This document shows, piece by piece, positions 1-64,000 of a DNA stretch of 64,000 bases. A program made the translations under genes and the position numbers. The first letter of the stretch is position 1. The number at the start of each line of letters is the position of its first letter. Origin of the DNA: Syncephalis fuscata (taxonomy: Eukaryota > Zoopagomycota > Zoopagomycetes > Zoopagales > Piptocephalidaceae). The notes under the pieces were generated by a model that worked only from the letters and a program-made list of their open reading frames with translations, was not told the DNA's origin and made no database searches. The stretch spans positions 124,001 through 188,000 of the forward strand of contig JAHLTZ010000026.1 in NCBI GenBank assembly GCA_025786725.1. Reading direction: 5' to 3'.

Positions 1-8121
<8,121 letters not shown>

Positions 8122-9305
8122 GCCGCGACAGAGATTGCCAGTATTTAAAAGTGATTGCAAGATGAGAAACAACGATACAGAACAATGCAAGATGGAAATA
8201 ACGGTGACACGAAACTAAACAACTTAGGCTGTGCGCGTGCAACTGCGTGTGCGTGTTTGTGTGTACGCGTGTGTGTGGTGTGTGTGTGTGTGTGTAGTTG
8301 AAGCGTCTGCGTGTTATATAAAATATGGAATCAGTGAGGAAATAGAGAGTATCGTACAACAAAGAATCCAAATAATAGATTCCACCGATTAGAATGTTTA
8401 GTTGGAAATCAATGCTGCAACTACAATAATGGTAACAATAGTAGAAGAAGAAGAAAAAGTAGTAGTAGTAGTAGTAGTAGAGATAGCGACAAGAATTAAG
8501 GCGAGAAAAGGAACAGAAATGACTAGGACAGCGATGACGAAAGGCACAAGTGGTGGTGTTATTGTTGTTTATAGTGTAGAAAAAGGCGAGAAAATAGACT
8601 AGAATAGGTGGACGAATAGAATAATGACCGTGTATTGATAACAGTGTGTAGAATAGTTAATAGAAGAGAGAGAGAGACGCGCCACTATTTAAGTAATAGA
8701 AACGCCTAGAACTTGAACAATCATAGGCGGAATATGAAATGAATAGAATAAAGAAATAACATGTTTATTGTGTATGTGTGTATGTCTATAGAAATTACTA
8801 AATAGAATTCGTTATAGTAAAAGCATGAGCCATCACATTAGCACTTTATCGTGTGTGTGTATATACAAATAATACAAACAAGTATATCTACCACACAAAC
8901 AAATATATATATCACACAACTAAATATATTATTTTTTCATAAATATAGAATTAATAATAATAATAATAACAAATTAATGAACTATAGATTGTTTAATGAT
9001 GTGAATTAATAATAATAAAGGGCGGTATTTGTGACCGCGGAGTTAAATATAATAATAACAATGATTGTATTATAATTCTATTGTAAAAGATCCAGTTTTA
9101 ATAACCATATAGATCACGTGAATACAAAGTAAATTGATTAAAAGTAGTAAATTTAAATTGAATTAATTAGAATTCAAATAGAATTAAGCAGATGAATGAT
9201 TAGGACAAGTAATAGGGATACGCTACTGAATTGCGTGCCACTGTTATTTTTAATTGGTTTAATCATCTTACTTACCCGTAGTATTGCTTAAATAAAAGAC
9301 GAGAA
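8122..9305. promoter_or_regulatory. Divergent intergenic region between the kinase gene and DCTN6
   Basis: No convincing gene. It holds a GT/TG-rich stretch (about 8228-8300), a GAA/GTA microsatellite (about 8445-8485) that creates a spurious open frame, and AT-rich sequence. Because the flanking genes are transcribed outward, it must contain both promoters. No specific element can be assigned. Confidence 0.4.
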
Positions 9306-10336
9306 TGGCCACTCGGTAATTGGTATAGTCTACTATAGTAAGGAACATTCTAACTAGTTCGTTCATTTATTGTGATTACAGTAAATTAGTTGTGGGTCCT
9401 GGTGCTCTAGTATGTCAAGAAGCGCATCTAACAGGCAATGTTTCTATTGGTACTATATTTATATGTCTACTACTATAATATGGCAGCTAATAGCTTGTTT
9501 ATACGGTTAAACCAACCACTATTACTGCTTTTTATTAGGTTCGGGTAAGTAAAAGTGTACTTCATCCTATGTTTAATTAAACGTGGTAAATATTAAATAG
9601 GCTGTGTACTGCATCCCAAGTGTAGTATTATCGCCGATGTAGGTCCTATTGTTATTGGTCGTAATAATATTCTCGAAGAAGGGGTTATTATTATTAACAG
9701 GTAAGTTAAATAGTAGGCGTAATAGATTGAATATAATATATATTTACCTATTATATAGAAATCAAATGCCATTAATTATTGGTGATGAAAATACATTTGA
9801 AGTGAGCTCCTGTAAGCGTTAACTATTAACAAAGTAATAATTTGACTATTAATCATGTTACTGATCCACTTAATAATTAGTTATAGAAGGATCTAAGATT
9901 GGTAGTCGTAATATATTTGAGGCACGATGTAAGTGTTTTTTTACCTTTAATTAGTAGTATTACTTTTTAATATAATAATAATAGCACGCGTTGTAGGTGC
10001 CACAACTGTTGGTAATCATTGTGTTATTGGTATTGGATGTCAAACAGAACAGGATGAAACAGTACCTGATTGTACCATTATATTTGGTGAACGATTGGAC
10101 CGACGAGTAGGCAAACCAGATTCGGTAAGTTATAACAATGAGTAATACTGTATCAGTGTTAATTAACAAATGTGTGTACAGACTTATCCAGGATTACATC
10201 AGAAACATTTGGAATATTTACGAGATGTAATTATGGTGGATGAATGGACTGCTAGATAACAGCTAATGTTTTGTATATTTTATCATTATCTATTTAGATG
10301 TTACCAAAATTCAATAATCTACGCCCTGTTGCATAG
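9306..10336 (+). CDS. DCTN6: Dynactin subunit 6 (p27) with a 6-nt microexon
   Basis: The spliced product is a left-handed beta-helix protein of hexapeptide repeats that aligns along its whole length with dynactin p27, part of the pointed-end complex that links dynactin to membrane cargo. Recognisable segments are CVLHPKCSIIADVGPIVIG, FEVSSFIEGSKIGSRNIFEA and the C-terminal LPKFNNLRPVA. Exon 1 is only ATGGCCACTCG (9306-9316). The segment IGSGCVLHP needs a 6-nt exon, GTTCGG at 9539-9544, between GT..AG introns; leaving it out would delete two residues from a repeat of fixed length. Later introns (about 9700-9760, 9812-9880, 9929-9983, 10126-10180, 10229-10297) keep the frame to TAG at 10334. 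Confidence 0.9.
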
Positions 10337-10386
10337 TTGTGCGTATTTCTTATTAGTATTTCTATTAAATGCTTTTATTATTGTTA

Positions 10387-12959
10387 TTAATAACCATATT
10401 TGTCATTTAATGATGTTCGGCCATCACCTATATAAATGATTAGTTATAATGAGCGGATAGACAGGATAAATTCATTTACCTGACTGATCCTTAGGTGGTA
10501 TCCATTCTACAGTCTGATCTTCAGTCTCTATTTCTTTGTTTTTATCATTTTTTCGTTTTCATTATCTGTTATCAAGGTGGATAAAGTCGATGAAGGGTTC
10601 ATTGGTAGAACAGAGCGACGAATAGGTGGTATTTCATCTGATATATCGTCGTCCATTAATGGATTGGCTGGTTTTGGTTTTGTGTATTTGTTATATTAAC
10701 AGTAGAAGATGGTAGAAAAGATGTATTCTGTTTAAGTATTGTAGCGTATCAACTTTGTCTTCAAAGAAATAGACTGTATTGGTGATGGGCTATTTGTTTT
10801 TGTTACTATTGGTGTTTCTGTTGTGGCAGTGGTAGTAGTAAACTGTAGAATAATTGATATCAAATACTTAGCTATCTATAAATAATACTAAATACCTTTT
10901 TACGTTTAAAGTATTTATGGGTAAATCTGTAGGTCTTGTAAATTCAATTAATGGATTTAATCGTTCAATTTCCTAATATTCATTTAGTATGACAATCATT
11001 ATAGCTATATAAATACTTACTTTTTGTAATGTTGATATTTCTTTTTGTAATCTATTGGCTTCTTTTTCTTCAATGCTTGTCTGTACACCGGCCATATAAG
11101 CATCTAAATCATCTTCATTGTTATTGTTATTGGATTCAGAACTAGATTTAGCAATGCTCATATTATTTAATTGTTGTTTTAAGCTTTCTATACGCTCTTC
11201 AACTTGTTGTCGTTTTTCTAACAATGATTCATAATTGTCTACTGGCTTTTGTTTTACACGCATTTGTTTTGCCTTGCGCTTCTCGCCTATTGTTATCAGC
11301 AGTTTAGTATATAACTAAGCATTGATTATAGTTTATAGCCTTACGTGTTCCTGTACGATCGTAGAATGTATCATCGTCACTGTCACCTCCATCATTATCT
11401 TTCAGTATTCTTTTAAATCGCTTTTTTGAGCCGCTATTATTGAATAAATTAATATTCCAGTAATTAATAAATAATAAAGCATACAAACCTTGTTGAGCAT
11501 TTCTTGTATCCAGCTCTCCATGAGCATCTAGTTTTTCCATAGCATCAAGTGATGCTACTCGTTCAGCATCTCTAGTTATTGTTAACAATAATAATATAAT
11601 ATATATATATAATAATAAACATACTTTTTTCGACCTGCACTACCACTGGCCCATACAACTGCGCCATCTTCATCGTGAATAGGTAATTGTATACTGTCAA
11701 GTAATTGGTTAGTATAATAACAACATTATATGTACACCGTTCTTACCGTGCTGTAAATGTATGAAACCCATGCTCAAATTCGTCTTGCATTTCAAATTCC
11801 ATTGCATAACCTCGATGCTAAATAGTATAATTACAATGTTATTATAACCGTATTCACATTATAATTATAATAATCAGTTTTACTACCTCCATGTAATGAC
11901 GTAATGCTTTTTTCGGATCTTCATGGTATGAAGCCTTAGTAGCTTCATCAGCAGCATATATGGATGCACCATATTACCATCACTGCCACTCTCCATAGCT
12001 GCTCTAATTATACCGCCATCATCAGTGACATCTTCGGAAAAGCCCCTATTTTGTTAATATAATTAATATACGCTATTCAGTATTGACATGTTATCGATTA
12101 TCTATTACCAAGTAACGCCGGTGCTTTCGATCTTTTGTTCTTGTTTCTTTTGTTCTTGTAGTCGTGCTTCTGCCTCTTCCTTTAGTCTTGCCCGTATATC
12201 CGGTCCTTGAAGTATATGGGTTCTTGTACTTTCACCGAATCGAACATGATCGCCTGGTCTCAGTTCTATATGTTTACGTGGCGGTATCTGGCGTTTGTTG
12301 ATCGTTGTATGATGTGTGCTATTAAGATCGTAAATATATGATAAGCCTATATATTGCTGATTAGCAATCGTCTATGTAGTATTCGTAAGTACCATTTGAT
12401 TTGAATTCAATAATGGCATGATATCTGGAAACAGACTAGATCAATAATGTTATTGGTTTGTATCTATTATTATACTTAATAAAATAGCTTACTGGATGAA
12501 GTGTTACAATATGACAGCCTGGCACACGTCCTATTTATTGCTGTTATTAATATAGTGTATGAAATGCGGTAACCTACCAACAAGCCAGTAGGAACGACCA
12601 GCTAGTGGCGTCTCTTCACAAACAACGCCTTCCTTTAACACTAGCAATGAAAAGCTGTCCTTGGGTGTGCCTATCCATTCTGGTGGATTATAGTCTAATT
12701 GAGGTGTCGGTGCAGCATTAGACGAAGTGGACGGCAACGGCGCTATAAAGTAAGATTACAGAGTAGTTATTGTATACAGATTCTTTTTATTACAAGCCTA
12801 CTTACCTGGAGTAGTAGATTTCTCTGTTACGCTATTGGAAGTGGAGATGACATCACCGGCATTTGAGCTTTCCTCAACTACCTCTGGTTTAGTTGCCTCT
12901 ACGGGAGTAGTGGAAGCGACAGCGCGCTTTATAGGCTTTGGTACAGCGAACGGTGACAT
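10387..12959 (-). CDS. SLC4A1AP: Kanadaptin homologue (FHA-domain nuclear protein)
   Basis: Starts MSPFAVPKPIKRAV at 12959. An FHA domain follows: PPEWIGTP, SYWLVGR, CHIVTLHPVSRYHAIIEF, YIYDLNSTHHTTINK, IPPRKHIELRPGDHVRFGES. FHA domains bind phosphothreonine peptides. After it come TGVTWGFSED, the YHEDPKKAL region, a dsRBD-like KKKAERVASLDAMEKLDAHG segment (about 11640-11500) and a coiled-coil stretch (about 11260-10975). The last splice (donor after QSG at about 10478, acceptor near 10430) gives the conserved ending GDGRTSLNDKYGY, stop at 10387. Adding one A to the run near 10548 joins the frame to EWIPPKDQSG, so I read the break as a sequencing indel. Kanadaptin is a nuclear protein of unclear function linked to RNA processing. 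Confidence 0.88.
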
Positions 12960-13974
12960 ACAAGTATTCTTTACTATGAATATCCAAATATTTATAAAGA
13001 AGAATTGTGTTTATAATTGTAATGTTATTATTTTGATCTTACTAATTCATCTGAACTGCCATTTTTATTCTAAATTGTTTTAGGAATAATAAAATGATTT
13101 ATACGTATGACATCATCATTTCATGTTATTTAGTAGTATTTACACATTAAATGTTGTAGTGAATGGGTATTTAGACTGATATTTACTAGATTCTTATAAC
13201 ATTCAATGATTCAGTATAATAAAGTATATTGGTTTATATACCAATAGCCTATTGGATATATGGTAATAGTGTCGATATGTTAGTAATGCTGTCGATGACA
13301 GTTTAAATCACTGTTGTTTATATAATGATTTATATGATAGATGCGTTTGAAAATACTATCTAATAATTATCGGCCAATTGGACATTTAGCGGAAATATCA
13401 GTCAGATAAAAGTCTAGATTGCAATAGCAATAATTTATATTGAAATCAATATGTACATTCCTGAGAATTTCAAGACTAGTACTAGTTATTGCATTGATAA
13501 TAAATGGGCGTTAACAAATAAATAATAATGAAACTAAAGAATACAAACATTCGAACTACTGAGCTTTATTTGCAATTGACAAATGTTAGTATTTATAACA
13601 ACAGAATTGCGAATAATTACATGTCATCAACGACAGTGTAAGTGTTGATGTAGATTTAGCGATTGAACAAATAGTTTGTGCTACAATATAGCAGCATCGT
13701 GGCAGTCAGTAATCTATTAGATAGCTTAAAAGCATGCTTAATTCTTGCTACAATCCACCGTGCTTTATGTAATTTTGATTGTGTTCTATTTATGAGTAAA
13801 ATAATAGCAATCTACATTGCACTTCAATAGATATTGAATCCGTGTAACCATCATATGCAGCAAACAGGATGAAACAGCTCATCGACATGCAACGCCCTTT
13901 ACTTCTACTTGCATCCAGTACTGTTCATCTCGTCTATCTCGTATCGATTTCAGTGCAACTATATCTGGTTAAAC
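12960..13974. other. Intergenic, divergent promoters
   Basis: AT-rich sequence without a supportable gene. It separates the starts of kanadaptin (-) and the F-box-like gene (+), so both promoters should lie here. I see no conserved element or structure. Confidence 0.5.
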
Positions 13975-16049
13975 ATGCCTTTGGATGCCTATAGAGAACG
14001 TTTTTTGCAAAATTGCGACATTCTACTGCATTTGTGTCACTTTATGGAAGATAAAGCAATAGTACTCTTTGCCAGTAGCTGTCAGCTTACTTATCGAGCA
14101 ATAGTCGATTTACCTGACTATTGGGACGGAAATATAGACGAACATTCTGTCTAGGTGATCGACGTGAACACGAATGGCTTACATGGTACAATTGGCACAT
14201 CAATACTGCGACAAATTTAAAAAAGCCCAAGTCCAAAGTAAATCGGGCAATACGAAAAGTTCTATCATTGGTTTACATTCCAACTATCAACAGTGACAAT
14301 AATAAATATACAAGATTTACTAATGATTTAAATTTTGATGCTAATTTTGATAGCACTCGATGGTTCTATGCTTATTACAGGCGGCGACAAACTAGTCAAA
14401 ACTTGATTGCAGGTCGATTTAAGAAACAAATGTGTCAGCTAACTGTTAGTACATATACTCGATTGATGCCAGTCGACATAAATCCTTGGTATGCATTGGT
14501 AAAGGACACACAGGAATTGAGGCTTTGGTTAATTCAGCATAATACTACTAGCAAGAAAAACAAACATGGAAACGATAAGTTGCTATGGAAAGAGCTTACT
14601 CTTCATTTATCGCCGTATTTATTTGATGGTAAAATTCGAATCAACTCTGCCCATACAGCAAATCGGTTTATTGTAGCCCACGTTTCTATATTTACGTATA
14701 ATGACGTAGCTTCTGTGGCTTTTGGAGATCCAATAGGTAACTAAAATAATTGATATTAATAATTATGATAATTATAACTTATTATTACATAAAAACAGTT
14801 AGCTTGGCCGAAATAGAAGCACAACATATTAGAAGTAATAAATCTAAAGCCAATGCTGCTTTAGATGAACATTCTGATATTTCTTCAACCATTACACCTT
14901 CAAAAGAACAAAAAAGTTACAATAGAAATACTATTTTAGTATGGGCCAATGCAGGCAATTCATCACCAAATATTGTTTATTTCCAGCCCATAGATTATAG
15001 TTGTAAAGAATTAGGTCGACCTAAATTAATTAATATTTATAACGACTGGGCGTTTTTTAAAACTAGAAATTGTAACGATTCATACCAGCGATTCGATTTG
15101 TTTGATTTAGACGGGAACAGATGGGCAAAGGGTCCAAACATGAAAATTTACAATTCAGATGCGTGTATTCAATTCGCTTCGCGCCATCAATGCCAATTAC
15201 TAGTGTGGAAGAAATTATCTACCTTTATTAAAAACAAAGGTGAATCTAGAGCCGACTATATTCAAAGATTGGAAAATCTTGATAGTATAATCCTATCATT
15301 AGACCTTCAATGGAAAGTATTCAATGCTCAAAAAGATCAATATCAATGTGAAATGATTTTATCGGGCCGAGTCAGCATTCCATATTGCCCGAGTGCTAGT
15401 ATTAAGGTCAAAACATATACAGAGAAAATGTGCTTAATTATTGTATTCGGCAGAGAAGAAGATAAATCAAAACGCACTGACAACGGAACTTTTAAAGCCT
15501 CATTGTCATTATTTGTATTAGGGAGGCTTTTACCAAATGATTCAGCACAATCAATATTTGACGCCAGAGACTACGACAAATTACTACCAATTGACAGCTC
15601 TGACAAAGGACGTGTATTATGGACTCGAACTATAGCTAGCAAAACCATTAAACAATTATACAGCGAAAAGCTTATTGTTGTTCAAAGTTATAAAAAGCTT
15701 GATGTGTTGAATGCTCGAGATGGCAGTTTATTGCGTTCAATTGCTTGTTCATTTGAATATAACTTGCTCCTTTCTCGGGCCTTTATGCTTAGTACTTGGC
15801 AAAAAACACGATAACTTTTGGTTTATTGACATGCATACCGGCCGTATTTACAACCCACCAGATCAGTTTACCGGCAAAAAAACTAAAGAAGATAAAGATA
15901 AAATTTTAGGACTCGTTGCAACAGCACAGTTTTCAATTCCAATGAGAAGGCATAATACCTGCACGCCTTCTGTATATCGCTTATCAAGTGCCGTTATCGG
16001 TCGAACTAACTGGAATGGTGGAGGATTATATGAAGCATACATGTTATAA
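13975..16049 (+). CDS. F-box-like protein, otherwise uncharacterised
   Basis: Starts at ATG 13975 (MPLDAYRERFL). Residues 10-55 resemble an F-box (ILLHLCHFMEDKAIVLFASS, then CQLTYRAIVDLPDYWDGKYR), which would make it a candidate substrate receptor of an SCF ubiquitin ligase. The remaining roughly 600 residues contain short beta-strand-like stretches such as LWTRTIASKTIKQLYSEKLI and LDVLNARDGSLLRSIACSF, compatible with a beta-propeller; that is inference. One intron lies at about 14736-14799. The reading frame slips near 14130 and again in the A-run near 15800; both fit one-base sequence errors because coding character continues in the new frame (DNFWFIDMHTGRIYNPPDQF). It could also be a decaying gene. 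Confidence 0.55.
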
Positions 16050-16717
16050 ATAATAAACGTTATTTAAAATTATTCAACACAAATAGTTAACATGCCACAT
16101 GTTGCAAATATCTTAATATTAATATTTATAGCATTTGATGATTTATTATACTAAACTAAGTAAACACTTGTGAAAACTCATTCATAGCGCTCTCGTTGTT
16201 TCAATATTTGCCTTCCATTTATTCACAACAGCAAACCAATAGCTCTTGTACAAGCTATTCTATTTGCTAAATAGCACATTTACTATCAATGATTGCAATA
16301 ATTAACACATTTGTTTTAGATGATGACTGAATGTTTTATGAACACCAATCACAGTAAGACACGTCAAAGTAGCCTTCATAATACGTTGCAGTCATAAGTT
16401 CTGTAAGGCGGCGAGTTTTTATTTGTTTTTATGTACTATTCAAGTTATTAAACGCCAATAAAATCAATGTCCAATAAATTCTAAAATAGAATTGGCCAAT
16501 TCTAAGAATTAAACTTATTGCGCATCTATCTGTTGTTTTCTGTAGAGTTTTAGGCTCGTGTATTTGACAGTCATTGTGATACTAATAAGCGACCTCTTGC
16601 GTCACCGTTCCACTTTACCGCTCATTCCTGATATGTTTAAATAAAACGTGAAATCCCACCAATTGTGACAAAACCATTTTTCTCTTCTATCACCTAAACA
16701 ACAAAATTTACTTCGAT
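16050..16717 (+). other. Intergenic, 3' end of the F-box-like gene and promoter of the helicase gene
   Basis: AT-rich, no gene seen. Two unrelated plus-strand genes flank it. A pyrimidine-rich tract (ttttctcttct, about 16677-16687) lies just before the helicase ATG. Confidence 0.45.
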
Positions 16718-19700
16718 ATGACAAAGAAGAAGAAGGTAAAGCCCAGCGCACAACGTGGCTATGCTACCACCAGTCTGCCTAAGAAGCAGCCAGTCTCAAA
16801 TACAGCCGAACCAGTTATCACAGCAACAGCATCAGATACAAAAATAAATACAGAAATACACTTGGAAAATGTAAATCAATTAGCAAATAAAGAAAATGAA
16901 AATCCATCTGTAGATTCACAATCCAGCTCAAAAAAAGCAATTACAGCCGAGCAAGTTGCTCAAGAACGAGACTTGTCCGAGAAGAGTGCTGCTACATGGA
17001 TACATGTACATAGCAATGCTGCTAAAATGGAACAAGTAGATCAGCTACCTCGATTGCAACTATCGCAAGATTTGGAAAAGAAAACGGCTCGTTTATGGAT
17101 GGAAATAGGCATCGACTATTATCACGGTGAGACATACTTTGAGCCAATATAACACCGTTCAATTGCATGATATACTAACGATAATAATGCAATATAGACG
17201 ATGATAATGATCAACATGGGCCATCATCATTGGTTCGACGTCTTATGATGACGTATAGTGTTTTGGCCAACATTGGATTTGAGGCCGATTTGATTCGACA
17301 GGCAATGCAAGCTACCGGTGGCATTAAAGTAACAGATGCATTGGATTGGGTAGGTGAATGTGTTAGTTGAGTACAAACTACTAATCTGCTTATTTAGCTA
17401 TGTATCCACGCACCATTAGAGACAGTGCCACCAAGATTTAGAGATAAATTTTATCATTTAGACGGTAAGCTAATACTATATAATTGTTAGAATCAATTAA
17501 CATATAACATCAACATAGATGATCATGTAACATTTGTTAAAAAGCCACCTGAAGAAGAAATGGAAAAGTCACCAGAAGTTTTAACATTACCAGACATACC
17601 AGTGAAAACAACGAATAAGAGACGAAACTCCAAAGATAAGCTAGATATTGTACGTAGATGTATTTAGTATATAAAATTTAGCTAATTGATTGTTTAATTA
17701 GCCAGCACGCACTTTTTCACCACTCAAGGATAATCAAAAAGCCTGGATACTAGAACAGTATACACACCAAAAAGTAGAGGTAGGTATTGGATAAATATAT
17801 TAAATACAATAGTTAATAAGTGTATATAGAAAGAAGAAAAAGATGTCAATAAACAGTTAGCTGCATTGCACATATCAATCAAGCAGAAAAAGCAGTTGCA
17901 CAAACAAGCCAAAGAATCAGGAACTGCGTATAGTATATTAGATGACATGAAAAAAGGACTGCGCAAACTTGAACGAGAACATGAATTGCTACAAGGTGAT
18001 CCAGAAGCGAATAAAGATATCATACAGCAATTGGTAAAACAACATGAGAAAGAAGAACAACAAAGAATAGCTATGGAACGACAACATAAAAAGCCGAGGA
18101 AGCAAAAAAAGCAAAAGAAGCAACAGAGAATTGTTGGATCAAACAGAAGGTGAAGATGACGACTTGCTAGGCAGCCTATGGGATTTATCGGAGGAGACAA
18201 CACAACCGCCAGATGTTAAATCTACTTCTACTTCTACGCCGCCATTACAGATAATTGAAGAGATTTTATGTCCACAAGGATGGACCGGTAAATTGCCCAA
18301 AAATATTCTTATAGATTATTGTCGTCAACGGGATCGACAAAGCCGTGTTACATTCATTCCATCATCTAAGCTAAAGCATAGCAAGACTCATTGTATTGAT
18401 GTAAAGATTGGTTGGTCAAATGGATCAATACAGCTATTTGAAACTAGTGTGTGTTGTCGACGTAAAGCAGATGCCGAAAACTACATATCAGTAAGTGATT
18501 GAAGCAATATAATTGAAGTACTTATTAAATAAATCACACTAGACGGTTGTATTATATGAGTTGGCACAGAAACCAGTCTATCGTTTATTACCACCACCCT
18601 ATCGTGACATATGGTGCAGCTGGGACAAGGAAAAGGTAGATTTTAATTAATTACTTAACCAAAAACTATATATTTTAATTCACTATTAGATGGATGCTAA
18701 ACTAAACGAACAACATGTGAAAGATGAGTCAATGGCTGCAATGTTATCTGAAATAGTAACACTATCTAAAGAGCGTGAACAATCATTGGTAAGTGACGTA
18801 ATTAACTGTTAATAAATATATATTTATATAATCAATAGCGAGATGAATTAAATACAGCAACAAGTGATTTATCTGGTCCATCTTATGGAAGACGTAAATA
18901 CGAGGCTATACCGGCAGAAGCATATGTTCCACGAGGCAAAATAAGTGAAATGCGCTTATTATTTGAACGGCATCGTACATCCCCAGCCTATAGTAAACTA
19001 TTATTGGAACGGCAACAATTACCGGTATATGAGTTCCGTGAACAATTGTTATCCACTATACAAGCCAATCGTGTTGTATTATTAGTAGGCGATACTGGCT
19101 GGTAAGTAATAGAACTTAGTAGATAGATAGCATCAATAATGAGAATGCTAATAATGCACTATAGTGGTAAAACTACTCAGGTGCCACAATATATTGTAGA
19201 ACATTTATTAGGCAATGAGTCGACAAAAGCATGTCAAGTAATGTGTACTCAAGTGAGTTTTTGTTAAACTATTTAATATTTAATATTGATTATAGTGTAG
19301 CCACGTCGTATATCAGCCATGTCCATTTCTAAACGAGTCTCAATTGAAATGGGGGAAAGTATAAAAGAGTTTGGTACTTTCAACTCACTGGTTGGATATC
19401 AAGTACGATTGGACAATAGAACATCAACCACCAGTGCACTTATTTACTGTACCACGGTATTTAATTGATATCAACAATAATTTGAATGATTCTAACATCT
19501 ATACTAATTAGGGGATTATGTTACGACGATTGGAGGGTGATCCTACACTTCAATCAATTACTCATTTGATTATGGATGAAGTACAGGAAAGAACATTAGA
19601 ATCTGACTTTTAATGATTGTAATTCGTCGATTAATGTTAAGACGTCCAGACTTACGGTAAGTGATAGACATGTATATATTATTATTATTACTATTATTAA

Positions 19701-22496
19701 CATACTATAGAATTATTATTATGAGTGCCACTGTTGATACAGACAAGTTCCGTCGATATTTTGATGATTGTCCGGTAATTCAAGTGCCAGGTAGAACATT
19801 CCCAGTTACGGTGAATTATTTAGAAGATATTATTGAAGCAACTGGTATTTATAGTATTATATTAAATAGTATTGGTTATAACAATATTACTAGGTTATAC
19901 AATTGAGGTTGATTCACGATATGCCAAACCACGAGAGCGAAAGCGTAATAATCTGCCAGGTAACATACTATAATTTACTAGTAATTATTAAACTTAATAA
20001 TAATAATAATAATGACGACGATGATGAAATAGAATCAGTAAATATACGTGGTAAAGGTGGAAAAGTCTATCAAATGGCTATAGATATAGATATGGAAGAA
20101 GATTGGAGCATGACAAGTTATCCAGCATATCCATTAGAGCAATTAAGTGGTCATTATTCGGATATTACACGTCGTACATTAGGCTGTATGGATGAAGAAC
20201 GTATCAACTATGATTTGATTATTCGATTACTGGAGTATTTATGTTTCGAACAAGATACAAGTAACAATGATAATGCGACAAGTGAAGAGGCTATAACATC
20301 AGAGAATATAGAGAATATAGAGACTATAGATGCCAATACATTAAAATCAATTACAAAAGCTTCAGTTGAATTATCCTCAGTAGATGAGGCTATTTTAATA
20401 TTCTTACCTGGATTACCAGAAATTAGAATACTGCACGAGAGAATACTTGATAATGAACAATTACGTGATTCAAGTCACTTTTTAATTATACCAGTTCACT
20501 CACTATTAGCCGGTGAACATCAGGAGCGAGCATTTCAACGACCGCCTAAAGGAATGCGTAAGATTATTCTATCTACCAATTTGGCTGAAACAGGTCAGTA
20601 GCAGCTAGTTAAACAAGTGTATACTCATCAATGCTATAATACTATTAATAGGCATTACTATACCTGATGTCACTATTGTTATTGATACGGGTAAAGTTAA
20701 AGAAATGCGGTAAGAAATGGAATGTGTTTTAGTAGGACTTTTAATAACAGTTTTAGATATGACGAGAAACGACGAGTATCCGCATTGGAGGAAGGATTTG
20801 TAGCTCGTGCCAATGCCCGTCAGCGACGAGGTCGAGCTGGTCGAGTACAGCCTGGTGTTTGTTACCATTTGTTTACACAACATCGACATAACAATATGGT
20901 AAACTATCCTTAATTGATATTAAACAGAGCAATGCTAATGTTTACTTAGATGTTTTCATATCAAACACCGGAAATGTTACGTCTTCCGTTACAAGAGCTT
21001 TGCTTGCGTATTAAGGCCTATGGATACGGCTCTGTAGAACCGTTTTTACTTAATGCATTGGATAAGCCTCGTCCAGAAGCAATTAATACAGCTATGCAGC
21101 AGCTTGTTGAAGTAAATAGAGCATTATGCTCGTAATTCTATACTGACATATTATTATTGTTATTATTATTACTAGGTTGGTGCTATAGCCAGTGAGGAAA
21201 CAGCTGAGATGCATCAGCCATTAACACCGCTCGGTGAACATTTGGCACGTCTACCACTTGATGTTCACTTGGCCAAGATGTTGGTTTATGCACTATTTTC
21301 CGGTGTCTTGATCCAATTCTAACGATTGTGGCGGCCATCAGTAATAAAGCATTTTTATACGGCCATATCAGCAATCGGCAGCGGCTGATCAGGCAAAACA
21401 AGCATTTGCTACAGGTAAACATGATAAACGGTTGTTACATTCGTTAATCTAGAACTAAACATATAATACATGTTAGATAATTCGGATATGTTGACCATTT
21501 ACAAGGCCTACTGTCAATGGTAATGATATAATAGTTTATTAACAATTATACCTATTGCTTCTTCATTGTTGTTAATTATAAACTATAGGCGTGAAGTTTG
21601 CCGAACACGTCGTATGTCCCCCAATGATTTTTGCAAACAGAATTATCTTGATGCACAGGTTTTACAAGTTATTGAAGACACAAAACGACAAATACTTGGA
21701 TTACTTGTCTCAACTCGACTCGTGACTGTAGATGCAGCAACACAATCGTCGCTTAGTCGGTAAGTTTGATTAATGATAATAATAATAGCATAGTATGACA
21801 AACATTTGACGATTTAATTAATATATATTATTATTATTATAGTGGTGGATATCAAACACAAATGGCACTATGTCCTGTACCAGTGGAAGCAAATCAAAAT
21901 GCGCAGCATATTAACGTTTTACGCGCTATCATTGTAGCCGGTCTTTATCCACGTGTGGCTCGACGTGATCACGAGTTGCATCGTTGGTTGATCCGTGGCG
22001 GTGCAACGGTTGTAGTGCATCCGTCTTCAATAAACCAAGAGAAAGGCTTGGACAGATCCACAGGTAGCTGGCTTGCATATAATGTTGCGCAACAATCCGG
22101 TTCGAATGCCTATGTATGGGATACTACTGTGGTGAACGCGGTGGCTGTCGTGTTATTTGGTCGGGAAATGGAGGTTGAGGTGAGTATCAAAACTATACTA
22201 CGTATCTAGTATGTATTAATAACACGCCCTATTATTAGCATTTAATACGACGTGTTACGCTTGAGGATTGGATTAAATTTAAATGTGTAGGTGTGACAGC
22301 AGCTGTATTACGCCGACTGCGCCGTGAATTGGTAAGTAGGCGATAGGATCGTGTAAATATACAATTGTCATCTGATCCAATACTTTTTCTTCAATAGAAT
22401 GCCGTACTACGTCATGCTATTTACCGACCGGGTGAATTACTGCCAGAACGACTTACTCGCTGGCTAGATCTGGCTATTGAAGTAGTTTGTGCATAA
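16718..22496 (+). CDS. DHX29: DHX29-like DExH-box RNA helicase
   Basis: A multi-exon gene starting [20 protein letters not shown]. The lysine-rich start with [10 protein letters not shown] is typical of the DHX29/YLR419W group, helicases linked to translation of structured mRNAs. A UBA-like helix bundle ([20 protein letters not shown]) and a charged coiled coil (about 17830-18110) precede the helicase core: motif I GDTGCGKTTQ split by an intron at 19101-19164, motif II DEVQER, motif [17 protein letters not shown]-like STNLAETG, and motif [12 protein letters not shown]2 and OB-fold regions run to the end ([19 protein letters not shown]). The motif II histidine is replaced by glutamine. Frame breaks in the A7 run near 18105 and the T-run near 19611 look like one-base indels, because adding one T gives [19 protein letters not shown]. 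Confidence 0.85.
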
Positions 22497-23688
22497 TACC
22501 TAAACTGCATTGCTTTTTTTGCAAATAAATAGCTATGAGCTAGTTATACTTTTTATTTTTAGTAAAATGGCTATTCATATTCTAGCTAATTAGAGCTTGT
22601 GGTCATTGCAATGCTAATTTGTACATATTATTATCAAACTAATCAATATATTTTGGTGACCTAAAAAATTGTAATCAAATTATGCACAATAATAGATATT
22701 TAAAAAACTACAAGCATAATATATCAGCTTGCTATTGCGTCGGCGTTAAGCGTCTTTTTGGAATGCATGCAGATATTGATGGTTGAATTTGTCGGTGAAA
22801 GCAAAAAAAACAAGTGATGCATTGTTGCTACTTCTGTAAAGCCGATACATTCACTTGCAACACATGATCAGATTATCTGGTAACACAATAAAAACTAGTG
22901 TGTAGATTCTTACGTAATACACTGGACCATTGTAACTGTTACTCGTTTGTGTAAATGCCAAGCCGATTGAGTCAAAAGCTTGGCTTAATTTTAGTGTGTT
23001 ATTGACGTGTTGATATTCGCGTGACCCAAATTGTCTCGTGGATGCGTTTGCAGATGATCTTTGCATGCATAAAGCACACACTGCAGTTACTTATGCACAG
23101 ATGTTAATCACCTGTCAAAACGCTTTGTTATTTTCACGCTGTTTTGACGATATGTTCTATGTAATACAGCGTGATCGGCCTCTCATGCCATAAATCTAAA
23201 TAGTCTACCAGTATACACAAATAACTAGTAATGATGTCATCACGCTATCTTTCACTGAATCAGTGATGCTATCACACAAACAACAGCATGTATAAACTGC
23301 ACATGACCATGTCACTTATTCACCAAGCAATGGCCACTATGCTACTACAACATTTTACTAGCTATGCTTTGTTGTTGCTGTTCACATAATTATCATATGA
23401 ACATCATGTGTATGTATGTGACGCTTTAGCTTATATTGCTTCCTTTCCTTCCTTTTAATTTTAGTATATATTGAACGATATACGCAACCAACTAATAAAA
23501 AATCTTTATTTACTTCACAACTCGCTTTCGTCTAACTAACGCTCTAACAGTTATTGTGTTTTCTCAAGCGTATTCAAGCTCTGCTTTATTTCAAATTTAC
23601 CAAACAAATTCTAACGCCATTGCTCAATTTTTAGCAACCACACTCCATCGTTCACTCTACTTGTTTATTTTAACAAATCAATATCATT
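22497..23688 (+). promoter_or_regulatory. Intergenic region upstream of the microexon gene
   Basis: No supportable gene. The last 230 bases include a TATA-like stretch (tagtatatattgaa, about 23463) and a long C/T-rich leader before ATG 23689, both suitable for a promoter and 5' UTR. Short open frames here lack any recognisable feature. Confidence 0.4.
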
Positions 23689-26600
23689 ATGAAGCTTTAT
23701 ATTGTCGTTGTCTGCACTCTTCTTGTGGCTTTTTTAGTCAGTACAGCCATGGTGGATGCTAGGCCAAACAGAATTCGTCGTGGTATGTTATAGTAATATA
23801 AATGTGCAAATTAACATACTGACGTAATATTTAATTACTTGCAATATTAGCCGGTAAGTCGTGATTAGGGATCATTGTTCCAGTGCTTACTGTATGTTAT
23901 ACAAATAATTGGTATGATAAATAGTTGGTAAGTGTTGATTGCACATAGCTATTGGTATAGTAATTAATCGTTGTCTTTAATTTAAATGGGTAAATAGCGC
24001 CATTGGCTAAAAGTAGGTTTAATATAAAACAAAAATATTATATAAATGATATCGATATTCTGTATTTATATTAATAGGAGGTAAATAGCAATAAGAATAG
24101 TTAATTTCTTATTTAATCAATACTATTTGCATTATTAAACTAGCGCTATCAAAAAGTAAGTGGTAATCTTTATAGACCAACTATGCGCTAAACATATGTC
24201 ATTAATCGTGTATGTTTAACAACTTGTATTAATAGGATGTAAGTGATATTCTATATCAACTAAATATAGACTAAACACATATTATGTACTGTGTGCGCCT
24301 GATAATTTGCATTAATAGCTTGTAAGTAGTATTGCTCATTAGCAACTATGCGCTAAACGTATGCAATATATCTTATATTTAATAACATGATATTATAGCT
24401 GGTAAGTGGTATTGTATGCTTACTAAATATGCACTAAATATATACCATGTACATTGTGTGTTTAATAACTTGACACTGTAGCTAGTAAGTGGTATTGTAT
24501 ATCGCCCAACTATATACTAAACGTATCTCACAATTTTTTGAATACTTGATAATTTATATTAATAGCCAGTAAGTAGTATTGTATATCAATTAGCAATATA
24601 CTAAACATATGCACTGTTTGTGTTTGATAACTTGATATTAATAGCTCGTAAGTGACATAGCATTCTAAGTAGATATAGATTAAACATATATGATGCATTG
24701 CGTGTAATTTATAATTTGAAATTAATAGAATGTAAGTTGTATTTTATATCAGCTAATTATACGCTAAACACTTGCAATGCACCATATGGCTTTAATAACT
24801 TATAACGACAGCTGGTAAGTGATATTATATATTGATTAGCTACGCACTAAATATATACCGTACTTTGTGCGGGATCAATAACTTGAAATTAATAGAAAGT
24901 AGGTGGTGCTATATGTTAATTAGCTATATACTAAACATGTGTCGTGTATCGTGCGTTTTCAATAACTTGTATTAATAGCTGGTAAGTAGTATTGTATATT
25001 AGCTACATATATATTAATAATGCATCATCCACTGTTTGTATTTAATAACTTGGATTAATAGATAGTAAGTGGCATTATATATGACTAATGATATGCTAAA
25101 CATATATTGTGTACTTTGTGTGCTTGATAATTTTATATTAATAGCTCGTAAGTAGCATGGTATATTAATTAGCCATAGTTTAAATATACATTATGTATTG
25201 CGTATGCCTAATAATTTGAAATCAATAGAATGTAAGTGGCATTGTATATTAATCGGCTGTGCGTTAAACGTATGCAATATATCTTGTGTTTAATAAATTG
25301 GCATTATAGCTAGTAAGTGGTATTATATATTGCTCAGCTATATACTAAGCATATGTCACATATTTTTTATGTTTGATAACCTGCATTGATAGAAAGTAAG
25401 TGACATTATATACAAATTAACTATATACTAAGCATATATCATGCACTTTGTGTGCTCAATAACTTGTATTAATAGCTGGTAAGTAATATTGCATAACAGT
25501 TAACTATATACTAAGCGTATGTTATTCACCTTGTGCGTTAATAACTTGTATTAATAGACTGTAAGTGAGATTATACATTAGCTAATTGGGCACTAAATAT
25601 GCTTTATACATTTCTTGTATTTAATAACTTTCCATTATAGCCGGTAATTAATATGTTATATTAATTACATATATATTAATAACATGCGCATGCATCTTGC
25701 GTTTCCAATAACATGTATTAATAGGAGGTGAGTGATATTTTATATCAGTCAACGATACACTAAATACATGTCATGTACTCTGCGTTTAATGATTTTTGCT
25801 AATAGAACGTAAGTGATGTTGTATATCAATCAACCATGCACTAAACATATGTCGTGCACTCTATGTGCCTAATGCTCACACAAATAGATGGTAAGTGGCA
25901 TTGTATATTAAGCAATATTTTACTAAATATATACGATGTACCACGATACCTAACAATTTCTAATAATAGTTTGTAAGCGGATTTTTTATATTAATTAATT
26001 ATACATTAAACGCGTGTGGTATACTTTCATATTTAATAACTTGACATTATAGCTGGTAAGTTGTATTTTACATTAATCAATTATGCGCTAAACATATACC
26101 ACACAAATTATGCTCGATAACTTGTATTAATAGATAGTAAGTGGTATTTTATAATAATTAACTATATACTAAACATATAATATGTGCTGTGGGTGCTCGG
26201 TAACTTGTATTAATAGCTAGTAAGCAACATTGTATATTCATCAATTATATACTAAACATATGTCATGTATTATGCTTAATAACTTTTATTACTAGATTGT
26301 AAGTTGTATTGTATGTTAATTAATTATGCACTAAACAAATGCTATACACTGTGTGGTCAATGCATTGATATTAATAGCTGGTATGTAGTAATCCACGCTG
26401 ATTAACTATATACTAAGCATATAGCATTCACCTTGTGTGTTTAATACCTTGATGTTACTAGAGTGTAAGTTGTATTGCATGTTAGCTAACTATATACTAA
26501 ATATATATCATACACTTTGTGTATTTGGTAACTTGTATTGACAGGGTGTAAGTAATGTTGAATATTAGTTAATTAGGCATTAAACGCACTTTATACATTT

Positions 26601-28181
26601 CTTGCTTTAATAATTTAAATCATAGCTAGTAAGTGATATTTTATGTCAACCAACTATCTACTAAGCATGTATTATGCATTATTGCATTTAATAATCTGGC
26701 ATTAATAGCTCGTAAGTGATATTATATGTTAGTTTAGTGCGCACTAAATATATGTCATTTACTTTGTGTTTAATAATCCGGAACTAATAGAAGGTAAGTA
26801 ATATTATATATAAATTAAATATACGCTAAACATATACCATGCATTATATTTTAATAATTTATATTAATAGCTCGTAAGTAGCATTGTATATTAATTGAGT
26901 ATGCGTTAAATATATACCGTGCACTTTGTATGCTTAACAACAATATGAATAGTTCGTAAGTGGCGTGGCATATTAACTATATGTATACTAATAATATACC
27001 ATATACCATGCATTATGTTTAATAACTTGTATTAATAGATTGTAAGTGGTGTTGTATACTAGATAGCTATGTATTAAACATAAGCAATACATCTGTGTAT
27101 TTAATGATTTGACATTGTAGCTCGTAAGTGGTATTTTATACCAATTGAATATGCGCTAACTATGCTTCATACATGGCATTTAATGATTTGTGTTAATAGA
27201 GAGTAAGTATCATTATATACCGATTAACTATGCGCTAAATATATGCAATATGTCTTTGTCTAATGGCTTGTGTTAATAGGAGGTAAGTAGTATTATATAG
27301 TAATTATTTATGTACTAAACATATACCATGCACCGTATGTTTAATGATTTGAAATTAATAGGAAGTAAGTGGTGCTATATGTTAATTACCTATATACTAA
27401 ACATATATTATGTACTGTATGTGCTTAATAACTTGCCATTATAGCTCGTAAGTGGCATTATATACTAATCAAATATGCGCTAAGCATATACTATGAATTT
27501 TGAATGCTCAATAATATATCTTAATAGGAAGTAAGTGGCATTGCATATTAATTGGCTATACATTAAACATAAACCATCATTATGCGTATTTAATAACTTG
27601 TATTAATAGAATGTAAGTGATATGCTATATTAAGTAGCTGCTCGTTAAACATATGGAATGTACTACACGCATTTAATAATTCATATTAATAGATAGTAAG
27701 TGATATTACACATTAATCAAACTACAAGCTAAATACATAGCATGCGTTGTGTGTATTTAATAATTTGTACAGTAGACAGTATGTGGTACCTTATATTAAC
27801 CAGTCATGCATTAAACATATGATATACACTGCTTGTTTAATAATTTTTAATAATAGGACGTAAGTGATAATGCATATTAATTAACAATGCGCTAATCATA
27901 TATCATGTACTGTGCGTGTTTGATGACTGTATTAATAGATGGTAAGTAACATTGTATACTAACTGATCATGCACTAAATATATACCATGCACTTTGTGTG
28001 TTTGATGGCTTACATTAACAGTCAGTAAGTGCTACTTTATACTAATTGACTATGCGCTAAATATATACCGTGCACTTTCTGTATTTAATAACTTGCAATA
28101 TAGATAGTAAGTAGGGTTATATAATACTAACTCATATGTTAATCCCATGGCATTATATATATATTCATAAATATAGACTAA
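23689..28181 (+). CDS. Secreted-peptide precursor encoded by one signal-peptide exon and 53 microexons, 51 of them 3 nt
   Basis: Exon 1 (23689-23782) encodes MKLYIVVVCTLLVAFLVSTA MVDARPNRIRR, a clear signal peptide, and ends in phase 1 at G|GTATGT. Microexons follow, given as start:bases. 23851:CCG, 23925:TTG, 23998 (15 nt), 24078:GAG, 24144 (12 nt), 24236:GAT, 24319:CTT, 24399:CTG, 24482:CTA, 24566:CCA, 24645:CTC, 24729:AAT, 24812:CTG, 24896:AAA, 24979:CTG, 25062:ATA, 25145:CTC, 25229:AAT, 25310:CTA, 25393:AAA, 25476:CTG, 25558:ACT, 25641:CCG, 25725:GAG, 25806:AAC, 25888:ATG, 25970:TTT, 26053:CTG, 26134:ATA, 26217:CTA, 26296:ATT, 26378:CTG, 26462:AGT, 26545:GGT, 26626:CTA, 26709:CTC, 26791:AAG, 26871:CTC, 26953:TTC, 27039:ATT, 27121:CTC, 27200:AGA, 27280:GAG, 27362:GAA, 27445:CTC, 27528:GAA, 27610:AAT, 27693:ATA, 27776:ACA, 27857:GAC, 27939:ATG, 28022:TCA, 28104:ATA. 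The last exon starts at 28177 and gives stop TAA 28179-28181. In phase 1 no stop occurs; the product is 92 residues with RR, KR and KR dibasic sites, then a Ser/Thr-rich hydrophilic tail. Function unknown. Confidence 0.8.
23783..28176 (+). repeat. Tandem array of about 82-nt intron/microexon units
   Basis: There are 54 consecutive introns. From the sixth microexon on, unit spacing is 79-86 nt; the first five introns are shorter (63-71 nt). Conserved positions are the donor (GTAAGT in 44 of 54; the rest are GTATGT, GTAGGT, GTAAAT, GTAATT, GTGAGT or GTAAGC), a mid-intron CTAAAC-like box (ACTAAACATAT in many), a TTTAATAACTTG-like box about 13-20 nt before the end, and the acceptor ATTAATAG or a variant (51 TAG, 3 CAG). 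The rest of each unit has diverged strongly. This pattern fits ancient tandem duplication with selection to keep splice signals, not a neutral satellite. Confidence 0.85.
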
Positions 28182-28923
28182 CCAATGCATTCAAGACATT
28201 GGCATTGGTAGTATAACTGGACTGCAAGTTACATATGTTTTAGGTGTATATTCGGCAAGAATCAAGATCATTTGATAGTTCCGTTCAATCTATTTATATA
28301 TCAAGTTCCATCCAGTGCTCCGACTTACTAATCTTTAATCAATGACACCATTATATTGCTAATAAGTTTGTATTTACTTGTACTTATCCGACTATACAAA
28401 CTTTTAGTAATAAACATATGGTTTCATTTTAATTATGCTTGGTCTAATTATAATGCTTATGCTTATGCTTAATTTGTATTTAAAGAGCAGTAAACAAAAA
28501 CAAAACAAAACCATAGCAAGAAATTGAATAAATATGTAGTATAAATCGCAAACATAGATCGGTGTGACTGTAGTAATAGTTCCATTTAACGCACAACTAT
28601 GCCTGTAAACATTGTAGTAATATGTGCTGGAAATATTGTATGCTATAGACAGGCATAAAGTACCTTTGTAATAAAGTAATGTATAACTGCATTTTACAAG
28701 TCAAATTCAGCTAATAACCATAAAACTACAAGTAATAAATTCATTTTGCTATTATAAATATTATTATTCAAGTTCTTTTAATAATTATAATTGAATAAAC
28801 AAATATTACTAATATATTTCGAATTAATTTACAAAGAAGACCCTTCTCTTACTATACTATTTTAACGAACTTATTTTGCTACATCGCATCATATCCGTCA
28901 GTTTAGACAAGTAAAAGCTCCAA
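28182..28923. other. Convergent intergenic region (two 3' ends)
   Basis: AT-rich sequence between the microexon gene (+) and the Erf4-like gene (-). A frame open from 28177 to about 28270 exists if the last microexons were read in phase 0, but phase 1 stops at 28179. No other gene is seen. Confidence 0.45.
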
Positions 28924-30153
28924 CTAAATAGCATTTAAATCATTAGTTTCATTAATTAGTACTATATCTTGTTTACAGCTTACATGGAGAAACGCCGTTT
29001 GACGTGGGTCACGCCACCGCAGTCCACGACTGATATAAAGCCGTCTATTCTCTTCAACCAGAAAAGCTTGTGCCTTATCGAGTGTTTCTTGATAATCGGA
29101 CTGTGTACAGCAGAATCCAAGATAGAAAACGGCACAGGAAAGACTGTGACGCAGGAATGAGCGTCCGGTACCTTCATCGCCCTGAGCAAGAATTCTATTA
29201 AGTGTCTCAATAGTCTCACGTAATTCCTCGGGTGTAACACGCCCATCAAATACTTGTGGCAGTGGATCAATCTGGAAGCGATACCGCTCGTCTGGTCGAT
29301 GATCCCGTTCAATACGAATTAAGGAATACCCATGGCTGAACTATCAGCCATAGAAGACGGCTCATTGCCATTGAGTGGGCCACCCATTGCCGATACTGCA
29401 TGGGCACCATAATAAGAAGTGCCTTCGGTATGGCCCGATTGGCTTGATAGGCCGGTTCGACCTGTGTGCACGGTTAAAGCATCTGTACGTCGTGTACTCG
29501 TCGTGCCATGTCCATGAAGAACGGCCATATCCGGCGTTATAACCGATGGCGGATTTATCGACGATAAATGCATACCAACATTCACAGGTGTCGTGCCGGA
29601 TAGATCATCAAGCTCACTGCCAGTAGCACTTCGATCAAGACAAGACTACGTCGATTCGTATAAGTATCAATTCGCAATGGTACACGTGAATCAGTAGTCA
29701 GATCAGCTGGTAGCATTGCTGGCGATGTTCGCAGTGCAGTTAATCCTACAGACGATCCAGAATCAGGTAGACCAGCAACGTAGGCAGCATCGCGTGCCAA
29801 TGCCGATTGCACACTACCACTTGAGAATTGTCGACCCAGATTGATTGAGCCACCTGTTGATGTAGAAAACTCCCAGTGATCAGGTGGACGCATTGGATCG
29901 AGTGGTGCAAAGTATGTATCGTCAGCCAAACGTGGTACACCATCCGTTTCAGCATAAGTGGTCACGCTATACGGCCTAAGCGTGGACGCATTACTGCTAA
30001 TGCCACCCGCTGATCGTTTATGAATCAGTGTATTACACCCACGTGTAAATAGTCCCCCGTGCCACTATTGGGAGCATTGGCTGTTTCTACTGTGGTATAT
30101 GGACGGTTACTGCGCGCCGGTTGCAATAAGCGTAATTGGCGTCGATCATCCAT
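28924..30153 (-). CDS. ERF4: Erf4/Golgin-A7-like subunit of a Ras protein palmitoyltransferase
   Basis: Starts MDDRRQLRLLQPARSNRPYT at 30153. About 270 low-complexity Ser/Gly/Thr-rich residues precede a C-terminal Golgin7/ERF4 domain (about 29320-28990): LIRIERDHRPDERYRFQID, PEELRETIETLNRILAQ, SFLRHSLSCAVFYLGF, ETLDKAQAFLVEENRRLY, SRGLRWRDP. In this family the domain stabilises a DHHC palmitoyltransferase (Erf2/DHHC9) that lipidates Ras at ER or Golgi membranes. The frame slips in the C5 run near 30050 (one more base restores GGLFTRGCNTLIHKRS), near 29640 and near 29330, all consistent with sequence indels. The stop used is at 28924-28926; a short C-terminal intron starting at GTAAGC near 28984 is possible. 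Confidence 0.72.
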
Positions 30154-31138
30154 AGTATTATTTAATTAGGTAAAAGCTTGTACTAGCGGTATCAATCAAA
30201 ATAGCCAGTAAATATTGATGATCTATCCAATGCACCTGCACTTAAAATAATCGACTATTGAATAGTAATCGGCAGTTGACAGTAACAGCAGTTGAGCAAT
30301 AGCAGTAGCAGTAGTAGAAGTAGAAGTAGAAATGAATGAAAACGCTAGACCACTACTGTTACCAAATATTAAACAACGACAGCTTGTTTGAAACACAGGT
30401 GGCAAACGGGCAATCCTGCTACAGTAAAAATAAAAGATGATGAAATTTCGCCGTAGCTATTAAGTCGAGATGTTGCGGCGCTGTTATAAATAAGATGCGA
30501 TTATGCTGTTCTTACAATATAGTAAACAACCAGACCCGTAACAATAACGTGGAATAGATAAAGAAATAAGGAGACAAGAGCGAGTAACCACCAGTGGAAA
30601 ACGAGAAGCAAAGAATAGAGAGAAATAAAAATGTTCAAGTCGGAGCCGGTAATGGAAACACCGACTAAAGAGTGACACTGCTTTATGCAATTTTAATGCC
30701 AAGGCTGCAATGTGTAGTATTTAATAGTGATCTACCGATAAATAGTTACTAAATAGCCATATAATAGTACGATTAGTAGTATAGAGTAGTATTAGTGGCA
30801 ATAAAAGCAATATTGACTGTAATAGTATTTGTATGTTTAGTGGCAATAGTAATAAGGAGTCAATAAAAGTAATAAAATGTTAATATGAACAACAATGTAT
30901 GAAAGACTAATGATCTATCAGTAAATACTTTAAATGATTGGCGAACATCAATGATCGCCGTTTATTAGTTGAAATCCATCTCTATTTTATGTTAATAGAT
31001 TTGATGGATGAGTCTATAGATGAAATAGGATATATACACAATCCATTGAATCTAAATATTTTTTCTTTCTTTCTCTCGTTCACTTTATTCAATTGTTCCT
31101 ACTGCCCTAATCTAGGCTAACGACGCATAGATCTAGGC
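30154..31138. promoter_or_regulatory. Divergent promoter region, ERF4-like / bS18m
   Basis: The starts of two outward-facing genes flank this stretch. It has AGT/AGC-rich simple sequence (about 30300-30335) and a C/T-rich tract (tttctttctttctctcg, about 31062-31078) just before the bS18m ATG, as expected for a fungal transcription start region. Short open frames are not convincing. Confidence 0.4.
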
Positions 31139-32102
31139 ATGTCGTTGTTATCGTTGAACGGAGTACGGTCGAGAGCCGTAGCAAGATCGTGGCATATATT
31201 GCCTACGATCACGGCAGGACGCATACTCGCTACGCGTCACATTCATGCCAATGTACAACCAAAGACTGCAAACAATGGGGAAGACGTGGAAACAGAAGAG
31301 TATGTTAGTTCATACAACTATGCTGAAGATGAGGAACTATATGGATCTACTAATTTATCAGAGTTGACGACAAAGCGTACTGGTAGTAAGTCAATAGTAC
31401 TTACTTATAATTAACTATTAGTTAATTATATATGCTTTATATTTAGTGGATTCGGAAGGGGCCTTTTTTGAGCCAGAGAATGCTGAAGTTAATCATCAGA
31501 AACTTGATCGTATGGCTGATATGTTTGTGTCCATTAGTAATGAAGCAGGTAAGAAAATAGATAGATTAATTAATATTAATGAATTGCTAATGACTAATTA
31601 TAATAATAGATAAACCAATGCCTACACAAAATGAATCTTATAGATTAAGTCGTAAATTTATTCCTGGATCAGTAAGTAGAAATGATGTTATTGTATTATT
31701 GTATATTGTATTATTATATTATAATAATAATAATACAAATTATATTCAGTAAACTTACATGAATAATAGACTTATGCTCCTAAAGATCTTGACGAGGATA
31801 CTTATCGACTCTATAGAGAACGAGCAAAACATATCCGTAGACAGGATCCATTTAATCTACTAGGATTGAATCCATTGCTTGAATACAAAAATGTTGCTTT
31901 ATTATCACGATTTGTAACAGAAATGGGCCGAATTAGACCACGAACTGAAACTGGTCTATCTGGAGTTAATCAACGTCGATTATCAAAGGCTATTAAACGT
32001 TCTCGTGCCATGGGATTGATGCCATTTACATATCGACCATCGTTTGCTTTTATGCAAGAGAATCGAGGACCTGAAAATACACCTATTACATCACGTGATT
32101 AA
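31139..32102 (+). CDS. RSM18: Mitochondrial small ribosomal subunit protein bS18m
   Basis: Four exons; introns at about 31384-31447, 31549-31611 and 31671-31770 all join in frame. The N-terminus ([20 protein letters not shown]) is basic and hydrophobic, fitting a mitochondrial presequence. The C-terminal domain is a clear bS18: [63 protein letters not shown]. It acts in the platform of the mitochondrial small ribosomal subunit. The 150-residue spacer before the domain is longer than in bacteria but normal for fungal mitoribosomal proteins. Confidence 0.9.
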
Positions 32103-32354
32103 TGGATAATAAACTTGATACTTGTTGTTAATTACTTGTCATGATCAATGAATAGAGGCAATTGTTACCAGTACACTCACACTTATTTCGACCTTATTTC
32201 CGCGTGTAACTCTTTATAGCTATTCTTCATCTATTATAATTACCTCCACGATCGCTGCCACTTTAGCGTTAGTGGACTATTGAGTAGTACTAGTCCTATT
32301 ATTGTTAACTACGGGCCAGGTAGCAGGTTTATTTAACCAGAATCCAGTTACAGG

Positions 32355-35300
32355 ATGGCGCCTTATGACGGAGCATCAACGAATCCATATGGGATGTCAC
32401 GTAATGCCAGTCAGAACAACGCCATGTCTCCTACTGGGCGGCAGCTGGACAATAATGATCTTACGCGAACATTTAGCCAGTCGAATGCACCTCGAGGTAA
32501 TCCGCGGTCACCTCCGCCTACAGGAGAACGGCCCGCTATGAATCCTTACCGCCAACGACAGTTGGAACGGACGGCGAACAATCAAAGTAGTGGCAGTATG
32601 GGTGGTTATACAAGTCAGCGTAGTGCAAGCAGCAGTGTGGATTATGGCAGTGAAAGCGCCAATCCGTATGCCCGTCCTCGTCGACAACAAGATTCAGTAT
32701 CACAGCTTAAAGATATTACTTCAACGAATACAGCGGCTAATACAGCTCATGTTGAGGACACTAATCCATTTAATCCCAAATCACCTCGACCCAATACAAA
32801 TAATGATATGGGTGAAGTCAATGCACCTCAAGATGAACAAGGAGAAGACCAGACGCGTGCTGGTGGCGGGGAACGAGGAAATAGACGCCATCAGCGTATG
32901 AGTACTTATGGTGGTCGATATGCAGCCGGTGGAGGCAGTGGACATGAGCATACAAAATCGAACAGTAGTCAGCGCAGTTTACGTAGTAGTAGAAATAGTA
33001 GTTTTAGTCAAAGTAATCGACGACGTCCTGGAGATGATGTCGAAGATGAAAATGCGTATCGTGAATTGCAACGGGAACAAGTTCATCCCGATGGTGTGTT
33101 TAATGAACTGCCTGTATTAAGTGATACATTACGTAAATTTCCAGAACTTGAAAATGATAATGTAAGTTATAAATTGGCAAACTACCATAGTAGAAATAAT
33201 AGACATTGTATAGTTTAATGCCATTGATTGGCCATGGCGCTTATGGAAAGAGGACGTCGACGAGTTGATCCAGACGCTTTCTACTCGTTATCAGAGCGAC
33301 TTGAACAAGTGGTAGATACCATTGTACGAAGTAAGAAAATATACAAGTACCATATAGAGTGTAGCTAACTAGTGGATGTTATTGATGAATAGCCCATCAT
33401 CGTAGTTTTACCGATACGATTGACGCCTATAGTAGTGTGTTGGAGGCAGTGACAGCAGCACAAAAGGCCGCATCAGAACTAAAAGCAGATATGATAGAAT
33501 GTAAAGATCGTTTAAGATTAAAACGAGGGATTTAATGCAATGGTGGACACGCAGTCAACAGCATCGAGAGATGATTCGTTTACTTGACGAAATGTATGTA
33601 AAGTAGTATTTTGATTATGATTAATAACATTTTATAGAGAGGATTTAAAAAAGGTACCTGAGCGTGTTGAACAATTGCGACAAAAGCACGAACATACAGA
33701 AGCTGTGGCCCAAGTTGTAAAAGCGCTGGATCATGTAGAGAATGGACCATTAGCGGGTATTGGTGCCTTGGCTGATTTGAAGAAACAATTACTGGCTGAA
33801 CGTAATGTAGGATAGCGATGAATATTATCCATTAGAACATATATAGCTAATAGCGATGTATCTGTATTAATAGACAATGCACGAACGTCTTATTGAAGAA
33901 TTATTAAAATTGCTTTATCTTAAGCAAAGTGATAAATCACGCGATGATGAAGATGCTGGTAAGAATATACGATTAATATGATTAACTATTATATATATAT
34001 ATTAATGGATCAAATTAAAGATACCGATGATCTATTTATTGACTGGCACAATGAGACACAAACCGGTAGTGCAGCTCGTGGACCATTGGCCCGATTGACG
34101 GTATTGTTATCATGTTTAAATGAATTAAAGAAACTACCAGAAGCATTAGAGGTAAGTGGTTGTTAATAGAATAAAGCTGTATGATAGTTATTTAATATGG
34201 TTTATAGACGGTGCGACAACGTATGCCGGCAGAAGTACATCAATTGATTGATTGCGTTATTGCTAAATTAGAACACGAATGTGCTGATCCAGTTGAATTA
34301 TTACATGCATTACAGTCGCGGTTATTACGAGTCATTGAGATTCATCGACAGATTTATATTAAGGCAGCTGAATTCCAAATGGTATGTAAATAGTTAACTA
34401 GTATGACAATAACTAATATAAAGTATGTATATAAATATAAATATATAAATATATATAGACGGATACAGATGCAGCTATTGTTACGGGTAAGTAGTATTGG
34501 GTGCAATTAACAGATACAGTTTTACTAATGGCAATAATAATAATAATAATAGAATTGGGATTAAGTTCTTATAAAGAATCGTGGATGACTGTTCAAAATG
34601 AGGTATGAATATTAATCGATTTTAATTACATTAATTAATGAATAATATTACAAATAGTTAAAATCATTCTTCTATGACTATTTGAGTGAAGATCAGCGTA
34701 ATGTTGACCCGCATACTACACCAGCAGCCAGTATTAATGAAGCATTACGTGGTAAACGTAAATTACGCGATCAACCCAAGGTAAATAAAATATATTTAAA
34801 TTAAATTAAATTAAATTATTAATTGCTTATAACTAATGTTTATGATTAATAGAAACTATTTAGATTATTGGACACTGATGCAGAGGTTGATTTTGCTGAT
34901 GCTTATGACACGGTTCAGCAGCGTATTACTATGACATTCCCTGACTTTCGTGGTGAAAAAGATAATGATGACGCAGATGGTGGTCATACTGGTACATCCC
35001 ATACTACAGATGCGTCAATTGCCATGGCTGCTGGTCTATTATCGGGCGAGAAGGCACTTGGTCGACATATTCTATTGGCCAAGCCAAGTCCGGCCGTTGC
35101 AGCTAGGCTATTTCGTCCAGTGCTTGAATTCTTGGAACGAGCTCGACGTGTTGACCGGTAAGTGGACGAATACTGCGTTTTAATAATTTATACCAATATA
35201 ATTTGTTATGATCATTTAGTATTATTGATGTACGTGATATCCTGGCCTTTATGCAAGACTTTTATACAACATTCTTTTATCCAGTCTCTGATCCCAATCT

Positions 35301-35459
35301 ACAAGATGAAATGGGTAAGTTTGGTCTTAAAGCATTGAACTATATCTAATCTATCTATCTATCGATATAGGTGGCATTAATGGTCTTACAGAAATGGTTA
35401 AAGAAGTTATGGGTGAAGCACTACTTGAACCGGTTACTTTCTCATTGGAAGAGTCATAA
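32355..35459 (+). CDS. SEC8: Exocyst subunit Sec8/EXOC4, apparently lacking the C-terminal third
   Basis: A disordered Asn/Ser/Arg-rich N-terminus (about 250 residues) leads into the Sec8 N-terminal helical domain: ALMERGRRRVDPDAFY, LSERLEQVVDTIVRTHHRSF, EDLKKVPERVEQLRQKH, KALDHVENGPLAGIGALADL, MHERLIEELLKLLYLKQSD. Sec8 is a core subunit of the exocyst, which tethers secretory vesicles to the plasma membrane. About 12 short exons follow, ending at TAA 35457-35459 after VTFSLEES. The product is about 770 residues, while Sec8 proteins usually approach 1000, and the lost part is the C-terminal helical bundles. Frame slips near 33220 and 33530 (a G-run) look like one-base indels. A splice into a distant exon is not excluded. 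Confidence 0.8.
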
Positions 35460-35569
35460 TGTTGATCATTTTTGGACTTATTTCTTATGATTATATGTGT
35501 GTGCGTGCTTTTGTAAATATACATTAGAAAGTGATGCTGCCTTCATTTGTCTCCATTTAATATAGTCAT

Positions 35570-37131
35570 TCAATGGTTATTTTGAATCTTTTGTAAGCAT
35601 TGTCGTAATTGGCGTGCTTGCATGGGACGCATCTTTTCGGCTATTGTAGCTAGTGCTGTTACAATATCTATTGGTAGCTGTTGAGCCTTGGGACGTTGAC
35701 GGGCCAATGCAATAGCAAGTAGGCCAAATTTAATCGAATTGGCGGTTGTTGCATCTTGTCGCGTTAATACTCGTATTAATATACGTATAGTTTCCAACCT
35801 TATTGATGTGGCTGCTATAGGCATTCCTATCAATTGTGTAGTTAATGTATATAATGTATCGTTCCAAATGACATGATTGTTTAATTGATTATGCAAATGA
35901 CCACTAAACATGCTACTACCCCAGTAACTATATATTATTCATTAGTTGAGAATAGTTGAATAGATGGTTAATTACCCAAGTATTGCATCTATATACATTG
36001 TATAGAGGGTACGGCCTGGGCTATTTTCTTTATCATGTCACCATGCCATGTTTCTAATAATAAGAATAATTATTAATTAAAATACAACGTTTAATCTCTA
36101 GCCAATATATACTTTACCTAAAGTACATGTTTGTGGCCATAAAAAAAGGATACCATGAGCGCAAGCATACGGCTCTTGCTCGGCAACTCTTGTCAATGAA
36201 TATTGTAAATTTCGAGTTGGCCGTGTATTTGTATGACACAGCTTGTTTATTTGTTAGTATACTATTTATAGATATCAAGTTACCATTACCTTGGGAAGTA
36301 AAAAATGTTGAAAAAGTAATGCTCGGTGCGACAGTACAGTTTTTAAATCAGAAATTGTTAATAAAAGCGTATCAATAAGCAAGGATAATTGATCTTCTAA
36401 TAACTGCGCAATAAGCTCGTTGTTATAAGCGAGAATACGCGTCAACTGGTTAAAGTAAGTCAAGTTGCTTAAATCTAACCGTGTTAACTTACTTGACTAC
36501 ATGGATAATCAAGGGCGGTTTGAAGTATTGTTTGCAGTGAATTGATATTGGCATCATTCGGTAATGTAGTAGCGGAAAAAGTAGTAGTTAAAATAGCATG
36601 TAATTGATCACGAATAGCAACTATATCATTATCAATCGACTCAATATACTGCTCGCTATTTCTTTGCGTCTCGATTAATGATAATTTAGTTTTTGGTAAA
36701 TGACTATCATGATCAGCGTCATCTAATTACAATGATTAAATAACATTAAAAGTTGTAGACTGCGTCACTTACTCATTGCTATATCATTGATAGAAACATC
36801 ATCGGTGTCGTTATCGGCTGCACAAATAAGCGTTTCAATAGTTTCCAAAGGTAATTCGCGACAAAGTAGTATCAATTCTTTAGCTTCAGTCTACAAGCCA
36901 TAACTATAGTTAATATTGCTTTGCTATAGAATATACATGACCTAACACTTACAATGCTAGCTGGTACATGCCATATCTTGGGTAATGACGCTATAGAATT
37001 TGTTATTAATTGCTATATTTTACATTTATACTAATACCTATTGCTTGCTTGTTTAGCGCAAGTCTCAAATAAGCAGGAAGACGCGTGCTTGAGGTTTCAC
37101 TGCAACCGAGTGCTAGTCGTAGATTATTCAT
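35570..37131 (-). CDS. Uncharacterised alpha-helical protein
   Basis: I do not recognise this family. A multi-exon gene is proposed from ATG 37131 (MNNLRLALGCSETSSTRLPA) to the stop at 35570. Exons are leucine-rich and helical: TEAKELILLCRELPLETIET (about 36895), YIESIDNDIVAIRDQLHAIL (about 36650), NELIAQLLEDQLSLLIDTLL (about 36400) and LETIRILIRVLTRQDATTA (about 35780). GT..AG introns separate them, and the coding character is on the minus strand throughout. A HEAT/ARM-like solenoid is a guess. It converges with Sec8, whose stop is only about 110 bases away. Confidence 0.5.
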
Positions 37132-38635
37132 AGTGGAAAAGGTTTAAACATTTGCTGTCGAAATATAAGAAATAAACGAGTTTGAATTGGCGTGGATAAA
37201 AATAATAATGAATTATTTTAAAGTTATTAAGCCATTGGTTTATCTTTTAATTATAATAATAATGTTAACTAAATAGCTATAAAATAATATTAGCGGAAAA
37301 ACCAACACTTTTTAAAATATAGATAATAATATGTGTATTATATTGAGTGTGTGCTACACAAGTGTTCTAATATATATACTGAGTAATTTCTAGATGTTTT
37401 ATAATTTTGACTTTTAGATTCAACTTATGACAATAATATTATTATTACGTAATTGTCTAAAGTTATTATAGCAACTTATGACGTGTTGATTATTTAATTG
37501 GCACTGTTTAATGTTTATCGTTATTGTTACAAAGAAATAGACGCTACTTTTATTAACCCATTGTTTATAAGTTTAATTTGAATTGTATCATCTAAATTGC
37601 TTTAATAATTTAATAAGAAATGTTACTATAATATCGGTTTTTAATTAAATATTACATTTATTAATTTAAATTTAAAGATTTAATAGTAATAATAATAATA
37701 GTATTAGTGTTTGATGGTTGCAATGGTAATGGTGATTTGCATAGTCATCATTATATGGCTTTTACAGGTGATGGTTCATATTAGTATTTACCTGATAAAA
37801 TAAATACATTTATTGAATTATTGTTATTGATTTGGCTTGATGATTAATTTTTACCGATCTGTTGGATGCGTAATGGAAATGCTTGTCAAGTAGAAATCAA
37901 AGTTTGAAATGATTATAATAAATAGATAGCTAGAAAGGCTGTATAGTACACGCCTAAACCACTAAGGCCAATTGGATTATTTTTTTAGTTTTAGCAGATA
38001 AGCAACTAAACCATTTAAATGCCATTTTTATTAGCATTACTAATGGTTTACATACTTTCTATATCAATACAACAATTATTAAGCCAAACACTTAAGTTAC
38101 AAAGCTCAGAATATTAGAATACGTTGCTTAAAACTTAATATAAGCGCATGCTTTATGAGCTATGTAATGCCTTTTTTATTTGATAAAAGCTCTGCTTAAG
38201 ATATATATGTGGGCCATACACAGGTTTATTACGGTGGATAGCACAGATAATATAGGTTTAGCCATGATTATATAATGTTTGATGCGAACGGGCAAAACAC
38301 CTCTGAGTAATTCTACTGTTATTTAAAGACAGGCCTTTCTTTTATAGATATAAAGGCCTTTCAGAATGAGCCATGAAATTACTCGCTGTAAAACCATCTA
38401 TGAAAAGGCCTGCTTGCAAGTAGCCGAATTGTTGTTCATAAGTCAGAAATAATATCGATGCCATTGATTCTATATAAACCATACGGTTTTGCTTAAACTA
38501 TGTACAATACAAACCATCCACTATCACGCGCGCCATATAATAACAATTTACTTTATTCTTACTATCTTGTCTAACAATTCACGATATTTCTATTTACAGC
38601 TATTAACTAACGATTTCAGTCGATTTACTCATCCA
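37132..38635 (+). other. Intergenic region upstream of the subtilisin gene
   Basis: Very AT-rich, no gene seen. The part nearest the subtilisin start holds three AGGCCT-core words (about 38336-38343, 38356-38363 and 38405-38412), two of them in inverted AAAGG/CCTTT context. They could be regulator sites; this is inference. Confidence 0.4.
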
Positions 38636-41258
38636 ATGAAACCTATCCTTTTAGCCGCTTTATTGCTGGCATTTGCCGCCAGTGACGTGTTGGCTCAAGC
38701 AAAAACACGCGTTCCAAGCCAACCTCCCACTGCTGCCACACCAACCACTAAAGTCAGCACACTCGATAATGCTTTTTTAATTCAGCTGGATGACGCCACT
38801 CAGCAGGCTGCATTCCGTGATAGCTTGACAAAGCTTAGCATTAATTTCCGTGTGCGCTATGCACTTACCGCTACCATGAACGCCATCAGTATCGACACTG
38901 ATAGCAAAAATCTTAAAGTTATCGAGGATGTGCCTGGTGTAAAGCGTATTTGGCCAATTAATCAAGTAGCTGGTCCTGTTGTTCAACGACAGCAGCTAAA
39001 GGAAGACAATCCATTGCCATACTCGCATGGTATGACGGGCGTGGATGTGATGCATACGAAATACAAGGTCTACGGAAAAGGGTTAAGGTCGGTGTCATCG
39101 ACAGCGGCATCGATTACATGCATCCAGCCTTAGGAGGCTGCTTTGGTCCAAGCTGTCGTGTCGCCTATGGGCGGGACTTTGTTGGCAACAATTTCAATGG
39201 CACAACAAGTACCATTAGCCAAAGCGATGACCCTCGCGACACATGCAATGGACATGGTACGCATGTGGCCGGCATTATTGGTGCACACGACGAAGCATTT
39301 CTTGGTGTTGCTCCAGAAGTTACATTTGGTGCCTATAAAATATTTGGCTGCGGCAGATACACATCAACCGATGCCATTAAGGCCGGACTGGATCGTGCCT
39401 ATGCCGACGGTATGGACATTGTGAATCTGTCGCTTGGTGAAACTGGTGGCTGGGCTCAGTCTGATGATGCTATTCTGGCCGAAATACTTGCTCGAAAAGG
39501 CTTGATTGTTGTGGCATCAGCCGGCAACTCGGGAGATGGCGGTCTCTGGGAGGTCGGTAGTCCTTCTGTCGCCCCTAGCGTTTTCTCAGTCGCATCACTT
39601 GATAACTTCAAGTATCCACACCTGGGCTATCTCTTAGTTTGGCAATCGATACCGTGTTTGGTTACTCGGTATCCAATAAGCTTAATCCTTTGAACACGAA
39701 CGCCACAGAGATTGTTGTGGCTGGTCCTGCCGACAACGTATTGGGATGCAGGCCGTTTGGTCCCGAGGTAAATGGCAAAGTTGTATTAATCCAGCGAGGC
39801 AACTGCACTTTCGACATCAAAGCCATGAATGCCGAAAAGGCTGGTGCTGCTGTTGCTATTCTCTACAACAATGAGCCAGGCCCGTTGAGTCCTTCAATCT
39901 CACCAGATATTAAAATTTCAGTATTAAGTATTGAAAAATCCAGCGGTGAAGCAATTATTAAGAGTCTGGCGAGCAATCCAAATCAGAAGATTTTATTTGA
40001 TAAAAATATTATAGTAGAAGTGCCTACGGCAGGCCACTTGTCCGCTTTTTCATCATGGGGGCCCGGCTCCAAGGCCGAGATCAAGCCAGATATTGGTGGT
40101 CCCGGTGGCTTTATCTACTCAACCATTCCGTTGCCAATGGGTAAATACGGCGTCAAGAGTGGTACATCAATGTCTTCTCCATATGTTGCCGGATCCATAG
40201 CACTTTATCTACAAGTTAATGGTATCGATAATAAATTGGGCACTGGTGCTGAGAAGATTGATCGTACTCGTCTACACCAGCTGTTCCAAAACACTGCTCG
40301 TCCCGCCACTGAAGTCAAAAACAACACTCTTATCAGTTCAGTTGCACTTCAAGGCGCCGGTATGCTCAATGTCGAACGTGCCATTTTTGGCACCACGCTT
40401 GTTACGCCATCACGGCTTGCTCTTAACGACACGCAATATCCTGGTAATCACAATGGTGATGCACGCAATCGAACTGTGCGTATTACCAATCTGTCAAAGT
40501 CTGATCGTGTCTACACCGTTACTCACGTTCCAGCTGTAGCTGCACGTGGTTTTGACGCTGATGGCTCAGTAATGTTCCAGCCCGAGACGCGTGACGCACC
40601 AGCCAGTGTTAGCTTTTCATCCAGTCATGTAAAAATTGCCGCTGGTCAAATCAGCAGTATTGATGTGTTAATCACGCCACCTAGTGCGCTGCCTGAAACT
40701 GAGAAATGGGTATATTCGGGTTATATTGTATTTGATCCAGCCGCAAACTCAAACAACACGCCATCAAGCGATGCCATATATGTACCATACCTTGGTATTA
40801 AGGGACGTTTAAGCGATATACATGTTCTAAAGCAGAATCCTACCATCGAAATGGCCGATCAACTAACAAAGCAGCTTATTCCACCATCAAACACGACAAC
40901 GCCCTATGTATTGACTGGCCATGAAGTCATGACTGTGTCGTATGATGTCGAATATCCTAGTTTACACGCAAAAACGCGCATATATGATGCCGCTACCAAA
41001 AAAGTAGTTGGTGCCATTCCTGGATCTTCCCAAGACAGGCTTATCCGAAGACAGCCCAAGTCTCCTCCTAGTAATACATTCAAATGGGCTGGCGGTGTGA
41101 CGATAAACGATAAAGCCACCTTTAAAGGTAGCAATCTTACAAACGGAATTTACTACTTTGAATTAATGGCACTTCGTCCCTATGGAGATGCCGCAGTGGA
41201 TAGTGATTATGATATTTGGCGCTCACCTAACGTCACGATTAATATTACTAAAGCTTAA
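38636..41258 (+). CDS. Secreted subtilisin-like serine protease (S8) with PA domain
   Basis: Signal peptide MKPILLAALLLAFAASDVLA, then an I9-type propeptide region. Catalytic residues are all present: Asp in GVIDSGIDYMHP, His in GHGTHVAGIIGAH, Ser in GTSMSSPYVAG. A protease-associated (PA) domain is inserted between the catalytic His and Ser (about 39690-40020, GKVVLIQRGNCTFDIKA), and an Fn3-like region follows the catalytic domain, as in extracellular vpr/C5a-peptidase-like subtilases. It would degrade extracellular proteins. Two frame slips are seen, at about 39078 (one more G restores GKGVKVGVIDSG) and about 39635, both best read as sequence indels since all catalytic motifs are intact. 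No introns are evident, unlike most neighbours. Confidence 0.88.
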
Positions 41259-42269
41259 TTTTAATAAACAGTTTAGTATAAGCGAATTATTTAAATAAAA
41301 TTTGAGCAAATTATTTTATTTTGTTTAACCTACTTTTAAACAATATCATTTGAGCTACTGTGCTAGTCATTTAACAGTTTTATAGATAAAATAAGAAACT
41401 CCCTGTTGAGCTGTCAAAAAGAAATCTTGCAATCAAAAATAGTCTTTTGTATTTTATTATTAGCATAGAAATACCAAACAGCAATATTTATTCAATCTGA
41501 GTAAAAGTTGACTATTTGCAATAAGTATATAATCATAATAAAAATATAACCGTTATAAAACACCTGTGCATAAAAATAACAATAAAAAGCCTTTTGTGCT
41601 CTATTTTTAACATCATTTAATTGATTATATAGCTATATAATATATAAGTGGAAAATAGCAACTGTAATATGAACAAAATATTTATTTAAGGTAAAGAGCC
41701 GTGGGAATATTGAATTAATTTGAATTACCAAATATGGTAATGGCAATATATTTGCAAAATATTATTAGAAAAACACAGTACTGCAACATATGGTTATTGT
41801 TGCTATTAGAACCAATATACTTTATGCTATTGATACTAGTATTTTTATTATCCCAAGTATTTTAAAATATTTTAACTTTGCTATATACACATCATTCGTA
41901 ACTGTTTTAGATGGTAAAAGCAATCGGACTTATCCGAAAGGCCGTACACTACTATCCGGGTATAATTAACCTGTTTTAATTAAAAAATGTATTAATAATC
42001 AACATATGACAATAGTATATATAATCATATATGTGAAAGTGTGTAAAAACCATATTTATAATGATGGTGACTAATTATTATTACGCTGGTTTTAAGCTTA
42101 TCAATACATGTGCAACAAATTAATTACCAAGCTTAATGAATATAAAAGTACGTGTAGTTGTCCAACACGTACACTAAACCTCAGCACACTTGAATTCACA
42201 GTCTTTTTTTGAAAGTCAGCATTACATTACCAGTTTAACAACAGGGCAGCCTTACACGGTATCATTAGT
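41259..42269 (+). other. Intergenic
   Basis: AT-rich, no gene. It contains a short inverted repeat, ATTACCA-AATA-TGGTAAT (about 41726-41743), that recurs at about 63709-63726. A C/T-rich leader precedes the GST start. Confidence 0.4.
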
Positions 42270-42972
42270 ATGTCGCTTACACTTTACTCCAACGATCGCT
42301 GTCCATTTGTGCGCCGTACTCGTATAGCATTGGAAGAAACCAACACCAAGGTGAAATCTATTGAAATTGATTTGAATAACAAACCTGAATGGTAGTTTTA
42401 ACTGGAATAACAATAAAAACAGTGCATGTAATTAACTCTGCTTGATAGGTACAAAAAGAAATCAACGCATCAGGCAAGGTTTCAGCTTTAAAAGTTGAAA
42501 GTGGTAAATTTATTGTTGAGTCGCTTGTAATTGCACAGTATATCATTGAAAAATATGGCTCCAACACTGAATTAATTCCGCAAGATTCATAGGCTCGCGC
42601 TAAACTTCGACTATTTATTGATAATTTTGAAAATAACTTTTTTCACAGTATTCTTGATTATTAGGGCAAAAAATACAGCTCAGATGGAACAAGGACGGAA
42701 AAGTGCTTGCTGCGACACGCCAATTAAGTTTTGATTTGAAGAAACTATCGGGCGAGGGTCCATATGTTTTTAGTAACCAGTTTACCTTGGCCAACATTCT
42801 TGGAGCCGCCCCTTTGGTGCGTTTGAGCACAATAGAGAAAATAGGTCAATTCACTATTCCAGATACTGTTGAATATGCTCGTTTTAACAGCTGGGGCAAA
42901 GCACATCTCCATCTGATGAGGCTATCTACAATAATACATCCAACTAAGAGAGTGTATTTCTGTTGCATCTAA
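42270..42972 (+). pseudogene. Glutathione S-transferase-like gene, interrupted
   Basis: The N-terminal thioredoxin fold of an omega-like GST is clear: MSLTLYSNDRCPFVRRTRIA, then an intron (about 42392-42449) joining NKPEW to YKKEINASGKVSALK, then VESLVIAQYIIEKYG. Cys in the DRCPF motif would be the catalytic residue. An in-frame TAG (42589-42591) interrupts PQDS-ARAKLRLFIDNFENNFF, a second stop follows at about 42660, and the C-terminal helical domain continues in another frame (SGEGPYVFSNQFTLANILG, PDTVEYARFNSWGKA). The TAG is a substitution, not a homopolymer slip, so real decay is more likely here than elsewhere in the window. Sequence error or readthrough are the alternatives. Confidence 0.55.
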
Positions 42973-43656
42973 ATAAATAGTTATTTTATTTTCAAAATAG
43001 GAATAACAAATTTAATATTTTGTGCAAAAAAAAGTTTGATCGTTTGGCGTTAATGTTGTGCAATCATGCATTGAGATTATTATTGTGCCGTTCTATTTAC
43101 CTAGATGTTAAATATTGCAATATCAGTTGTGGACATACTATTTACTATTTTAAGCTTTCTAGTTGGATTTTATTGGTATTAAAAATTAATGCTGCCTATT
43201 AAAATTGTATTTATTTTATAGCTAAATTAAATGTAAAAGATTTGCTTTTCTGTTTATTACTAATAATTACGATAAAACTATTAATAATAAAGATTCAGAC
43301 CTTGGCTAATTTTTACCGGTCTACTTTATTAGCAGGGCGCTTATACAATTTCCGGTTAATCTGGTCAAAATATTTCAATATTTATTGGTGGGATTGACAT
43401 GTTGCATCGTTGGTATATCATTTGGCTAGAACATGGCCAGCATGATGAAGACGATGTTACACGGCATTGCATAACATACCAATCATGCATAAGCTACATA
43501 GATGTTGGTTGCGTGGCGCTTTCCTAGCAAAAGTACCCATTCTGTTTATTACTTTTCGTCCTACTTTTTTTGATAAGCCTGTAAACAAATTATTATTTAT
43601 ATACAACACATTTTATAGCTCACATGCAACAGACTGTAAATATAGTCAACTAAACA
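42973..43656 (+). other. Intergenic
   Basis: AT-rich, with several short open frames that show no domain, signal or splice structure. No gene is claimed. Confidence 0.4.
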
Positions 43657-44571
43657 ATGGGAAACCTTTTCGAGTATAATCCTTTAGGCGAAATATCCGA
43701 AGGTGATTTCTTTATGCGGCATACGAGTCTGGGTGATGCCAAACTCCGTGCGCATAGCTGTTTTGCTCAAGTTGTTGTTAATGTAATACTGATAGCCGTA
43801 TTTACGCAAAATACATGGCAAGCAGCAAAGCTGGTTTATTTAAAGCATACTAGCGTGGCAAGCTGGTGCTGTATTTTACAAGCATTGCTTGGGCTTGCAA
43901 CTGCAGTGGTCAATATAACAACTGCTTTTCCGGAAGGTCTTTCATGTCGTATTACAATATGGATGGCCTCAGTTGGAATAGTCATTTCTAACATTTGTGT
44001 AAATACATGTCTACTACTAAAGGCATACGTTATTGCCGATCGCAATCGCTTTCTTTTAGCAATTGGCAGTTTTATTACATTGCTAAATCCTGGAATAGTA
44101 TGGATTGTTTTTGTCGACAGTCCTGTGCAGAATACCGTAGATTCGGCCTGCTCTGTTGACTTCCCGCCATACTTTCCTTGGTTTCGATTTGTGTTGGATA
44201 TATCTAGCAATTCTATTTTTTCTGCTGTATTTCTTCATGTTGTCATTAAGCAGTATCGCCAGCAGGGCAAGAAATGTTGGCAAAAATTGAAATCAGATGG
44301 GCTTATTTATTTATTCGGTGTTGTTTTCTCAAACATCTTTTGCGCACTATTAGTTGCATCGCAATTAGCTGGAAAGCTTGGCAATATGTTTATTTTAATT
44401 GATTGTAAGTTCAGCGCAAATAACAATAATACTTTATACTAAATATGTTTAGGGATGTTAACATCATTTTTACTCATTCGACAACACGAAGGAATGCGGC
44501 GAGCATTCAGTGAACATGACGGTGCTTCTCATTACAAGCAAATTCATGTTATTCACCAAGAACGTCAATAG
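43657..44571 (+). CDS. Seven-transmembrane protein, GPCR-like
   Basis: Starts MGNLFEYNPLGEISEGDFFM. About seven hydrophobic segments are visible: VVVNVILIAVFT, CCILQALLGLATAVVNITTA, ITIWMASVGIVISNICVNTC, FLLAIGSFITLLNPGIVWIV, FRFVLDISSNSIFSAVFLHV, LIYLFGVVFSNIFCALLVAS and FILIDWMLTSFLLI. An intron at 44405-44452 joins ILID to WMLTSFLLIRQHEG with the Trp codon split. A Cys-rich extracellular loop (VDSACSVDFPPYF) and a charged cytoplasmic tail fit a receptor topology with seven helices. The family is not identified; it could also be a transporter-like membrane protein. It sits inside a run of genes for secreted proteins. Confidence 0.62.
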
Positions 44572-45369
44572 ATTGTTAGCTTTGCGTTTGTCCAACTTTT
44601 TCGGAAATAGCAATTGTCTACATGGGCTGCTTCAATTACTAATAGGACTTGCAATAACCTGTTTTTTGTATTACCTATTAATGATTATTGTTGTGCTTGA
44701 GCAGCTATGGATTAAATTTACTGAGTACCAATAAAGTGGGATTGTAAGGTTTAAAATTCTTAATACTATTTCATTTATGTTATTTGTATATAAAGATGTT
44801 ACTTATTAAATAGTTTTAATAATGGAATATATATGTGAAAGTGCGTTGCAATTTCCTAGTAAATATGGGAGTCACATATTTTATTTACAACAGGCCTAGA
44901 GTACACCTATAATTTGCTTATACAGTTATGACAGGTAATGATTTATATATATATAGACACTTGCTCGTGTTTTTTGAAACATTAGCCTTTTCATTAAGAA
45001 ATATTCAGAGAATTTAGTCACACAATGGAATCACGCCATAGAATAGGACCGTGGTAAACAGGCAATACCACTGAGTGCAGCATGTAATCGATGCTGCGAC
45101 CTTTTTATTTGACTTGACCAAATAATTACTTGTTTTTTTAGAAATAACAGTACTAACTTTTTGTCAAGTATAAATACACGTATCAATATTTGTATTTCAA
45201 TAGTACAATACTTATCATATTTACTTTGCTTTACTCTTCCCTGGAATAGCTAGTTACGACATAACACATCTTAAAAACTTGTTAACGTATTTTACGCAAC
45301 CACCAACTGCTTTAGCCACTCTGCATATCTAAGCTTAACAAGACAAAGCATCACTTCAAGCAAATCAAC
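44572..45369 (+). other. Intergenic
   Basis: No gene supported. A perfect 7-bp hairpin (GCAGCAT, loop, ATGCTGC; about 45078-45098) followed by a T-rich run resembles a structured RNA end, but nothing else supports an RNA gene. A C/T-rich leader precedes the M28 start. Confidence 0.35.
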
Positions 45370-46601
45370 ATGCAGCCACAAGTCAGCGCTTTTATTTTAT
45401 TAGCTTTAGCAGCAGCAGCTTACGTACATGCCGCACCAGCCGAGTCAACATTTGCCAATCGCTTCCCTTCTCTTCCATTCAAACATACCCAAATAAGCAC
45501 CAATGGCTTTCCAATGAACGAGAAAGGCGAAAGCTTTCACCTGATCCAGCAAGGAGTAGACCAGTCACCTGTGTGGCTGTCCGAGTCGCAAGTTTGGGAT
45601 ATTGAAAAGACCCAACGTAGATTCATGGATGTCACTTTTCATCCAGATATGATGGAAAAAGCAAATACACTTCATCGTGCTCAAAAGCTAAACTCTTTGA
45701 GTAAAGACATCCAAAGATTTGCTAGAAACTCGCCTGTTGTTCTTTCTCATAAAGATCAGGTGGCTTCTATTGTCGACAGTTGTAATACCACGTTAATGAA
45801 AACGACATTGGAAAAAATGGTAACTTTTTTAATCGACGTTACGATAGTGAACATGGAGCCAATGCATCCAAGTGGCTGCTTTCTAAAGTACAAGAAGTTG
45901 CTAGCAATGCCAAGCCTGGGATCGACGTTAAAGTAATTGAATTTAAGCATCCTTTTATTCAATCTTCAGTTATTGCTCGAATTGAGGGTCAACAAAATCA
46001 AGAGGAAACGGTCATTATTGGTGCTCATCTGGACTCTACCAATAGCAAGGATCATGCGGGTCGAGCTCCAGGTGCCGACGACGATGGATCCGGTACTGTG
46101 TCCAGCTTTGAAGCATTTCGTGCTTTAATTGATTCTGGATTCAAGCCAAAACGTCCAATCGAATTTCACTGGTATGCTGGAGAAGAAGGCGGTCTTTTGG
46201 GATCACAGGATGTTGCGTACAGCTATCAGCAAGCCAATCGTAAGGTAGCAGGCATGCTGCAGCTAGATATAACCGGCAGACCCTTCAAAGACCGGCCAAA
46301 TGAAATAGGCATTATCAACGATTATGTTGATCCAAATCTTACAATTACACTCAAAGAGATAGTTAAACAGTATTTGCCGGATGTCACCACTAAAGATGGT
46401 TGGTGCTATTATGGCTGCTCGGACCATTATTCATGGAATCAAACTGGTTACCCAGCAGCTCGTTCCTTTGAGTCGGCAAAGGCAAGCTATAATACTGATA
46501 TGCATACGACTGAGGATACTATTGACAAGGTGAATTTTGATCATGCACTTCGTTTCACCAAAATAGCTGTAGTATTTGCAGCTGAGCTATCGCTTGAGTA
46601 A
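45370..46601 (+). CDS. Secreted M28 zinc aminopeptidase (leucine aminopeptidase type)
   Basis: Signal peptide MQPQVSAFILLALAAAAYVH, cleavage likely near AA-PAE. After a propeptide, the M28 core shows the expected zinc ligands: His in IGAHLDSTN, bridging Asp in GADDDGSGT, catalytic and metal Glu in GEEGGLLGSQ, Asp in LQLDITG and His in DMHTTEDTID. The pair of cysteines in DGWCYYGCSDH is a typical M28A disulfide. It removes N-terminal residues from peptides outside the cell and would complement the upstream subtilisin. The frame slips in the T-run near 45826; one more T gives TFFNRRYDSEHGANASKW, a strongly conserved stretch, so a one-base sequence error is likely. No introns. Confidence 0.88.
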
Positions 46602-47372
46602 TTATGCATTGCCATCAATATAAATAAAGTTTGTTCATTTAATCATTTATTTCAAATATATCTAAAACAATAAGATCAATCAATATTTCTACTATTACCA
46701 TATTTAGTGATACAAATTAATTAATTTTGCATGGTTTTGTAGCTTAAATATATTTTATTTTATTTATTATTGTTAGGATAAAATTGTATTTATTTCTTAT
46801 TAGCTTATGGGCACTTGTTGTGTGTTTAGTTTAATAAATTTATTTTTATCCGGCTTAGCATTACCAGCTAGTCAAATTACTGCATAAACGTGGACTGGTT
46901 TTGGTGGCACCGCATTGGGTCACTATGTTTAGATGGTTTTGAGTCGAAAGAACAAATGAAGTAACAAATGCAGTCTTAAAGTTAATTGATACGAGCAAGA
47001 CAAAGGATGCACAAGTCAAGAATAATGGTTAATACCGGTCGTGTTTCATAATATTTATGGTCTTTATAATTGATAATTTTAAAACAAAACAAAGAACTCG
47101 AACAATAAAAATTAATCTATTCTCAAACAGGCGTAATCCCTTGCTAGTCTTTCTTTGTTCGTTTAGTCTCTAATGATGGACTTACAGCAAATTGCTTATG
47201 AAATAAATAGATACAATTCATTGCACCAATTCAATCAAACACCATTCACTCCTTTCAAAACTAAATTGTAGGTTGATCCTACTCAAATACTATTTCCCCA
47301 TTGTTCCACGCATAATCAACTAAATCCGGCATCATTATTAATTGGTGCTATTTTCAATATATCCATTTAAAA
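46602..47372 (+). other. Intergenic
   Basis: AT-rich spacer with no gene. The last 200 bases are C/T-richer and probably contain the SOD promoter and leader. Confidence 0.4.
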
Positions 47373-48446
47373 ATGTTCAACATGGTTTTTTCATCTCATA
47401 TCTTTCGCACTGGCATATTAACAAGCACTCTAGCTGGTATAATTGCTTCCGGTTTTTTGGTCTCAGCCTCGTCGTATGAAAAGGCGTCAGCCGTCATTAA
47501 CGGCCCCAAGGTCAATGGCATCTTTACTTTTGATCAAACTGCCACTGGTGTAACCATCAACGGAGCTATTGAAAGTGGTCTCTGTACTCCTGGCAATTAC
47601 TCCTACCATATTCACGAAAACTATATTCCTGAAGGCGGAAACTGTCAGGACGCAGGAAAACATTTTGATCCAGTGTTAGACAATGACTCTTCAACTGGAG
47701 AAAAGAAATGCGAATTGGGCGATTTAAGCGGAAAATTTGGTACAATTTCGGTGCAAGACACTCTAAACAAACCTATTCCGCCGTTTCGACATATTGATCC
47801 CAGCCTTACCTTGGTCGGTAAAAACAATATCGTGGGCCGATCTATTGTTATTCATAACCCGGACGGTAGTCGATTGGCTTGCGCTAATATTCGTTTAACC
47901 AATCACTCTACCAACGTTTCGACATCTAATAAAACACATGACACGTCAAACGCTGGTACTCCTCAAGCTCCGCCTAATCAACCAAATCAGCCAAATATTA
48001 ATAAGCCAAGCAGCGGTATTCCAGTCGTGCGACCACCTAATTATGGGGATACAACCACAGCAACCACAGATGGTGGTCAGGAAAGAATCGCTAAAATAGC
48101 TGGTGGAAAGTGTATCAAATCAAATGGATTTATGCATAACGATACGCTAAATAACGTAGCTCATGGTGGTTATGCAGAGGAAATCGTCCCATGCGACGAT
48201 ACACCAGCTATTCAGCCACCAGTTGATAGCTCCATAGCCACTTCATCACAAGCCAGCCCACCAGCCACTCAAATGTCCAATGGCTACTATGCTCATCCAA
48301 ACAGTCAAAAATCATCTTGCCCATCTAATAAGTCTATCAGAAGACGGTCCAATAGACGTTCTTCAGAACCAGTCACTACTAACATTGTAAAACGTTTCAG
48401 AGTACCAAATGCCTACGAATCACACTATATAAAAAATAATTCATAA
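47373..48446 (+). CDS. Secreted Cu-only-type superoxide dismutase with a long disordered C-terminal tail
   Basis: The hydrophobic N-terminus (TGILTSTLAGIIASGFLVSA) is a signal peptide or anchor. The SOD fold carries copper ligands His79 and His81 (YHIHE), His97 (AGKHFDP) and His161 (IVIHNPDG), with the disulfide cysteines at 91 and 170 (ACANI). It has the fungal CELGDLSGKFG signature and lacks the zinc loop, which places it with extracellular Cu-only SODs such as Candida Sod5. These enzymes detoxify superoxide at the cell surface. Residues 185-357 are Pro/Ser/Asn-rich and end with basic RR motifs; no GPI-type hydrophobic end is seen. Phe122 stands where KHG is usual. No introns. Confidence 0.85.
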   Translation: MFNMVFSSHIFRTGILTSTLAGIIASGFLVSASSYEKASAVINGPKVNGIFTFDQTATGVTINGAIESGLCTPGNYSYHIHENYIPEGGNCQDAGKHFDPVLDNDSSTGEKKCELGDLSGKFGTISVQDTLNKPIPPFRHIDPSLTLVGKNNIVGRSIVIHNPDGSRLACANIRLTNHSTNVSTSNKTHDTSNAGTPQAPPNQPNQPNINKPSSGIPVVRPPNYGDTTTATTDGGQERIAKIAGGKCIKSNGFMHNDTLNNVAHGGYAEEIVPCDDTPAIQPPVDSSIATSSQASPPATQMSNGYYAHPNSQKSSCPSNKSIRRRSNRRSSEPVTTNIVKRFRVPNAYESHYIKNNS

Positions 48447-48738
48447 TTATCCACATGATAATTAACAGCAATAATAAATATCTATTAACATAGCTATTAA
48501 GTTGTTTCTTACTACGATTGCTGTGATAAGCTATTATTCGCAAGTAATAGAAATGGCAGTTATAAATAGTAGATATAAAAAGAAAAACTAATCAGGTATA
48601 TAGTTACTTTACGCAATTTAGAAAATAGTATCAGGAATATGGATTAAATGTTCATTTAAGATGCAGAAACGTGAGGAAATTAGATAATTTGTATTACCAA
48701 AGTATAGTAATATAATAATAATTAAAACAAATTATTAT
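48447..48738. other. Short convergent spacer
   Basis: AT-rich, 3' ends of SOD (+) and NFX1/FAP1 (-). Contains ATTACCAAAGTATAGTAAT (about 48694), a relative of the inverted repeat at 41726 and 63709. Confidence 0.35.
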
Positions 48739-51700
48739 TCACTCCTCATCATCATTAACGAGCTCAGACCAGTCATCTGGTACTGACTCTCCTGCACTTA
48801 CAGGCGAGGTAATAGATAAAGAGCTAGCTTTGTTGGTAGCGTTATTACTATCGCTACTTTCTGAACTATTGTTAGCTAGATCAGCCACCATTACAAAGCC
48901 TTTACTTTCATCACTTGGCGAAAGTATGTTGTACCAATGGCGTCTTTGTGTGTCGTTGATATCTTTGGTGGAAGTAACTTCTTTGCTTGGGCTGTTGTTG
49001 ATTTGTTGCTATTGCTACTGCTACTGCTGATTTCCTCAGACCAAGCATCAGGAGAACTACGCGCTCCTGAAATAGTAAAACGGGGTGCTTGTGCATAGCA
49101 GTTTTCATCATCGTTTTTACAGATGTAGATGCGGAGTCATTAGTATTACTATTCTTTGATATATTAGAAATAGTGGTCGTGGACTAGGACGATTACCATT
49201 CGTTGGTATCGTGTTTGACAACTGGGAGAAGCGGTAGTATTTAAGCGATAACACTTCAAATGAACCATTGCTAATTATGCTAGGCCGCGCAGCAGCTGTT
49301 GGCAATATCGATAAGCATTTGTTTAAGTTACAATTTTATCGTATATCACTTACCAGAAGGCAGAGGTCGAGGTCGTAGCAGACCAGCCGGCCATAAAATA
49401 TCTCCAGTATCGCTTAGTGCAACTAAGCAAACATCTCCAGCTGTACCAGCTACAACCAGGCTCGCTTTAATGTGGTGCGAATATTCGTCCATTGTGTCTC
49501 CATAAGCTTTAGTTCAATTTCAGGCACGACTGCTACATCTTCGTCGGTCAGCCTACAATAAATCAATCAATATTTGTTATTTAATTCAGCTTAGTTATTA
49601 CCATTGAAATTCAAAAGGTACTTCGTTATTGAACGCTTTTTGCACCTGCGGCATCAGCTCTGCCTCGGTCAATCCAAATTTAAGATAGCGAATCAGTAGC
49701 GCATTGATCATAGAATGTCGCTGTTCATTGTCTCCCTCACTATCGTTACACAAATACCATTAGTAATTAACAAATTATCGTTTATAATCAAAGCATTACC
49801 TTTGATTTATAGACGGACTGGGAAAATAGCCACCGGCCACTTGCGATAATAGCGGTGTGGGCGTCAGTGAAAGTCGAGTCCGTCTCACCACAACAGATCT
49901 CTTAGGCTCGGGATCAATCGAAGTGGTTTCCATTTTGTAATGCTGGCATAGCATATGAACGGCTCGTCGATGATTTGACTTCATCGTTGGTAGGTAAAGT
50001 GCTGAAGATATTGGCTTTTTGGAGTCGAGATAATCAACCAGATCCAATTCTAGCTTGCGAATAAAAGCCATATTTCCTTGAGCAAATATTATTAGATCGG
50101 ATTCGTAGTCATGAGTCATATTAAAGGCTATACGACTGAACTGTTCAATACGAAGTGCATCGGCCAATTTTTGATTTCTAATTAAACGAGCACATTCATC
50201 GTCACAATCAAGTGTAATGCCAATTGGGTTTGTTCCTTTTGCCATACACGCGCGCATTTCCTTTTGGCGGCCACACGGACAGGTAACTGGATTGGTTCCT
50301 GGCAAGCTATCCGGCTAATTGGACATACACTTGGGGCATGACAACGAATACGACATGGATGTCCACAATCTGAACGACGTTTACCGCACTGCTGGCTACA
50401 TACGGCATCGCAAGATCCTTCATGGCACAACTGCTGACATAAATGACCGCCACAATTCAACATTTTCTTACAAACTTGCCCACATGATATATTGGCGGCG
50501 GTGCGGTGACACGGTACATTACGCACTATGTCCCGGCCACATCGGCACTGTCGAGTCACAAGATGAACGCAGGGAGGACACGCCACATCATCTGGGTGGC
50601 ATTCGTGCGGTATCATTGGATGTGGACATTCGGAGGATCTTGTACAGGGATACGGACATTTTGGTAGTGTAACGCCGCAAGCAATCGGTGGCTCGAGTCG
50701 AGTACGTCCGCAGGGACAAGCTATTTCATCGAATGTTGCCTCTGCACGTGTGTACAATTAGTATATTTTCTATTAAATCATTTTCATGTCTTTCATACTA
50801 ATAAATTACCTAAACAAGGATAGCAGTGGCCCCGATGACATAATTGTTCGCACTTATGCACACCGCATCTTAAGCGTTTGCTGCAGACCAAATGGCAAAG
50901 ATGAACATCAGGATTGTCAGTATCTGTACAGCATCGTAGATTGCATCTATGTTTGCCACATTCCTTTAGCTTGTTACATATACGATCACACCGTGGCTGT
51001 GTGGAAGCTACTTGTTGTTCATGACATGGTAGGCTTATTTGCGATCCACCACAAGCACATGAGACTGGTATTATTTTTTGGCAAGGTGGACAAGTTCCTG
51101 TATGGCATTGTTGTTGGCATAAATGTCCACATTGCAACATACGCCCACAAGCTTGATTGCAAGTTGGAATAGGATCTGTACAGGTAGTACGCTGTTGCTC
51201 TTTATCCATTAGTAAAGCCAAAGACTGTTTCCCGCATGGACAGCTTTTAATAAGATCGGGAGAAAATGGACATTTGGTTGAGGATGCCGTTTGAACATGA
51301 CAGTTTTGTTCACATTGATGTTTACCGCAATCAAACCATCTAATGAAATAATAACACATTAATACGTATTGTTTAATATCATACTAATTAAACTTACCGC
51401 TGGCAAATTCTATCACAAGCGTAATATCCCGTAAACAATTCGTATGGCTCAACTGTCTCTCTTGTTTCTTGAGCTTGCCAGTACCACAGGCTGCCTCACG
51501 ATTACTGCGACCACAATAGCACGTTGATGGTCTTTTTCGCCACATGGTGCACACAGTCCCGAATGACATTCCCGCTGGCATGAATGCTGGCCACATCCAA
51601 GTAATTCACCACAAATTGCCCCACAGGATATGCCTTCGGGTCGATAGTCAGTACAACGCACCTGATAGCTTTCTTTACCACAATGGCAGTAAGTGGTGGG

Positions 51701-52635
51701 GGCCATAGCTGCACATGGAGGACATGGGCCCGGATGACATGGTAAACTGCACGGATGCTGACATCCCGGATTACCATTATTTCTCGCATTATTAGCATCA
51801 TTCGTATTAAACGTTGCTCTCCTTTTCAGTTGGCCACACGGTTCGCCACACTGTGTGGAGTGTAAGCGCGTGAATATTCAGGATCGACCCGTTTATCACA
51901 GAAGCATCGATAGCTACTAGGCTTGGTTTCTTGCGGCTGCTGACAGCCAGGACAGCGCCATGTAGTGGCATTTTCCTGCTGTAATAAATTATTGGCCCAT
52001 TTGCGAACACATTTGAGATGGAAAACGGCCCAGCATCGGTCACAGGACCAAACAGGCTGCCGGCGATAAACAGTTTCACAGCAAACCATACACTCGTGGG
52101 TATCGTTGCCAAGAGTGCGAATCAGTGTCCCACGAATATCCTCATCTTCCGGTGCTGTAGATCGGTTTTGACGTGCTTGTGCACGGCGTGCTCGTGGACG
52201 ACGCTGACGATCCCTTTGTGGGTTTTGCGTACTATTGCCATTGTTGTTAGGACTAGAAGTAGCAGTGTCGTTGCCACTATTGTCCACACTAGAATCACCT
52301 AATATGCGGACATGTCGAACAAGTGCTTCAGTGGTAGACGCTTCTCTCCACGTCCTCTACCTCTGCCTCTGTTTCTAGTACGATTTTGGCGATTGTTGAT
52401 AGAAGGATTTACTGTTTGTTCAGTAGTATTTGAATTAATTAATTCATTGTTTTCGCTATTAGATGTATTATTATTATTATTATATTATCATTATTATTGT
52501 TGGACTGTTGTTGTGCTTGTGGTCTTGCACGACGGTTATTGTTACGCCCACGGCCACGGCCACGACCACGACCACGACCACGTTCAGCAGTATTACTATC
52601 AGCAGAAGCTGTGGCAGGCGTGCTATCGTTGTCAT
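48739..52635 (-). CDS. FAP1: NFX1/FAP1-type zinc-finger protein
   Basis: The N-terminus is disordered and holds a run of Arg-Gly pairs (about 52585-52540). A RING-like finger follows (HECMVCCETVYRRQPVWSC, DRCWAVFHLKCVRKW), then repeated NF-X1 zinc fingers of the CG-H-C-x-x-x-CH-x-G-x-C type: CGQHSCQRECHSGLCAPC, CGHLCQQQCHTGTCPPC, CGKHRCNLRCC and CGGHLCQQLCHEGSC. An R3H-like region near 50100-49950 (FIRKLELDLVDYL, NHRRAVHMLCQHYKME) and an acidic end (VPDDWSELVNDDEE) close the protein. Family members act in the nucleus or cytoplasm; yeast Fap1 binds FKBP12. The start is uncertain, because the only nearby ATG (52635) is one base out of frame. Slips near 52300, 51830, 51530 and 50250 are seen. 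Confidence 0.85.
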
Positions 52636-54129
52636 TGTAAAATTCAAGTAATGAGATCCCCTTTCAAATAGCAATATAATAAATTTAATGATGCTTTTGA
52701 TAGATACTAAAGTCCAGCGCGTCTCTTGTTCAATAATTGCTCAAAAAAAATAAAAGGAATAATTCAATTGTAAACGATAATACAAATTTTTGATAAAAAT
52801 AGAACACAGTTAATGCAAGGTGGCAGCTGACTATAATGTGATACGCAAATACAAAATCTATTCAGCAGCAAACTAGAAATAGGATATAAAAAGATAATTG
52901 TCAATGCAGTAGCTGAATAATGAAGCAGAAAGCGAACGTTGAAAGCTGTCGTTTTTATTGCCGTCGGACATTAATTCATGAGTCAGCATGCCGCACACAT
53001 ACCCATCGATAGCTGATAATGTGTAATTATTTGTCGGTAAAATCTCGAATTTTCCCGATGTTTTAGAAACTACTGCACATGCATTGTTCGACATATCGTG
53101 CGATAGATACGACTAAGTCGCGAATTACATACTGTAAAAAGTAATTTGAAGCTATACCAGCTGTATGGATGATGGTGTTTTTTATCTTTAACTTAACAAG
53201 CTTTATTGTTTTTATTTATTCGATAAAACGGCTTATTGTTTTAAGCAACGTAAATTTATAAAAATGTGCTAAAGTATATTATTATGTAGTAAATTTATAT
53301 ATTTATAAATATTTAATATGCATAGTGATAGCATTGAATTGCTAGAAATTGATTAGCTTCTTTTTGGTAGCAAAATCACTTTTATATTTCACTTAATCCA
53401 CCCAACAAATCGGTATATCATAGAACATAGTAGAAGTTAAATAACGCATAATAAAAATATTTTATTTTATTATTTCACTTCATTTATTAATAAATTAAAC
53501 TCGGCTGTTTATAAATATTGACTGACAGGCTCACATCTCACAATCTACGTCATCGCATTTCCCTTTCTCTTTCTTTACACTTGATAGCATATATCCATAG
53601 CATATACTTGTACACTCCATATATGTAACTAGATAGTGTTAGTAGTTAACTGACTACTAGTTAGGTGCACACACTATTTACACATGTCCTTGCGTTGCTC
53701 TTTTGTAATCTGCTCTTTTTACAAATCATTTTCTTTGATCATTGGTGTTGGTACCTTCATTTATATGATAAGTACATTCCCGGCTTATTTTTATTTTATG
53801 TCGAGCATCTGCTGCGAGGATACCGTGGTATGTTCTATTTTATTATGGACCGCAATGGCAGATCACTTAGCAACAGCTTTGCTATTTCAACAATACAGCA
53901 GTGCACTTTACTACTGTTGTTACTACTGTATGTATACGGCAGCCAGTACGATGATGTGTTGGCGATCTATAGCAAATCAAAGTATACATCAGTTTTGGCA
54001 ATATATAGACTGTATACTGTGCTAAGAATTATAACAACTAAAAAAGACTTTTGACTGCATACGGCTTATATGCTAGTATATGTGTTAATATATAATCATA
54101 ATAAGTAATAAGTATTATTAAATAGATAA
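52636..54129. other. Intergenic, no supported gene
   Basis: AT-rich. Two overlapping plus-strand frames (53665-54054 and 53684-54025) cover the same DNA with hydrophobic low-complexity products and no domain. I do not call either. Confidence 0.35.
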
Positions 54130-54700
54130 ACGATAGTAATAAATAAATGCTAATCCATATTATTATTGCTGTTGTAAAGTACTAAAGCATTATAATTTGA
54201 TTATTTAATATCACTTACTATCCACTATCATGTCAATAGAAAGAAGGTTATTAAATTCAGTCATCTTAACCACAAATCATACTGAATAATTAGTAATTTA
54301 ATTAAATGTATAATAATGTTAAATGACATACAATATTTATATAATAATGCAGTTTATTTAACTTAATTAACGTATTAAAATTAAAAGTTAAAAATGAAAT
54401 GGTACATAGCATGTATATATTAGTGCAACAACAACAATTGCAAAACGATATGGAACCATGATTATATGGCTTCTATTAATATTCGATCAATCTTTCTACA
54501 CATAGCCAACAACAATAATAGTTAGCCTTAAATGTTTCAATAAAATCGAATAGTATACTACATTATGTATTTAAATCAATTTATTAACAGCATTTTAATA
54601 GAAAGTAATACAGTTATGTTGCGTATAACAATGGTATAACTCTGATTGGAACGAATTTTGCTTTGAAGACTCAAACTGTGAGAGTCAAAATATAATTTAA
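54130..54700 (+). repeat. Decayed third copy of the dispersed repeat, internally deleted
   Basis: 54135-54230 resembles 61234-61310 (AATAAATAAATGCTAATCC, then a shared run of attattgctgt, aagtac and caaagcat words). 54466-54700 resembles 61855-62095 (ATGGCTTCTATTAATATTC, TTATGTTGCGTATA, GAGTCAAAAT). About 550 bases present in the intact copy are missing between these two blocks. Orientation is the same as the right-hand copy at 61008. Confidence 0.65.
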
Positions 54701-54965
54701 TCATAAAATATTACTATTTTACTCAATTGCCCGATAATAGCATTGGTAACTTGTCGTAATAAATATATAATTCATTTGCAAACATATTATAATCAGTATT
54801 AAAACTATCATTATTATACAGTCAGCATGATAAAAAGTCGTTACCCTAAAACGTATTCATCGATAAATAAAGAAAATAAATTCATAGATTTATTGAAAAT
54901 CAAACGAAATAGAAGTAGTGGGGATATGTGCAAATAGAATCAGCCTATGGATAATGAATAGATGG

Positions 54966-55431
54966 TTACGCCTCCTTTTTGTTATTATTAACAACAATGG
55001 GCACTATTAAGGGGATTAGTAAATGCTAATATTATTCACGATATCAATCGACTCTTACCAATAATCACAATAAGTAGAATGATAACAATAGCACAAATAA
55101 TAAGTCGTAGTTTCATGTCCTTCCACCACATACGACGCTCCACTTGCTTGGCTCCTTTCTTAAATTGACCTGCCGCTTCATTCAAGTGTTCTAGCGGTGT
55201 TTATTTCGGACACCATGCAACAATACACTATTAGTGGTGCATCTAGAGAACAAGGAATCGGCCATACTTACCCGCCTTTTGTTCAATATCTGCCAAGACT
55301 TCTCCTCGATTGACGGCTAAATCGATATTTTCCTTCATGATCCCCTTGAGCTCATCAGCCTGATTCTGCAAATGTTTAACTTTGGAATCGGGCTGAGCAG
55401 CCTGAGGCGGACGTGTGGTGGCGTAGGACAT
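54966..55431 (-). CDS. SNC1: R-SNARE, synaptobrevin/VAMP (Snc1-like)
   Basis: Three exons: 55431-55272, 55190 to about 55070 and about 55010-54966, with phase-1 junctions. The spliced SNARE motif runs from SKVKHLQNQADELKGIMKEN through the zero-layer arginine in VNRGEVLADIE to EHLNEAAGQFKKGAKQVERR. MWWKDMKLRL leads into a single C-terminal membrane anchor (IICAIVIILLIVIIVPIVV), and the protein ends NNNKKEA. As a tail-anchored v-SNARE it drives fusion of exocytic vesicles with the plasma membrane and works downstream of the exocyst, whose Sec8 subunit is encoded at 32355. Length (about 110 residues) is normal. Confidence 0.92.
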
Positions 55432-56788
55432 GTTGGCGGCCGTTAGTAGAAGATAGCAAGCAGCGCTAAATGAAATATACTAGTATTGGCTGGCTATGGT
55501 GTTAGTGGAGAGTGGCGATGAAAAACGGAAGCTGAAGCACAAATAGGTACACGTCAAAGACACAAGCTGTGCGCAGAATGCAGTAAGGAGAAAAAAGATG
55601 GAAAGCAATACTTACTATTGCTTAGTACTGATATGCACAAATAGTAGTATGAACAAAGCTTAAAGTCACGCGGCCTGTAGAACAAGCCAAGAAAACGAGT
55701 ATGCAAGAAACTGAATTGAACAGATTCGGCTGGAAAGATATGCTAGAAAGAGATCAACGAAAGAAGTGTACTTGCGTGATGGCCAGGATGACTCATCAGG
55801 TGATGCCAACTTATGTCTGATTTCGAAAGGCCATGCCAAGCTTTTTCATTTACCATTACAAAAGATTCTAAAATAGCAATAAACATTTAGCCAACTAAAA
55901 CTACTTTATATACACTAACTTTATCCTTTGTTCTTTAACAATTTTATTTAATAAAAATGGCGGTAAACATCCGCTTAAACAGAAAAATCAATATTTTAAA
56001 TAGCTATCTTAATGATTATTGTTATTGTTACGCTAATAAACGCGGATTGTATCATTTTATATTTAACATCGTTTTTAAAAGCCTGTGAATTTTATTATTC
56101 TATATTATACCAAAACGCTTTATTTATATATACTCCAATACAATTTACTCAATGCACTCATTGCGTTATATGCATTATAACTTCGGTACTAATATCTACG
56201 TTTTCCATTTTATATTTACTCTACTATATACTACTTTATGCTTATTTGACCTTACTCTATTCAAGATTGTTGCTTTTTGCTTTTAGATTAATTACTAATT
56301 AGTTTTAGCTTATTTTGGCCAGTTTACTCGCCAAACAATATACACTATATTTTCAACACCGTTATTACTGTTTTTTTGTCATTACATATTCATATCGTAA
56401 TATATTATTCTATACTTACTGTATCTTGTTTACTCAGTAATTTTATATGCTTAACCTTAGATTATTAGTTATAAATTTTGTCTTATTTTACTCATTGAGC
56501 TATACGTACTGATAAAATAAAAAATATGTGCATTGTGAGCTTAATGATTTATTAAAACATATATTAAATTTGTTGTTTGTAAGTAATTATTATTGAGCTG
56601 TTTAACGCCAGTTGGTTGTGGATTTAATACTATCCGGGTTAATGAATATTTATCCATAATATAAGAATGCGATTATATTTGTTAATACATATAATTAATG
56701 TAGGTACAATAATATACTACTATTATTGGCACTGTTATATACAACAAACATAGCTATAATATTTTAATTTGACTACTTTAAAATCCAC
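55432..56788. other. Intergenic, promoter of the SNARE gene and AT-rich DNA
   Basis: The first 450 bases upstream of the SNARE start (toward 55900) are less AT-rich and probably contain its promoter and leader. From 55900 to 56788 the sequence is extremely AT-rich, with only low-complexity open frames (for example 56012-56302). No gene seen. Confidence 0.4.
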
Positions 56789-57704
56789 GAGGCCGATCAT
56801 TATTGTTGTTGACCATGTGTAGAAAGATTGATTGAATATTAATAGAAGCCATATGATTGCGATCCCATATCGTTCCGTATTAATTGTTGTTACATCTATC
56901 TACAACATGGATTATTGCATCTGAATGGTCTTTTCTATTTCTAATATTCTACTATTGCATTTTGGGCATATTTGTGATGTAAGATCAAGATTAATATAAT
57001 TATTATAAAAGTCGTTTGTTAAACAGCCACTTTTTTTATAGTCGGTCTGACTAAATAAATGACATTTTGAACAATTAATAGCATAATGACAATATATATA
57101 TATTAAAGCAATAATAAAGATAGCTAATTAACTACATTGTTGTATTGATAATTACACATGAATTAATTAATGTTGGATGCAGTATTATACATGTTATAAT
57201 GATGAATGGGTGTTTAATTGCATTTAAGTGTTGAGGGGTGAAATAGGTAAATAAAAATATAGGAGTCAAAGTAAAATAGTTTACTAATATTAAATAATAT
57301 ATTAGTAGACTTATGTGATTCGGTGTCAAAAGACCAAAATTGATATTCTTTACTTGATTAAACTACATATTTGTTATTCTACCAAACATGGAACTGGATG
57401 GTGAGTTGTAGTAAATATCAAAATTACAATGCTTTGAATACTTTACAGCAACAATAATATGGATTAGCATTTATTTATTATATTGTATTATAAGCGACAT
57501 GAAAATACTACAACATTTATCAACACTAATATCAAATATTGAAAATAGTGCAGAGTAACCAAGACTTTGATTGATTCAATTGGAGTTGATGTGGCACTAC
57601 AACAAATAACATTTCTCAGTATTAAAAACTGATCGACGGTTTATTTGAGTTATGGATCTTTTTATCCTTCAGTTTGAAGCTAAGGGCACAAAGTAAAGTA
57701 GCAC
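56789..57704 (-). repeat. Left arm of an inverted repeat (dispersed element copy)
   Basis: Reverse complement of 61008-61921 with few differences over about 915 bases; for example, the identical 65-codon open frame is found at 57132-57329 (-) and 61382-61579 (+). Near the inner end a block of about 15-20 bases (TCCTTCAGTTTGAAG here) is flipped relative to the other arm. Confidence 0.85.
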
Positions 57705-57921
57705 CATATAAGGTCATAGACGACAACAGCAACCTATCGTAGATATGTGTCTACAACGTTCACACAGAACAGATCAGAGAATAAATGATATACCATGAAT
57801 CATGGAAAAAGCTAAAACATGCATACGAAAAGCTTACACGATAGCGAAAAAACAATTGTTAAGTAATAAGAAGGATAAGAGCGTTGATTCATGCTATATG
57901 GCTGCGATATGATGATAACAA

Positions 57922-60217
57922 TTAGATACGCCCAATAATGAGTGCATCTACGAAATCGCCCTTGCTAAGAGATCGTGCTTGTTCGCTTGCTAACGGTAGC
58001 TGCAGTAAAGCATTTGCTCCACGTACGCTTGCCATACGACTGCTGCGCTGATCGCCGGTACTTGTGGCAACAAAGCCGGTGCCATCTTCAGTCACTCGTA
58101 CAAGTGCACGATGATATTCAGGTCTTGAATCGAGTTGCACGTCATGTGTCAGTTTTACACGCATCATCGTGTGACCTGGATTGTTAAGCCCGCCCATGCG
58201 ACGAAGTGCTGGTACTGCAAATAGATGGAATGTAACCAGCGCTGATCCTGGATTGCCTGGCAGTGCAAAGACCAGTTTAGTAGCGTCGGAAGGTGTACGT
58301 CCAGGCACGGTAGCAAAAGTTGTGGGCTTGCCTGGCTTCATCAATACGCGGCCAAAGTGGATGGTTGCACGTAAACGGGTCTCCAAGATTGACTTAAGAA
58401 TATCGGCCTCGCCCATAGATACACCACCCGTAGTAATGAGTACATCGACACGCTCCAAGGCACTACGTAATCCAGCCTCAATATGGTCAGGATGATCGGG
58501 AATAACGCCAAGGTCGACGCTTTCAAATCCAGCGGCACGGACAGCAGCCAGAAGCGATGGTCTATTTGCATCACGGATTTGTCCCATATGAAGTGGGCCA
58601 CCTGCACCAACGTCTACAACCTCATTACCAGTTGACATAACACCAACGACTGGGCGACGATAAACAGCCAGTTGACCAACACCGCTAGCTGCCAGTAAAC
58701 TAACTTCACCGCCAACTTCAGTAATGGTATCGCCGGTATGTAAAATAATTTCGTTACTCTGGACATCAGAACCAATTTCACGAACATTTTCACCTGGCTG
58801 GACAGTGCGTGACAATTCAACGAGTTCTTCTCCTTGATTATCACTTGATGCTTTAATAAGCTTTGAGTGTTCTATTGGAACGACTGCATTAGCTCCTTCA
58901 GGTAAAGGTCCGCCCGTAGCAATACGGGCAATATATCCACTAGGTAATGATAATGGCTCTGTTCCTGCTAGTGCTACGTACTCGAAGACTGGGAAAGTAC
59001 CAGCTCCATCAGTTGCTAAATAAATAGCATAATATATTAGTAAAAAGTATATTCATGTATATGTTTTTAATTAACCTACCATTAATCGCGTAACCATCCA
59101 TGGTCGATGCGCGATAGGCAGGTACTGCTTCGCGTGCATGGATGTCTTCAGCGACTACTGCGCCAGCAATGTTGGTACTTAGTGCAACATTAATAGGAGG
59201 CAGGCGTTTAGCATACTCATGAACAAGTGCTAATGCATCGCCTACTGGTGTTAATGGATAGGGTGAAACACGTAGACGATTGACTATATATATATATATA
59301 TATGGAATAAATTAATTACACTGCTGTGTATATTATCGTATCGTTTACATACCTGGCGAAGTAAGTGTGCGTGCATTTTGATTCAATTGTGGAATTGGAC
59401 TGACTGAGCGTGGAAGTGTGCCTGCGACATTGGCTTGCGACGTACGAGGTAGCGCGCCAATGACTGTATGCGAAGGAATACGAAGTGAGCCATAGGCAGC
59501 TGCCGAAGTAGGCGAAAGCGCAGCTGGCGATGAACCTGGACCGGCTGGCATAGCAGGATTATGCATCGAATCGTGCGCTGCCCGTGAACTTGTCGTACCG
59601 CGTGCCAGTTCAAGTGCATGCGGTAAAATAGGAAGCAAAGCAGATAGATTTTCTAGCGCACCTTTTGGCGAACCTGGTAGTGTGATAATAACAGTATTGC
59701 CACGAATGCCACAAATGGGGCGTGAAAGTGCGGCAAATGGTGTTACTTGCAAGCCTGACGTCAGCATGGACATCATTAGACCCGAGGCAACTTTTGTTAA
59801 AAGTGGTTGAATAGCCTAACGTAATTATTGCTATTAGTATTAATATTACCATGCCATTTTATCGTATTATGTGTATTTCTCACCTCAGGTGTTACGTCAC
59901 GCTGGCCAAAGCCAGTACCACCATTGGTAAGTACTAAATCCAACTTTCTATGGCCTGTCCATAGTTTAATAGTGCCTTGAATTTGATCGGCATCGTCGGG
60001 AACACACGAGCGAGCTGTAATAAGCCAGTTGTTGACCTCGTCGTTATTTTCGGTCAGCAATGCTGCAACAGCCGGCCCGGTCTCATCGACAGCTTGCTGT
60101 GCAAAAACACTATCGCTCACTATAGTTATTCAGACATTATTAGCTACTATGCCCACCCGTTCATGTTAGGTGCAACTTACCCGTCAATAGACCGACGTGA
60201 TATCTTGCTTGAGGCAT
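57922..60217 (-). CDS. Gephyrin/CNX1-type molybdenum cofactor synthesis protein (MogA + MoeA domains)
   Basis: Five exons. The first (60217 to about 60181) encodes MPQARYHVGLLT and joins to VSDSVFAQQAVDETGP. The Mog domain (adenylyltransferase) shows LVLTNGGTGFGQRDVTPE and IITLPGSPKGALENL. A Ser/Ala/Pro-rich linker (about 59600-59350) leads to the MoeA domain (molybdate insertase): RLPPINVALSTNIAG, ASTMDGYAIN, GVMSTGNEVVDVG, ITTGGVSMGEADILK and FALPGNPGSALVTFH, ending LSKGDFVDALIIGRI. Domain order is Mog then Moe, as in animal gephyrin and Aspergillus CnxE; plant CNX1 is reversed. It completes Moco for enzymes such as nitrate reductase or sulfite oxidase. The gene lies inside an inverted repeat. 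Confidence 0.93.
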
Positions 60218-61007
60218 TATATATTCACTAGTGGTATACTTTTACAGACTAAATATAGAAGGAATGCGCGTGAGTGGAAAGTGAGACATAACATTGTGAG
60301 CCGCTGCTGTTGGGGTGGCTTATATGGCCAGCTCTTGCGCTAGCCAAGGGCGGCGTGGAAGATACCGGGTTGGTCACCGTGCAGCAACCAATAGCCACAC
60401 CAATTACTATATCTTCTATTTTTTACCCACCTTAAGGTCAATACAGATGATGAAAAGAAGTTGTATACGGCTGTTGCAGTAAAAGCACTCAAGGCAAAGG
60501 CAAAAGGTGACGAAAGCGGGAAAGGCGAAAGAGATAGATAGACGGATAGACAAATAGAGAGTGAGAGAGTGAGAATTAAAGAAATATACTATGAGCGTTA
60601 AAGACCCAGCGTTGCAATAATCGATAAACTTTCAACTAATTATATAAAAGAATGATCCTATTAGGTGGAGTAGTAATTGCAATAGGTATACAATTCGATA
60701 TAAAAAAGGTAAACTGAAAGGCGACGAGGCGTAATGGAAACGACGAACTTTTGACTTCACGCGCTCTTTCACGCACTCGCTCAGTGCGCATTAATATACA
60801 AGCATAGAGACGCATAAAGGCTCACGCGTACATACACACACACACACACATACATACACGCATCTATACGCGTGGACAATATTTATCATGTGGTTGTAAA
60901 AATGACTACTATATTTGGCAATGCTCTAATGAAACTGCGAACATGCAGGCACTAATGCTTTTTAAAATCATGTGGCCATCGTATCACATTATTGTTTATT
61001 AACCGGG
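60218..61007. promoter_or_regulatory. Upstream region of the gephyrin-type gene
   Basis: Relatively GC-rich near the gene (60290-60410), with a CCAAT word at about 60387. A CA repeat lies at 60836-60850. No gene seen; the start of the right repeat arm follows. Confidence 0.45.
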
Positions 61008-62095
61008 AGCTATTGTACTTTGACGCCCTATCCTTCAGTTTAAGAATAAAAAGATCCATAGCTCAAATAAACCGTCGATCAGTTTTTAATACTGAGAAAT
61101 GTTATTTGTTGTAGTGCCACATCAACTCCAATTGAATCAATCAAAGTCTTGGTTACTCTGCACTATTTTCAATATTTGATATTAGTGTTGATAAATGTTG
61201 TAGTATTTTCATGTCGCTTATAATACAATATAATAAATAAATGCTAATCCATATTATTGTTGCTGTAAAGTATTCAAAGCATTGTAATTTTGATATTTAC
61301 TACAACTCACCATCCAGTTCCATGTTTGGTAGAATAACAAATATGTAGTTTAATCAAGTAAAGAATATCAATTTTGGTCTTTTGACACCGAATCACATAA
61401 GTCTACTAATATATTATTTAATATTAGTAAACTATTTTACTTTGACTCCTATATTTTTATTTACCTATTTCACCCCTCAACACTTAAATGCAATTAAACA
61501 CCCATTCATCATTATAACATGTATAATACTGCATCCAACATTAATTAATTCATGTGTAATTATCAATACAACAATGTAGTTAATTAGCTATCTTTATTAT
61601 TGCTTTAATATATATATATTGTCATTATGCTATTAATTGTTCAAAATGTCATTTATTTAGTCAGACCGACTATAAAAAAAGTGGCTGTTTAACAAACGAC
61701 TTTTATAATAATTATATTAATCTTGATCTTACATCACAAATATGCCCAAAATGCAATAGTAGAATATTAGAAATAGAAAAGACCATTCAGATGCAATAAT
61801 CCATGTTGTAGATAGATGTAACAACAATTAATACGGAACGATATGGGATCGCAATCATATGGCTTCTATTAATATTCAATCAATCTTTCTACACATGGTC
61901 AACAACAACAATGATAGGCCTCAAATGTTATAAAGAAATCAAACAGTATGCTATATTGTTTATTTAAAGCAGTTTATTAATGGCACTTTAATAAAAATCA
62001 ATATAGTTATGTTGCGTATAATAGCGACATGACTTCAATTTAAACGAATTTTTTGCTTTAGGGGCGCAAAACTCGGGAGTCAAAATAAAGTTCAA
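61008..62095 (+). repeat. Right arm of the inverted repeat, the longest copy of the dispersed element
   Basis: 61008-61921 matches the left arm (56789-57704) in inverted orientation. 61855-62095 extends beyond it and matches the third copy at 54466-54700 in direct orientation, so the element is at least about 1.1 kb long. It contains only a short AT-rich frame and no transposase, so it is non-autonomous or a relic. Termini and target-site duplications could not be defined by eye. Confidence 0.8.
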
Positions 62096-62354
62096 CCCAG
62101 TTTTCAATAAGTGTTAAACATTCATTGCTTTTAGCATGATTATACATTAATCATCATTTTATAACTAAATATCAATAATAAACTCTTGTTTATATGGCTG
62201 TTAGTATAATAATAATAATTTTATTATTGGTGCTTTTACTATTGCTGTAAAGTACGTAAGTTAATAGTGACACATAACAAATAAAGAATATGAGTAGTCC
62301 TGCAACTTATATTCTTTGATATAGGCTATTTAACTAAAGAATTAATTATAAAGT

Positions 62355-62966
62355 TTATGGAATACGAAATCCAATCTTTAGTTTTGAAAAGAGCTGTGGG
62401 CCATAAGTGGGACTTTGATGGCAAGGTATGATGTAGAATTGAGTACTATCGTCATTGCCTGAAAGACAGTAATCAGTCGCCAGATTACGAAGCCAGCACC
62501 GTTTATAATCATTACAGCCAAGACGCCACATTTGTTTACTATCAACTCGACTTGAGTCGGCCGGGCATCGATTTACTTTTACTGGACTATGGGATACCAT
62601 GGCTTCAATACCCAAGCAAAGGTCTTCGCCAATACGGATAGGCTGATAACCTTGTGTAAAATTGCCATCAAACTTCCAAGTTTGGCCGGGACGCCAGTAA
62701 TTCTTTGCACATTCATCAGCCACGACTGAATAGTTGGCACCAAGTCCTTCAGCGTATAAACAACGGGTGCTATTAGTGTTGCCTGTATAGCCAGAGGCCG
62801 AGTATTTTGGCGGAGGCAGTTGGCATTTAACATCCGGAAAATTAAGAAGAAATGGCTCTATTCCTGCTTCTGTGGCCGGCACAGAAGTCAGTACAAGTAA
62901 AACCAGTCCTACAAATAATAGAGATAGCTTTACAGCTAAAGAGCTTGTTGTAAAACGACTAAACAT
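62355..62966 (-). CDS. Secreted protein with ricin-B-like (beta-trefoil) features
   Basis: Signal peptide in the first 35 residues (LAVKLSLLFVGLVLLVLTSV, then PATEAG). The body has ten or more cysteines and two Q-x-W motifs (GQTWKFDG, KQMWRLGC) with the spaced pattern LCLGIEAM..VKVNRCPAD, as in ricin-B-type carbohydrate-binding trefoils. A second C-L-x-G motif (DYCLSGNDD) and FYIIPCHQ support repeated trefoil subdomains. No enzymatic domain is attached, so this reads as a small extracellular lectin-like protein. It has no introns in the coding part. The family assignment is by motif only. Confidence 0.62.
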   Translation of the reverse strand: MFSRFTTSSLAVKLSLLFVGLVLLVLTSVPATEAGIEPFLLNFPDVKCQLPPPKYSASGYTGNTNSTRCLYAEGLGANYSVVADECAKNYWRPGQTWKFDGNFTQGYQPIRIGEDLCLGIEAMVSHSPVKVNRCPADSSRVDSKQMWRLGCNDYKRCWLRNLATDYCLSGNDDSTQFYIIPCHQSPTYGPQLFSKLKIGFRIP

Positions 62967-64000
62967 GATTAATTATAAACAGACAATGGAGAGGGATTTA
63001 ACTGTAATAAATTAATGGTATTAGAGGCGTGGCTGGGTGGATGTTTATATAAATGATTGTCCTATCGTTTGTATGAGTATAATGGTAACGAGCAAGCGTG
63101 GACTATTAGGTATAACAAACAATTAAGAACAAAGAGATAAGTGACGACAGGCGAGTAAAGGCAAATAGCCGACAATGGATATTAGTTGGTTAATTGGTTG
63201 GCTTTAACACATACACGGATGTGCAATACACTATAGTTACTGAACTAGCAGCACTAACCAGAGTAATCGAAATAATAGAGGATTGCTAAAACAAGGAAGA
63301 TGAAGAAAAAAGAATGAAGAAAGAAGACAGCATCAATAAATATGGAACTAAATGGAATGGCAACGAGAGTGGCATGCGGTTACATTGACAAAGGAAACTA
63401 CACTCAAGGATTTACATACTGGTGACACGAGCAAACAGGAATATGGATCCAACTTGAATTGTATCATGTTAACATGTGACAATGTCTGAACAGCTTTTAC
63501 TATCAAAACCTGTTTTGTTTAAACTGGTATTAGTCACCATAGTTTATTAAATAAAAACAATAAAAAAACAAGAAATAAGATATGGCTATAGCTAAAGTAT
63601 TAGATTGTGGAATGTAATTACTGCAAATGCAAGGTGTTAAGTATTTGAGTAAAAACATTTTTAAATTAATTACAATTATTTAGTGTGAACAAAACTGGAT
63701 AATTTATAATTACCAAATATGGTAATGCCTATTATTAATAATAGTATTTCTATTATTAGTATCATATTTAATAAACAATTAACATATAAAGCTGACTATT
63801 TTATTAATCAAATAAACAAATTGCTATTTTTCCTATTCATTTGTAAATGTTAATTGTAATACTTTATGCATAATAGCTATGATTGTGATGTGGCTCCAGT
63901 GTCTTTATATTTCTAACAGCTATTACCATTATAAAGTGTAGCATTTTCTATTTATAATATCTATGGCCACCTTAAGTGCTTTCAATGTAATTAAGTGCTA
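62967..64000. other. Intergenic to window end
   Basis: Promoter side of the lectin-like gene, then AT-rich DNA. Contains the inverted repeat ATTACCA-AATA-TGGTAAT (about 63709-63726), the same as at 41726. No gene seen. Confidence 0.4.

Follow-up and report, generated by a model that had tools for sequence, protein, structure and literature searches.

We describe a gene of 54 introns and 53 internal exons on the forward strand of a 64,000-nt stretch (hereafter the window) of the Syncephalis fuscata assembly, which comprises 28.95 Mb and belongs to a mycoparasite of the Zoopagales. Its joined exons give a coding sequence of 279 nt for a protein of 92 aa with no internal stop, and 51 of the internal exons are exactly 3 nt long, the other two measuring 15 nt and 12 nt. 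The introns span 63–83 nt (mean 78.0, n = 54) and all 54 run from GT to AG, with donors dominated by GTAAGT (44 of 54; GTATGT 3, GTAGGT 2, GTAAGC 2, and GTAAAT, GTAATT and GTGAGT 1 each) and acceptors reading TAG (51) or CAG (3). A branch-like motif (CTAA[ACG] or TTAA[AC]) lies 37–46 nt 5' of the acceptor in 45 of the 54, compared with a mean of 5.4 introns and a maximum of 14 after shuffling of intron interiors (500 runs), and with GT donor, branch motif and AG acceptor they carry the sequence marks of U2-type introns. A preliminary description had given this anatomy, and its coordinates, donor count, TAG or CAG acceptors, TAA at 28179 and 279-nt coding length all hold on recount. Tandem units in the window measure 82–84 nt by TRF, and an Rfam search of the window returned no match. 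The features follow, all but the last read from the sequence, with further support in brackets.

23689..23782, + strand: exon 1 (94 nt), signal peptide and start of the pro-region, MKLYIVVVCTLLVAFLVSTAMVDARPNRIRR, plus the first base of the next codon (multigene family)
23783..23850, + strand: intron 1, donor GTATGT, acceptor TAG, phase 1
23851..23853, + strand: 3-nt exon CCG
23925..23927, + strand: 3-nt exon TTG
23998..24012, + strand: 15-nt exon CGCCATTGGCTAAAA, reading AVAPLAKR with its neighbours, a dibasic Kex2-type site (paralogs; P0011)
24078..24080, + strand: 3-nt exon GAG
24144..24155, + strand: 12-nt exon CGCTATCAAAAA, reading ALSKR with its neighbours, a second dibasic site (L009, L011, L005)
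24236..28106, + strand: array of 48 exons of 3 nt with introns of about 80 nt, from GAT (24236–24238) to ATA (28104–28106) (P0005 match)
+ strand: mature peptide SSATTQSETDTQSKTDSGEHVSDTNSEWSTQALHSQRGTRKYNRHVNN, the product of the 48-exon array and the last exon
28177..28181, + strand: last exon, coding part AC and TAA stop (28179–28181) (paralog ends)
28182..28440, + strand: 3' untranslated region, end approximate (paralog similarity, by inspection)

Codons of the mature peptide are split between exons, the last base of one combining with the first two of the next; TCTGAAACTGATACTCAATCTAAAACTGAC is an example of the sequence predicted across several joined exons. One boundary was revised, as the reading CAG|TAGACA near 27776 (giving KYIDRHV) was dropped for TAG|ACA (giving KYNRHV), as in P0005, a 59-aa open reading frame from a public source outside this assembly, on an 'lgn' contig of 1604 nt.

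Landmarks of the gene recur among its paralogs. The first internal exon is CCG, CTG, ATG or ACG in many of them, CACCATTGGCTAAAA or CACCATTGGTTAAAA stands at the place corresponding to the 15-nt exon in L021, L022, L024–L027 and L042, and the annotated protein P0011 contains RRAVEPLAKR, comparable to AVAPLAKR of the window gene. L009, L011 and L005 read VSKR with a 6-nt exon CTAAAA. At the 3' end, acceptor, two nucleotides and TAA recur (e.g., AG|AATAACC, AG|ATTAACT, AG|CATAATC), and the same gene end is contiguous, ...GCATAATCGATG, in the intronless locus L045. By inspection, CATTCAAGACATTGGCATTGGTA and later stretches of the 3' untranslated region to GTAATAAAC.TATGGTTTCAT recur in L036, and its first part is common to L045 and L048. 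The window gene carries RR followed by AKR and SKR, while elsewhere in the family the Kex2-type sites read PLAKR or SKR (L005, L009, L011, L025, L042) or PLVKR (L022, L024), with PLAKI in place of the Lys-Arg site in L026 and L027. A signal peptide followed by Lys-Arg or Arg-Arg before the mature peptide is the order of Kex2-processed secreted peptides, and cleavage at these sites is predicted from sequence.

Exon 1 belongs to a multigene family, revealed by searches with exon 1 of the window gene (40 scored of 187 candidates), exon 1 of another member (40 of 223) and protein P0001 (150 of 313); the loci parsed were those found via exon 1. Among 43 loci examined, 32 carried chains of at least 10 introns, so that the signal-peptide exon and 3-nt exon array first described in the window gene recur in 31 further loci, and nine had chains of fewer than 10 (L010, L014, L015, L029, L030, L037, L041, L042, L043), some with inserts. 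A parser applied to 37 loci with no frame rule returned 687 internal exons, 648 of them exactly 3 nt and 676 multiples of 3; the 11 others are partly parser artefacts. Eleven GCAAGT donors occur in the family, and unusual exons first parsed as 10 or 15 nt resolved into a 3-nt exon plus a GCAAGT or GTAATT donor in 4 of 4 cases in L038, 1 of 3 in L031 and 1 of 3 in L032, leaving two 15-nt exons in each of L031 and L032. Exon 1 ended in phase 1 with no stop in 37 of 41 intron-bearing loci examined, and as parsed was frame-shifted or contained a stop in the remaining four (L017, L021, L028, L033).

Chance does not yield the window array. The motif [CT]AG-N3-GTA[AT]G[TC] occurred 47 times within it, against a mean of 0.39 and a maximum of 4 in 500 first-order Markov simulations, and in the rest of the window it occurred twice on the + strand and three times on the − strand. 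Spacing from [CT]AG to GTAAG[TC] in the array was 3 nt in 45 cases and 12 nt in one, with no other value in the range 0–15 nt. Genome-wide, TTAATAG-NNN-GTAAGT (TTAATAGNNNGTAAGT) gave 1992 matches (reversed control 1), compared with 16 (control 19) when 0–2 nt replaced NNN and 165 (control 85) with 4–30 nt. This strict pattern captures 308 of 704 parsed 3-nt exons, and scaling the 1992 matches by that proportion would put the assembly at about 4500 3-nt units, duplicates included; one genome thus probably holds thousands of 3-nt exons.

Joining the exons in the phase set by exon 1 (phase 1) gave no stop in 613 codons of 23 representative genes, where 1000 shuffles of exon order gave a mean of 19.5 (range 10–31), and none in 766 codons of all 32 genes (shuffle mean 25.2, minimum 14). 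The two and three phase-1 stops of an earlier count were due to an omitted 6-nt exon and vanished with all multiple-of-3 exons included. Phase 2 held 57 stops (23 genes) and 81 (32 genes), like its own shuffles, whereas phase 0 held few (6 of 640 codons and 8 of 804); since phase 0 is stop-poor too, the stop test separates phase 1 better from phase 2 than from phase 0, which falls by its remaining stops, exon 1 and the homologs. Phase 1 also yielded 43 Cys in the 23 genes (shuffle mean 25.0, maximum 36, 500 shuffles), and the base composition of exon positions 1, 2 and 3 approximates that of codon positions 2, 3 and 1 of two intronless paralogs.

What the arrays spell in pieces, other sequences carry whole. 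The intronless loci L045 and L048 hold signal peptide, Cys-rich mature peptide, TAA and the family 3' end with no interruption, and such intronless copies sit at loci other than the arrays. Joined exons of L040 (14 exons spanning 1058 nt) matched intronless L050 at 33 of 39 nt, against a maximum of 26 in 300 exon-order shuffles, and a CxxC-xxx-C start of the mature peptide is common to spliced L035, L036, L044 and L047 and to intronless P0001/L045 and L048. P0005 matched the tail of the window gene at 40 of 47 residues, ungapped, superseding an alignment of 39/48 with one gap that used the misplaced exon boundary; the search itself, whose query carried that boundary, gave E 3.9e-14 against 5.77 billion database proteins. 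P0005 shared 27 4-mers with the spliced reading and 0–1 with each of the six unspliced frames. Its N-terminus (MNHISFQTIFAA) is unlike the window gene, and it may come from a relative's genomic DNA and not from mRNA.

Other searches delimit these matches. Within the S. fuscata genome we found no continuous copy of the window mature peptide and no match to P0005, though empty answers make both weak tests, and the spliced mature peptide of L046 gave no match there. BLASTP among the mature Cys-rich peptides was weak (L047/P0008, E 0.001; L036/P0001, E 0.18), and what links these two pairs is a common Cys frame, not overall identity. Three protein searches matched S. fuscata proteins and one 'lgn' open reading frame only, with no homolog of the schistosome micro-exon genes (MEGs); no Pfam family reached cut-off for eight proteins, and a PDB search with the mature peptide of P0001 only gave two chance-level matches (E 0.62 and 0.71). 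Annotated proteins P0002 and P0004 end in stretches that look like array units translated with their introns left in (19 of 29 and 16 of 27 residues), and public annotation therefore runs into introns; the expectation that gene finders would report exon 1 alone or no gene at all is roughly borne out, these annotations being where it falls short.

Paralogs and units differ unevenly. Between L035 and L036 differences fell at 9 of 186 donor positions, 4 of 91 acceptor positions and 465 of 1893 positions in the rest of the intron, a biased comparison, since a position counted only if the two genes had the same label there. When L012 and L013 were aligned globally, exons appeared hypervariable (exons 55/135 different, introns 245/3275), but this was a register-shift artefact, as units paired by their flanking introns had mostly identical exons; the same cause may underlie high exon difference in other diverged pairs (e.g., L035/L036, 46/81). 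Best-matching units of L012 and L013 lie at offsets 0, 3–4, 8, 3 and 0 along the array, the two genes differing by blocks of whole units. In close pairs, exon differences were of the same order as intron differences or somewhat higher (exon, intron: L018/L019 3/33, 30/840; L018/L033 5/33, 50/822; L019/L033 2/36, 40/822; L009/L011 1/27, 16/874; L018/L020 0/30, 52/856). Within genes, units with introns 2–5% apart (153 pairs) differed at 0.54 of exon bases, and we claim no positive selection because 140 of these pairs stem from L012 and L013 and intron conversion could explain the pattern.

We are highly confident in a reading in which these loci would form a family of secreted pre-pro-peptide genes spliced codon by codon, processed by a Kex2-type protease, with sequential intron-defined splicing and growth or shrinkage by whole units. 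That the chains are joined in exon 1's phase, with one residue per junction as first proposed, is supported by the absence of stops, the intronless paralogs and the P0005 match. Exon 1 would supply the signal peptide, short exons the Lys-Arg sites, and 3-nt exons almost the whole mature peptide. The spliceosome would take out the introns of about 80 nt by intron definition, since each intron contains its own GTAAGT donor, TAA branch motif and TAG acceptor, and one by one, since a 3-nt exon has no room for two complexes together; every splice would place the next donor beside the growing exon. Arrays would lengthen by duplication and shorten by loss of single intron-plus-codon units and, one unit being one residue, never shift the frame. 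Intronless members may derive from spliced mRNA or represent an older form.

It could be argued that the short exons are not joined at all, the array being a single long intron taken out whole, or a satellite of intron-like repeats in decay, with exon 1 (and the last exon) alone of consequence and GT and AG left over from tandem duplication. Its units are alike, and skipping the whole array would also stay in frame and reach the same TAA, but the phase-1 chains are free of stops while phase 2 has the usual numbers, the exon order spells a protein uninterrupted elsewhere, and donors and acceptors vary less than the intron remainder (L035/L036, by the biased count), making this account very improbable. 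We give virtually no credence to removal of the spacers from DNA by programmed elimination, for although the assembly also has intronless copies, these occupy other loci, and the spacers bear GT donors, TAG or CAG acceptors and, at a constant distance, a branch-like motif.

Two further alternatives, each of which we consider unlikely without dismissing it, concern how the exons are used and how they arose. Inclusion could be variable, each locus giving many in-frame peptide variants by skipping, which keeps the frame because all 53 internal exons are multiples of 3; dozens of similar units and splice signals also invite error or choice. Shuffled exon order does give stops, however, so that free mixing of exons is not stop-proof, and the 47 consecutive ungapped residues of P0005 suggest one main product. 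Alternatively, introner-like elements, which the available text of one account reports from fungi (PMC4457414), could have entered an intronless ancestor at every codon in place of tandem unit growth. Intronless members and P0005 exist and the introns are alike in sequence, yet random entry is unlikely to leave 48 successive 3-nt exons, all in phase 1, and L012 and L013 differ by whole-unit blocks.

Codon-by-codon splicing of a secreted peptide has partial likenesses elsewhere. As described in the available part of PMC4671649, schistosome MEGs encode secreted proteins, with a long 5' exon that mostly holds the signal peptide and short, mostly symmetrical central exons (microexons <36 bp, 26 of 33 divisible by 3). 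The S. fuscata genes share this plan, with a last coding piece of 5 nt, as a likeness of plan only: MEGs are animal genes of varied exon length with no tandem intron-plus-codon array in that part of the description (PMC4671649). We saw no homology between the two. Aphid bicycle genes have exons of tens of nucleotides. In the available text of PMC9168663 they are fast-evolving putative effectors built of numerous small exons that share a phase, including a 'megacycle' gene of more than 100 microexons; these are insect genes whose internal exons are nearly all phase 2, where the S. fuscata array continues in phase 1, and that text mentions no tandem unit structure. Exons of 1 and 3 nt are reported singly, in Arabidopsis APC11, Drosophila homothorax and Fusarium CYP621A (PMC4674806, PMC7392893, PMC12940212, in the parts available), with intron definition and stepwise removal proposed for a 1-nt exon (PMC4674806); they show that spliceosomes can use such exons, one per gene there, dozens serially and in a gene family here. 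Fungal introners, introner-like elements and stwintrons likewise place many similar introns in one genome, but, judging from the available text of PMC8469720, differ from the head-to-tail arrays and codon-sized exons of S. fuscata.

The preliminary statement that no long array of 3-nt exons was known agrees with the literature searched, within the limits of that search: the 1–3-nt exons found there come singly, and here dozens are consecutive in one gene. Because we found no published counterpart to the intron-plus-codon unit, to its tandem arrangement or to the rule of one residue per exon, we rate these genes a new kind; if any many-microexon gene counts as one kind, they are a variant of it. 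Beside MEGs and bicycle genes they may add a third, separate example from an organism living off others. Their peptides may act extracellularly against a fungal host or competitors, as mycoparasitic effectors or defence peptides. More tentatively, and with less than even confidence, the codon-sized exons could be a diversification device, with single-residue cassettes duplicated, lost, altered or perhaps skipped at splicing at many loci, which may number in the hundreds. In-frame variety would then come from genome rearrangement as well as from RNA processing, and successful versions would become fixed as intronless genes through retrocopying. With 54 introns to one short mRNA, the window gene offers a test bed for how spliceosomes handle exons below exon-definition size. 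The family suggests a route by which proteins may grow and change by single residues with no risk to the frame, and brings to light secreted mycoparasite peptides that public annotation partly misreads.

Re-examination of the window gene reproduced exactly the anatomy of the preliminary description, that of a signal-peptide exon followed by 54 introns, 51 exons of 3 nt plus one of 15 and one of 12, and a TAA stop, and joining the exons gave the 279-nt coding sequence it had predicted under full splicing (MKLYIVVVCTLLVAFLVSTAMVDARPNRIRR-AVAPLAKR-ALSKR-SSATTQSETDTQSKTDSGEHVSDTNSEWSTQALHSQRGTRKYNRHVNN).

Features of the window gene and of an uninterrupted relative
From 23689, + strand: exon 1, 94 nt, carries the signal peptide
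Between 23689 and 28181, + strand: 54 introns, all GT..AG, 63-83 nt
Between exon 1 and last exon, + strand: 53 internal exons (51 x 3 nt, 1 x 15 nt, 1 x 12 nt)
To 28181 (gene end), + strand: last exon, TAA stop closes the frame
C157:436190-436444: gene of annotated protein P0010, uninterrupted, intronless

Each tail codon is split, with base 1 at the end of one exon and bases 2-3 at the start of the next, and the predicted mature peptide is Ser/Thr-rich and Cys-free. The array holds 47 3-nt-exon splice sites, against a mean of 0.39 and a maximum of 4 in 500 first-order Markov simulations of the same composition. Donors are GTAAGT in 44 of 54 introns, acceptors are TAG in 51, and a branch-like motif lies 37-46 nt upstream of the acceptor in 45, compared with a mean of 5.4 (max 14, 500 runs) after shuffling intron interiors.

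Similar genes recur across the genome (28.95 Mb in 299 contigs; the window is G000:C179:124001-188000). Exon 1 of the window gene as query gave 40 scored places among 187 candidates, exon 1 of another member 40 among 223, and the annotated family protein P0001, whose gene lies on contig C236, 150 among 313; family proteins in the database carry the organism name Syncephalis fuscata. In our sample of 43 loci (the window gene and numbered loci L005, L009-L044 and L045-L049), 32 had chains of at least 10 introns, two were intronless (L045, L048), and nine had shorter chains or none (L010, L014, L015, L029, L030, L037, L041, L042, L043), some of these with inserts that break the chain. Parsing of splice chains with no frame rule imposed yielded 687 internal exons from 37 loci, of which 648 were exactly 3 nt long, 676 were multiples of 3 and 11 were not; median intron length was 78 nt (774 introns, 32 genes). 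Genome-wide, TTAATAGNNNGTAAGT occurred 1992 times versus once for its reversed control, while replacing NNN by 0-2 nt gave 16 (control 19) and by 4-30 nt 165 (control 85). GCAAGT donors were seen in 11 introns of the family (e.g., L031, L036, L038).

Reading phase was evaluated on the joined exons. Among the 41 intron-bearing loci, 37 have a stop-free exon 1 that ends in phase 1; in the exceptions (L017, L021, L028, L033), which are likely decayed copies beside intact ones, the parsed exon 1 is out of frame or contains a stop. Phase 1 held no stop in 613 codons of 23 representative genes, versus a mean of 19.5 (min 10) when exon order was shuffled within each gene (1000 tries), and none in 766 codons of all 32 genes (shuffle mean 25.2, min 14). 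Phase 2 held 57 and 81 stops, respectively, in line with its shuffles. Phase 0 is also stop-poor (6/640 and 8/804), so the stop test alone separates it less sharply from phase 1. Cys codons in phase 1 numbered 43 in the 23 genes (shuffle mean 25.0, max 36; 500 shuffles), and exon positions 1, 2 and 3 resemble in base composition codon positions 2, 3 and 1 of two intronless paralogs.

Uninterrupted relatives allow direct comparison. L045 (encoding P0001) and L048 carry the 5' leader, signal peptide, Cys-rich mature peptide, stop and family 3' end in one piece, and the CxxC-xxx-C frame opening their mature part also opens it in spliced L035, L036, L044 and L047, with variants in L034 (CxxxC) and L046 (CxxC). 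Joined 3-nt exons of L040, 14 exons across 1058 nt of DNA, match the P0010 gene at 33 of 39 nt (CKC[QR]D[ED]DG[NY]CTSC), whereas 300 exon-order shuffles reached at most 26. Among the P0001-query places, 43 of 150 extend beyond residue 45 (4 with internal stops) and the rest stop at residues 31-43, which is no proof of introns because intronless P0010 loci end at 38. Among 5.77 billion database proteins, the window gene's spliced product had one relative, P0005, a 59-aa open reading frame identical at 40 of 47 residues, ungapped, and sharing at most one 4-mer with any of the six unspliced array frames; its alignment settles one exon boundary, at 27776, as previously proposed (TAG|ACA). P0005 comes from a 1604-nt contig labelled 'lgn', which we take to denote the Logan assemblies of public reads. 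Its N-terminus differs from that of the window gene's product and may mean that P0005 is partly processed RNA or derives from a relative whose gene has a single ordinary exon; either origin would support the spliced reading, and only the former would represent a transcript.

The tails of annotated P0002 and P0004 resemble the translation of unspliced units of one intron plus one 3-nt exon (19/29 and 16/27 residues at the best locus), so on sequence grounds public annotation misreads the family at least partly. Lone 1-nt and 3-nt exons are already in the literature, and microexon-rich families are described in the accessible parts of papers on aphids (PMC9168663) and schistosomes (PMC4671649); we found no codon-sized exon arrays, and none reported for Syncephalis, among 5.39 million open-access papers, a set without most subscription journals.

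The arrays of the close copies L012 and L013 are distinguished by blocks of complete units, which suggests gain and loss of residues one intron-plus-codon unit at a time; diversifying selection, considered from this pair's high exon difference, was withdrawn after unit-level comparison. In diverged pairs donors and acceptors vary less than the intron remainder (L035/L036, with the count restricted to positions given the same label in the two genes: donors 9/186, acceptors 4/91, rest of introns 465/1893). Intronless members may be either retrocopies or the older form. Two arrays with largely matching runs of exons are inverted relative to each other and separated by about 55 kb (G000:C1:476294-478090, +; C1:531562-533338, -), and identical places on C236 and C273 point to recent duplication or to haplotype copies within the assembly. 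A stretch starting ATTTTAC(AC/GT)G(G/A)GG..., in or at the end of arrays in L010, L016, L030, L037 and partly L042, continues with ...CGTCCCCCGTG... in L010 and L037 and looks like a small inserted element breaking the exon chain. Another, like (A/C)ATTTGCGCTGCTTCCCACTAT(A/T)TTTGGAC, follows the last parsed acceptor in L010, L022, L024, L037, L042, L044 (AATTGGTGCTGCTTTCCACTACATTTGGAC) and L049.

As for splicing, the recognisable signals (GTAAGT, branch-like motif, TAG) sit within the introns, and since a 3-nt exon is too small for two complexes, introns would have to be defined singly and removed stepwise, similar to the argument made, in the accessible part of the source, for an Arabidopsis 1-nt exon (PMC4674806). 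The translated precursor would be routed through the secretory pathway and cut after RR/KR, releasing a short peptide. Cys-rich members look like disulphide-stabilised miniproteins; none of eight family proteins reached a Pfam cut-off, and for the one mature peptide run against the PDB, from P0001, the only matches had E values of 0.62 and 0.71.

Ordinary genes around the window gene include a subtilase, an M28 peptidase, a MoeA-type protein, a kinase and an NF-X1 finger protein; nearby are hydrolases of secreted type, a subtilase with PA and Fn3-like domains (38468-41258) and the M28 peptidase (45316-46601), and also a ricin-B-like lectin (62355-62972). S. fuscata belongs to the Piptocephalidaceae (Zoopagomycota, Zoopagales), and Piptocephalis and Syncephalis are mycoparasites according to the accessible part of a review (PMC10386755). 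From this lifestyle and the predicted secretion, we infer that the peptides may be used against or within the fungal host.
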